From Mesodorylaimus sp. YZB2_4 (taxonomy: Eukaryota; Nematoda; Enoplea; Dorylaimida; Dorylaimidae), in the NCBI GenBank assembly GCA_030248295.1, contig JASANH010000455.1:224147-288146 (forward strand): 64,000 nt of DNA. The letters run 5' to 3'. Position numbers and translations under genes: made by a program. The notes beneath the pieces are model-generated. The model was not told the origin of the DNA. It was given only the letters and a program-made list of their open reading frames with translations, and searched no databases. Of the stretch, positions 1 to 64,000 are shown piece after piece. Each line of letters opens with the position of its first letter. Position 1 is the first letter of the stretch.

Positions 1-1392
1 TCAACGAAGACAACCACAACAAACTTTCCATGGGTGGTCCCTCGGCCGTCGCTTAAAATGTTGTTTTTCTCAGCAACGGATGAACGAAACTAACAAAAGA
101 GAAAAAAGCACGATACCTTCAATTCCATCTGACTTGAGGGATTGAAGTGACTCGACTTATCCTGACCTGACCTTATCCTTACTGACTTGACTTAACATCC
201 TTCCTTGGTTTATCCCTGGCTCGGACCCCTTTGACGTCCCATAGCCCTGGGTACAAATGAGGGTTTACGGCAACCTAACCGAGTGAGGGAGACCACGGGA
301 GGCCTCCAGAGATCACACTAGAGGCCTTCCACCACGTGTGTGAGTGCCGCCTACACACTCCCACTCAACCTGAAACATTTTCCCATAGAATATGCAAGTA
401 AGCCTGTTTTTCGACTTTTTACAATCTCACGAATCGATGAAGGCAAAAATCTTTAAAGCTACTGTAGACACAACTCATTTTTGTGAATCGAATGATTTGC
501 TCCCGGATAACTAACGATATGATGAGGACAACCATTGAATTTCTTTACCCTTATTTCCCTCCCACGCGTGATCCATGCCCACAAATATGCTTGATTGAGC
601 GTATGAAAATCGCGGCATTATCTGCAGCTATCCAGCCCCTCCCCTCATCCACTTCTCACACAACGTTCAACTGTACTCTCCACCAGGTCGCACCACCAGT
701 CTTCTCCCGTCGCTTGATGTTTCAACACTTGGCCCCCTTTACATAGACTGTTGAAGACATCTTCTCAGGAGGTGACGCGGGGCGGCCATTCCGCCGATCG
801 TATAGACTTCTAGATGACACGTTTCGTCAGTTGGGTTCTCGATGGCAAAATCGGGGCCCTTCTGTGGGCATTCTTATAAATACAAGAATGTCCAGCGATG
901 CTGCCCGGGTAAATCACTGGCCTAGCTGTACACCTACTAGGCGCAGCGGAAAGGTCCGACAGGAAACTTCTGATTGCCGCCCAACCGGCCCCCTTTTTCG
1001 ACCTCTGCTTCACTCAAGCACGATTAGTATGAGATTCATTATTTGCATATGGCCTATCCAAAAATACACCCACAAATTAGCCACCTCCCCAAACGGGGTA
1101 CAATACAAAGTACTCCACACGGAAGTATTGCAACATACAGTACACGGCAAGACGACACTCACATCGAATCCTGGTCGAGCACTCCAAAATGAATCAACAG
1201 TCAACTTTGCCATACCAAAGGTCCTAAACTATAAAAGATCACACAGCTGCAAACCATTCACGCCACTTAGTCAAACAATGCCACATTTCCGAATCTACTC
1301 GCCATAGAATCTACAATATAACTCCAACTAGCATTACAATAGCTCTAGACTTACATTTCAACAACGACCCCCGACCAGTCAAGGATCCTCTT
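1..1392. other. 3' flank of the CDON-like gene, no gene seen
   Basis: No frame here has convincing protein character or splice structure. It lies just downstream of the stop codon of the minus-strand receptor gene and probably holds its 3' UTR. A short inverted repeat (ggcctc / gaggcc) lies near 301-325 and a run of tgacct/tgactt words near 155-195. Confidence 0.5.
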
Positions 1393-4300
1393 TCACGCAT
1401 CTGAGCAATATCCATCGCTCAATCGATTCCTGTACAAAAGCAAATGATTCCGGTTATGCCGACTCGACTCTTGTCTATTAGGCTCCGGTTTAAATGTCGA
1501 AAAGTTCGGTCGCGAGCCGCTGGCTGAAGTAGCCGAACCGGAACCGATGGAAGCGTGCGATGAAACAGACATGGGCGATGCCGCTCCATTCAGTAAACCA
1601 CCATTACCGTGATGCGCTCTCATCGAGCCGCCATCGTCCATTTTTACTTTCGTTTTCCTTCCAGTAATCGATAAAGAATCTGATTTGAGACTGGGCGTTG
1701 TCATTTGAGATTGCATGGCGGGAACTGGAGTAGGAACTCGTCTCTTCTTCTCTCCATCACTGTCACCATCACTATTCAATTGCTGCGAGAATAATGGCGG
1801 AGGCAGCAGCGGCGTATTGTTACTGACCACTCCGCCATTGGTCGATGACGACTGAACATCGCCCGCGTTCGACGATGAATAATTCGACGCCATCGACGCG
1901 TGAGGCGACGACGATAAGAAGCTGATGTTATGGCTAAAGCTACTGGCGAACGGGCCCGTCGACGTCAATGCCGATGCCGATGTGAGAATCAAAGGCGGTG
2001 GAACTGGTCGATGATTGCGTCCATTTGTTAGTGTCGACGACAATCCACCGAGTCCCCGAATGCCGTAGCAAAGGTCTAAACAAAAGCCATTCATCAACGC
2101 ACTTCCAAAGGAGCGGCTCTTTTTCGTTAGTTCGACTAACGAACCACATTTTAATTTTGTCTAGACGTCCAGACAGAATAAAAATATGCCCTGCCAAATG
2201 AAAGACAAATCATGAAAACCACGCCTTACCATTTTTGTTCAAATCGCATTCCGTACTGTAACCGTCAGCCAACAACCTGTCCTCCGTAGTCAGCAATCCC
2301 TCCGCTTCCTCGCCAGTCCCATAATCAGCTGTTGGCCGACTGAGTATCCGTCGTTCCAACTTTCTGTCATCATCGCTGCCATCGCAGTCCAACGGGTTCG
2401 TATACAGATTCATAATGATCCCGGCTCCTGGTCGTGCGTTGCCGCTAGAGTACCCTGTAACCGATGGGGGCGGCGGGATTTGTCCAGCTGCCCTCATCAA
2501 GCCCAACGTCGACTGTGACGGAGCTGGCGGGGGTGGTGGACACTCCTCGTGATCATCGTCCGCGCTGTCGGCCGTCGAATGTTGGAAACTGGCGCTGTTT
2601 GATATCGGAGGATACTAAAAACCAATTTCGTCAAACATGCTGCAAGAAAAGAAATGACAAAAGCATACCATTTCCTTCATGACCGATTTGTCGTTACATA
2701 AAGCTTGTTCGCGATAAATTTTCTTGCTCGTAGCATCTCTATATTTCCCATTTGTGGCTAAAAATTCAAATTCCACGCCCTCATTTCCATCACAAGCCAC
2801 TTAAAAACATTGACTTACCATTAACCAGTTTCTTCTGCTTTCTTTGCTTCACAGTGCAGATAACCATGAAGATGATGAGCAAAATGAACAGAGCACCAAG
2901 CACACCACCAATAACGTACAGCAGAGTTTCCGACTTCACGCTCAACCAGCCCAGAACTCCTGAATTCTTGTCCGTTCGATTAGCAAAGGCCGGAGGCCAA
3001 CTGACATCAGAGCCCGTTAGGGTCACGTCTGACATCATATCGCCCTTGTACGACGGCCTACTGCTCGCCACACCAACGAATGGACGTTCGGGGACACCAG
3101 CAGAATCAAATGTCCTCGGCGGCCTTGTACCATCAGTACCTGAAAAAGAGCCGATACTTGACCATCTTCCAAATAAACCAACTGCTAATAACAGCACTAC
3201 AATAACACAAAAACAGAGACAGAAACACAACACAACAGTCAACACCCAAACTCTTACTTCTTGGTTCTTCTGCTGGATGCATAAAAACAGACAATGCAGT
3301 CAGACTGATACAAACCACAGCAACATCGCTGACTGGGTATCCAAGGTAGTGTAGACCCCCTTAAAAATTTTGGGAAAGTTTTGTAGAGGGGGGACCCTTC
3401 TCATTTTTTAGACCCCCCTGTCCCGCTCAGCAAGGGTGTGTAGGTAACTTTACTTTTTTTTACCCCCCCCCCCCCCCCCAATATCTTTGGCAGAAGAAAA
3501 TTTTTTACATGGCGAAGACCCTCTTGTCCCGCCCGGCGAGGTTGTGCAGGTACCTTTGCTGTTTTAGACCCCCCCCCCCCCCAAGAAAACTTTCATTTTA
3601 ATATAGTAAAAAGACAAAACGTTTTTCCTTGGCAGGCCAAAACCAACTTTAAATTTTCGCGGGAAAAGTTTAAATTTAAAAACTTCAATTTTTACAAGAA
3701 ACCAAATTAGGCCGCCATGTCGCCGACCCCCCCCCCCCCCCGGAAGAAGATCAGACCCCCTTCCCGCAGACGAAGTCAGCGATGTTGAACCACAGGCAAT
3801 ATCAAAAGCCTAGTGTCACATCCCCACCCATGATTCAATTAGCTACAAAACTCACTCAGAGTTGTCTCTTCAATCACATTCGACTCTCGACTCCTTCCAG
3901 CTCCATTGAAGGCGAACATCTTAATTTGATAAAGCGTGGCGGGCAATAAGTGAGTCAAAACGTGCTCACGACTCCATCTATCAGTAATTGTCTCCTAAAC
4001 AAGTCTCCCTCGTCATTTACAGAACACGAATGTGCAATAGCTGACTTACATTCTGATAAACCACCGACGTGTCCGCATAATAGATTCTTCGATACATTAT
4101 AACGAAGCCGTCGACCAGAGCTTGCTCACTTGTCGGATAATCCCACGAAACGCCGATGGCAGACCATGACATCGCCTATGAAACAAAGCCAATATATAGT
4201 GTAATCCAGCCTATCTCATGGCACAAATAGCAGCCTATGTTGGCCAGCCTATGCCGCTGTGTCATCCACACCAGCAGCAGCCCACACAAACATACCGTAC

Positions 4301-7300
4301 CTTGACACTCATCAGAGTCGGTGCCATTCTCGGTCCAGACTGTTTCCTGTCGATGGTCATCTCGTAAGGGCTCGTCATCTTGCTTAACGCCTGGTCATTG
4401 TTGTCGTACACGACAGCATACCGAAACTTGTACTTGTGACCAGGTTCCAGTCCATCGATAGTTCCAGAATGCGAATGACTGGGTAATTCTTGATCGAGAG
4501 TCTTCCACGGTGGCTCCTTCTCGTTCTCGCTTCTCATTTTCTTGTATTGAAGTTTGAAAAACCTAATGCCCGCGTTTGCTTGCCGTTGTTCCTGGCTCAC
4601 CCTCCAGCGCAACAATACACTCGTGTTCGAGTATCGAAAGACCGAAGGCGCTACCAATCGTATCTTCTTCCTCTTCGCACTCTTCCTCGCACCCGACTTC
4701 TCGTCATCAGTCTCTTCATCTTCTATCGAATTGGCATGTTGCGTCCTCGACGGCGATTCGGGTTTCGTCCGTCCATGGTCGATCACTCGCCCTTCGAAGT
4801 CCAAATATGCCTTCGCAGTGGCATTGCCGAACGAGTTCGTAGCCACGCACGTATACCATCCACGATCCTGTTCAGTGGTCGTCTCGATGTTCAGACTGCC
4901 CGTCCCAATCCTTTTATACCGCCTCAATGTCGGCTGCTCGTCCAAACTATCATCGTCATCTTCTTCATCGTTCGGGTCGTAGTCCACTATCCGTTCCCCG
5001 TCCTTCAACCAGTATACGATATCCGTATTCGGGCTGACGTGGCACACAAACGTCACCGACGACCCCACAATCGTCGTCTCGTTTTCTGGACCAGTTTTAA
5101 TTGTGGGCATATGTCGCACCACATTTTCGCCACTTTCTTCTTGACCATTCCTGGCATTGGGAGCAAACGACGAATCCACGTACAAATTATCGCTGTCAAC
5201 GGTGCCGTCATCGAACGGGCCTCGCCCACGAACCATACATTGGTACACACCCTTGCTCAGCGTCGATTCGGTCAAAGTAAAGCTCCACTTCGGGGATTCG
5301 CCACTTTGGAATTTCGTTTTGACAGGATTCAATGGTTGAGACAACAACGGACGGCCATTCACCCAGAATTCCAAATCGGAGGCCAGTCCAGTCGATGCCT
5401 GGCATGTTAAGCGATAGGCCAATCCGGATGACGCCGATTTATCGTCTTCTTCCATATCACGTTCGATGGTCAATTTTGCATTGAGCGGGTCTAAAACGAC
5501 GATCAATTATTGCAAGATCAGCCTCAACAAAACCCGTCATCTCTTACCATAAACTCGCAAGGAATACATGATATAACGAGCCGAGGAGGCGACCGACGAC
5601 TGCTGTCGCTTATCACCTGAACCTTCATTGACGTCCCCGCGGCAAATGTACGCCCCTTCGTCCTCCTTCGAAACGTTGTATAAAATCATGTTTCCCAAAA
5701 CGTGTTTCCTCTTCTCAACGGGCGGTAATACAAGCCCATATTTCTCCCACCGCACAGCCACCGTCCGACCAGCGCCACTGATCACAATGCACTCGAACGT
5801 CACATTGTCGCCTCGCCTAGCATCCACGATATTCCGTTGTTGCAAATGCGGCGATGGTCGAATGATGTTTGCGTGATCATCGACCGCCGATGGCGTGACT
5901 CCAATAGGTACCGCATCATCGATGACGACCAACTCGATTGGTTTTGAATCACGGGATTGAGCCGACACAGGATTCATAGCACGACACACGTACGAGCCAC
6001 GGTCCGATTTCTCCACACGACCAATTTGCAGTCCACTTGGCGTCAGGAAATAACGATCTAAAAGTCCCCCGTACTCACTCCCATTAGCCTACGAAAACGC
6101 GTCTACTGTATTTACCGTGACTAAATATGATCTCTTTCGTTCCATTCACAACGAACCAAATCTTGGCTGGTCCCGGCAGGCTTTCAGGAGTGTGACAAGG
6201 CAAATAGGCAGTGTGTCCAACGACAACACGTTCTTCACTCGACGAATCGCCCTTGAACTTTTTCAAACCTAAAACAGTATTATTCAATTAGTCCTTAAGT
6301 TCCAGGCCACCAAAAGTCGATCTTACTCGCCAGCTGTACTTGCACCGGCGGGCTCAAAACGCTGCCATAAGTAGGCCACGTAACATTGCATGAGTATTTG
6401 CCGACCATCAATTCCGCGTCAACACTCGCTTTCAAAAGCAGCCTAAAAGCACAAATCAGTTCAAATGACCAGAAGCTAAAGCTGCCAACCCACGTTCACC
6501 TTCTGTATTGGACTTCGTACGAATTGTATCCTTTTTATGGACATCCAACCTCACACTACCAACAGCAAACCTGACTTTAACACCTGCTGACTTGACCTGA
6601 TAGCCTGGACCAGACAGCACAGGTACCCCTACAAAAGTTCAATTCACTGACCAACTGGCCCCTGAGTCACGTCTTCTTCAAAACCAAGCCTCAATAAAAC
6701 TTGAATTAGCAACTGCTACTTTCTCTGGTCATAACTTATCACCAATTCACTTTTGCAATGTTCCCCTAATCGCACTTGGCACCTGACCTGAACTGTCATA
6801 AAGGCCAATTGGGGGTTTCTCGAAAAACACATTGATTACGCCCGAGAAGCTACCTACATTTTTTAACACCACCTAGTGCCTGTTGATCGCTGACACCTTT
6901 AGTGTGGACTTTTTAACCAGTCGGCTGGAAGCGCCCGTTACCTGGCGACTAGCATCGTCAAAAACTCCAATTCCATAGCCCTACCCATTTTTCCTCCACC
7001 TCTCGGCCCCTAACAGCCATCCATTCGTTACACAGCTTACGACTCGACAAGCCTGTCAAAACATTTGTTAGCTTACGTGTCTCGATCGACTTGAAATGAT
7101 CCTTGTGGCAGTCCGGCTTTGATCACGTCCTCTTCGTTGTACTTCCATACAATCTCCCGAGTGCTCTCGCTCAACCGAACCGACGATGGCAGACCAATCG
7201 CGCAACGTAAACGTAGGTCGTGCGATTTCGAGACATAGAACCCCGATCGCTGTCCATCCACAGTCTCGATCCCAACATCGGGTGCATCGAAAACTAAAAA

Positions 7301-7427
7301 ACCCCCAATTATCAAAACCATCATGCCAACAAATAATTCACTTACTTTCCGTTTTAAGCGCATGCACGTGAGAATCGAAATGAGGTAGAAGACATAAAAC
7401 CAAAGCGGCCACTCCGACTCGCCACAT
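1393..7427 (-). CDS. CDON/BOC/Ihog-like Ig-FNIII single-pass receptor
   Basis: Twelve exons join in phase into about 1336 aa: 7346-7427, 7077-7293, 6327-6442, 6116-6268, 5548-6057, 4301-5490, 4050-4175, 3856-3994, 2819-3139, 2669-2757, 2230-2614, 1393-2075. Exon 1 encodes a signal peptide (MWRVGVAALVLCLLP). Five Ig domains with paired Cys follow (roughly residues 30-600; DRGWYTCVATN is typical), then two FNIII domains (about 635-845), a TM helix near 920-945 and a ~390-aa Ser/Pro-rich tail with a PPPPPAP run. The first FNIII (FKLQYKK...W...YKFRYAVVYDNNDQ) and second (GFVIMYRRIYYAD) resemble Ihog/CDO/BOC, which act as Hedgehog co-receptors at the cell surface. Five Ig plus two FNIII differs from Ihog (4+2) and CDON (5+3). 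Robo-type receptors are the main alternative. Family assignment is by eye; the exon chain itself is firm. Confidence 0.85.
3463..3741. repeat. three long poly(C) runs in an intron
   Basis: C runs of 17, 14 and 15 nt lie at 3463-3479, 3569-3582 and 3727-3741, inside the intron 3140-3855 of the receptor gene. The first two follow similar units (a tcccgc(t/c)...gaggttgtg...aggta block at about 3420-3462 and 3527-3568), so the block looks locally duplicated. On the transcribed (minus) strand these are G runs. Confidence 0.85.
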
Positions 7428-10400
7428 TTTCACCTTCTGACCGCTAACCTAAAATCAAAATAAATATTGTAAACGTCACAAGTGACCGCTGGTCAAGCGG
7501 CGCCGGTGGTCGGTCACTAGACTACAGTCAATATTGACCACTCGCAAACTGCTTATTATATTCGAGCCGTCCAACTTTCCAAACTTCCCTCCCCTCCTTC
7601 CCCTCAAACGCGCCAATTGTGCCATATCACGCGTCCTCCTTTTTCATCTGTATCGTTTTATTGACGAGTTCAGCCGCCATTAGATGCCCATTTCCAATCC
7701 ACTCCAGCTGTCCCAAAGAACTTTGGGTCCCCAAAAAAACACCATCATATTCATAAAAGATCGTCATCATGACGCCTCGTCTACTCTTACAAAAACCAAC
7801 CACGCCTATTTCGCTCCAAATCTTTATGCCAGGTATACTTAACGTACGAACGTAAAAAAACCATTTCTGGTGCCAATGCCATAAACCCATTTAGATTTGA
7901 GCATCCAGCCGCCAAAACATTTTCTCTACTACATTGTATACCAGGCGAGGCGAGGCGAATTCCGTTTAGAACATTTTCAATAACCATAAAATCGCACATT
8001 TGCAAGGCTAACAGGACTTTTTATTCAAAGACTCATTCGGCTGGCAATCTCGGAACGGAGGACCAAAGTGAAATGCCATTCTTATACCTCTCGTTTCCAA
8101 TATGAGTTTTACTAAAGCCCACTATTCCAAAAAGGGCCAATTTCCAATACTTGTAAGCTCCAATAACTTTATTGCACATACTTTCCTAAACTATACTTCC
8201 AATACCCCATAAGACTGACGGGCGGAAGATTAGGATCGAACCCTGGCCTCTAATGTTTCCTTCCGCTCAATGTAAAACGCGAACTTCCTATGCCAATCAA
8301 AACCAGCAAATTATATCCCAGCCGCCGGATTGAATTTCATCCTACCAATACTCCTAATAGGAAAAGGCGATTAGCATTACAGGAAACGAGCATTCGCAAA
8401 AATCCGACATTTTTATCAATTAGAGAAACACGAACTCGCAAAAAACAGGAATCGTATCGATTCATATCGCAAAGATAATGATTCCTTTGTCAATAACCCC
8501 TTTCCACGAGATCAGCATTCCAAAAAACCCTCTCTCAAAGATGAGCCCCTTTTACGGCCCCAAACTACAAAATTAATCTTCTCAAACTCTAAAAAAACTC
8601 AAAATCTCAGAAAATTACAGGTAGCTACATAAATCGCCGGCACCAGCTGCACACCGTACCAAACCAATCTTCGCGTCTTCGCACACAAGTTGCCTCGTTG
8701 GCCGCGTTGGCCCCGTTTGCACAGGTTTCTTTCACATGTCCAGTTGGACGCGTGTCAAGTCCTCATAAACCCGTTGGCCGCACATATTTCTTGCTCGCCC
8801 TCATATTCCTCCCATTCCTCCTCCATCCCCCCGCTGACCATGGATGTCGGTAGACTGCCATCCTCGCCCCGCTGACAAGACGCGACAAACGTCCAAGACC
8901 AGACGACACGCTCAACCACGACCTTCCAAGAAAAAGTCGGGAAAATCACAAGAAAATATCAGAAACCATTTGAAAAACCAAAGGCGCTAATGACACGCGC
9001 CAGAACACCCGCTGCTTGCAAAGCAGAACTCTACGCACCGTCAACACATATTGCAGCCAGACGAGACTGCGCCAAAGCAGCTATTTGCACGAATACCATA
9101 TGACCGTCACTAAATTGCCATAATCCTTCCCATTTTTCCTACGTACATTGAATGAATTCGAGCAAAACTTTGACTTCAGCTTCCAAGTACCCATATCCAA
9201 ACCAGTCACCATCTCTGGCTCTCCCCTAACCTCCTCATTGCCTCGCATTGTCTTTGCACACCACACAGCCAAATTCAATTCTCACCCGACCAAAAAAGGT
9301 CAAAACAATTCTCAGCCGGCCCTAATCATCGCCAATGGTTTCCTATTCAACACGTCTCCCTTGTCAAAAACTGCACCATTCATGGATACAACGCCCGAAA
9401 TAAGTGGCCAAAAACCAATGCCCTCCTCGGCCGTCGAGCAGGTGTAAAGGTGCAAAAGAGCGGAAAAACGAGACGTGTTCGCGTCAAAATTCATACGAAA
9501 AAAATACGCGTTAAAGCTCCTCAACAAGCTTCGTAAGCTACGGCTTATCTGCCTCCACCTTTCTTCGCCAAATGAATGGAAAAACTCAAAGACGCAACGC
9601 CCCGAAAACTTAAAACAAACCTTCGTCTAGCCCGCACGTCTGACTTTATTTTTACTTCGCCTTTTCTAACTGACTGATGTAAATACACCAGCTGTCGACC
9701 AACTCCTAAACCGAGTCAATACAACCGCCGATTTTTCATACAAAAAGGAATTGATGATCCGTCCAAACTCAAATAACATTTACATACAAATCCTATTCAA
9801 TCAGCACTGACCACTTCGCCGCCTACAAAAAGACGACTCAAAATCCTTGTCCTCCTCAGTTCAATATCATCCACTGTTATTATTTACTAAACCACAGCCC
9901 CACGTAACTATTAGCTTACTTACAAAAGCACCTGAATAAAACGACAGGTGTGCAATTTTCAAACATTCTCAAACGTAACACAAGCTTAAAAATATTAGCC
10001 GCGCAGAGGCCACCTAATCCACTAAACCTTTGCCTTTACAATTCAACGTCCATTCGTTTTCGCACAACACAACTACACTGGACCATCGAATTTCGATTTC
10101 ATACATCTAATGGACACTATTGTGTTGTCTTCGCGATCCACTGCACACACGTTTTCCTACATTCTCCCCCGCTGACCACTGAATGACCAAATGTGGACAA
10201 ATCGACTCAACAATTAGCCTCCTCCCTTTTCATCCTATTTTATCAATAAATGCACAAACCGACGAGACCCCGCTTCGGCCATTCCCATCCAAGGCCCACT
10301 AACCGCTCCTTCCTATCATAAACTAGCAAAACCCCAAATGGACATTGCACAAACCACTTCTTGTCCGAAACAAGCTGCTAAGCCAATCGCCATCCACTTG

Positions 10401-13400
10401 GCTCAAATCCAACAATCACAGTTCCCTCCTTAAAAGAAGCCACTTTGTAAACACCCGATCCCCTTGCGAACCATCAGCGGATCGTCTGATTTAAAGTACG
10501 GTACCTCCGACCACAAATAAGGTTCGCACCAGGCCACAAAAATGACCAGGCGAAAGAAATCACATCCAATCGAAGCCTCGAATATGAACGACCGCGACAT
10601 CTCCATCTATCCGAGGAACACAAACGAAAAAACCCAGCCGACAATACATCCTCGTCTGGAGGCCATTTTTCACAACTCTTACCACAACCTAAATGTAGTA
10701 CTTCTCAGTCGAATATGGCACGTTACGCGACCTGCGATTTACAGTTCGTTCCCCGTCTCTAAATGGGCATATATTCTACACCCATCTACTATCATCATCG
10801 AGATCACTACTCGAAGACGGAGCACGTCGAAAATGGCATGCAAAACTGGTCCTATCCACTTCGCCTCCACCTTTTCCACTGAGAAAAAAGAAAATTACCA
10901 ACACAAACTATAACCGTCGCTCACTATTCTCAACTCCCCAGTGTCCACTAGTGAATCGAGAAATTGGGCGGACCGAGTCAAATGGACACTGCATAATGGA
11001 CGCTAAACGCAATGCACAAACACGGGAATACGAGGAAATAGTAGTTTTGTTTCCATTCGCTTTATCCGTAAACAAATTCTTTTATTGTTGATAATGTGTA
11101 TGCACAGTATTCCATAGCCACTATATATACATCCTATTCACAAGCATGAACGCACCAGGTACTGCCATTCTAATATGGCTACCTATTCCATTTCCACGCT
11201 CGCCACTCCGTAGATGATACGCAAAGATGGGCGCCCCAACTGCTAATGCGATAGCATAGGCACGGGTCACAACAACCCTTCTTCAATCTCACTGCCACTC
11301 CAACCAAAAAACCCAGCCAACTTTAGTATGGAAAAGGCAAGATCGGATAAGATTCAAATGCATCTCGACCATACTGTACACACGAGTCAGTTACCATCCA
11401 CTCAAAGAACACCTTCGATCGAAAAGAAAAATGGACTTTTTGATTTGCTATGGGACTGACATCCAATTACCAGCCTCGACACTTCCTCCCTTGATGGCCT
11501 TTTTAATTTGTCCTTTACTCAACACCGCCTACGCATTTCATTTCATTCGTCCAAGCGGCAAATCCCTTTAGTTTTTTCACATTTCACCCTCACCTCGACC
11601 AATTGCACACCACCAGGCACCATCTCGACCAAAAAGTAAATAAGTACAAATGTCTACGGCCCGTTGCAAATTATCGGCATATATCTAATTTCCACATAAC
11701 AAATACACCACCTTCAACAAACTGAACTTTCCCTCCCCTCCCCTCCACCCCACCCCAAAACCCTCGCCTCATCATTGAATAACGGAAGCGTTAGGGCAGC
11801 TGCAATGCAAACGCATACCGAGTCTAGGGTGCGGTTATTGGGGGTGGGAAGACGATTAGCGCCTCGAAAACGAGATTAATGGCTTGGTGAAAAGGTACAA
11901 CACAAGCCGGCATTCGTCAAATGTTCGAGGCAGCAAAAATTTCGAAAACTCAACACTAACACCCGCCTATTATTTTTACATCGATAACCCAAGCCAGCGG
12001 GTCTCGAATCGACAAAGAAAACTTGCCATAGCCAACAAAAACCTATTCATCGGCCAGGTAGCAGGTACAACGAACAACGGCTAACTTGCGAGCTAGCCGA
12101 GCAGAAAAGAAAGTTTCGAAAAATAAATGGACGGCACCCGATTTTGAACCGACTGGCACGAGAAGGAGAACCTATCCGTCGAATAAAATATCCAAGATAC
12201 GAAAAAATGAAGAAGCTGCTGCTCGTCTCGTGTACAAAACCATCAAAAACGATGCTCGATCTGGTCAGTCGAGCGACCGATTCATCGTCTCTCTTCTCGT
12301 TCACTGCATAGACGACTCGTTAAAGCCGTAAGCGAATTGAACGCTTATCAGTGGCCTTCCATCGAATTGGAAAAATACGGATCCTATCTCCTTTCGAACC
12401 GATGGCTGGCCATTGGTCGATGCATGACTACGCATGCTCCTATTCAAGTCCTAATACGCGCATTTTAGCAGTGATTCATTTCTATTGTCCAGCGACCAAT
12501 ACAGCAACAGTCCAAAAATGGCAAAAACAGATAAACGCACGAGCAAAACAAGGCGGTCCTCTTTTGCACCCTGAAGACTCGAGTAAATGGGTAAACAAGA
12601 GACACGAGTTTCGTTAGGGACACACTGACCACTGGCTGGGGAGGGCAGCCCGGTTATGATTATTGGTCGACCAGCTATATAAGAGCGAAGAAGCAAACAG
12701 ATTTTACACGCTGTTTGATTGCGCGCCTTGGGTACGGCCGCGTCCAATATAAGGAAACGATGGCACGTTTCCGGTCCTTACAAGCGAAACTAGCGTATTG
12801 AGAACAAACAACAAGGCGCATTTTCTCATGCGTCCGTACGACCGGTCCGGGTGCTAACAAGCGTACACCCACTAATACACAATATAACGTAGCCGTCTAT
12901 GGTAATTGAGTCAAACGGCGTCCGCCCACAAATTGAATCAAACCACCCGCCGTTGCCCACAAGCGTATCCCCAGCTTAAGCATAGCAATAAATTCTCCAA
13001 TATTATCATACGCAGAAAGCGTATGACCAAAGCACAAGCCAAGCATCTTCACTGAAGCAAGCCAGTTTGATTGATAAGAGCTCGCTTTTTTCATTTTCGC
13101 ATATGTAATTCGCGTCTCCAGCCTTAGGCTGAAAACGGAGCATGAGAACCAGAGAACTGGGATAACCTAAACCGATCACATCGCGCGTTCCTAATTCGCG
13201 GCCCTTGTCCCAGTCACGAATTTGTTCATCCTTTTGCCTTTTGGGTCGAAATCACGGTTTTCCATTTAATGCGCGCGGGAATTAGAAAGAAAAGGGCAAA
13301 ACGAATAAAGAAAATCCATAATACACTGCCAAAAGCCTAACTGCGTTGTGATTCAGCTCTCAAATTCCGACGCACCAATCACGGGGATTAACAACAAAGA

Positions 13401-14025
13401 TTAGGGTGAGAAACATTTGCAGATTTCCGCCCAGACCGATGCATGCATGGCACGAAACAAACCACTTACAATTTCCCATTGTCGTTTCCGGAATTTGCTG
13501 ACGTCCCGATAGAATCATTGGTCCGTCAGAGAAGGCAGCTGAATTTGCATGTTCGAATGGCACTTTATAAGGCAAATTTCACTCAAGGCATGAGATCCAA
13601 AAACAAAAACAATAACCTGCGCAACGCAACTTGGCGCCCAACTCCAGAATCATGACTTATCGCGCTTAAAGCAGACAACTTTAGCTTTTGAAGTAAACAC
13701 TTAAGTATTATGCGGGAGATTTAAAAAAGCTACCGTTTGACCGCAAGTTGACGCTGATGATCAGCTGTGGTCGGTATAGAGAGATCAGCTCACATTGTCG
13801 ATCCTAACCGAAGCATCTAGTGCTTTACTTCATTATCTGATTTGGTAAAACCTTGCTTCAGTGAAACAAGTAGACAATACAAAGGCATAAATTCCAGGAG
13901 TCAAAATTAAGCAGATTGGAGCTGGATTAATCATCCAAAGGCATGCATTCTAACATTTAACCGATAGCTACTCAAATTTTACATTTTACATCATGGAATC
14001 ACTTGGTCACAAGTTCGAAACTTTT
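7428..14025. other. gene-poor, C-over-G skewed region
   Basis: No supportable gene in about 6.6 kb. From about 7.4 to 12 kb the + strand is strikingly poor in G relative to C (10201-10260 has 19 C and 3 G) with C/T-rich stretches near 11725-11770. Open frames here lack domains and splice context. It lies upstream of the minus-strand receptor gene and could hold its 5' UTR exons or regulatory DNA. Confidence 0.5.
12676..12683 (+). promoter_or_regulatory. TATA-box-like element (tatataag)
   Basis: A good TATA match (gctatataagagcg) sits in a locally GC-richer context at the edge of the skewed region. No gene was found directly downstream, so this could be a promoter of an unseen transcript or chance. 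Confidence 0.25.
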
Positions 14026-14436
14026 TCACTTTTTCCGCTTCGTCAACGTCTTGGATCTGCAAACGTTTTTTCCTTTTCGAGCATCCGTGAGACCGTGAAT
14101 CTTGCGTTTTTGGAAAGCTTTGAGTCCAAGGTCACAATTTAAAATCCGTCGGATCGAGCCTCTCGACACATTTTCTTCAGCAGCCAACTTTCTCGCTGAT
14201 CGGTTCGGATTTCTCCGAACTTTTTAACGAATTCGTTTGATTCGATCGGATGTCCGAATTGAGCGCGGCCGACCCGATCGAGGACGATCTTGCATGGTTC
14301 CAGTGTCCCGTAATCGAGTCACAACACGCCAGACCAACACTCGATTGATTCCATGAGATTTTACAGCTTTGAAAATTTCAGGCATCGATAATCCTTGGGA
14401 ATAGTGAAATTTAATCAGTTCACGTTTAGCTTCCAT
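14026..14436 (-). pseudogene. Tc1/mariner-type transposase, N-terminal remnant
   Basis: The frame starts at 14436 with MEAKRELIKFHYSQG, a helix-turn-helix, then GTMQDRPRSGRPRS, the Arg/Gly-rich linker typical of Tc1/mariner DNA-binding regions. After an in-frame TAA at 14224-14226 the same frame resumes with RRNPNRSARKLAAEENVSRG and SIRRILNCDLGLKAF, a second HTH of the same family, then stops at 14026. Family transposases are about 340 aa with a DDE/D catalytic domain; here only about 135 aa remain, the catalytic part is missing and there is an internal stop. I did not find convincing terminal inverted repeats. This is a dead, 3'-truncated transposon copy. Confidence 0.8.
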
Positions 14437-14819
14437 TATAATTAAAAATCAAATTTATTTAATCAACTTCTGGTACAGTCTTTCTTTGGTAATTTCTCTG
14501 TGAGCATGTTCTCATTTCAAAACAAGCCAAAATTTAGCAGTACTAGAAGACATGTATAGGCCACACACCTCCAAGCTAAATTGGCGGGTTTTTGAAACAC
14601 TGATGTAACCAGACTTATGCGCCCCCTGTTGATGTGTAGAATTCATAGAAGCATTCTGGCTTCCAAAGCTTAATCTTATTGTTAGCGTGTTCTCTTGAAT
14701 ACTGGAACATGCTCGGCCACATTGCGTACAGTAGGTCCACAAGCAGGCGGACGATCCTGAAAAATAAACATGGCTGTGTGGACAGTGCCGACACTTTGTT
14801 CAATGGAGTCACAATTTCC

Positions 14820-15560
14820 TCGTGTTGTGACCATTGCCGCTTGGGGGCGCCTTGAATTCTTGGAAGTGTGGCTTGGGCAATTGGCTCGGTAAGGAGGAGC
14901 CAGGGCGGTATAAGAGCAGGCCGCCGGGGGAGATCGGGGCCCTCCCTTGCTTGTTTTCACTCGATTCGGTTCCATTTGATTTGTTCTGAATTTGTGGGGA
15001 GCCACCCCTTGTGTTGTCCAGCCCATTGGGAGAGCTGTGGGGCGGGTCAGGCGCCAGCCAGGGACTTCGATTAGCATACTCAGGCCCTCTGCGGTCGTCG
15101 TTCCCCTTGGTTCATACTGGAAGAGTCCAGGAGTTGACTTTGGGGTAGGTACTTGGTTTGTCTGCAGATTTGTCTGTGGGTAAGATCTAGGACAGTTTGA
15201 GACATCGTCGTGCATTGTTGTGCTTCGTAAAAGATCCTCTGGTGTTGACAGAAGTCTTTACTGCGCCTCCAAGAGTGGAACTGCTCGTCGGCGTAGGCAT
15301 CTTAGGACCGGGTGCATTCGACCAGCAGCCAGGCTAGTGTATCATTGCACAGAGCAGTTGCAGGCACCCTTGGGAGGCGCGGCAAACACGCCTGAGGGGT
15401 TTGTTGAGGTCTTAGTGATCGATACTCTGCAGGAATAAGCCTTTCGACCAGGCTTGGGCTATTGAAGACCTTGGACCGCTCGCTGGTAAGATCAGCCCGA
15501 ACCTGCCGGCGCGAGAGCGAAGAGCTATCGCTCACTCACAAACAGCACGCATAACACTAG
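14820..15560 (+). other. G-rich island with TATA element, possible LTR-like relic
   Basis: This stretch is richer in G and C than its surroundings. It has a TATA match at 14909-14916 (ggcggtataagagcagg) followed by a GC-rich segment and a transcription-start-like cactcg about 45 nt later. That layout resembles an LTR or stand-alone promoter, but I found no matching second copy, target duplication or pol gene in the window, so the label is tentative. Confidence 0.2.
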
Positions 15561-17538
15561 CAGATTGAGCAGCGAGCCCCATAGTACTTACACTTCACAC
15601 ACCGCTAATGTGCACAGTGCAAACACAACTGGACATGGTCTGACCGATTGTAATTGCACAGCGCAAGCAAGTACTACTGCCTTTCCTTGTAGGTACCCTT
15701 GCGCTGGTAACATCCTGCAAACATCTACTCCACGATGCAGGCTCGCTGCCAGTCATTTAGTTGAACTTTTTAGGGCAATAGTGAGGTAGGTCGACAACGT
15801 CATGACTCGGGCTACAAATCGCTCTCACAATCACGATCAGCTCAGTGAATGACGCCATGCCATAATGCTATCTTCTAATGTACAAATAAGGTTTTGTCAT
15901 CAGCAGACGGAGTCCAAGGATTGTGCAAACTCTGCATTCATCAGGAGTCTCCTCGCCCCTCGTCTTCTTCGATACGGATCCTCTCTATCTTCCTTTGACT
16001 CGTCCAAAACTCGGATGAGGATCTGACCCAAAAGTCTTCGGGTGGTCGTCATGCCTTCCAGACCGTATCTTCTCCCGCCAGGGAGTAACTTTATAGTTCT
16101 CTTCTGTTCATACTCCATTAATATATACGATCGAGTGACGAAAGACTACAATAGCGCCTTACTTCTCGTTGAGCTGGTCGCACACACTGCGCCTGTCAAT
16201 AATATTCTGTATGCGTCCCTGTTTTCGTGTACTGTACACCGCCTTGGCGGATTTCCTCGAGAGTTTATGATGAACATGTGAACAATGTGAAAGAAGGTGG
16301 CTCTGTACGACGCTGACGAAAGGCAATGAGCTTCAGCTGACTGATTTAGCTGTGACCCTAAGTAGTCGAAACTTCCTCCCTTGGGTTTCAATTGTAAAAT
16401 TTCAAGCTGCACGGCCAAGAAAAAATTTGCTCCAAATCCAAGACCTCCGAATCTCCAAATGCCTTCCAAATCTCACACTCCATATCCTACGTGCACCCAT
16501 ATTCCCTTCCTACCAGCAGATGACACACTGTCCACCAAATCCAAAACCAAAAAATGGGTATAGTTTCGGAACCCATATCGGACTTGGCCAACAAAGGATG
16601 CCCACTTCACATCATAATTGACTCACATCGCTAAAACATTTCCCTTACCATATTCCTTCAATGCCATAAAAACGGTCACCATACCGTCATATAAATATTT
16701 CCCCATCAACTAGTACTTTTGTGATGACCCCCTCGTTATCGGCTCATTCGCTCCACATTCGCCCGTTCTCTCAGTATTCTATCATTTCTCGATATTCAGT
16801 CCTCTAATCGATATTCGATCAATCATTTGGGATCCCAGCCTTCCAAATCGCACACTCCGTCACTCACATCCCCTCCTAGACACATGCATAATTGCGTCTC
16901 TTACCCTTTCCAAGGCATGTACAGGTGAGTAAGGGTTCGAGTAAAGTATGGTGTGAAGAAGAGAAGCGGACACATGTTTTCTCCACAGGCCGCCCCGTAG
17001 GGCATACCAAATGATACAGACCAAGTGAGTAGGGTAAGTTTCCCACACGGCAGGGCGCAGAATCATAGGCCTGTCTGTACCTTCAAATGCCAGTACTCAC
17101 TTCCGGAAATTCGAACAAGGAAGTTAATTTACGGAATGACAATTGATACGCAGGGACGAATGGATTACAGCTCAGCTGTACTGGCAAGACATTCAGAAGC
17201 ACATTTTGGTTTGCTGAAATCGCATTGCAGTGAGTCCTCGCGCTGTTGATGGTGCGATTATTCACACTGATTGTGAATGAGCAAAAACTAGGCTTGGCCA
17301 ATCCGCAAGGAAACCAAAAAAAAATAAAAGCAGGCCAGGAAAATGAAAGCGGTTCTGCCTCAGTGCATTTTCGATCGCTCAGACTCGATATAACCTGTCC
17401 AGCGAGAGACAAAAACAGGTTTGGTTGCCTTGTTTACTCTGATTTGGGGCTCGGACCCGGCTTTGGGTCTCCTTATTCGTGGAAATCTTCGAACTGAGTG
17501 GTCTTGCGTCTTCGATTGGTGATTACAATTTGCAAAAA
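15561..17538. other. intergenic, no gene seen
   Basis: No frame with recognisable domains. From 16350 to 16900 the + strand again has much more C than G. It lies just upstream of the RING gene, so the last few hundred bases may hold its promoter and 5' UTR. Confidence 0.45.
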
Positions 17539-19501
17539 ATGAAGTGCCGATGCTCGATTTGTTTGGAGCTGGTGATCAAAACCGACGTTGCGGCATTAAA
17601 ATGCGGTCATACATTCCACATCGATTGTATCGACGATTGGTTATCGCGTAATAATCGATGCCCAATTTGTGCCGCGGTCACCCAGAAAGACGATGCCCAT
17701 CACTTGTTTTTTTGCGAAGGCGAAGACAGTCCAGTCGCCAATGGATCGATTTCTCTGGCTCAAGCAAATCTACTGCGTGATCAGGTACGAAATCACTTCT
17801 ATAATGTTCGCGTCCTACCAGGACCCGACCGTTTCTCGTCCGTCTGGGTTATCTCCAACCCCTCGGGCCATCCATGTATGCAAGCACGTCTTGCATACAT
17901 GCTGTGCCCAAGTAATTGGTACATTATTATGCATACTTACCAACCGATAAAATAATTAGAAAGAGAAAATTTGGGAGCAAGTTAAAAAAAGGTAGGCTTT
18001 CACATAAGTGGATTTTCCACCAGCATATACGAGTAAGATTGCCCAACTTGGGGCGCAGGTCTCACGAGCTTGCGGACGAAAGGATGACCCCGCCGGCAAA
18101 ACTTCTTGGAATAAGTGACCTTTCTGCCATAGATCGCCATTCTCACAGAAGATTTGAGAAAGGCTCAATCCGAGGCCATATCGGCCAAAAATCGTTCTCG
18201 CCTTCTTGAAGACAAGGTGAGTTCGGGACTCTTCACGTGACTCACCAATGTACAGCTTTTTGTCCTTTTCAGTTGGATCAGATGAAACGTTCGCGCGCTT
18301 CCTTCGGACGTCAATGTAAGGAGCTTCGAGCAGAAAATACCAGCCTACTTCGGTAAGTTATGCTCGAACAGGGCAAGATCAGTTTGCGAACAATAAGTAC
18401 GGGTACGAAAGATATGAGCAACTTTTCCCGCCATTTTTTTGAATTTGCCAGTTTCTGAAGAAGAAATTATTTGTGGTGAGTTTGTACGACCATGCAATGG
18501 TGACAGCAGCAAGCGATACTCTTTCTTGTCTTTGATATTGTGGGTAGGGTTATCGTCGGCCTTCTGGTGTAGGAGGTCTTTTCCAGTAACCCTTTTGATG
18601 GGACAAGGGGCTTTTTTGTTGACCATTAGCCTCGAACTCTCATTCACATGCCAGTGCATGCGTGTTGAGAACTCATTTGCTTTTATTTTTTTCTCGTATA
18701 GCCCCAGGAATCTTTGGTAATATCAAAAATTCGAATTCAAAAAAAGTTCAAAAAAAAGTCCAGAGGTATAAAACTGCATATTTGTAAATGCTTGTTTTAG
18801 ACGCCTAACGCGTTCAGAAAAAGAAAAGAACGAAATTATGAAAAAATATGCTGACAATGCGCAAAAAGTAAGTTCTATATTTTGTGCACACGGGTTTAAA
18901 GATTAGGTGACAGGATCGTATTTTTGTAAGATCCCAAAGTTCTAGGTGTTGAATCCTGCTGGCCACTTTTACTAGCCAGTAAAAGCGGTAAAAGTGGCCA
19001 GCAGGATGTGGAAACATATATATACGTCAGTAACTTCACTGTCAAAGCCTAATTGTAGAAAGCCATTCTACCAATTTAACATCCAAAATCACATCGCATT
19101 GTGTCGGATACACACTCATCTCATGTTCAGCGCGCTTCATAGATGGCTCTTGTGCATAATCGAACTTTTCAGTACAAAGAAGTCAAACAACAATTGATGG
19201 CGACGAAGCGAATAGATGCGACAACCACGCAGCGGTATGTCCTGTGGCTGCACACTCATTTGAAATTTGAGCAAGATTTTTTTGTAGTGTCACTTCGAAA
19301 CAGCCGAATGCAACCACTTCTCCCGTCCGGCAACCTAAAAGCACAGCCTCTCAATGCCCAGTGACCACTTTGGCCAACGCAGACAGCATTAATGGTGAGG
19401 CTGTGAATTTTGTCGTGCGTCGATCGTCGCGAATCCGAGCTCGCAACGCTGCGATCGCCCAATCGGCTGTCATTATCACGGAGGCGAAAGCAAAAAAGTG
19501 A
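17539..19501 (+). CDS. TRAIP/NOPO-like RING E3 ubiquitin ligase
   Basis: Eight exons join in phase to about 274 aa: 17539-17784, 17960-17991, 18059-18114, 18149-18216, 18273-18352, 18801-18867, 19173-19234, 19288-19501. Residues 1-55 are a RING finger (CRCSICLEL, DVAALKCGHTFHIDC, CPIC) whose spacing and DVAAL-CGHTFH signature match TRAIP (Drosophila nopo), an E3 ligase acting in genome maintenance and replisome unloading. The TRAIP-style KLFF-like element is HHLFF here. Exons 2-7 encode charged heptad-like coiled coil (ENTSLLR, EKEKNEIMKKY), and the last exon a basic tail (RRSSRIRARNAA). The start at 17541 upstream base (ATG 17539) puts the RING at the N-terminus as in TRAIP; an in-frame ATG at 17479 would add 20 residues. 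It is shorter than human TRAIP (469 aa). The exon 3 donor (gtgacc) is weak, so exons 2-3 are less certain. Confidence 0.8.
17873..17901. repeat. 12-bp perfect hairpin
   Basis: catgtatgcaag (17873-17884) and its exact complement cttgcatacatg (17890-17901) flank a 5-nt loop. It lies in intron 1 of the RING gene. Confidence 0.9.
18953..19007. repeat. 20-bp perfect inverted repeat with 15-nt loop
   Basis: Arms 18953-18972 and 18988-19007 are exact reverse complements over 20 nt (atcctgctggccacttttac). The loop (tagccagtaaaagcg) contains another gtaaaag that can compete for the inner part of the left arm. It lies in intron 6 of the RING gene and is too short for a typical DNA transposon. Confidence 0.92.
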
Positions 19502-21329
19502 AAACGTATTCGATTGCGGCGATACACCATATTTAGCAAGACCGGGGGTGGCAGGGCCTGTGGCCATCAATTTATTTTATTTTATCTTTTCTCATGCCAT
19601 TTTTTTCGTGTTCCTGATTTCGATACTTTTCCTAGTGGGAGCAACCCCGGTTTTATCACCATGATTCCAAATAAAAGGAGCGTTCACATGGCATCTTACG
19701 TCCTGGTCGTATTAGCCAGTGATCGATCAGGCACACCTCAAGGTAGCCAATCAAGTCTTCCGACCTGGTCTGTGGAGAGAAGGAGGGGGGTTTCTACTAA
19801 AAATCAAAAGGTAGCTATTGCTATTGCATTATTTCGGTAGCCAAGCACTAAGCGCACTCCAAGGGCACCGCACACTAGGGTTATACATTGGACATACAGA
19901 GGCTTGAAGAGAAAAGCATGAAATGCGTGAATTAATCAAACAGATAAAAAGACTTTGTATTAAAAAATGCCTATGCAGCCGATTTCTAAGGCTTGCAAGA
20001 AGGCCGGAACAGAGAAAAGTATTTTGCACAATGGAATATGTATGCGAACAAGACCAGCTAGCTTCTGCTAACTGATAAGGCTGACCTTGACATGAGTCAA
20101 AACCTATACTCTTGGTTTGAAACAAGATCAACCTTCAAAAACCAATCACAAGCCTACTGAAAAACCCAAGCCAAAAGAGGGTTTGGGTTTTGTGGAACCT
20201 GGCAATATATAAAGTGCCCACTTCACAAAATATCTAATACTCAAAATAAAAAATACTAAATATCTAGAGACCGTCCTAATCTAGTGACTGCATTGGTGAC
20301 ATACAGCATGTCATCCATTTTGATTCCCATCCTCATACACGTATTTTACAGATGGCCCCCAGAGTCGGCGAACTCATTTTGCGACGCATTATGATTTACA
20401 GTAGGTGGCGTTGACCGTAACCACAGCCTAGCCATGTCCCCGTCCTACTAGTCAGTATGTACAGTGCCATGACAGCGAACTCATGATTGCATCTCTGTAC
20501 AGAGAGAGCGCGACTACATTTTATCAAAACAGGGAATTTCGACAATCTTTCACCTAATACATTCCCATCAAATCGATTGACCCTATCCTTTTGAAAAGGA
20601 ACCATAACAGACAAAGCTGATTGTAGAAAAATATTTTGGTTCGAGCCTTTCGCCGTCCTAATTTCCTCACAGCACTTCCAACCCGTTTTGCCTATATACG
20701 TCCAGCAGTCACAATATAAGCAAGGCCTTGCGGCGACCAGGGGCCGCTTTCACAATCATGTAGGACATGTCCCAGGAGATTGTGAAGCCCACCCCTGCTC
20801 TCAATGCAGGTTCCCCTCTTCCTCTGACGTCTCTACTAGAAACACATGCACCTGGGACATCCTGTGCCAGAAATGATGTGAGAACGAAGGCTCCTTCCCG
20901 ATTGGTATCCGAGGACCACTTTCCTGATTCTCAACTCCGCCACTTGACGGTATTGGGTGAGTCGTCCAGAGATGGGCTAACTAAATCGCCGTCGAAGACT
21001 GGTTCCCTGTCTGGGAACAGGTTCACTAAACTGTAGTGTCCAGCAGGAATAAAACTGCGGCCTCCGGGTCAGGTTTGCTAGCCCAAGCCATGCGTAACCA
21101 ACGCCTCAATCAACTAACAGTAAGCCACAGCGGCTTACAGTCCAAGGAAGAAGCGCCCACAATGGCCTGAACTAGCCCGTTCGAAGTGTAACTTTTCGGT
21201 CGCCGCTAAATTTTATAACATCACATCTGGCATGGTTTTTTTTTCAATATCAACAGGAACGCACACCTGTCTGACAATCACATCCACAAGAACATGCAGC
21301 ACTGCACTAATCTTAGAGCTATGTGTAGC
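19502..21329. other. intergenic, one faint retroelement-like patch
   Basis: No supportable gene. At about 20740-20820 (+) a frame reads GHVPGDCEAHPCSQC, which has the GHxxxxC...CxxC look of a zinc knuckle from a retroelement gag/ORF1, but the first cysteine pair is missing and no pol sequence follows. A TATA-like atatataaag lies at 20205. Confidence 0.4.
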
Positions 21330-24300
21330 CTATATTAGACAATCATAGGCCAGATTCATTGACCGTCTTGATTCCTGTGCGGACTGCTCAGTAGCCTCTG
21401 CGTAATCGGGCGGTGGATCACTTAGAAGAGCGCTAGTGGTCACAACAGTGTGTCCTTGACTATCAGGCTCATTTGTGCAATTTTCCGAGCGGAGAACTGG
21501 CGTCTTCTCCTCAGCTTCTTTACTACTGGCCTCTTCTCGTTGTTGAACAATTCGAACTTGCTCGAGCATTGCTGCATTAATCGATGGACTACGAGCAACG
21601 ACAGCCGCCCCACCGGCTGCTTCGCTTGTCGACACAACCGTATAACTTCTTGCTCTGTGACTCCTGCAATTAAAAGAACACCTGCCTTGGCGAAAAGCAT
21701 TACAATAGGGCACTCATTATCTTCTGGTGTGTATTGTGCCATGCACTGCTCATTGTGTCAGCTGATCCACATCTTGCACTCCATACTACCGAGGTCTAAG
21801 GAGACTGGCTTTACGGTGAGTCCCTTCATGCGTCTCAATAAACGCTGTGCTAAAAAGCTCTCTCGGTCCCCCACTGCTATGCATTGGATTTTGCTAGATC
21901 TTTTCCACAGTCATGCAATTTCCGTTCAGGCCTTCGCACTGTCTGCAACAAAAATAATCAATTGATCACCCAGTGACTTTGGGACTGCAATACATAATTT
22001 TCCAAGCAAGTGTCTCTATGCGCTTCAATAATTGAGTCACTGTGCTTCTTCATCCGTATCCTGTGTTTGGCTCGTTGCACTAATGCAGAAGTGGAAAATA
22101 CAGATTACTCACTTTTTTGAAAGCTGTTGGCTCATTCTCAATTTCTTGACCGCCCGTTTCACTGCACCTTGGACTTCGCCGTTAGCAAAGCAATATAGTA
22201 TCGCCACGAAAATTCCCTGGAATAAAGCAATGTGCGAATGCGGCTATTTATTGGCTGTGGCGAGACTTACTTGAGAGTGCTGTAACACCGCCGTAATTAG
22301 CATGTACACTTGGAATGCCAATGTCTCCCTCTCAGACGGCTCGTAGAAAAGTAGTAAATTGGATACACCGAGCAGAGGGACCAGTAGAAGAGTGGCTTTG
22401 ATTGTTTGCCTGTAATGAGATTGGGTAAGTCAATCAACCGGACCAGAAAGGAAACGCGGGGGGCGAACCAGATCTTTGTTGTCTCCGACGAACTGGACGT
22501 ATGCATCTTCTGAATCAATACGATGATGACCACGATCAGAAAGAGGACATTGATGACCAGCGCTGCTGACATAGGCCCGACCAATAGCCATAGAGCCCAT
22601 GTGGACGTGTAGGGCAGCCAACAGAACGACGCGGATGACGATGGTTGAAGTTCAAGTACCACCGCCCATAAAGAGACGAAAACCAAAGGCAGTACTGAAA
22701 GTGACATCCGTCGATTAGGAAGCTTAGAAAAATAGTACGCCAAGCCCTTACCCCATCCGACTACCAAATACAGCCATAAGGGTCCTTCGCTGGCACGCAT
22801 GGCATATACTGTAAATCGACTGATCAAATATGCGCCCTCAACGAACATCCAAAACGTGGTCGCCACTGTGGCGTACATAATCACGAACAGTATAGTTTTG
22901 CACAACCAGTTCTGAAACATGACAAATACACTCCATCGCCACCAGCCGAGCCTTGCCTTTCGTGACTTACGCCATCTTCCGGCTTCACGAGACCCCCGCA
23001 TCCATAGAATACCTGATCCCGCTGCATCGGTATCCACACAGTATAAGCGATAAAACGAAGAATGAAAGCGGCCGCCAAATGCGCGTGGATGGTCAGACGT
23101 CGACATTGAATCGACCTGAACAACATCAATGCTGTACATCGTAGATTGCAGATACCCCTCTCAGAACTTACTTGAGTACTGCGAACAAGGACACCGATGC
23201 AATCAGTGTAAGTGCTGATAGGATGCTCAACACAAGAGTCGTGTTCCTGACAGTTTCGCGAAACGCATGATAGCACTGAAACATATTAGCTGATTAATTG
23301 CCTTAGTTTCCCCAAGCAAAGTGTCCTACCGGTTGGCATGGTCTGGCGATACAACTCGTATTAAAATAGATATACACGCACTGATCATAGTTTGGTACTG
23401 ACCAGTTACCATCCGATTGGCAACGTCGAGTAACTAATCGCTCTGAAATAAAGGCATATCATTTCAGGATTCAGTTCAGGGACTGTCCCTACCACGGTCT
23501 CACTAGCACCTCTAGCAACAAAATATTCTTTCAAGCTCAGTGATGTATTGCTGCCGAATGACAAATTCAACATCCTTGTTACTGGCACTCCAAAACATTC
23601 CCCAGCCCAAGTTTTCCTCAGCGTAGGCTAACGTGCATCAACAGTTGGTTCCAACCAAACGCACGCACGCGTGTAGAACCCCCAGAAAACCCTTAGGTTG
23701 CAACCTTATCAATCCATATACAAGTTTTCCTGTTACTAACTACATTCTTCCTGTCTCATTCCAGTTCCTGCTTGCCATAACAAGTACACGTCACTAGAAT
23801 CATACTGTACCAAAATCAAGTGGACATGATCAGTCGGGGTCTCATTAGAGTGCTAAATGGAGTCGACTTGAGATACGTTATCGATTTTACCATTCTACGC
23901 ACTGGCTATAATTCGGGCAGGCCATAATGGCGTGTCGTTAACCGTTAGGCCAACTATAAAATATGTTTACTAGCCAAGAACACTCGTCAGAGTCAATGTT
24001 CTGAGAAATATGTAGAAATAGTGAACTTAAAAAAATGACCCAAGTCAATTATTTTTTTCTGTCGAAAAAAGATAAAAGGCCCTTTGGTGCCGCTGGCCAT
24101 TTATTTGAGTGTGTACTCGTGGGCCCTTTTTAGCCAAGTAACAAAATTGAGAAAAAGAAATATGCACATCTGAACATTCACATTTTGAAGAGCGGTTAAC
24201 TGAAAGATGATGCTTTCGTTTTCATGCACTGTTTCATTCAACCTAATTATCCATATGGGATTGCCTAGAAATACGGTTATTTTCCCAAAACTGGTCACAT

Positions 24301-25090
24301 GAGGCCTATTGTTTCGATTGAGATGAGTGCCTTATCACCAAAATAGACTTGTCTGATACTCAAACTAACTCTTGAGCACGTCCTAGCATTCTTTGACATA
24401 CAAAACGCGCACATCCGTTCTGAATTCGATCAGGAAGTATTCAAGGAATGAACACTTTTTGGTGCACTTGAAACGCCCTGAATCAAAATACCTGCAATGA
24501 CGTAGACTAGAATGTAGGCTTGATAAAAGGGAAAACGAGGAGAAATCCCACACGAGAATACAAAATTACGTCAGATTTTATTCTCAGCCTTTTTCTAATT
24601 AACATCCGACTTCAAACTAAAATATCGAGTCAACTAGTTTAGATGGGTGCACATTTTTTGTGTCACGCTCGATATTTTAGAGTGACACAAAAAAGTGCGC
24701 AAACCCACTTTACATACATGTACCGAAGCTGCTTGATAAATGCTACGATCAGCTTGCGTGTTAGAAACCATCTACCTGAGAGGTTCTGCACCCATTTGTT
24801 TCACTGTTTTACAGCCCATTACATGGTTCTATGGCAAGCAGGCAGGCACTGACCTTCCTCTAACAACGGGCATCCACTGCAGAATTCGAAAGGGCAAGTT
24901 TGGCCAACAGTTGAATCGGCTTCGGCTTCTTCCCAACACAATGAATTATCGAAATCTGGTTTGCACCCGTTTTCTATTGGCGAATAGTAATTGCTACGAT
25001 TCTTCACTGCATTGCAGTAGGCCCTAGTGGCCTCCACTCTCGATTTCGACATGGTCGAATGGGAAAGAGCAGAAGAACGTGCTTTGTCGT
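21330..25090 (-). CDS. class B (secretin-family) GPCR, 5' end missing
   Basis: Nine exons join in phase: 24854-25090, 23330-23442, 23172-23275, 22971-23115, 22752-22911, 22469-22694, 22271-22409, 22113-22216, 21330-21663 (about 520 codons). Exons 1-2 give the hormone-binding ectodomain (AYCNAV, NSLCWEE, GQTCP, TRRCQSDGNWSVPNYDQC), the six-Cys pattern of this class. TM1-TM7 follow, including NWLCKTILF...FWMFVEGAYL (TM3), GPMSAALVINVLFL (TM5), TIKATLLLVPLLGVSNLLL (TM6) and QGIFVAILYCFANGEVQ (TM7), all diagnostic. These receptors bind peptide hormones and signal mostly through Gs/cAMP. The ~110-aa tail has PPPDYAE. The upstream end starts in mid-codon after an AG at 25091, so a signal-peptide exon must lie further upstream. 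The exon ending at 22469 uses an unusual donor (gttcgc). Subfamily (calcitonin/DH31, CRF/DH44 or PDF receptor) is not resolved. Confidence 0.9.
24618..24694. repeat. two interleaved perfect inverted repeats
   Basis: Arm A 24618-24629 (taaaatatcgag) pairs exactly with A' 24668-24679. Arm B 24654-24666 (ttttttgtgtcac) pairs exactly with B' 24682-24694. The order A-B-A'-B' is pseudoknot-like, with only 1-2 nt between B, A' and B'. It lies in the large intron 23443-24853 of the GPCR gene. Confidence 0.9.
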
Positions 25091-28000
25091 CTAAAATGTT
25101 AGATCACAGCTTGCAAGTGCGAGTAGGAACAGCTAACACTAAAGGCTACTAGTTGGTGGTGTTGGTCTTGATGTAGCTGTATAGACTTCATTAAAGGACA
25201 TGTCAACCAGAACACGCCGACGGCTATGACACGCTCGCACAGTCATGAATTAGTTAAGCGCGCTTTTCCCATCCCCTCGGGATTGTGACGCTCACAAAAA
25301 GAACTGTTGGCGTGTGGTCAAATGGCACGCCTTGGAGTGAACTTCTGAGAGCTAGAATCGAGCAGGGAAAAGGAACCCAGAAAATTCCTGCTGGTTCGGG
25401 AAAAGCGATGATTGTGGGTGTGTGTGGGCGCGTTGAAGCACATGAGAAAGTGTACGTAAATAATCGAGTGGTATGGCCTTATGGCGGCACAATTTTGTGG
25501 CATCCCTGGCTTGTAATTTACAACCAGCCGCAGTAGGCGGGACTTCTGCGGGTGCTCCTCTCGGGAAATGGAAAATACATCGATGTCCCAATGAGGCACG
25601 CTCTCACCACTTCCGAATACAAGAGCCTGTTAAAAGTTTCACAAAATATAAGGGATTTTAAAACAATCGGAACGGAGATGAATTTCTGAGTCGGCCGACC
25701 CGCGCTCGCATTCAAGCTAGCAGAGAGACCAGCTATTATAAGGGAAGAAAAAACCTCTCGTGGTAATACTTTGTCTGGCCAATCAGCAGAAATTTCGCAG
25801 GTTTCCATTTCGGGTCTTAATGAAATCGACTTTATCAGAACGGAAGGTGGGCGGAGAAGAGGAAATCGAGTTCGGATATGAATGTGGAAAGGGTCAACGG
25901 AAATTGGTGAGATAACATAAGAGGCCGGCAAACATTGGAAATGGCCTCACGCAAGGTACCGACCAGCATAGCAACCAAAAAGTCACCTTCGGAATATGAA
26001 CTGGAAAGCAATCACCTGCTCCGAGCTTGATGGCCGATCTATCGCGTGTCATATCTCATAGCCACATCAAAGCATACACCGAAAAGACTAGCAAAATGAT
26101 TAAATGTTGGCTATCAACGTCTCTAATGGAAATTATCTCTCAGGGAGTCCGATCCGCCACGACTGGGCGTAGCTGATTTCCCGTTCGCTCAAAACAGCGC
26201 CTAATCACATCCGTTTGTGAACATTTTATGGCTATAGTCTCGGCAAACCAAAATGGTCGAATGCCGACTTCCTTCAAGCATAATGCTTGGCAAAAAATGT
26301 TTTTCATACTCGTACAAGACAAAAATATAAATTTCCAGACGCGGTGCTCAAGGGCCACATTATGCTACCAGACTTTGTAAATCAAATCGGGTGATATTTA
26401 GGATTCAAAAATCGAATTCCGTGGTATAGGCGGCAAAAAAATTAGAAAACCATCCCATGCCCACAACTAACATCTAGTGGCACGGCGCCAGAAACAAAAG
26501 AAGCAGTCTTGGGAATTTATCGACTGGAAGTCACGCAACGATCATCAGACCAACTCACAGATCCACTTCTTCGTTTCGACTTTTTAGTTGAAATAAACAA
26601 GTCACTTAACATTTCTAAATTAGGCAAAGCAACAGAATTTTGTTTTAGCTGACGTGATCACTGCACGAATCCGAAGTTTGTCCGCGCAATTTGTTTTGGG
26701 GACCAGCTAAACATATTAGCAAGGATTGGTTCGCTGGAAGAGTGCCAGTAGGAATACTAAATTGGAAGGCATTGAATCCAGTCTCACCCAAGTACTATGC
26801 AAGGTACTGGCTTTAGGCAGTTTAGCCACTTTGCCACACCCGACTAATTTAATTATCGTTCGAACATAAGCAAGACTGCCAGCAAGCAAAATCAAATTAT
26901 CCGATTAGCTCATTCTTTTCCGTCTCACGCGTGCCAACACATTCGTGTCCTCAGTCGGGAATGTCAAGCACGAACTTTATTTTTTTAGTTTTCTATTCAA
27001 ATGTGGTGCCTAGCTTACGTTTCGGGTCCTTGAAAAAGACCTGGTCTTCGGATTCAATACTTTTATTTTACCTGCATTTTGCATTTTACCTGAAAAAAGG
27101 CACTTAATTAGAAGTGCCCAATTTTGGTTTCAATGAATTTGAGAAGAGTCGATATGTCAGGAATGAAGAATGCAGCTAAGGTCTCTCCCTGACGGAATGG
27201 AGGACTGATCCATCCCCCTTGACAAGAAAGCCGTTGACAAAACCTCCAAAGAGTGGCAGATGCAATATCCCACCTTCAATCGTCATCGACAGAGGCGTTC
27301 GTGCACAAAAAAATGCTTAGAATAAAGAAAATTGTGCCGATCCACTCTGTCTATCTTTTCTTATTTCGCATACGTAGGTATCGGAAAAGGCTTCTCTCCG
27401 ACAACGCACGTATCCAGGCGTTGAAGTAAAGCTTTTGACAAGCTTGCCAGACGTCACGCGAATTCTTTGCTAGGAGCCGCGAACTAGAGGAGGGGAAGCG
27501 AACGGATGAATGAGGGTAAAGCTAAATGGCATCACCAATGCCCAAACTTCGCCAACAGCCACATAAGACCGATGCGGGCCAGTGTGGCCAAATGTCAAAT
27601 TGCCTATGCGAGCACGTAGGTACTGTTCGATTTGACAAGTTGCTCAAGGCGGGCACGACCCGCGCCACAATCCGAGCATTGCGTTTCGCAAGATGGCATA
27701 TCGCTCATCGAGGGAGGTGCTGGAATTGCCGTGATTGGATTAGCCGAGTGGGAACTAGGCGAAAAGAACGCATGCCAAAGCTGACAATGTTCTTCTCACT
27801 GACATGACAACGTTTTGTCTTCGTCACACTAAAAGGAAGCCTAACGCTCACAATATTTCATTCTAGGCGGCAGTTCCTCGTTTTACCAACTCTTTTCGGC
27901 TCAAAACATGTTTATTCTCGGTTTGGCTGAATTACCAGACTGCCTATTCATTTTCTTCCTCTTTTAATGACCCTTCCATCTAGCCTCGGAAAAATGAATC

Positions 28001-31000
28001 CTATAAAACCACCACGCGCATAGAAAAATATGTAACAGCAGACCGTATAGTGTGCAATCCTGACTGAATAAAAGTTGGTATGTCAAAATATACCGGTAAT
28101 AAAAACCCGTTAATTCGCCAAAGATGTCATTCTAAACGAACCACCTGCCTACGTCAGCATGAGGTCGTTGTAATGTCTTATTTCAGTAACAGAACCAGCT
28201 ATTGCGATGTTTGGTGGAACCAGTTCCTCAAAACCCACAAAATGGTGATAAAGCTGACAGGTAGTCACTCCAAACTCAATCAGGCAGCAGCCCTCCTACA
28301 TTTGATTCCAGCATGCTGATGTAACGATCTATCGAGAAGACCCGGAACTTGGGGGGATAGTGGGGTGAGCAAGCCGACAAAAGTTAGAGCTTGTGAAGGT
28401 GTACACCATGAAACCGATATTGATTGGGGAAAGGAGGGGTACTGGGATAGAGAAGAGGCGGCAAGTGGCGACAGCAGTCCGCCGAGTCGATTGAATACGT
28501 AGCCTATCAAAAGCATGCCAGCACATCGGGGATGTGCTTTGTGCCAAGAACATAAACAAGTAATGGATAGGTCTTAACCTTACTTGACCAATCCAGAGCG
28601 CCACTTCGCTTCTCTGCCGCTTTTCTTTCTTATTAAATGTATCTATCTCGCCCAGTCTCCATCCTCCAAGACCCATGCCGCTCATGACTATGTAGCTCGA
28701 GGCGTTCGCCCGTACTAGCTGTACTTGGTCGCCGAACCCTATATGATCTATCACTCTACAATCTGACCAATGACTTCAAGATTTCTCAAATAATCAAATG
28801 AGTTTTTAGTTCATGTCAGAAATAGATCAACCTTACGTCAAACGGTGACTCTGGAGACTTTTCCTCATCTCATTCACGTTCATGGAGTCGCCCAGAGGTG
28901 ATCATAAGTTTTCATAAACTTTGCTCTTGAAGCCCCTGAAGTATAAACACCGTCGCCACCCCGGCGATAAGGGTATTCTGGGTGTTATAACGCACTGTAA
29001 GGCGTCTTTTCTACAGTCAGACTTCCCATTACCTCGGTGAATGAATGCATTCAAAATCTCTCAGACCAAGTAGATAAACCCTATTATGAAGTGATCACTG
29101 GAGCGTAAATGTGCTAACTAGGCCCACACGTGCCAACGCGCATACTGAACAAGTTCCTAATGCTCACAAATTAACGTTAAAAAACAAGCGAGAAAAGCAA
29201 AGCAAATAACTACGTAGGACATAACAGATCCTGGAGATTTCGCTTTTACTCTAGGCATTAAATCCAAGCCCAGCATGGATTCTAAGTGAGAAAACTGAAT
29301 GAAAGAAAATGACGCCTTTCCGTTCTGGCGAGCGCCGTTCGATAAACCCTCGTCAATCTTAATCTGTTGGTGGCCGAGCCGTGGGCGTTGTGCCTATATC
29401 CAATACTGCTTCCGGCCAAGCGACGACTTAGGAAACACTGCAAACGATTTCGGCCACAACCCCTCCGTAACCTTGCTGTCAAAATGTGGGTCTGCTCCTA
29501 ATTAACTTTTCATGCATTACCCAAATTTTACCACATTGCCACTAGTCCTGGCTGAATGCAGAGGTGATGGATGGAAAGCGCGAACTCCGTTTCCGCTCAC
29601 CCGGGCGCGGTCAGATCTGCTGCAAAGCAAAAACCGCATCCGACCCCGCCAATGGCAATTGTAAAGGCTAGTAGAGCCAAAACCGAAGAGCGAAAATGAT
29701 TGCTCAATAAAGTTCAGCTGTTGAAGAAGCAGAAAAGTGCTCCATTACTTATAATTCCCTACACGGTTCTCTGCGTGAGGGGTGGACGAGTGGGACCGAG
29801 CTTGCATTTTTCGCTTAGGGGTGGCACTTCAATTAAGTTTCGCTTCATAAAACTGAAAAATGCCCAATCGAGCGTACTCTTTTAGGGGGCCGCATTCATT
29901 AGTCATTCTTTAAACTCTCCGGAAGGATCTACGCTATTTCACAAAGTGGATAAATTTAACTAGTCGACTAGAAATGGTGAACCAAAGCTGTGACCATTCC
30001 GCCCAGACAGTGTAACTATAAATACCTCGACGCCTAAGTTTTACGGCAATAATTAATCAGAGTTAGACAAGAATCCCACATCTGTCTCCTTCGTGACATT
30101 GGGTCCATTTTTTGAAAGCTGAAAGTCTCAAAAGTAATTTATTTGACACCAGGAAACAAATCTTGGTCAATTGATTAATTGAAGACTAAAGAAAGCTGCC
30201 CTTGTTCACGCTTTAGTCTACATATAGCACGCTATCTCTGCACTGGGGCGAAAATGGTCGACATAAAATCTTGTCATTTGTGGTCTATAAGAGCTAAAAG
30301 TAGCGCGAAGAACAGGAAGTATTCGAACCTGACTTCTTATCAAGCATATGTCAACATTACCCTCTATGGATTGACCGTGATCATGGCTGTATGACTGCAT
30401 GTAGTTAGCGTCTGCACGCAAACGACTCATCACATTATGGAGGGTACACAAGATGGCATGACACTTATGCACTTACAGATAATGAACCAAGACGCCTCCA
30501 CAAAGTAACATTCCTCAGTGACCGACTTAGAGCTTCTACACGACAGCAATGTAGGGTACCCACACCAAACCTGAGGACACCCCGACGAGGAAGAGGCCCA
30601 ATATCCGTTCGTGGTTGGGGAAGGATCGCTGGCAGCCGACCATCCGCGCGCCAGAAAGTGGGTAGTACGTACCACCTTACGTTTTTTCGCGCAGCCGCTC
30701 ATGAGAAAGTGATTAGATTTCGTGTATTCTATCACGCATTCACGCCTGTCGAACCCCCTTGGCGAACAGCAGCAGGCGGCGAGCGGATGAATCTAAACCT
30801 CGATTCGAACCACAGAAAGCTCACAACGGACACTACTCTAGTTCTACGGGTACTTTCCTTCCTATTCACGATCGCACCGCCTGCCGATTTCTTGTATACA
30901 TGTGATCCGGAGCATGTTATTGGAAAGTGGTAAATGAAAGCGTGAACGAAGAGGCGTTGCCTTTTCACCGCAAAGCCGACTCTAAAGATCCTAATTAACA

Positions 31001-32498
31001 GTGGCGCCTCGCCGAGTTGTCCAGTATAATGAGAAAGAATGTAGCCAGTAGTTAGGAATTTAGACGAATTTGAATTCAAAAGGCCTTGTGAAAGTTGTAA
31101 TCATGGACTAGCTCTAGTCTCGGCCGTATTAGCGGGAACTATTCGCGTCTGTTTTCGGATAAGCCTTTTATGTGATGAGGAATCAGGTTGCTTTGAAATT
31201 TCAAGTCGGGTTTGGGAGAAGCCCGTGTTGTTTTTGTCTTGTAAGAAAATCGCGAGGGTATGTTTTCTTTTGTACCAACACCTTGGATTGTTTTACTCTC
31301 CAGTGCTTCTAAGCGTAAGCAAGACTTGATTAGAATGTCACTAAACATTGCTGTTTGCTCGATCTGGATTAAAAAACTAGAGATGCGTTCCTAATGGGAC
31401 GAAGACGAGCAGCAGCTTCCTCCTCGTTCGAGAGCAGTATACCCCATCTTTTCTTGCAAATAGATACGTAGGCGTATACCAGAAGTTCGGTGCACTCTTA
31501 CTACGCCAGCTCCCATCTGTGGAGGAGGACTTGATCAACATGCTATACGTATATATATCAACGGACAGGCTGTGTCGTGACTAACAACACAGTGGCCCAA
31601 TCACGAAAAGGAGAGCATGTTTTTGGAGCCATTCAGCTGTGCAGCTTTGCGATTTATGTTGATCCAGCGCATCAAATGCATCTGAGAAGCAAAGAGTGCT
31701 GGTTTTTCTGCCGCCTCGGTCGACCCTCGCAGTGGAATGCAAGAACGTGCATTTTGGTAATTGTCAGTGGCATCGAGAAGTTGCCGATACGAGAGGCCGA
31801 AACGTGCCTTGCCCAGGCCCAATTAAGGAGTCTTTCGATGATGCGCTGATCATGAACGTACAAGCCATTGTTTAGCTTTCATGCAATGTTGTGGTTCAGG
31901 ACGCAGTCAACCACAACAGACTGCATGACCGTACATTGAAGAAGGTACCGCGGGTAGTAGATGGTCTCAAAACACCCCAGGCAGGCTTCCTAGTCGTATA
32001 CATAAGCCGGAGACTTCGACTCGACAGGTTTCTGCCTCGCCTGGAGAGAGTGATAGACCAGCCAACGAAGACAAGCCGATACACTGCTCTGTGTACAACA
32101 TATGTATTAAGAGGCCAATTTAGCTGAGCGAATACACAACCTCTCCCGCAGGCAACACGCCTATTGTAGCATGTATTTTTTGGCTAGCCTGCCACTGTTG
32201 ATTTCTAGCATTTGGCGAATATGGAGAGCATGAAATCAAAATGATAATATGCAGGAAGCCATGAAGAACAAAAATCGTGCGCGAAAAAATTATAGAAGCC
32301 GATATTTCGGTTGGTTGTGCTCACCTAGAAAATGCAGGGCGCAGCGAGCCTTTTTTCCAGTTCAACTGTACAACAGTCCGCATTGTCGGTGTAAAGAGTG
32401 TTCAAGAAGATATTCCATCCTCGGCAGCTTATTTTCAACGTGTGTCCCAGTGTGCAGTCGCTTGATTTTGAGGTCTCTTCTGAATCGCTCGTACAGAA
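25091..32498. other. 7.4-kb region with no recognised gene
   Basis: No frame shows known domains or a phase-consistent exon chain. It should contain the missing 5' exon(s) and promoter of the minus-strand GPCR on its left side and the promoter of the plus-strand NPAYQT gene on its right. Composition is ordinary. Confidence 0.45.
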
Positions 32499-34129
32499 AT
32501 GGCTCCAATCCTGCTGCTCGACTCATCGAGTGCCATGACCTTCGACTGGTCCCTGTTGTTCCCAGTGGCGATCTCGGCTTCAATTATGGTCTCGTTGGTT
32601 CTGGTCGTGCTGATGTGCTGTGGGGCTGCTGGAGGAGGTGGGGAGAACATGCGGCAGCAACCATACGATCCCTCGAATGATCCGTTCGAAGATGGTATCC
32701 ACGTTGTTCTGATGTCCCCAGAAAGCCCGTACTTTTGCGAAGATTGCTCCCGGACTCGATTGGACGAAGAATGCCCCGACGAGCCGAATCACTTCCGAAG
32801 CGACGTCTGGTTGTGGTGCAAAGAAAATAATAACATCATTGCACCACAAGCAAGCGACTACGGTACCCGACTGCACTACTACGATCACGGAATGCAGCCG
32901 GTCGACGACGAGAAAAAACGCTCACGACCGCAGGTGACAAAGGACCAACTGCGTTCCATTGTTCAAGAACGTGAGAGCATGTACGAATCTCTCCGTCATC
33001 GCACCACAAAACCAGAAAGATCGCGTCGTAGCAGGCGCAAGCCGCGAGTTCAAAGTGAACGCTCGACTGTGAGTACTGCTTTGTGATTTCGCTCCAGCTT
33101 ATCTCGCTGAAGGATAAACTTTGTTTCAGAGGGCAGACCTGGACGAAAAGTCTGAAAAGAACAAGTCAGAGTCTGGTGCTAAACTGCCCACCAGGATTCT
33201 GACTCCATCGACTAGGACTCGGACTCCAACGACCAGGACTCCCACTCCAGAAGCCAAGTCTCGGCCTCAAGCGATCAAATCTCAGGCTCAAGCGGCCAAG
33301 TCTGAGGATCTGATGAACAAAACGCAGGCGGATGTCAAAAAGATCCCAACATCAGAAAATAAAGAGGTTCCGAAAGCGGGCAAGGTAAAGACGAATGCGC
33401 CCAAAGCCGCCAAAGTAAGACATTCGCGTTGAATTTTATAACCTGGAGACCCATAGTTTGCCTGGTCTTTGTAGCCAAAAGCCCAGATGACAGTGATGCA
33501 TTCAGAGGTAAGCCAGCCTGCATGACGTCCTTCCATACATATAAGCAGCAAATGTGCGATTCAGGAGAAAATGCGGGCTGCCGCTCTGAATCCGGCCTAC
33601 CAGACGATCTACGAGGCCAGGTCAGAAGTGTTCGATCGGGTATTGTATAATTGCTTTATATTGTCTAGCTGAGGGATGATGGAGCTTTTTTCAGCCCGGT
33701 GGGAAAGGTGACAATCGAGCCGTCGAACAGAAAACAATGGTCCGCGAAAACCGCGTCTTCCAACAGAAGACGATGGCTCGCGAAATCGGTGGTGTTGCAC
33801 CGGCAAGTTTTAGAGCCACGATTCGTGTTTGTGTGGAATACAGAACATCCGTTTTAGGGCCATGCTCCTCAAAAGACTGTGGTTGTTCCCGGAGGGGAGA
33901 CGGAGGTAACAGCTTGCTGCTGTCTCGTATATCTTCAAAATATACGCTATTTTTTAGAGACGAATGAGAGCGGCTGCACTCAATCCGGCCTATCAGACGC
34001 TCTACGCTATCAACTCGAACGTGTTCCAAGAAGGAGAGGTAAGCAGTTTTACAGGTGTCATTTCTGTCGCGTTGTCATTCGTTATTTCAGAAATCGAGTG
34101 CCCATGGATCCGACTCCGCTGTGCACTGA
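32499..34129 (+). CDS. NPAYQT-motif single-pass membrane protein, paralogue A (unrecognised family)
   Basis: Eight phase-0 exons give 412 aa: 32499-33068, 33130-33414, 33475-33507, 33565-33639, 33695-33802, 33858-33905, 33958-34038, 34091-34129. MAPILLL starts a ~17-residue N-terminus, a TM helix at about 18-39, then CC and a Gly run (possible palmitoylation). Residues 56-165 form a conserved region shared with paralogue B: YDP..DPFEDG.HVV.M..ESPYFCE.CSR, NHFRS.(V/L)W.W, IAP, HY.DHG..PVD. Exon 2 is basic and Thr/Pro/Lys rich. The motif MRAAALNPAYQT(I/L)Y occurs at about 300-312 and 377-389, with QKTM(V/A)RE twice between them. NPAY is an NPxY signal and YQT(I/L) a Yxx-phi signal, both known as endocytic or PTB-adaptor motifs, so I infer trafficking or scaffolding. 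The intron after 33802 has a GC donor (gcaagt). No function is known to me. Confidence 0.82.
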
Positions 34130-34979
34130 GGCGCCATGCTTGCCCGATCGCTCAGTCGATCGATCATCTAGCTCCGTCAATGCCTGTGATCTCCCAGTTT
34201 TGTGTGTTTTTGTGTACTGAACATGATGTGATCGTTGAGTGCAAAGAACTCGATGGGAAGAAAAAACTTCCGTGCGCTGAAACAAAATACATGACGGACT
34301 CCTGGTGATGAGTGGGCGTGGCTTCCAACGCTCCATCAGCCTATTAGAAAGCAACAGGGAACAGATGCAGAGATAACCGTAGAGGGAGTACGGATCAAGG
34401 GACCCCCTGAGGCTGGAAGTTTGTAAGGGGGTATATAAGATCTAGTTTATGTTTGGCATGATAATGATACTTGTGTCTGGTGCATTGACCTTTGCCTGAT
34501 TGGCCTGTCTCAACATTGGGTACAAGTTATGCTGACTGGTTCCCTTGTCTTCTTTTGTTTTGTGAATTGCACTGATAACTTGATGTCGGTGTCTTAGTTA
34601 GTCTACTCGGTGTTCCTCGTAGAGTGCGGTGCGGAGTAAAACCTACGATAATCATCCGACTTGTTGTGAGACTAGAGCCTTACAAGTTGCTTCGATCTCT
34701 ACGAGGGCAACTTTAACACCAAAACTTTCACGAGAGTCCACATCAGCTCGTTTTTGTTCACATGATCGCGAACACGTTGAGTTCAGACGCACCGATAGAT
34801 GTGCGCTAATGAAAGCAAGCTTGTAACTGCGGAGTAGAACATCATCGTACGCTGCGATTCAGTTTCTTATCCATCGCTTGTTCAGACACTAACAAGTAAG
34901 ACGTGTCACACACGCGATAGCACAGACACAAGTCACGAATACTGCTGACCAACTGGATCGAGAGTTCCCTTCTTCAATC
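34130..34979. other. spacer between convergent paralogues, LTR-like patch
   Basis: Contains the two 3' UTRs. A TATA match (tatataag, 34432-34439) preceded by GC-rich gaccccctgaggc and followed by a T/G-rich tract gives a promoter or solo-LTR look between about 34306 and 34700, but no terminal repeats or target duplication were proven. Confidence 0.35.
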
Positions 34980-36179
34980 TCAATCGCGGTAGTTGGATTG
35001 AGCCAAACGATTGCCTCCACCACCGCCGCCACCACCACCTTTCTATGAACAAGTCGGATAGCGTGGATTTTTCGCTAAAGAATAAGAGGAAGGCTTACCG
35101 TCGCAAACACGTCAGATTTGGCATTGTATAATGTTTGGTAGGCTGGATTGCCTTGAGCTGCCTTCATTCGCCCCTAAAATGAAAAAAAGTTCTGGAATAT
35201 GTAACCGGGAAAGAGAAAAACTTTTCTCACATCGTCAGCTCCAGGGCCAGCCATACTCGCCATTGGAGGTCGTCCCTAAAACGGGCAGTCGTATTTATAA
35301 ACTCTCAGATGCCTCGATGCACGAGTACTTACCCCTCCGCCACCTACAGATTCGCGCACCATGGTTTTGTGTCCGTCGAATGCTGCACGACCGCCGCCAC
35401 CGCCACCACCACCTTTGCCAGACTAAAAATAAAACCATTGCAAGATTTCAAGTTGGCAGAGAGATAGACATACTTGATCGAACACGTTCGACTTGGCACC
35501 ATAGATGGTCTGATAAGCGGGATTCTTTTGAGCTGCACGCATTTGAGACTCTCCAGCCGCCGCAGTCGGTGCAGGTCCCCTGGGGGCCTAAAATAACTTA
35601 GTAAAAGCTGGACAAAAAAAGATAACCAAGCTTGAATACGCTTACGCCACGACCAGATGGTCCCTGCCGCGACGATGAGAAGGGTTTCGAGGGTCCCTTC
35701 TCACGGCCAGTCTGGTACTGACTTTCGCGTTGTTGGATCTTGGAGCGAAGCTGCTCACCAGTGATGGTCCCTCTTGAGAGTTCCTTGTCGACTGGAACTT
35801 CGCCATGGTCGAAATAGTGGAATCGGGTGTGAAAATCACGAGCGCGCGGAGCGATGTGACCAGGCTGATCCTTGAGCCAACGCCATAGCTCGCTACGAAA
35901 ATGATTTTGGTCATGCGGCAGTTCAACGTCGATCATCATTCGACTGCATTCTTCGCAGAAGTAGGGACTCTCGGCAGTCATGATTACAACGTGCTTGCCA
36001 TCTTCGAACGGGTCAGCCCTGGGGTCGTAAGCTGGACTGGCATTGCCACCAGCGCAGCAGCATAACAAGATTACGAAGACCAACGAAATGGCCAGTGTCG
36101 CTGAAAGTATTACCGAGAAAACGGCAGGTGACCAGTCGATCGTTATCACATCCATCGAATCGATTACGATCGGAGCCAT
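34980..36179 (-). CDS. NPAYQT-motif single-pass membrane protein, paralogue B (unrecognised family)
   Basis: Six phase-0 exons give 306 aa: 35646-36179, 35474-35587, 35333-35422, 35231-35275, 35099-35173, 34980-35042. The layout copies paralogue A: short N-terminus (MAPIVID), TM at about 17-39, CCC then Gly, the DPFEDGKHVVIM...ESPYFCEECSR region (about 51-150), then MRAAQKNPAYQTIYGAKSNVF (A-type module, Asn at 200), a poly-Gly stretch with KTMVRE, a short GRPPMASMAGPG exon, and a second module MKAAQGNPAYQTLYNAKSDVF (Asn at 270). The C-terminus is another poly-Gly run ending NRLAQSNYRD. It lacks the basic exon 2 of paralogue A. The two genes point toward each other, as in an inverted duplication. 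Exon boundaries around the repeated modules match those of A, which supports both models. Confidence 0.82.
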
Positions 36180-37140
36180 TCTTCACACCGGAACAAAGAG
36201 ACTTGCAATCACGACGGAACGCGCTTGCGCAATGACATTGGCGGATTCATTGTTCCTACCCTTGTCACGCTGTACGTTGCCTCCACTTCAGTGACCCCAA
36301 AATCCTTAAAATCAGCATGCCTAAAATAGGGTCCTGCTCTGAAATATCTACATCTCCTCCTCGGGTCGCTTTTAGAAATAATTTTTAGTATTGCACAGAC
36401 GCTGTTACATATGTGCTTCCAGAAATTCGAGCACTATGGTCCCTTCCTGTAAGAATCGACTACTTAGAATCGACCACATAGTTAATTGACCGAATTTTCA
36501 AAAATGACACCACCTGAACTTTTGTCCTGTTGAGTCTGCACAAAACGACTTGTTCTTTCGATAAATCCATTTATGAGGTACCCTTTCAGCCTGCGGAAGT
36601 TCAGGTGGGGTCATTTTTTCAAATTTGGCCATCCCAAGGTCTCTTGACATGGCATTTCAAAGGTCACGTACAAGTACAAGTGTTCGTGTGCATTGCAACT
36701 CTTCTATTCTAAATTCTTTCAGCGGTCGATCAATATTTGCCACGAGGCCCCATCAAATACCCTGCACACGGGTGCTTGAGCGGTTAGGCGAGCAACTGTT
36801 GCTGATCGGTCTTATTGTGCCATTGATTACATACAAGTATGACGCAGACTTTCTGCAGTGACACGGCACAAGAGGTGTCTCTACACTGCAAGAGGACATG
36901 CTAGTCAATATGCGTTAGAACACGGTCGGAACAAGTGAAAAAAATTAAGTCGCACTTCTGCATTTGATCTGCAACATCTCCTTACCATCTCGACCACATC
37001 CTATTTAGCATAGCGAATGGCTCCAGTCTACATTATGCATTATAATGTCTGCCGCACGTCCATGCTACTACTACAGTATGAGATGCTAACCTTTACAAAA
37101 GGTCGTCGCGGACTGTTCAGTTTATCCTTTCCGTGCTCGC
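36180..37140. other. spacer between paralogue B and GTP cyclohydrolase
   Basis: No gene. Besides the foldback at 36500-36618 it should hold the promoter of the minus-strand NPAYQT gene (right after 36179) and the 3' UTR of the minus-strand cyclohydrolase gene (before 37141). Confidence 0.45.
36500..36618. repeat. foldback: 22-bp inverted repeat, 75-nt loop
   Basis: Arms 36500-36521 (aaaaatgacaccacctgaac, then tt) and 36597-36618 match as reverse complements at 21 of 22 positions, with weaker similarity extending outward. It lies about 320 bp upstream of the start of paralogue B. Confidence 0.85.
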
Positions 37141-38704
37141 TCACAAGAAACTGCCTCCACGAATCAATGTCAAGAACTCTTCTCTTGTCTTCTGATCTTC
37201 TCGAAACACTCCCAACATGCAGCTGGTTGTTGTCTTTGCTTGCAGCTTTTGAACTCCGCGCATCACCATGCACATGTGCCTGAAAGTACGGTGTGAGCAT
37301 TAGTGATCACCCAGCAAGCTGGCACATTCACAGTCAACTTACGTGGCTTCGACCACAACGCCAACACCAGATGGTTGAACCGCTTGGGTCAATGCCACTG
37401 CGATCTGCTTTGTCAATCTTTCTTGAACTGAAAAGAATGTTGCTACGCTCTCCGCATAGTACGCGCCCGCCCCCTTCGGGGCCAAGACCAGGGAATGTGC
37501 AAGGAATGATGCCGCTGGGAGATGGCACGGAAAAGCCATCTCCGACTTCTTAACGACCAGTGAAACATCAAGCTAAGGGATTGTACTCATTATGCTTGGG
37601 TACCATGATAGCACACTAGCGCAGCTCGGATATTCACCTATGGTTGCTTGCATGGGGAACCATTGAAACCAGCGGGGGCCTAACCCATCTGTCACGACCT
37701 ACGACTAGGAGACTGCCTGGGGCCTTAATGAGACCATCTGCTCTCCACGGCATCTTCTCATATATAGGGCTATCCAGCCTATCACCCAAGCTTCGTCCCC
37801 TTCGCAATCTCTGATACTCACCTTGCAGCCGTCTGCTATACATCTCCACGATGCGCGCCACTTTGCTCAGGCCCAGGACCCTCTTATTTGGTAAATAGCC
37901 AATAGAGACCTTGCCGAAAAAGGGCACTAAATGGTGCTCGCACATGGAGAACATCTCGATATCTCGCACAATCACCATTTCGTCGTGGTCCTCGTCGAAT
38001 ATTGCATCGTTAAGAACAGCTAAAATAGAAAAAAATCTGCCATAATTGTAACTACACACACAAAGGCAAAACTGATAAACTGACAAGGCGAAAAGCAGAA
38101 TTCAACACCCCTTATCGTAAATGTAAATTAAATTCACTAACTTATCGTAAATTCACGCCCTTATCGTAAATGTATCTTGAGTGCTGCAGCCAGATCAGCG
38201 CATCCATAGATTACCCATCCAACTTACAGTCAATATTCTCTTCATATCCTTTCGTAAAGAACAGCAAAGCCGTAGCCGCTCTTTCGGGTGTCTTGAGAAG
38301 ACCTTGTCGATTGGTGTCCTCCCCAACGTGGCCCAAGAGTTTGCGATAACAGTCGGCCATGTCGACCATAGCTTGATCGGTTTTCCGTTTCGGACACATA
38401 TGATGGCCGGAACCTTGGTTGAAATCCACATCGGACAAGCTTTCGGGTATTCCACTGCTTGCAACACTTTTCACATGAAGCATGCGACCAGGTGGAGTGC
38501 ACCACTTCGTCGAAAGGTGCGAATCGCATTGCTCGGCTGGGGTGCCTGTAATGGTGTAACAGACCTTACGTTGATGTGGCCGTGACAGTCAAGGTTCAGT
38601 CGACAAAGATTTCGTGACTTACACACAGTCGATTTCGTCGTCTCTTCTTCCGGGCTATCCGACTCGATATGAAATGCTGCTAATGGACCAGTGACCTCAG
38701 CCAT
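37141..38704 (-). CDS. GCH1: GTP cyclohydrolase I
   Basis: Five exons join in phase to 273 aa: 38623-38704, 38228-38545, 37822-38019, 37343-37427, 37141-37279. The enzyme converts GTP to 7,8-dihydroneopterin triphosphate, the first step of tetrahydrobiopterin synthesis, in the cytosol. The catalytic domain is nearly co-linear with animal GCH1: [55 protein letters not shown] (zinc Cys and His), [48 protein letters not shown] (second zinc Cys), and the C-terminal [10 protein letters not shown]. The first ~100 residues are a variable, Cys-containing extension with no clear similarity, as is usual for animal forms. Start was chosen as the only ATG opening exon 1 in phase ([16 protein letters not shown]). 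Tetrahydrobiopterin serves aromatic amino-acid hydroxylases for dopamine, serotonin and cuticle tyrosine metabolism. Confidence 0.95.
38111..38171. repeat. three copies of cttatcgtaaat
   Basis: The 12-mer cttatcgtaaat occurs at 38111, 38141 and 38160 within intron 2 of the GTP cyclohydrolase gene. Spacing is irregular, so it is a small local repeat rather than a clean tandem array. Confidence 0.85.
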
Positions 38705-39959
38705 GATTTGTTCCAAATTTACAAGTTTGGTCGATAAAATGGTACAAGTAAACCTGAATTTCAACTGTCTTTTCTCAGGTCGTCCAGGAAATCTTACCTC
38801 TGGCTGGTACGAAAATGTGCCGCGTGCTAATCGAAAGAAATGAAATGAGAACGATTGAACCTGGTTTACATAGGCTGATCTTTAATGGCCGCACTTTCTC
38901 GCCCACACCATGGTCACAAATGACGACATAAACATTGGAAACCGGAAACGCGGGGATATTTTTCTTCTCAACCAACCATGAGCCACGTCCGGCCTACGCA
39001 TTGAGATAAGGCGCAACCTTCGTTTAGGACTCACCTGCCCACTCTCTTTTCTAAAAAAGGGTCGGGGACGAACGCGTAATCGCATGGCACGTCTAGCCTT
39101 ACTTGCGAAACTTGGAATACGCAATGAGGCCAATTATTATCAAGCTCCTTTTGGAAATTCATCCCCAGAGTTTCCGTATAGAGAAATAATGGGGTGCATA
39201 TGGACCGGGGCACCCAACTCATCGATTTTGGAGATTGGATACGAAAAGTACGGAATAAGCGGGCGGTCAACAACAAAGGCTTAACTTCCTTTCAAAAGAC
39301 ACTTTTAGGACCTTTTGTGCCGTCCGGTTTTTGATTAGTTGAGTTCATAAAATTCTGGGTAACGTTCGCTTGGCCACGGTCCAGTTGACGAGGGTGTGAT
39401 TTGAGAAATGAAGGGAGGCAATCTTGAAAAGGCAAAATGCCATATTTAAGTCTGTCGTCCGTCTCTGCTGACTTGCAGGGACACCAGTGTCGCGAGATAT
39501 AAATATGGAGAGAGGCGACAATGCTTCGAGTCTGGTGCTTTACAGTAATCAAGAGAAACAGAAGGAACAGACCGTTCAGGTCAACAGAGAAAACGCACCC
39601 CTCGCATGAACGATACCAAATCACATATCATTTAGAGGTGTAAAGTGTTCCATTCTCGGGCATTGTGCAGTGGGCGAGGCGCTGCTTCCTCGTCTCAATC
39701 GCGCATTTCGCGACAACCAGACAGGCGGAAATACTTGGCTAGCTGGAAGATAAGGACGGCAGACGCCATAGTCTGACTTTTTCGGGCCCATACTGTATGT
39801 TCTGCTTGATAGAGCTGATTGTCACACATATTTTCTATGGCTTCTTGTACTTCTGATCACACGAGAAAGGCGAGTACAGCTGTATAACAAAGCAGGACAA
39901 GCAGGCATATTTTCGAGCACCGTAAAGTTGTGAGCACAAAATAATAGCTAATTGACAGT
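38705..39959. other. intergenic, no gene seen
   Basis: Spacer between the 5' end of the cyclohydrolase gene and the 3' end of the transporter gene, both on the minus strand. No frame has domain or splice support. Confidence 0.5.
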
Positions 39960-41756
39960 TCACTGACCCAGATTGACATAGCAGGGTTTCTTGAATAAAT
40001 TATTGCCAGTGACAACAGTGTAGATGAAGGCGTAGATAGAAGCGATAGCACCAAGTATGCCCACCAAAATGATAATCGCTGTCACTGGATATTCCCACTT
40101 GCGAATCGGCTTGTCAGCTCTGAAAAAAGGCGCATTCAGCCCACGCGTCGTACCCAACACAGGTTAGGTCTTACTCGCTAGCTTTACTCGTCGTGTCCCA
40201 TCGCATTTTTAAATAAAAGGCGCCCGGGAAGACGAAAGTCAAGAAGGCCATGGCGGTGCCTCCGACCAAATCAAGCAGCAGGGTCATGGATGGAATGCTC
40301 TCAGCCAAAAAGACGATGAAGATGACCGTTGCTGTTCTCAGGATTATCCGCTTTATAGTGAATTCTAAAAATGGATCTTTTTAAACCAGGCCAGCAAGTC
40401 CAAAAAGGCGCCTTACTGGAAGGAATGCCAACTAGGGCTTCCAATTCCTGATTGATAGGATTCACGAAGATGATGAACCCGAACATTACGTGCAAGGTGA
40501 TCAGAACTGTTACTGTGTCTTGGCACCAGCCGGCAGGAAGAAGGCCCAGGATGTCTAAAAGAAAAACATGCTGTTCCAGGGCGCACATGGTGTGCTAGGT
40601 TAAGAGAATACTTTCAACGTTCTCGTCACCCAAGTGTTGTCCATAGACGACGTAGCCGAGGATACTGACGGGGACGTAATAGAAGAATATGACTGCAATG
40701 AGTGTATTGATCAGATTTGATCAGCTGTTTGATATGTCTTTTGCTTACCTCCGTACGATCGTACGATGGCCTTTGGGAAGTGTTCCGGCTGCTTCATATC
40801 ATGTTGAATGGTAGGGAAGGCGGACTGACCACTGTAGGCGAACATGACAGTCCCGTATCCCAAAATGAAGTTGACAATGCTTGTTGGTGGATACGTGATG
40901 GTACCCCTGTTCGGCTTGTTGTAGTCCATGGACATGCCGATGATCATGATGATGACGGCTACGGTAGTCGAACCAGCAGCACCGAATGACACCCACCAGA
41001 AGTCGGCCGGTGAACCCAAATAGGTGGCAGGCAGGAGGATGGCAGCAACGATTAGGATGAAAAAACAGAAACTGATGTTTGAGTGGGCCCAATGTTGCAG
41101 TAGCTGAGTGACATTATTGCCAATGATGATAAGAAAGACTGTGGCAGTCCCGAAAAGGGTCAAGTTCATGCACAGGGATACGAGCCTCCTAGAAGCAAGC
41201 CAAGGTGACTGTGCGCTTTGACCTTCATAATCCCTTGGGCTTACCTGCACCACACTCCACCCGCCCGATATCCTATTTCTGGATACGGCTTCTGGGTATG
41301 TTTCATGTATACCTCGGGCCATCTTTCTTGCAAAATGGTCCAGCAATGACCCAGCTGCACGCCCGTGAATCCAGACATAATACTAACGATTACGATGACT
41401 GCGATGCCAGCCCATCCCTGGCGATAGAGGGCATTCGGCATGGATATGATGCCACCACCCACCATTTCACCAATGATGAACAGGGCCGTTACGAAGACAC
41501 CATAACCGTGCGCATTGTGCCCGTGAACCTTGTTCGACTCCCGATCCTCATCGTATTTCCATTGTACGTTAGATGGTTTACCCGAATCGTCCAGCTTGGT
41601 CACGCTCATGACCACGGCAGAACTGCTATGCGAGATGGACTTATCCAACGATCGGTTGTGCTCCTTGGCGAATAGTTCACTGTAGTTAGGAGGCAACGAT
41701 GCCTTGGATTCTTGATAGCCACCATCGTCATACAAGTCCTTGGATTCTTCCACCAT
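39960..41756 (-). CDS. amino-acid transporter, AAAP/Aa_trans family (SLC32/36/38-like)
   Basis: Six exons join in phase to about 506 aa: 41245-41756, 40749-41188, 40612-40692, 40417-40554, 40175-40364, 39960-40119. A ~90-aa hydrophilic N-terminus is followed by the family's first helix signature (GYGVFVTALFIIGEMVGGGI, SMPNAL) and about ten more hydrophobic segments, including FVGWW-type ADFWWVSFGAAGS, FGYGTVMFAYSGQSAFPTIQ-like YGTVMFAYSGQSAFP and the final AIIILVGILGAIASIYAFIY. These proteins move amino acids by proton or sodium coupling at plasma or lysosomal/vesicle membranes. The substrate cannot be read from the sequence. Start ATG at 41756 (MVEESKDLYDDGG) is preferred; an in-frame ATG at 41879 would add 41 residues with no family match. 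The C-terminus ends shortly after the last helix. Confidence 0.9.
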
Positions 41757-44700
41757 TTTCGAGCAGTTACTGCCGCAACACCTCTTATGACAAAGCAGAG
41801 TCAAAGCACTTTTACGTATAGCACGCTTGAAAAAAGCTGCGCCACAGTCAAATGACGGCGCTATATGGAAGTGTGGCAAAGCGAACCCTAACCTACATTA
41901 TATCTCATCTTCCTAGTCTTCATTAAATCATGGCACCGTAACTTAACTTGTTTGCCTTGCCTCTTAGGTAGTTATCGGAGTTTTGTGATAAGACCATTTA
42001 CCACGTTCTTATGCCCTGATAAGAATCCAGTTGGCACGCAGTGGGCTGTCATAGAAGGATTTTTATTACTGTTACACGTCCAAGTCATTATGTAGGGCCT
42101 TCTATCTTATATGCACGCAAGTAGCTGGTCTTTGCGAAAGATAAGCCGAAGACTGAACCGAAACCTGGGCCTTCTCTACCCTTGATAACTGACAGATCAT
42201 AGCGAAAGCGCGTGATGATAGGCGGTAAATTTTTGAGAAGTAATGTCATATCTGCAAACAGTAGTACGTGGGCTGGACTTTGGAAAGGTGCTTAGCTGGT
42301 CGGGCTCGCGTCTTGATATTTTTTGTTAATACCATCATTTATTTTAGTGATTATCCTTGCTTAAACCATCCACACAGTTAGTCTAGCTCAGTGCTCAAAT
42401 TTCGTCATAAGAAGAGCCAGCTTTTTAGTCGGCACGAAGCTTCTTTTTCATGCTCTCGCGAACATTCGCAGTCGACAATGAATTCCAGACGCTGCACCAG
42501 ACTTCACCATGATGTGATTGGATGTCTGCAACTGATCTGTAACTAAACTAGCATTAAGGTTTTTACGTTTTACACTCGAAGTCAACTTTTTGTTCGACAG
42601 AGGATTCTGCCACCTCCATTTTTAATGTACGAACTTTATTCTTCCAGCTTTCTAATCCCTTGAGTCCAGCCTGGCGAGCTCATTTGAGTATTTTGAGTGG
42701 TTTTACATGTTCCGTGCTTCACCGCTTCACCATTTAGGGACCTGGTTGTTCAAAGCACTCCGCGGCACTTGGGTACAACTGCTGTGTCTCGCTCTACCAA
42801 TCTACAATATACTCTGTACCAGCCCCACTACCGCCCGTTTAGTATCACGTCGTTATAGCTCTTCAAATATTCGAGACACGTGCCGTTAATGCGGTAATAA
42901 ATCAAGCAAATCATTCCGATTCGGACTGACACGAAATTGGGCAAAAACATAATCCATCACGTTTGTTCATGTCGACGACAATCGCTCATTTTCTGTTGCC
43001 TTTTGCCAACAAGGCAATGAACCATCTCGTTTTCGGGCCAAGAATAATTCATAACTTTAGTAATGAGTTCTAAATGGCCATGTATGTTGGGGGATGGAGT
43101 GAACATACTGCGGCACTCGCAGATAGGCAACGCATCATACATCCGACGATACATAGTACTGTACAAGGGATAGAAAACAGCACGTGTTCGCTGCCATGAT
43201 GGTAGGCGAACAGTATCGTGAATATGCAGGTATACACATGACACAGGGTGTTATGGGCCAGTGGGAAGTTCTATGTTGGAAACTTCTACAGGAAAGTTTG
43301 TATGATTCGTAACAAAGGCAGAGGACATACAAAAAACTCAAAGTTTTCCCAGCAGGCCATTACTACTCCATTTGGAACCCTGCCGTTCATGGAATGACTT
43401 ATTGAGTTGCACGAGCTTTGTGCTTCCTGCTTTCTAATCCCTCGGTTCCAGCCGTCCAAGTCACCTCATTTTTCATTTGTTTCAATCCGATTACATCGAT
43501 CAACGTTCTAAGGCCGCCGCGCAGCCTCTACCCCGTCCGACGTCATGTCTGGTATCCAGCCACGAAGAATTCCATTCCGCTGAAACTCACGCCTACTCTC
43601 TTAATAATTCATCCGTCCATACAGGGAACTTCCACGCACAAAAAATGTCATGGGATGTTTAGGTGCCTCGAGATCGGCATTATAGTGGTGGAATGACAGC
43701 AACGCGCGCCCTCGTTTGTCACAGACCACAGGTTCTTCTAATTTCAATCATTTCACAGACTTGCGAAATTCGGTCAACAAAGTGGGCGGCAAAGTCAGTT
43801 GTTAGCACGGCTGTCACACGCGAGCACGTGACGGCTAGTGGTACACGTGGTGAGTCATTCTTTGAGTAAACTTATACTCGAGTGTTGCCAATAAAAACCC
43901 GTGTGGGTGGTTTGGCCTCGGTCCAAGATTCGATTCGTGTCTCCAGTGTATATTGGACGGCCTTGAAGGAAAGAATGGTTGGCATGGCACGACTGGTCAT
44001 TTTCTGATTGACGCGGCTCCTTTTCGGCCCATTCAAGCGTGTATGCAAGCAGATCGTGGGAGACATGTAAACGATGGACTCGAAACTAGGCTATGTCAAC
44101 ATTGTCGCCTATGGTCAAAGGGAGGCCAGTCTGGTCCGCATGGACAACCTTCTGGCAACGTTCCCTTTGGCAATGGGCCAGCTGGCCGCGCCCACTCTAC
44201 TCGAGGACGGCAGAGGAGAATGACCGACGTGTTTGCTTGTTGGCACGCGATCACCACGGGTTTCCTCCAATAACTTCGGTGTTCGGCACCTTTGCGTGAC
44301 GCCTTTACTGTTCGCGCTCTATTCAAAAAATGGCAGGATTCTGCACAGGATGCAGGTACCTGTTGGAGCAATCACGAAAACTGGATCTATTCTGGTCAAA
44401 GTATTAGATTACTGTATTTGAACAGACAAGTAATCCTTGCCGCACCCCGTCTGCTTAGGCCTACAACTACGCAATCCCCTTCAAGCCGACATACCTAACA
44501 AGATGTGACAAGAAGTGTCCGTGTGATGCGGGCGTAAAAATAGAATCTCAAACTGGCGCTTCCGTCTGAACTCACAAAAGCACGCCTATCCCGTTTAGGC
44601 TGCCTGTTGCTCTCAACGAGACCCGCGAAAAAGCTTCTTTCCTCTCGTGCAAGCTCCTTTCAATTTTCTCTTGGGCCTGTTAAGAATTTCAACAAAACTG

Positions 44701-45943
44701 TCACCTTTTGCTCAAAGCCTTCTAGGCCCGCCAGAGGTCTATTCATCATCGCTTATGACGGGTTGGCGAAACCTTTCAGGGGCAAAGGATCTGCAAGCTG
44801 GTCGTGATAACGAGTATGTTTGGCCCCCTATTCACCCCGCTGCTACATTCCTGGCGGCACTCCCTTACACGGCATGGCGTGGGTGGTCTTAGCCTCGCCA
44901 TTCCCTCATCGACGAGTCATCTGCATTTCTTGTGTCCTTCAAATAAACAATTTTGGCTGCCTCTTTGAGCAGGTGATCAGCTCGTAAGCACGCGTTCTCC
45001 ATTCGAGAGCCATGCCATCCGCCTTTCGTGCCCAATTGCCTCGGACCCCAGTGCATACAATATCCTCGCCAGACTGGTTTACCATCCGACCATTCGAACG
45101 AGGCTACTGTAAATTTTATACATTTTCCACACGTCACAAGTGCAAATAGCCTACGCTCGTTTGGCCCTTATCCAAAACAGTTCTACATTGAGCAGATCGC
45201 GGGGCAACTCTCAGACAGCCTTCGCCCGCGTCAGCGTCTGCCCAATATTCCCGCATTGGACATGAGCCAATTCCATTAACCAGCCCTCCTAAAAAGAAGC
45301 CTAGCCAATTTCTCAGACGCTGCCAAATATAAGTTCCATGACTTTTTATCATTTGAAGACCAATCAAAGAAAGCATTCAAGCCAACAAAAAAGCGCTTTA
45401 GGTCAAACATTGTCGGAAAAACTCATCTATTAAGCTTATTAGAGTTAGAAAAAAGGACGATCCATTTTGTTCGAGAATAATAAAGAAAACCTAATATTCG
45501 AGTAAGCCTATTAATCTCGATTTTTAAGCACATCAAATAATGAATACACAAAAAGTATTCGCCACTTTAGACACCCAACATAAGCACATTATGTACAAGC
45601 GCATGAAAGGAACAAAAGTGACAACCGCTTGCCGAAGGCCCGTCGTATCGAAATGTTAACGCGAAATCCGCGTACTTGAGAATTTTCACAAAAAATGACA
45701 TATTACGATGTTCATAGTCGGAGAGGTTCTAAAGGTCAATGTCGCTCAAAAAAGCTATCAAAAATAAGCACTTCAAAAAAATTACATTACAACCTGCCCG
45801 AATCCTAGATTATTTGATAACACATACCAAGCGCCGTACACAAAACGGCATCCATAAATTAAGGTGAGCAAATCGAGAAGGCGTCGAAATTTATTATCTG
45901 GCAGTCAACGACTACGCGCAATACCAGTTTGTTCAAATGACAT
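41757..45943. other. 4.2-kb intergenic region
   Basis: No supportable gene. Two frames look slightly protein-like but lack splice support or domains: + 44074-44222 (MDSKLGYVNIVAYGQREAS...) and - 44889-45137 (ASFEWSDGKPVWRGYCMHW...). Similar short stretches (tttctaatccct(t/c)...ccagcc) at about 42650 and 43430 may be pieces of one dispersed repeat. From 45400 to 45900 the sequence is AT-rich. Confidence 0.4.
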
Positions 45944-46711
45944 TTAAATAGCGGGAACGGCTTGCTCGACGGTATTTTCGCTGAGCGAGTTTGTTTCTGA
46001 TCGATGATTGCCGTTTTGATTATTTCCTATTCCTAAACGTTTCAATAACTTCCTGAGCGGATTTGTGCCCGAGGAATCTTTATTATTATTGTGATCTCCC
46101 GATGAACCTTTCCGCGATCGATGATGATGATCGTCGCAAAAGTTCAACGAATCTTCGGCGTCGTAGTCCGTCAGACTGCTCTCGTTACCATTCGAATCGG
46201 AACGTTGAGCCAGCGGTGGTGCGGGCGAAGGAGATTTACGATTCTTTCCGCTTTGCTGTCCTTGCTGCAATTGTTTCTTGGCCAGTTCTTGTTTCCGGAG
46301 TTGCTGGATGGCCAGTTCGCGCCGCTGTTGCATATACAATTGCGATGTGGACATGGCGCTACGACCACGTATCAACTCGGTCCTCGCACTGGCCGGTGCC
46401 ATGTCAAAACTGCTCCGAGCACTGATCTGAGATTGATTTGACGTAGTACGATTTCGAGGTTGTAAAAGTACCTGACGAGCACCAATATTACCAGTTCGAG
46501 GTGGCGATCCAGACGCAGATACGGAATCAGGAGGGGATAATCGACCATGGATCAATATATTTTGCTGAGAACTTCGTCCTTTCGGCGGCCTTTGACCAGC
46601 GGCCGATCGAGAGGCGCCACGTTGACCGGCGGCATTTTGGCCACTGACAGGCATGCCAGGATAGAGACGATAACCGTCCTTGATAATAGGCACGGTCAAT
46701 GCGGCGCACAT
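45944..46711 (-). CDS. low-complexity basic/Ser/Gln-rich protein, unknown function
   Basis: A single open frame of 255 aa starting MCAALTVPIIKDGYRLYPG. I do not recognise it. It is rich in Ser, Gln, Arg and Asn, has a probable short coiled coil at about residues 135-165 (QQRRELAIQQLRKQELAKKQ), a Pro/Ser stretch, a His cluster (DDHHHRSRKG) and a Leu/Lys helix (NPLRKLLKRLGIG) near the C-terminus. There is no signal peptide or TM segment, so a cytosolic or nuclear, largely disordered protein is likely. An in-frame TAG lies seven codons upstream of the ATG and is preceded by a tttag, so an upstream exon spliced into this frame is possible. The biased composition explains the overlapping open frames on the other strand. 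Length and protein-like composition argue for real coding, but without homology this is only probable. Confidence 0.55.
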   Translation of the reverse strand: MCAALTVPIIKDGYRLYPGMPVSGQNAAGQRGASRSAAGQRPPKGRSSQQNILIHGRLSPPDSVSASGSPPRTGNIGARQVLLQPRNRTTSNQSQISARSSFDMAPASARTELIRGRSAMSTSQLYMQQRRELAIQQLRKQELAKKQLQQGQQSGKNRKSPSPAPPLAQRSDSNGNESSLTDYDAEDSLNFCDDHHHRSRKGSSGDHNNNKDSSGTNPLRKLLKRLGIGNNQNGNHRSETNSLSENTVEQAVPAI

Positions 46712-48208
46712 TCTTTCGTCTGTGAGCTAAAGCACGTTTCGAATGGGTAATAAACAGAGGGGCGTCGGGACGGAGATTGTCGTAACAAGCACGTGATAAG
46801 GGGACCAAATCACACCACTCGTAAAACTCGATCGATATTTTAATTAGAGAACCGAGAATAAATTAAAGATTCCGAAAACGACCAAGGCTCGCTGACCACC
46901 TAGTCACCTCGCCGAGTGTTTGTCAAATTGGTTTTGGACCAATGTATTGGAAGAAAAATATTTAGCCAGCCGCGGAGACTTTCGCCGCCGTCGAGAAAGT
47001 AAATATTTGAACGTCAGTCAGAGTACAGTAGTAGCCGACCAGAAAACTGTTCGCAAATGTCGTATTTAAAAAAGCACGCTATCAAATAATGAAACGCGAT
47101 AGCCGAGGAGTGTTCAAATAAGGAATAAACGAGTAACGTTTTCTGTCTTGACGGGTCACCACCCACAATTCGAGAATATGAAAACGCAACCGCACGGCGT
47201 AAATGAAATCAGGCGACTGCCACTGAAGAATGAGTGGAAACTGCCAAAACTAATACCAAAACGCTCGCGCTCGCCTTCGCCTCAGTTGTTCCCGAACTGA
47301 CTCCGACGCATCGACTTCTCTTACGGCCACCAAAGACGTCTGTCTACCGAATAAAAGGCCGTTCTGAACGTCGCTGACGCACCACACGTACGCACTTCTT
47401 CGCCAATACTTTCCAGCCCAGCCAGTTGAATGTAAACCGACCGACTCAAAAGCCGCCGTGCTGGCGCCAGTCAGCCCTTCCATCGATCAGCTGGCACTCC
47501 GCCAACCAGCTCTCTCGCGCTCGCAGCGCCCCCAGGTGGCGAGTGCGTAATTTATGGCCATACCTCATATGATGCTCCCAAGTTGATTAGTCACGGCGTG
47601 TCATGTGCACGAAAACGACGTTTATTGCGGGTCATGCGTGTGTGGGTCCAAAGGTCTTTTGAGGTAAACTGACGAGGAGGAACAAGTTTGTGCCACACAT
47701 TCTTCTCAAGCTCCTTCGTATGTCTGACGTCAGGGTGTTTTCTTTAGTCATTCCTTACGGGAAGCTGGATGTAGAAAAAGAAGTGGGAGGAGAAGGCCTG
47801 AAAAAGCGCAGCAATAACACCAACTGATACAGAATAACAGATAATTTCTTCGAAAATGGTCCTACCGATCGTTTAAAATGTGATAGCACATTTTCTGTTA
47901 TTTTATCTTTTCACGTGGCGGATTTCTGCTGGAAAACATGATGTACCCAACGTGGGTCAGAATTCAAAGCAGACAGTTGGTGTTCTCTTTAATGAAATTG
48001 ACTGCTGGGAATTTACGAATGGAATCCAAAGTTAGAATTAATATTGGTACAAATCGATATACCAAGATTGCGTCAAACAATTAATTTTTATCTCTCTGGA
48101 ATGATATAAAGTTCTGGAAAAATCTCGATGCATAAAACACAACGAAGCTAAGCTAATCAGTAAATGCTGTACATATAAACTTGAAAATGTTCTATGAAAT
48201 CATGATTT
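46712..48208. other. intergenic, no gene seen
   Basis: Upstream region of the unknown protein and 3' flank of the inositol transporter gene. No frame or RNA gene with support. GC-rich around 47260-47540, which could be promoter DNA. Confidence 0.45.
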
Positions 48209-51200
48209 TCAAAACTGTTCAACACGCTTATCTGCATTGTTGGCATATCCCTTATTCGAGTAAGTTCCGTCAGGTGAGGCTTTGAATTCTAGTGGCGATT
48301 GTTCTTTTCCTTTGTTTTCCAAATTTGCTTCCGAATCGCTCACACCGCCGTAAGCTCTCGAGTGCATGGCTTCTGCATATATATTTCTAAAAAACAACTC
48401 TTTGATTGAAGTAACCATCAAACAGGAAGAACACTACTTACGTTTTTGGTTCTCGTCCTCTTGTGAACCATGGGCCCATAAGCAAGGTTTGAATTTCTTC
48501 AATCGGCTTGTTCTTTGTTTCTGGCAGGACCATGTAGAACCAAACCAAACCGACTAATGTTATTCCGGCGTACAAGAAGTACGCGCCGTGTCGTGTAATA
48601 CTTTCGGCCAACGTTAGGAAAGTAAGAGAAATTAACAAATTAAACAGCCAGTTGACAGCTGTCGATATCGATGTGCCAGTGCCGCGAGCCCAGTTAGGGA
48701 ATATCTCCCTGAAATCAGAGCTGAGCTAGTCAAAAGGATTCACAGGTGACAAATGTTGACTTACGCATTTATGACCCAGGGCATAGGACCGTAGCCTGTC
48801 AAAGAAAATGAGCATTAAAACCATTTTCCTCACTTATCACACCCAAAATTACCTGCTGAGAAGCAGCACAAGTAAAGGACCATTCCCAAAATGGGTAGCC
48901 AAGACAACGATGTAGGGCAATAGCCATAATACCAAGTGGCACCCGGGTCATCGAAATGACTGCTTGATGAGTTTTTCCAGCATCTTCCATATTCAGCCCG
49001 ATCCGTATTGTCCCCAGGAATGTGTGCTGTGCAAGTGCCAGAACCTTTAGTGTCATTCTTGTCAAAGCACCAACCGCAATCAGCGTTATATGAGCAGGCA
49101 TCACATCTAGAATCGAGGTCACTAATGTCCATCAGTGGACAGACAGGTCAATTGTTTGCTTACCCCAATGAGAAGCACTTGTCTATTTTTCTGGTTCCAT
49201 CAGGCAGCATCGCGTAGTAAGTGCCATTCTTGTTGACCACATCGCCCAAATGGGCAGATTGCGGGGATTCAGCCGAAATCAGGGCGAAAGAAATCCCCAG
49301 AATGATCAGACACAGAAAGACACCTAAAAATATGATTGACTTTCTCTAGCTCATGGAAAAAGCCCGAGGATAAAACACTGAAGTAAGTCCTCCCAGGTGC
49401 GGCCGCGGTGGTGCAGAGTGGTTGGTTTGGAATTGTCTACCTATGTTAGCGGGGCCGGGCTCGTCCTGGTTCAATCTCCGGTGACGGAGGCCGGTTTGCG
49501 AACCACAAAACCTCGCTGACCTTGCACCCCAGGCAGTCGGTGGCACCGTGAGACTCACCTGGCACCATCGAGGTGCTTCGAGCGGATAGAGGGGAGCTTA
49601 ATGAGCGGTCTTAGCTGCGGCACACCTACAGCTTTTCTAGCCCGTGGAAGTCGGTGTCCAGCCCAGGATGCCCTCGTGTGGCGGTACTCCTTATGGAGAG
49701 CTGCTGTGGGTGCTAGTCCCTTCACAGCCTTGCTCACAAGGTTTGACTGCTGGCCGGCTTTAGTTAGGTAAAACGGAATTAAGCCCAAAAATTAAAAAGT
49801 CCTCTTAGTTGGTTAACTCATCAGAATTGTTAGCACAGCCAAAATGTGACTGCTGCAAAATAGTTTCAAAAAGCATAGCTACCCGCCTGATAAAAGCGGT
49901 CTGTAATCAGATGAATAAATTCATAATCGGTTCTTTCGATAAGTCTAAGCTAAGAAACTTAGAATTCCTTATCACCGCCTTATCAGTGCTAGTTTTTACG
50001 TTTCGAGCCAACGCTCTGGCCTATTCTTGAGCCAAAAATGTATGCAAGCGCCATAAATCTTCCTCATCAGGTCTATTATCACTCATTATATGGCGCTAGG
50101 AGAACGTAGTCTTTGCCTATACTATCTCTAGTAAGACCTACCTAGTATACTGCATAAAATCAACAGACGCCGTCCGATCTTCTCCACCAGATAAACGCCG
50201 ATGAAAGTGCAAAAGAAATTTACACCAGACGTTACAGCTGCCAGCCTAAAACGAGAACGAAATAGGATTGCTGGGTGTCGGAGATAAGGACACCTTGCGA
50301 GACGGCATGAACTCACCAAATGGCCAGTTGTGGGTTTGATACTCCACTCATCATTATGATAGAAGCACTGTAGTACCTGAAACGCACCAAACGACATTTG
50401 AGCAAGCACCACGACACAGGGGAATGTAATCTTACATGACAGTATTGATACCACTGAGCTGCTGGAACATTTGGAGGGTGCAACCGATGATTAAAGCTTT
50501 CACAAGGTGAGGTGTCCTGAACATAATCGAGATAGCAGGAGCGTTTCCTAAAGAAACTAGTGTGATTCTAGCCAGTGGCCACTCTATGTGTGACTCATAC
50601 CAAAGCCCATTTCATCCTTTTCTCGCTGAGCTTCCTCTTGACCTATTCTGATTTCTTCCATTTCGAACTTGGCATGCTGTTCAGCCAAGTTGTCACCTCC
50701 GTAAATGCGTTTCATGACCTCGTATGCCTCGGCTTCACGTCCGTGAGTGGCTAACCAACGGGGACTCTCGGGCATGAAGAAAAAGCCAACCAGCTGCACG
50801 ATGGCCGGCACTGCGGCGAGTCCCAACATGAGCCTAAAGAGGACAAGCATTCGATTGAAATTGACTAAACGCCCTCAGCAGTATGCCTACCTCCAGCTGA
50901 CGTTGTCTGCCACGTAGCTCAAGGCACCTGCCAATAGACAAGCGCACCAAAAACCAAACGTAATCATCAGTTGGAACATGGTGGTCATCCTTCCGCGGAC
51001 ATGGGCTGGTGAACATTCAGCGACATAGGCAGGTATGGTAGACGAGGAGACACCTGAATGCAAACTTTTCACGGCGGGTCATCCTGTCGAAGTCAATGTG
51101 CCCATACCTATTGCCAAACCCAAAATGATACGGCCCACCAACAATACGTTCTTATTTGGGGCCCCAGCCAAGACCGCAGCACCAACGATGAACAGGACGC

Positions 51201-51611
51201 ACGATCCAAGAATGGTCCACTTCCGACCAAAGTACCCGTTGAAGAATTGCGCTGATAATGAAGCCACGGCGGCTGCGCCGACTGTCACACTGACAATCAG
51301 CTACAGGAAAGATGTCATGACTCGTCTACATTGGCCTTCACAAGCTCTAAGCACCTACCTCCTGCCAAAAATTATCCAAGTGCATCTCGGATCTGATGAT
51401 AATCATGGCTCCGGATACAATGCCGGTATCATATCCGAATAGAAACCCTCCCATCACAGCCATGATGGTCAAAGCTATCAGGATCCAACTGCTTTTTGTT
51501 GGTGGTGGTAAGCCGGAGGTTCGACCACCCGAGGCCTGAAATCAATTGCTTTTTTACATTTTAGGAAAGTCAAGCACTCTGTATTTTTACCATCGCAAAT
51601 CCACCAGCCAT
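48209..51611 (-). CDS. H+/myo-inositol cotransporter-like MFS sugar transporter (HMIT/SLC2A13 type)
   Basis: Thirteen exons join in phase to about 655 aa: 51591-51611, 51359-51535, 51108-51300, 50891-51053, 50601-50833, 50436-50547, 50317-50376, 50142-50245, 49164-49323, 48853-49121, 48765-48795, 48442-48708, 48209-48386. Sugar-porter motifs are all present: [16 protein letters not shown] in TM1, [31 protein letters not shown]-like [68 protein letters not shown], and [12 protein letters not shown] ~100-aa extracellular loop before TM10 ([15 protein letters not shown]...[12 protein letters not shown]) is Cys-rich as in HMIT, which separates it from glucose transporters. Such proteins import myo-inositol with protons. 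The intron between exons 8 and 9 (49324-50141) carries a SINE. Exon 1 is only 21 nt (MAGGFAM). Confidence 0.93.
49393..49796 (+). mobile_element. tRNA-derived SINE, copy 1 (intronic)
   Basis: About 404 bp, inserted antisense to the inositol transporter in its intron 8. The head has a near-A-box (tggtgcagagt, from 49409) and a B-box (ggttcaatctc, 49468-49478), the body matches the copy at 56813, and the tail ends gactgctggccggctttag then an A-rich end. A candidate 8-bp target duplication aagtcctc flanks it (49385-49392 and 49797-49804). Confidence 0.85.
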
Positions 51612-52949
51612 TTTTGCGTTTTCGTATCGCGCGAAAAATGTCAGTGAGAATCTACAAAACTCGGAAAGTTGTATCACAGTCAGGACACCTAACAAAATAC
51701 AAGTGCACTACTTCGAACACCGCGATATATAAAGGGCTGCTGATAAGGAATACAGAAAGTCATTTGACACGCTCCAGCCTCACGTCTTATCACTGCATCC
51801 CCGACATGTGGGCAGGCGAGGTAAAATGCACGTGCTAAACACTTTGCCTACGTCAATGGAATGATACCAAGAGAATGTGTGATAAGTGGGGAGCCCCGAG
51901 TACAAAATAGTTCGTGACGAAAGTTTCTGTGCTGAGGACAAGATAAAAATGGCACAGGACCTAAGTCAAAACAGATTAGGCAGCCAGGTGCAGAGAACGA
52001 TAATCAAAGTCCAAGAATGGCCATCATTCATCATATCAGAGATCCGAGGTGACCCATCACCAACACCCATTTTTAAAAAGTATGTATTCGTGGCCTTGTG
52101 TCATTTTAATTTAATCTTAAAAACCACAGTAATAACCAGGTCGAGAGAATGCTGAGTTGTAACGGTATAGCATCTGAATCCGAACGTTGTCAGCTACAGG
52201 TTAGCCGCGGAAAGAAAGCTACTCCATGATTTCGCCTGTCATGTCAGCCCCTTTTTGACACAGACGGAGTCACTTTACAGAAGGCTATTCTATCCCATTT
52301 ATTGTCAGTTTAATCCGGAGTGCCCAACAAGCCCGAAAATGGGCATTTGGGGTATGGATAAGAGTAATCAGCATGAATGGGGTTTCGTGTTCGCTACTGC
52401 AGCTGGTCAACAAAGCAATCTGTGCTTCTAAAGTAGAGGAGCTTTCAGTGCTAGAACATACGATAAAGGCTGAGTGTCAGGTTCATTTTAATTAGCATCG
52501 CAGACTTTGCTGGGCCTCGACCCAGTGGACAGTGGCTGTCCAAAATACATGCAGTCAAATCTGATCTCTAAAGAAAGCCTCTAAGAAATTATTTATCCCT
52601 TATCAAGCTCCCGTGGCCCCTAAGCCATGATTTAACAAGCCTCACGTTCCCTTATCTCCTTACCAAAGTACGAACGAAGATTATGCCGAAGAAAGAATTT
52701 CTTAAATCCGCTTTTGAGACGCTCGAAGCGTCAAAAAATGTTTGCACAAATGGGCACGTGGTGCCAGTGAAAACAGAACTTCAGTCCTTTAGAGCACAGT
52801 GCGTACCACCTCCGATCGTGAATAATGCAACGCCAGCAGTTCGAACTAGCCATCATCTACTTTCGCCGAATTTTCGTCCCGGATCAACATGGGTATCAGA
52901 ATTTTTCATCGATAAGAGAGTTGAGCTCATAAAAAACTCGGAAAAACCT
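51612..52949. other. 5' flank of the inositol transporter, no gene seen
   Basis: No supported gene. It should include the transporter's promoter on its left. A 118-codon frame that begins at 52683 runs into the duplicated bestrophin segment and has no recognisable domain. Confidence 0.45.
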
Positions 52950-53234
52950 CGTAATTCATTGGCGTTGACATTGACAGCTGTTTTCCTGATGGCGCAAAGT
53001 CCGCATACTGATGACTTTTGCAACCGGATGGGGGGCTGAGGAGCCATTTCTGGATGCCTTTGAAGGAGCCAGTTCATCCATTTAGATATATACAGAACCG
53101 CTTTTAAAATGAGTCAATCTGTCATCCTATGCGATCAATGATAGTCGTCTCTCCCTTCAGCTTCAGTCACGAAAGACTACAGGTGGGAATCATAGAAGAA
53201 TGACCATCACTTACTCGGAATAGATCCGTTTTCT
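52950..53234 (+). pseudogene. duplicated bestrophin 5' fragment (upstream region plus first codons)
   Basis: This ~285-bp block is strongly similar to 57870-58157, i.e. the 5' flank and first codons of the bestrophin gene starting at 58120. Shared landmarks include gacttttgcaaccggatggg, ggatgcctttgaaggagcc and gaaagactacaggtgggaat. The start codon and MTITYSE are kept, but the next codon is TAG instead of CAG (53221-53223) and similarity ends abruptly at tccgttttct near 53234. It is a truncated, non-functional copy lying about 4.9 kb upstream of the parent. Confidence 0.9.
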
Positions 53235-55065
53235 CCGTTTTCAGTGACTGATATACCTAAATAGGTGCAGGCGCGAAGTGCTGCAATGTATGCGAGACAG
53301 TAACAAGCATGCTCATACCACGGAGGTGCGTGGTAAGCGGCAAGTACAAACCTACCGTCTCGTCGCACTAGTGCAATCACCAGCCAAGCCGTGTTTACTT
53401 TCTCCACAAGCACTATTTCTCAAAAAAACATATGTGGCGAAGAATCAATGATTGCCAACAGCTGTTGCACTTCATTTTAGTCGGGTTAGTCAGTGACGAT
53501 CAGAAAGAAATGGCTTGTATAGTACATTCTGGTTGTTAGATACTGTCTTTAAGAGCCCAGTGGCACAAACAAGACGGCAGTGGAATCGGTAAAATAGGCA
53601 ACATTAGGTAGGACTAACTATCAGTGTCATCAAAAGCTACTGTACTTTCTTGATTTTCATCCCACAACACCTACACCCTACTCGAAGGGGACCAACAGGA
53701 CCCGCTGTCGCTGAAAGTTTCGTTCAGTCTTCAATACATCGAGGTGATCGGCACCATCATCGAGCTAGATCATCGTAAGAAGGTGTCAATCACGCAGGAT
53801 TAGTGCCTAGTTGATGCAGCATAAATTGATGAACTCGCAGACTCTTGTCAGTGCTCGCTGCTAAAAACTCAAGACATCGCGCAGAAAGTTTATACTATAG
53901 AGAGGTAGACAGTTCATAAGACCGCCAAAGGTATCGACATAAGCAGCGTCACGAGGGCGAACAGTTCGCAAAAAGAACCGTTTGATGCTCCCTTCTAGGG
54001 CTCACTAAGCTTCAGGAGATCATGTCTGGTCACGACCATGCACACATGAACGTTGTCGTTATTCGTAGTATGACCGCAGTCGAGGAAATTAGACAAATCC
54101 AATGCGCCGTGTTTTTGCTCTCGTGCCAGCGAGTCCGCCGTATTTGCTACTCTGCATTGACTTTACCACACATGTGTGCAGCATTCTGAACGGGGCATCC
54201 ATAGGGAACTGAAACTTCGCCCCTTTCTCACAATTCGCCCCTCCATATCTCACTTACTGGATTTTCACCCCTGGTACTGTAAGGGTGTGGCTATTCGAAT
54301 TAGGTAAGCCCCTCTTCTTTTTAAACTAGTGACCCAGTTATCGCATGGCGCCTAGCTTGACTCGCTAGGCATTACAGTACGCGTCGCTCCCTCACATTTC
54401 GCCCATCTGCATTCAGAACATGGACACATGGTACTTCTAGGATACACGGCGAGACCATTTTTCCTTGCTCTGCTATGCCATGCTTTACTGTACCAAAAGA
54501 CTCATCAATCCACTTCATAAGGCTCACCATAACGGTTTCCTTACGGATGACAGAATATGCATCCAACTCTCGATCAAAATGATTCGAGCCAGCAACCGCC
54601 TCAGATGCGTTTCCCTTCTCTTACAACTAGATCTTTGCACGTACAGCGGGAAGATCACTAATTTTGTAAAAACACATTTTTTGGTCTGGGTGTTTGGACC
54701 GCTTTGGATGTTAGGCTTCGAACTGTCGTGAAATCAAACTTCCTGCAGCAAACATAAAAACAAGAATAATTCACGTTTTGGCCAGTTTAGCTCTCTAGTT
54801 TACGGCTCAGCGGCCCTGCTGAATCTGAAAGCCCTCTGTACAAAATGGGGGCGTTACTCAAAAGAGAAACGACCGCCTGGTAAGTAGGCGCAGTTAACAT
54901 GTTGAGACTGCGACACCTTGTACAGTGTATTTCCAGCCAGCCTTATGTCGCCTCAGAGAATCAAATAATTTCAATCCACACACAAGCTGACAGCACATAC
55001 GACGATCGCATAAGAAACCGAAGCTAACTCTGTGATGCAAGATACCGTTCTTTTAAACAACAGTC
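53235..55065. other. intergenic with a possible decayed coding relic
   Basis: No intact gene. Between about 53655 and 54000 one + frame reads protein-like text (HNTYTLLEGDQQDPLSLKV, YIEVIGTIIELDHRKKVSIT, then CLVDAA, IDELADSCQCSLLKTQDIAQ, KVYTIER) interrupted by stops at about 53801, 53822 and 53907. The EVIGTI patch faintly recalls an OB-fold such as RPA14, but this is weak. The right end should hold the promoter of the tectonin-like gene. Confidence 0.35.
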
Positions 55066-56545
55066 ATGCACGTTTTATTCTCTCTGCTAGTAGTGGTCGC
55101 AGTCCCATCCGTGGCCCAGGTATGGTATCCCTTCTCCGGCCTCTCGGGCATACAGTTCATTTCGGCCAATGGCCAGGCAGTATGGATAGTGGACGCATCG
55201 AGTAAATTTGCCCAGTGGGACGGCTATCAGTTCAATTACAGCTGGGCCGGTGGAGGATACCAAGTGTCCCAAGGATACGATGGAACGACGTGGGCCTTGA
55301 CGCAGCAAGTTCCTCCAAGCAGTGTAAGACTCGCCTACGCTTCGTAGTGACCAGACAAAGCTTATAGTTTTGGTATTGATATTGTATTTCAACGAGCCGC
55401 GGTGGCTCACGACCAATTGGCTAAGGTGGGCACCTGACCAGGAGGCCTCACTTCTATTCTAACTGAGGACGGCAAGTTTCTAAGCCTAGCGCTGGCCATG
55501 CATACTGTACCTGGTTCTTGGCGACTAACCCAAGCCAGTGCCAGTCAAGTGTGGGACGCCAAAGGAGTAAGGAGCAAGGAATCAGGAAGGTCGGCTAGGA
55601 GCCTCCCTTCTCGCCCAATGTCATACCAGGCGGCTGTGTTGGCGCAGGAGGCCAGGCCCATAGACCCCAACCGGGAAGTTAAGTTTAAATTCAAGTTCAA
55701 GCTTACTGCTTTACTGAGTCAGGGAAGCTGCCGTGAGAGTTGGTCACCTCGCGGCCTCTCTTATCATATCGCGACTGCTGGCCGGCTTTAATTAAGCAAC
55801 GTATTGAAAGTCTCGTGGGGAAAATGAGGCCGGAGCGGGGACAAAATATGTAAGACTTGCGCCCTCTTCGTAACGACTTGTTCAACTTTGGTATCAAGGT
55901 AAACCAGACGGAAACACAGTACTTCTGGAATGGGGCTTAGTGAAAGCTCTTTTTACGAGACGTCTTTTAGGGATTAAATATTGTACGTAATTGAGAGTTC
56001 ACTGCTTGTGTTTCTTGCAGTCTTGCTGTGTGAGTTACACAGCTTGGCGTCGGACACCAACGCCAAATTCGAAATGGGAGCAAATGCCCACACCAGCCTG
56101 CGACATCTTGGTGAGCCTGAGTGTGAAGCGACATAACTACGTCTTGGCAGCTGGTCAGTCGGGAAAGATTTACGTATATGGCGACAATGGCCAGTGGGCT
56201 CAAATGCAGGGAAGCGCGGTTTCCATTGCTTCGATCAAAACAGACGAGCCAGATCATTGGATGGTGGGAGCGGACAAAAAGTTATACCACTGGGATTATA
56301 ACCCAACTACCAGGCAATTTAATTGGGTTCAGCGGCCAGGCACCAATCCAGTCCAAGTCGACGTGGCCACTGAGTCACGCGTGGTCATGCTCAATGGGGC
56401 TGGAGAGATATTTGCATGGAAAAATAACAATTGGGTCAAGATCGCTTTCAATGGGGGCATTTCAGCCGTCGCCATCGGCACCCAGTACATATACGCCGTC
56501 AAGAAGGACACTGGTGAAGCTTACTTTACTACTTTTTATCCATAG
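55066..56545 (+). CDS. secreted tectonin-like beta-propeller protein
   Basis: Two exons (55066-55323 and 56021-56545) join in phase 0 to 260 aa. Residues 1-17 (MHVLFSLLVVVAVPSVA) are a clear signal peptide. The rest consists of repeated ~40-aa units with a small-residue, Asp/Gly turn and aromatic ends (ANGQAVWIVDASSKFAQWDG, GQSGKIYVYGDNGQWAQMQG, GADKKLYHWDYN, NGAGEIFAWKNNNWVKI, GTQYIYAVKKDTGEAYF). That pattern matches tectonin/tachylectin-type beta-propellers, which bind sugars or lipids and often act in innate defence; the specific ligand is unknown. No TM segment follows, so it is likely secreted. A SINE sits in the single intron. Other beta-propeller lectins are the alternative. Confidence 0.75.
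55393..55800 (+). mobile_element. second SINE type sharing the same 3' tail (intronic)
   Basis: About 400 bp in the intron of the tectonin-like gene. The head (gccgcggtggctcacgacc) differs from the other SINEs but has a perfect RNA polymerase III A-box (tggctaaggtg, 55418-55428); the B-box is not clear. The 3' end gactgctggccggctttaat is almost identical to that of copy 1. A 5-bp caacg occurs on both sides and may be a short target duplication. Confidence 0.6.
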
Positions 56546-56812
56546 TAGGATAAGGTCTTATTGATAACAGGATGATGCATGTGATGAGGCGCTATTACAT
56601 TGAAAATTTGAAGGATAAAGCATCATACCCTCATAATTTACTCATTTCTTAAGAAAGCAGGACTTAAGGAAGAAGAGTAGGTAGGCACGGATTACAATCA
56701 TGCTGGTCAGGCTACTCAACCAGAAGCATTGCGGTATAACGGCGAAGTCGGACACTCTGCAGCACAACTGACGAATAGCCACCGAATATTCTTGCAGCCA
56801 CTGCAGTCGTCA

Positions 56813-57246
56813 GGCGGCCGCGGTGGTGCAGCGGTTCGGCATTCGTCTCTCCGTATTGCTTGGGAGCGAGTGGCTGGACTCGTCCCGGGTTCAATCCCCG
56901 GTGATGGAGGTCGGTTCGCGAAACCATAAAACCTCGCTGAACTTGCACGCCAGGCCGTGGGTGACTCACCCGGTACCGTCGAGGTGCTCCGAGTGGAGAG
57001 ACGGAAGCAAAACGAGTGGACAGTCTCGGCTGTCGAGCACCGACAGGGCTTAAAGCCCGCCCGCCATCGTCCGAGGAAGTCGGTATCCTGTCCAGGATGC
57101 CCTCGCGTGGAGGTGCTCCTAGTGGAGACACGCAGAGGGAAGCTGCTGTGTGTGCCGGTCCCCGCACAGCCTTGCTTTTAAAGTTTGACTTCTGGCCGGC
57201 TTTTGGCAAAACGGGCTTCGGCCCACAAAAATTAAAAAAACAAAAA
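56813..57246 (+). mobile_element. tRNA-derived SINE, copy 2, with 13-bp target duplication
   Basis: About 434 bp. It has a perfect A-box (tggtgcagcgg, 56824-56834) and a perfect B-box (ggttcaatccc, 56888-56898), an internal body shared with copies at 49393 and 63590, and an A-rich 3' end. Perfect 13-bp direct repeats actgcagtcgtca flank it at 56800-56812 and 57247-57259, which defines both ends and shows target-primed insertion. Confidence 0.95.
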
Positions 57247-57259
57247 ACTGCAGTCGTCA

Positions 57260-58119
57260 TTATGTCAGGGTCAGGCACAAAACCTACAGCAATATCGCAG
57301 TCGAAATATTGGTTGTTCGCAGGCATCACTTGAGGCTGGCCTCGAGTTCTTGGTCTGAACTTCTCTGAATAACATCTTTTAAGCTTACATTGAAACTGGG
57401 GCTTTGCCAAAAAGAAACACAGCCTAGGATTTAAATGGTAATATTGCTCTTGCGCAGTCCCTGCCCTGCACCATTAGAGTTGCTTTTTTGCAATGTAAAA
57501 CAAGAGCTATCCGCCTTCTTCAGCTCGCGCCAGTTTTCGGGGCATGCAACTTTTGAAAATAAACGATGAACTAGTTGCGCCCTTCGCGGTCTCGATGATG
57601 CTGAAAAAATGTCATCAGCAGTGCAATCTACTCTCCCTCAGGCAGAATGGCGCACTAGAGTGACACTATGAACATACTGCCATCGCGGCATTACCACGCT
57701 ATCGCGCAAGGCCTTTTATATATGAGGCATGGTGCGTCAACGATCAAAATCTCATCGGCACGATTACTATCGTAGCGGACAAGGACAAAACTAGGACGTG
57801 TGGTACAAAACTAGAATAGTTGGAGTCCAACGGCTGTCTCACTTTTTTCGCAGGGTTTGATACAGATATACTCGTGATTCATTGGCGTTGGCATAGTGAA
57901 CTGTTTTTCTGACGGCGCAAAGTCTGCATACCGATGACTTTTGCAACCGGATGGGCTAAGAAGCCATTTCTGGATGCCTTTGAAGGAGCCAGTTCATCCA
58001 TTTAGAAATATACAGCAACTCTTCCAAAAGGAGTCAATCTGTCATCCTATAAGTTCAATGATAGTCGTCTTTCCCTTCAGCTTCAGTCACGAAAGACTAC
58101 AGGTGGGAATCATAAAAGA
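57260..58119. other. 5' flank of bestrophin 1
   Basis: No gene. The part from about 57870 to 58119 is the upstream region that was copied to 52950-53199; its similarity between copies is as high as in the first codons. A tttatatatgag element lies near 57714. Confidence 0.55.
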
Positions 58120-59534
58120 ATGACCATCACTTACTCGGAACAGATCCGTTTTCTTTTGACCCGATGGAAAGGCAGTGTTTGGAAAACCGTCTGGAGACAT
58201 TTGCTAAATTGGCTCATCGCCTGGTACATACTCTACTTCATCCTCAAGTTCGGTCTTACACAAGATCAGCAGAAGGCGGCGGGCGATGTAGTGGCCATGT
58301 TCGATCAATTCTGCCGCGATTTACCACTTTTCTTCATCCTTGGCTTCTATGTCGGCCAAGTGGTGACTCGATGGTGGAGCATAGTCATGTCTATTCCCTG
58401 GCCTGACAGCTGCGTGGTTGTGGCCAACTCGTACCTTTTCGATGGCGATCACGTAAAAGCTATTCGCGAATCGGTGGCACGATGGTTGGTCCTGTCCGAA
58501 GCCATGGTTTTCCGTCAGATCAGCCCTCGCATTCATAAACGATTCCCTCAGCTTGATCACTTGGTTGATGCAGGGCTGATGACCAAGCAAGACTGGTATT
58601 GATACAAAATATTAAATGCAAAAATACCCGCTGGCAGCTTCCATTGAACTGGATCGTGGACAAAGTCATCTTCCCCTCCGAAGCGCAGCCTGTTGTCAAA
58701 GTGGCTTTCTGCGGGAGTGTTAATGCCTTCCGAGAAAAGATGCAGCAGTTGTTCACGTAGGTTGCCAGCCACATTGATTCCCTACGGATCCAGAATTTTG
58801 TAAACTGCTTGTAAGCTCTAATGGTCAGTGGACACAGTGACCCAAGTTTTCCGTAGGTTGTAATATTTGCTACTGCAATGGGTTAGAAACGACCTGCCTG
58901 AAAGTCATACTGTCTTATTATAGGTAACTAGAATGCATGACAGCGATCTGCACTTTGTTTCAGCTTCGACTGGATCGGCATACCACTAGTGTACACGCAG
59001 ACGGTTGCCATCGTGGTATACGGCTACTTCCTCTTTGCCCTCATTGGTCATCAGTATGTCGGAAAGAAAATGGATCTGTTCGTGCCCTGGTTGTCCATCC
59101 TGCAGTTCATTTTCTTCGTTGGCTGGTTCAATGTTGCAAGAGAAATGATGAACCCGTTTGGTGAGGGTTCTGTACTCTTCGCAAGCCTGCATCTGACTGA
59201 TTCGTGAACCCTTTCAGGCGAAGATGAAGATGATTTGGAACTCAACTGCATTCTGGATCGGCATGCTGCCGTCGCTCACAGTCTCGCAACTGAAGTCCGG
59301 GAGGAATCCCCCGATATCATTTTCGATGAGCAGATCCGCCGCGATTTGGGGGAGAAAATGGGCAATCAATTGACCTACAGCTTATCAGCTTCTAAAATTG
59401 TTAATAATCCGCCCAAGATGCGCGCGCACTGCGAAGTTAAGCAGGCCGAGCAAGCACAAGTTAAACCACCTCCGCCGAAGCCAACAGAGAAGAATACGAT
59501 GTGGAAAACTAATATTCCACCAAACTTCTTTTAG
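58120..59534 (+). CDS. bestrophin anion channel 1 (carries a 1-nt frameshift)
   Basis: Three exons: 58120-58756, 58964-59160, 59218-59534. It starts MTITYSEQIRFLL and keeps the bestrophin core: RWKGSVWKTVW, LPLFFILGFYVGQVVTRWW (pore neck with the two conserved Phe), IPWPD, KRFPQLDHLVDAGLMTK, IPLVYTQTVAIVVYGYF, HQYVG, and the Ca2+-clasp FGEDEDDLELN. Bestrophins form pentameric Ca2+-activated chloride channels. Comparison with the paralogue at 60260 shows one base missing around 58592-58604: translation meets TGA after MTKQDWY (160 aa), yet the following frame continues with KCKNTRWQLPLNWIVDKV and splices in phase. With the base accounted for, the length would be about 383 aa. So this is either a young pseudogene or a sequence error. 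The C-terminal tail is short compared with vertebrate bestrophins. Confidence 0.88.
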
Positions 59535-60259
59535 GCCTGTAAACGGGCCGAAATTAGCGATGATGTTTTGCTCAGATCTGACAGCCCCGTTAGAGCAGAT
59601 TACATTTTTAGCTGGTGCACTGGTAATCATGTCACATGTATCTACTCTTACCATTAGAACCCTTCAATTCTTGTATTTTCTCACCAGTGTTCTACCAGCG
59701 CAATAGAATGCCAAGGTATTTTTTTTTTGTGCCAGTCTGACTGTTCTGTCTTTCGCACCTTCACTTGGCAAGAGCTCTAGTCACGCCTAATGTCTTTCCG
59801 CCCTCACCTTCTTCAGTCGTCTAAACATACGTTGTCTCAAGGTCCTTGGCAGTTCAGTACATTGCAATCCAATTTGCTATCTCAAATTTCCTGTTCGCTC
59901 ATCTGTACAAACCACGATTCCGGTTAGCTTGACAATTGGTGCGCTAAAGGTAAACAGTACCTTACCCCCCGGAAAAGCGCAACAAGCTGGCGTGCAGCTA
60001 GCCTGACATTTGACTTGGCCTTGCTCACTTATGTTTCCATCAGCAGTCCATTGTTCAGTGAATAGGTTCCTGTATTTACTGACGCGGCTGACGTCCACGC
60101 AGGAAGCCATTGGAAAGGGTTGCCAAATACAAGCTTAGGAAGCTGTCTCTGCTGGATAAAAGACTGCCTCACTATTGACCTCACGTAGTCCTCAAAGTAG
60201 TCATTCATAGTGCATAGACTTTTGGTCTTGCGAAGAAAGAATCACCACAGAGAGTACCA
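59535..60259. other. spacer between tandem bestrophins
   Basis: About 0.7 kb with no gene. It must hold the 3' end of bestrophin 1 and the promoter of bestrophin 2. It is not similar to the 5' flank of bestrophin 1. Confidence 0.5.
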
Positions 60260-63039
60260 ATGACAATCACATACTCGGAGCGAATCCACCTTCTACTATG
60301 TCGATGGAAAGGCAGTGTGTGGAAGACAGTATGGAAGCATCTGCTTATTTGGCTGGTCCTCTGGTACACTATCTATTTCATACTTCGCTACGCAGTCAGC
60401 GAAGGGCAGAAAGAGGATGTGGGCAAAGTGATAGCCATGTTTGACGGCTTCTGCGATGACCTACCTCTCGTCTTTATTCTTGGCTTTTACGTTGGCCAAG
60501 TAGTGACTCGTTGGTGGAGTCAGGTCATGGCAGTAGCTTGGCCTGATGACATCGTTGCTGTAGCAAATTCATGTTTGTACGACGGTGATCATCTGAAAGC
60601 CATGCGAGAAACAGTGGCGAGATGGATAGTATTGTGCGAGGCCATGGTCCTACGCAAGATATCGAGCCGTATAAGGAAACGGTTTCCAAAGCTGGACCAC
60701 TTGGTAGATGCTGGTCTCATGACCAAACAAGAATTGGACATAGTTCGACGCACCAAGTGCAGGAACACTCGTTGGCAGATGCCGCTGGATTGGATTATCG
60801 ATAAGGTCATATTTCCGGCTGACATCGATGCCATTGTCAAAGTGGCCTTCGTCGGCAGTGTCAACACATTTCGTGGTCACATGCGAGAACTATTCACGTA
60901 AGTGTCTTTCGTTCTCTGTAATGCTCAGCAACAGTTTTCAGAAACTAGTGTGAACTGATCTCCGATTTTCTCCAGTTTTATTCGTTCACCATCCGGCATT
61001 CTCAACACAGAACCACTCTGCTCACGGGACCATCCTGTCCGCACAACATTCACATGAGGAAGCGAGCACAGACCAAACGAGACATCACTGATCTCTGCCG
61101 ATCACGTTCCTTCTTTTCTTCAAGCAGCCACCGAGAGGGATCGCAGAGGACCGCGATGGACGGTTTTCGGTTTGTTGACGATGCTTTTGCTGGCTACCAG
61201 GGAGGCAGATTTGACGCTGACGGCGTCGGCGTCGCTCGGTTGCGCAGTCTCGCTCGCCGTGTGAACGCTGTTCAAGGCCAGACTGACGCCCGACACGTTC
61301 CGAGGCCGCAGTTTCTGATCATCGTCTGCTCCGGCGATCGCGCCCTTCTGAAATGGAAGTAGGTACTTAACTAGAAAGTAGATGACTAGCGAGAGAGTAA
61401 CCCCCTTACCTGCGTGGTGAGCTGCAACGGCGGAGCGGCGTTGGCAGCCATGGATTCATCGAACAAGGACGCCGATTTGGCCATTTGTCCACCAATCGAT
61501 TTCGCTTCTTCCACAGCAGGAGCTGGCGTTTCGCTCGTCGGAGCCACAGCGGCGGGTGCCAGTTTCGGTTGATCGTCGAGCAAAGTCGGCGTTTCTTTCT
61601 TTCCTCCACCGCAGGCGCACATCAACGTCGCGACCACCAAGCCGGCCAACACGATGATAGCGACAGCCGCCACGAGGGCCATGGCCACGATCGGCGAATT
61701 GACGCTCAGTTCCATCATCGAGCCGTGCAGGGGAGCCATTTTCGTTTGGTCAGTCTTCTCACGGGCTCACGACCTCATCAACCGACCGATCTTGACGGCA
61801 CCACGCGCTCAGAGTGACCCTAGAAATTCGCTCCCTGCTCGTCTCCGTTGTAATGTCATACTGCCAACTTCTTTGGTCCTGTCTGCATGATGCCAGTGTA
61901 AGGTGGCGCAGAAAGGCAGTCATCCCCCATTCCATCATTACTTATGCAACCCACGTTTATCGGGATGCGCACATGTTTCTTTACCGCTACCCCAACGCAC
62001 AACGCGTCCCGACCGCTTGCGAACCGTGCAGGGAAGCCATTTTTGTATAATAAGTCTTCTCGTTGTAGCTGATCAACCGTCCACTGTAGACAATTCGCAG
62101 ACCCTCAATGAATATTGTAGCCTTGACTCTATGTCCTACTTTATCACACGGGCTACAATTAGTGATGCTACTCTCCTTGATCTTGCAGATACGATTGGAT
62201 CAACATCCCACTTGTCTACACACAAACGGTAGCCATCGTGGTCTATGGCTACTTTGTCTTCGCCCTTATTGGACACCAGTATGTGGGCAAGACCGTCGAC
62301 CTCTACGTGCCTTGGATTTCAATCTCGCAATTCATATTCTACGTCGGCTGGCTAAATGTGGCTCGTGATCTGATGCATCCGTTTGGCGAAGGTATGTTGG
62401 TGCTCCGTCAACACCTCACCTTGGCTTACATGTCTGGGATAGGCTGAGCGGATTGCAGCTGTTGGCTCAAAATTTTGTGTTTGTCGATTGTGGTACGCAA
62501 TAAAAGAAATATGGAAAAGGTAATCAAGTCACAAGTGGATACTGTATGATCGGATAGATTGTTCGAGCTGAAATCCACCCAGCCACCTGAAATCCACCTC
62601 CTGAGTCTTGTTTTACAACCCCGAGGTCGGGTCCATACAAACGAACCTTTGACCTATCCTCCTTCTCCCCTTGCTCAGCTTCAAGATCCTAGACTCATTG
62701 GATGTTTTTTTAGACGAGGACGACGTCGAACTGAACTGCATCTTGGATCGCCACGCCGCAGTGGCCTTTAGTATGGCCACTGAGGTGAGAGAAGAATCGC
62801 CAGATATAATTTTCGACCAAAGCTTGCGCAAGCAGATAGGTCAAAAGATGGCCAACAACCTGACCTACAGCGTGGCAGCCACTAGAATAATAAATAACCC
62901 ACCGAAAATGCGTGCTCACATAAACCTGAAGGACGAGAATGAACACACCCAAGTGTTGAAGAAGCCACGCCAGGAGAAACGTCATTGGATCCTGCAGAAA
63001 CTGCACTTCCGAAACTGGACTCCACCTAATTTTTTCTAG
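60260..63039 (+). CDS. bestrophin anion channel 2 (intact)
   Basis: Three exons join in phase to 388 aa: 60260-60897, 62189-62391, 62714-63039. Features: MTITYSERIHLLL start, RWKGSVWKTVWKHL, DDLPLVFILGFYVGQVVTRWW (neck; Leu, Phe, Phe at the positions of human BEST1 Ile76, Phe80 and Phe84), WPDDIVAVANS, KRFPKLDHLVDAGLMTKQE, YDWINIPLVYTQTVAIVVYG, and the Ca2+-clasp FGEDEDDVELN. The core ~370 residues match the usual conserved part; the long vertebrate C-terminal tail is absent, and the protein ends WTPPNFF, like IPPNFF in its neighbour. Predicted role is a plasma- or endo-membrane Ca2+-activated chloride channel. Intron 1 is 1.3 kb and houses another gene on the opposite strand. Similarity to bestrophin 1 and the order indicate tandem duplication. 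Confidence 0.95.
61120..61739 (-). CDS. nested small single-pass membrane protein (unrecognised)
   Basis: Two exons (61410-61739 and 61120-61347, 62-nt intron with gtaagg...cag) join in phase 0 to 185 aa. The gene lies wholly inside intron 1 of bestrophin 2 on the opposite strand. MAPLHGSMMELSVNS is followed by one TM helix at about 18-41 (AMALVAAVAIIVLAGLVVAT), then CACGGGKK and an Ala/Pro/Glu-rich cytoplasmic part with no domain I know. Start MAP, a short ectodomain and Cys/Gly just after the helix recall the two NPAYQT proteins at 32.5-36.2 kb, but the rest does not align and the NPAY motifs are missing, so common origin is only a guess. The whole second exon stays open for 75 codons in the spliced frame, which supports it being coding. 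Confidence 0.68.
62008..62082. repeat. partial copy of the nested gene's 5' end
   Basis: A ~70-bp stretch resembles 61719-61796: both contain cga(g/a)ccgtgcaggg(g/a)agccattt, then a(g/a)tcttctc and gatcaaccg-like words. It includes the reverse complement of an ATG followed by codons for MASLHGS, parallel to MAPLHGS of the nested gene. Same orientation, about 0.3 kb away and still inside the bestrophin 2 intron. Confidence 0.7.
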
Positions 63040-63589
63040 TTAGATCAGGGGTTCAGTTCACGAAAACGTGTTGGTAGCTCATCACATAAAAGAAACTAGG
63101 AAATACGAAATTGTATGGATGAAACTCGCTCATTCTTTCATGTGTGTTGTGCTTTCGGGTAGATTCTGATGCTTTTCGCGGTGATGACAGAATGAATGAG
63201 AAGGAGGAACCTCTGTATTTTTGCGAGGAAGCTGTGCGTTGATTCAACAGTTAGACTGCATTTTGATAAGAAATGACACAACACAAACTTCTCCCACGCT
63301 GTCTAACTGTACTGTACAGCAAGGATGATTGTGGAACCCATGCTAGCTTTGCACGTGACCAGCACCTGAGTTATGGTCGATCGTAGATCGTAGATAGCAT
63401 GGCCGACCGAGGCACAACCTGAGGTCGTGAGAGAGCACAAGCGATATCACTGTATGTCACAATGTGGCATGGTCCGTTACAGTCCCCCTCATCCAGTCAC
63501 CACTGCAGGCGAAACGACATACATGGAACGCAGCATTGGGCCCGTGTGGAGAAAGAATCGTGAATCGACGTTCATCGTGATTATGTTTT
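63040..63589. other. 3' flank of bestrophin 2, no gene seen
   Basis: Holds the 3' UTR of bestrophin 2. No other supported feature; tcgatcgtagatcgtagat near 63378 is a small direct repeat. Confidence 0.5.
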
Positions 63590-63890
63590 ACGCGGCCGCG
63601 GTATTGCAGCGGTTCACATTCGTCCCTCCGTATTGCCCTGGGGGCAATTGGCTGGACTAGTCCCGACTTCGGTCCCTGGGGACGAAGGTTGGTTTGCAAG
63701 CCACAAACCCTTGCTGACCGCTCGCGCCAGGCCGAGAGTGGCTCACCCGGTACCATGGAGGTGCTCCGAGTGGAGAGACGGAAGCCGGAAGCCGACAGTC
63801 TCGGCTGTCGAGCACCGACAGGGTTCACAGCCCACTCGCCATCGTCTGAGAAAGTCGGTGTCAAGTCCAGGATGCCCTCGCGAGGAGGGA
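63590..63890 (+). mobile_element. tRNA-derived SINE, copy 3 (3'-truncated, degraded)
   Basis: Begins cgcggccgcggtattgcagcgg (promoter head) and follows copy 2 through tcggctgtcgagcaccgaca and ccaggatgccctcgcg, then similarity stops near 63890, before the 3' tail. The B-box region is altered (ggtccctgggg). No target duplication was found. The remaining bases to 64000 show nothing recognisable. Confidence 0.85.
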
Positions 63891-64000
63891 CACATTGTAG
63901 TTACAAGAAATGATGTACCTGACGAGTCGAACACTCGACCGCAACTGCGCCTAGCGTGAGGTCCCCTAATCGTGAGGGCGTGCTTCTAGCCCTCGCTGAC

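Follow-up and report, generated by a model that had tools for sequence, protein, structure and literature searches.

INTRODUCTION

The genes of the DUF236 family usually contain several repeats and are, as described in PMC8480184, largely restricted to nematodes. According to the same source, they were co-expressed with major sperm protein (MSP), and in one or both of two species their signal was highest in the MSP-expressing regions; a role in sperm was put forward there as the authors' hypothesis (PMC8480184). In C. elegans, 13 DUF236 genes were reported, F27C1.3 being an example, which code for proteins of 200–320 aa, 10 of the 13 having a predicted signal peptide, and the family was entered among putative secreted proteins (PMC3534327). 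F27C1.3 was tried as the gene of let-614 and could not be confirmed as such (PMC4039747).

Another described system with a comparable anatomy is MPOP (MSP polymerization organizing protein) of nematode sperm, a 48 kDa protein according to the title of a cited work. In Ascaris, MPOP is integral to the membrane; at the leading edge it is tyrosine-phosphorylated and nucleates MSP assembly (PMC4105102), and it recruits the kinase MPAK (PMC3203103); it is described in similar terms in PMC4400581 and PMC11269235. A homologue in C. elegans was still to be found as of 2014 (PMC4105102).

Here we describe a pair of genes from the nematode Mesodorylaimus sp. YZB2_4. The whole stretch of DNA that was analysed, 64,000 nucleotides of contig JASANH010000455.1, is called the window, and all positions refer to it. 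A sequence-only reading of the window had proposed that two paralogues of a possible undescribed membrane-protein family face each other here.

RESULTS

Gene models and exon layout

Two convergent genes were modelled from the sequence, with splice sites picked by eye. Gene A starts with the ATG at 32499 (+) and consists of eight exons (32499–34129) coding for 412 aa with a predicted mass of 46.0 kDa; gene B starts with the ATG at 36179 (−) and consists of six exons (36179 to 34980) coding for 306 aa, 32.6 kDa predicted. The final letters of the two stop codons, 34129 and 34980, are 850 nt apart. The models bear out both the start coordinates and the tail-to-tail orientation given by the sequence-only reading. 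Its claim of matching exon phases also held, since all 12 modelled introns are in phase 0. The introns are short (51–61 nt) and have T-rich AG acceptors, and their donors are GT in 11 of the 12 cases and GC in one, located after 33802 in gene A. The exact hexamer AATAAA was absent from both strands between the two stop codons.

By-eye comparison revealed that the exon order agrees, exons 4, 5, 6, 7, and 8 of gene A corresponding to exons 2, 3, 4, 5, and 6 of gene B. In gene A (all exons on the + strand), exon 1 (32499–33068) codes for a short N-terminus, a hydrophobic helix, a Cys-Cys pair, and the juxtamembrane block. Exon 2 (33130–33414), a low-complexity K/S/T/P-rich linker with 21-nt tandem repeats, is extra compared with gene B, in which no counterpart was seen, and it is followed by exon 3 (33475–33507). 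A unit with the motif NPAYQT lies in exon 4 (33565–33639), the motifs KTMVRE and KTMARE in exon 5 (33695–33802), which precedes the GC-AG intron, and, after exon 6 (33858–33905), a second NPAYQT unit in exon 7 (33958–34038); exon 8 (34091–34129) includes the stop codon. In gene B (all exons on the − strand), exon 1 (35646–36179) has the same composition, with Cys-Cys-Cys after the helix. It is followed by exon 2 (35474–35587) with the first NPAYQT unit, exon 3 (35333–35422) with a poly-Gly tract and the KTMVRE motif, exon 4 (35231–35275), exon 5 (35099–35173) with the second NPAYQT unit, and exon 6 (34980–35042), which codes for another poly-Gly tract and the C-terminus and includes the stop codon.

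Paralogy and selection in exon 1

When gene A was compared with the window by tblastn, gene B was found with E = 1.1e-51 and 50% identity, and the reciprocal search from gene B to gene A gave E = 4.8e-46 and 51% identity. The likeness of the first exons is far above chance, and the two genes are paralogues, as had been proposed. The MAFFT alignment of exon 1, which spans nearly the full exon length, showed 54% identity over 169 columns. For the 162 aligned codons, pS was 0.77, that is, saturated, compared with a pN of 0.31, indicating that both copies are old and that both have been retained as proteins. Exon 1 of the two genes is under purifying selection.

N-terminus, hydrophobic helix, and flanking charges

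Both proteins begin with 16–17 aa devoid of Lys and Arg, after which comes the one strongly hydrophobic segment of the chain, with a best Kyte–Doolittle 19-residue mean of 2.7 in A and 2.85 in B, both of these windows of 19 residues starting at residue 23. A Cys-Cys pair closes the segment at residue 41 in A, and Cys-Cys-Cys does so at residue 42 in B, with Gly/Ala residues coming next; the tiny N-terminus, the single helix, and the Cys/Gly residues noticed earlier were found in both proteins. Residues 1–17 contain no K/R, and two (A) or three (B) D/E. The net charge is negative in the 25 residues that follow the helix (K/R vs. D/E, 1 vs. 5 in A and 2 vs. 4 in B) and positive in the whole remaining chain (+12 in A and +6 in B). 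These flanking charges give no clear positive-inside support, and the topology is not settled by the charges beside the helix.

Structure prediction had been suggested as a check in the sequence-only reading. AlphaFold, run on the exon-1 block of gene B with a two-row alignment, placed a helix at residues 18–43 with some confidence. The rest of the block was predicted poorly (mean pLDDT 43), and, with this alignment, nothing confident and no apparent fold was obtained outside the helix.

The juxtamembrane block

The exon-1 alignment contains the same motifs in A and B, namely DPFEDG, ESPYFCE.CSR, NHFRS, and HY.DHG, which confirms the shared juxtamembrane block of the initial proposal. Neither Pfam and NCBIfam (A and B) nor the PDB sequences (B only) yielded a convincing match to the block, which would be a second conserved region absent from Pfam. 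Within the reach of these three collections, the proposal of an undescribed family stands for this block; it is weakened by the tail repeat, which resembles DUF236 at scores under the cut-off (see below).

CxxC (C75 and C78, B numbering), H93, H121, and H125 are identical in A and B. The B sequence reads C-x2-C-x10-H-x3-H, its first His (residue 89) being Asp in A, so that the CxxC is common to the two proteins and the paired His is not, and the pattern differs from that of a canonical C2H2 zinc finger. Several weak Pfam matches were set aside as chance: Mob_synth_C (E = 0.093 with full-length A, E = 0.026 on residues 67–88 of A), FCSD_central (E = 0.034, full-length A), and zf-C2H2_DHX34 (E = 0.41, not near its cut-off). 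NCBIfam gave two weak matches, MoaA (E = 0.051, A 67–89) and BsaP (E = 0.034, B 67–83), both far under their cut-offs. At E ≤ 10, gene B matched 17 distinct PDB sequences, 12 zinc-finger proteins and five others, all of which were judged chance; the E-value of the best C2H2-finger match, 2.4e-5, was summed over several fingers, and in the two alignments examined each single finger had an i-Evalue of at least 37. Comparison of the exon-1 block and the repeat units with prokaryote genomes and viral contigs produced 37, 53, 27, and 21 pattern stretches and no confirmed relative, an outcome that was to be anticipated with an animal gene and is of little informative value.

The tail repeat and its match to DUF236

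The tail of each protein ends in two 21-aa units of the form M[RK]AA..NPAYQT[IL]Y...S.VF, a feature that the sequence-only reading did not contain. Thirteen of the 21 positions are identical in all four units, one more identical column lies outside the unit, and both the tyrosine of NPAY and the tyrosine four residues later are present in every unit. PTB domains are known to dock at NPXY motifs. The NPAY of the four units makes the tails of A and B similar to the NPXY receptor tails that are ligands of these domains; the motif is short and general, and the likeness does not imply common descent.

DUF236 (PF03057; gathering cut-off, 25 bits) was the best Pfam family for full-length A (E = 0.0027, 17.9 bits), and no DUF236 match was obtained for full-length B, whose query was one Gly short. 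With the tail of A, DUF236 was the only Pfam family matched and the score rose to 23.1 bits (E = 6.3e-5), this query having been excised after the full-length match was already known; the other tail, the single units, and the majority sequence were likewise scanned after that match. The tail of B gave E = 0.25, and the majority sequence of the four units E = 0.11 (12.7 bits). No query reached the gathering score that formal membership of the family requires, the tail of A coming closest. When single units were compared, the second unit of A (A2, exon 7) matched DUF236 with E = 0.0011, or 0.00064 with other ends, at model positions 10–30 of 31, and the second unit of B (B2, exon 5) weakly with E = 0.11, or 0.07 with other ends, at positions 6–30 or 7–30. 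The first units (A1 in exon 4 of gene A, B1 in exon 2 of gene B) gave no DUF236 alignment in Pfam with either choice of ends; thus, two of the four units match. Since none of 30 shuffles of A2 matched DUF236, the match of A2 is not due to composition; two other families appeared among these shuffles, once each, with E = 0.05 and 0.12. Taken alone, the E-value of B2 is no evidence, and its match carries weight only through the clear paralogy of B2 with A2. In A2 and B2, the repeat runs in register along much of the DUF236 model, and each protein has more than one repeat, two units per gene, one of which is matched by the model on its own.

Surroundings of the gene pair

Ten neighbouring frames were scanned, and GTP cyclohydrolase I, an amino-acid transporter, a bestrophin, a secretin-family receptor, Ig and fn3 domains, and a RING finger were found, as well as a tectonin match under its cut-off; 79 further frames included a sugar transporter, a second bestrophin, and a hormone-receptor domain. 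The neighbours are ordinary animal-type genes, and nothing marking a sperm gene cluster was found among the frames scanned (10 + 79). These neighbours and the short introns with their T-rich acceptors are compatible with a nematode origin without proving it. When the GTP cyclohydrolase was compared with the PDB, the four best chains were within 2 bits of one another and gave no hint of the phylum. The Rfam scan yielded no family, and one tRNA-Glu was found.

Some other features of the window were recorded. An inverted repeat at 36487–36631, about 300 nt upstream of gene B, has 35-nt arms with 86% complementarity and a 75-nt spacer, and could be a small transposon remnant. Two bestrophin-type chloride-channel genes lie in tandem at 58006–58599 (+) (position taken from its sequence) and 60218–60898 (+). 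The translations of two long open frames, 56715–57473 (−), which had no Pfam match, and 63460–63900 (−), are 47% identical, and both frames may derive from one dispersed repeat. The strongest GC skew of the window, −0.28 to −0.32, extends over three consecutive 2-kb steps at 6001–12000.

DISCUSSION

Compared with the described DUF236 proteins, A and B are alike in that their repeat, present twice per protein, is in register with the model and in that they have a similar size and an N-terminal hydrophobic segment. They differ in that their scores are under the gathering cut-off, with B hardly matching, and in that their juxtamembrane block is covered by no Pfam family; moreover, gene A, with 412 aa, exceeds the size range reported for C. 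elegans. An N-terminal membrane anchor may be scored as a signal peptide, and so the anatomy described for the DUF236 proteins may agree with that of A and B. A and B probably represent a divergent version of a family that is already known, though poorly understood, and not a wholly new family.

The best explanation, to which we give somewhat better than even credence, is that A and B are divergent, duplicated membrane scaffolds of the DUF236 type with the NPAY tyrosines as docking sites. One nematode gene of the DUF236-repeat type, in a divergent form, would have been duplicated to give two inverted copies. Each protein would cross the membrane once, with the very short N-terminus outside and the long tail in the cytosol, and the Cys-Cys next to the helix may carry a lipid anchor. 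The NPAYQT[IL]Y units at the end of the tail look like docking sites of the NPXY type, on which tyrosine phosphorylation could act as a switch. Such proteins would most likely function as a sperm membrane scaffold recruiting cytosolic partners. The step that places the tail in the cytosol is weakened by the charges flanking the helix and by the listing of DUF236 proteins as secreted, which speaks against a cytosolic tail (PMC3534327).

Several other explanations have to be weighed against this one. The pair could belong to a membrane-protein family of its own, so far undescribed, in which the tail repeat came to resemble DUF236 by convergence on a short motif. We regard this as unlikely, albeit deserving serious attention: every DUF236 match is under the cut-off, gene B hardly matches, the common unit is just 21 aa long, and the juxtamembrane block lacks a convincing match in Pfam, NCBIfam, and PDB (gene B). 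Against convergence, DUF236 is the sole Pfam family for the tail of A, two units match it in register, none of the 30 shuffles does so, and the several repeats, the N-terminal hydrophobic segment, and the size fit what the DUF236 reports say of these features. A long hydrophobic stretch is more typical of an anchor than of a signal peptide. The stretch seen here is long, forming helix 18–43 in the model of B, and the first 16–17 residues of both proteins lack Lys and Arg. Both points make it improbable that A and B are DUF236-type proteins whose tail lies outside the cytosol, either secreted or in an organelle lumen, the hydrophobic segment being a signal peptide or an anchor of opposite orientation; this arrangement would agree with the net negative residues right after the helix and with the putative secreted status and the predicted signal peptides (10 of 13) of the family given in PMC3534327.

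There is a slim chance that the CxxC and His residues make the juxtamembrane block a small metal-binding domain, and A and B membrane-tethered metal proteins. The CxxC, H93, H121, and H125 are indeed the same in A and B, and weak matches from several libraries (Mob_synth_C, MoaA, BsaP, and the C2H2 fingers of PDB) fall on one stretch; on the other side, the single-finger i-Evalues were at least 37 in both PDB alignments examined, no Pfam zinc family came near its cut-off (zf-C2H2_DHX34 being the example), His 89 of B is replaced by Asp in A, and the model of the block is without a fold. That the gene models are partly wrong, or that one copy is a pseudogene, we consider very improbable. By-eye splice sites, one GC-AG intron, and a low-complexity exon 2 present in A only leave some room for such an error, which is opposed by the uniform phase 0 and similar length of the 12 introns, by an exon chain that needed no frame break, and by synonymous change far above replacement change in exon 1.

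Returning to the preferred reading, DUF236-type membrane scaffolds, a bolder idea would link the gene pair to Ascaris MPOP. This is an idea and not a result, and we give it a low probability. The product of gene A may resemble MPOP, having a predicted mass of 46.0 kDa, one hydrophobic segment, and conserved tail tyrosines; the likeness is one of anatomy and size only, compared by description, and gene B, with 32.6 kDa, is smaller.

Should DUF236 proteins prove to be, as A and B suggest, single-pass membrane proteins whose tyrosines serve in docking, a largely nematode-restricted, sperm-associated family without known function would gain a concrete and testable mechanism. Under the same premise, the family would also offer a candidate organiser at the membrane for the actin-free crawling of sperm, an organiser that was still missing from C. 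elegans in 2014.
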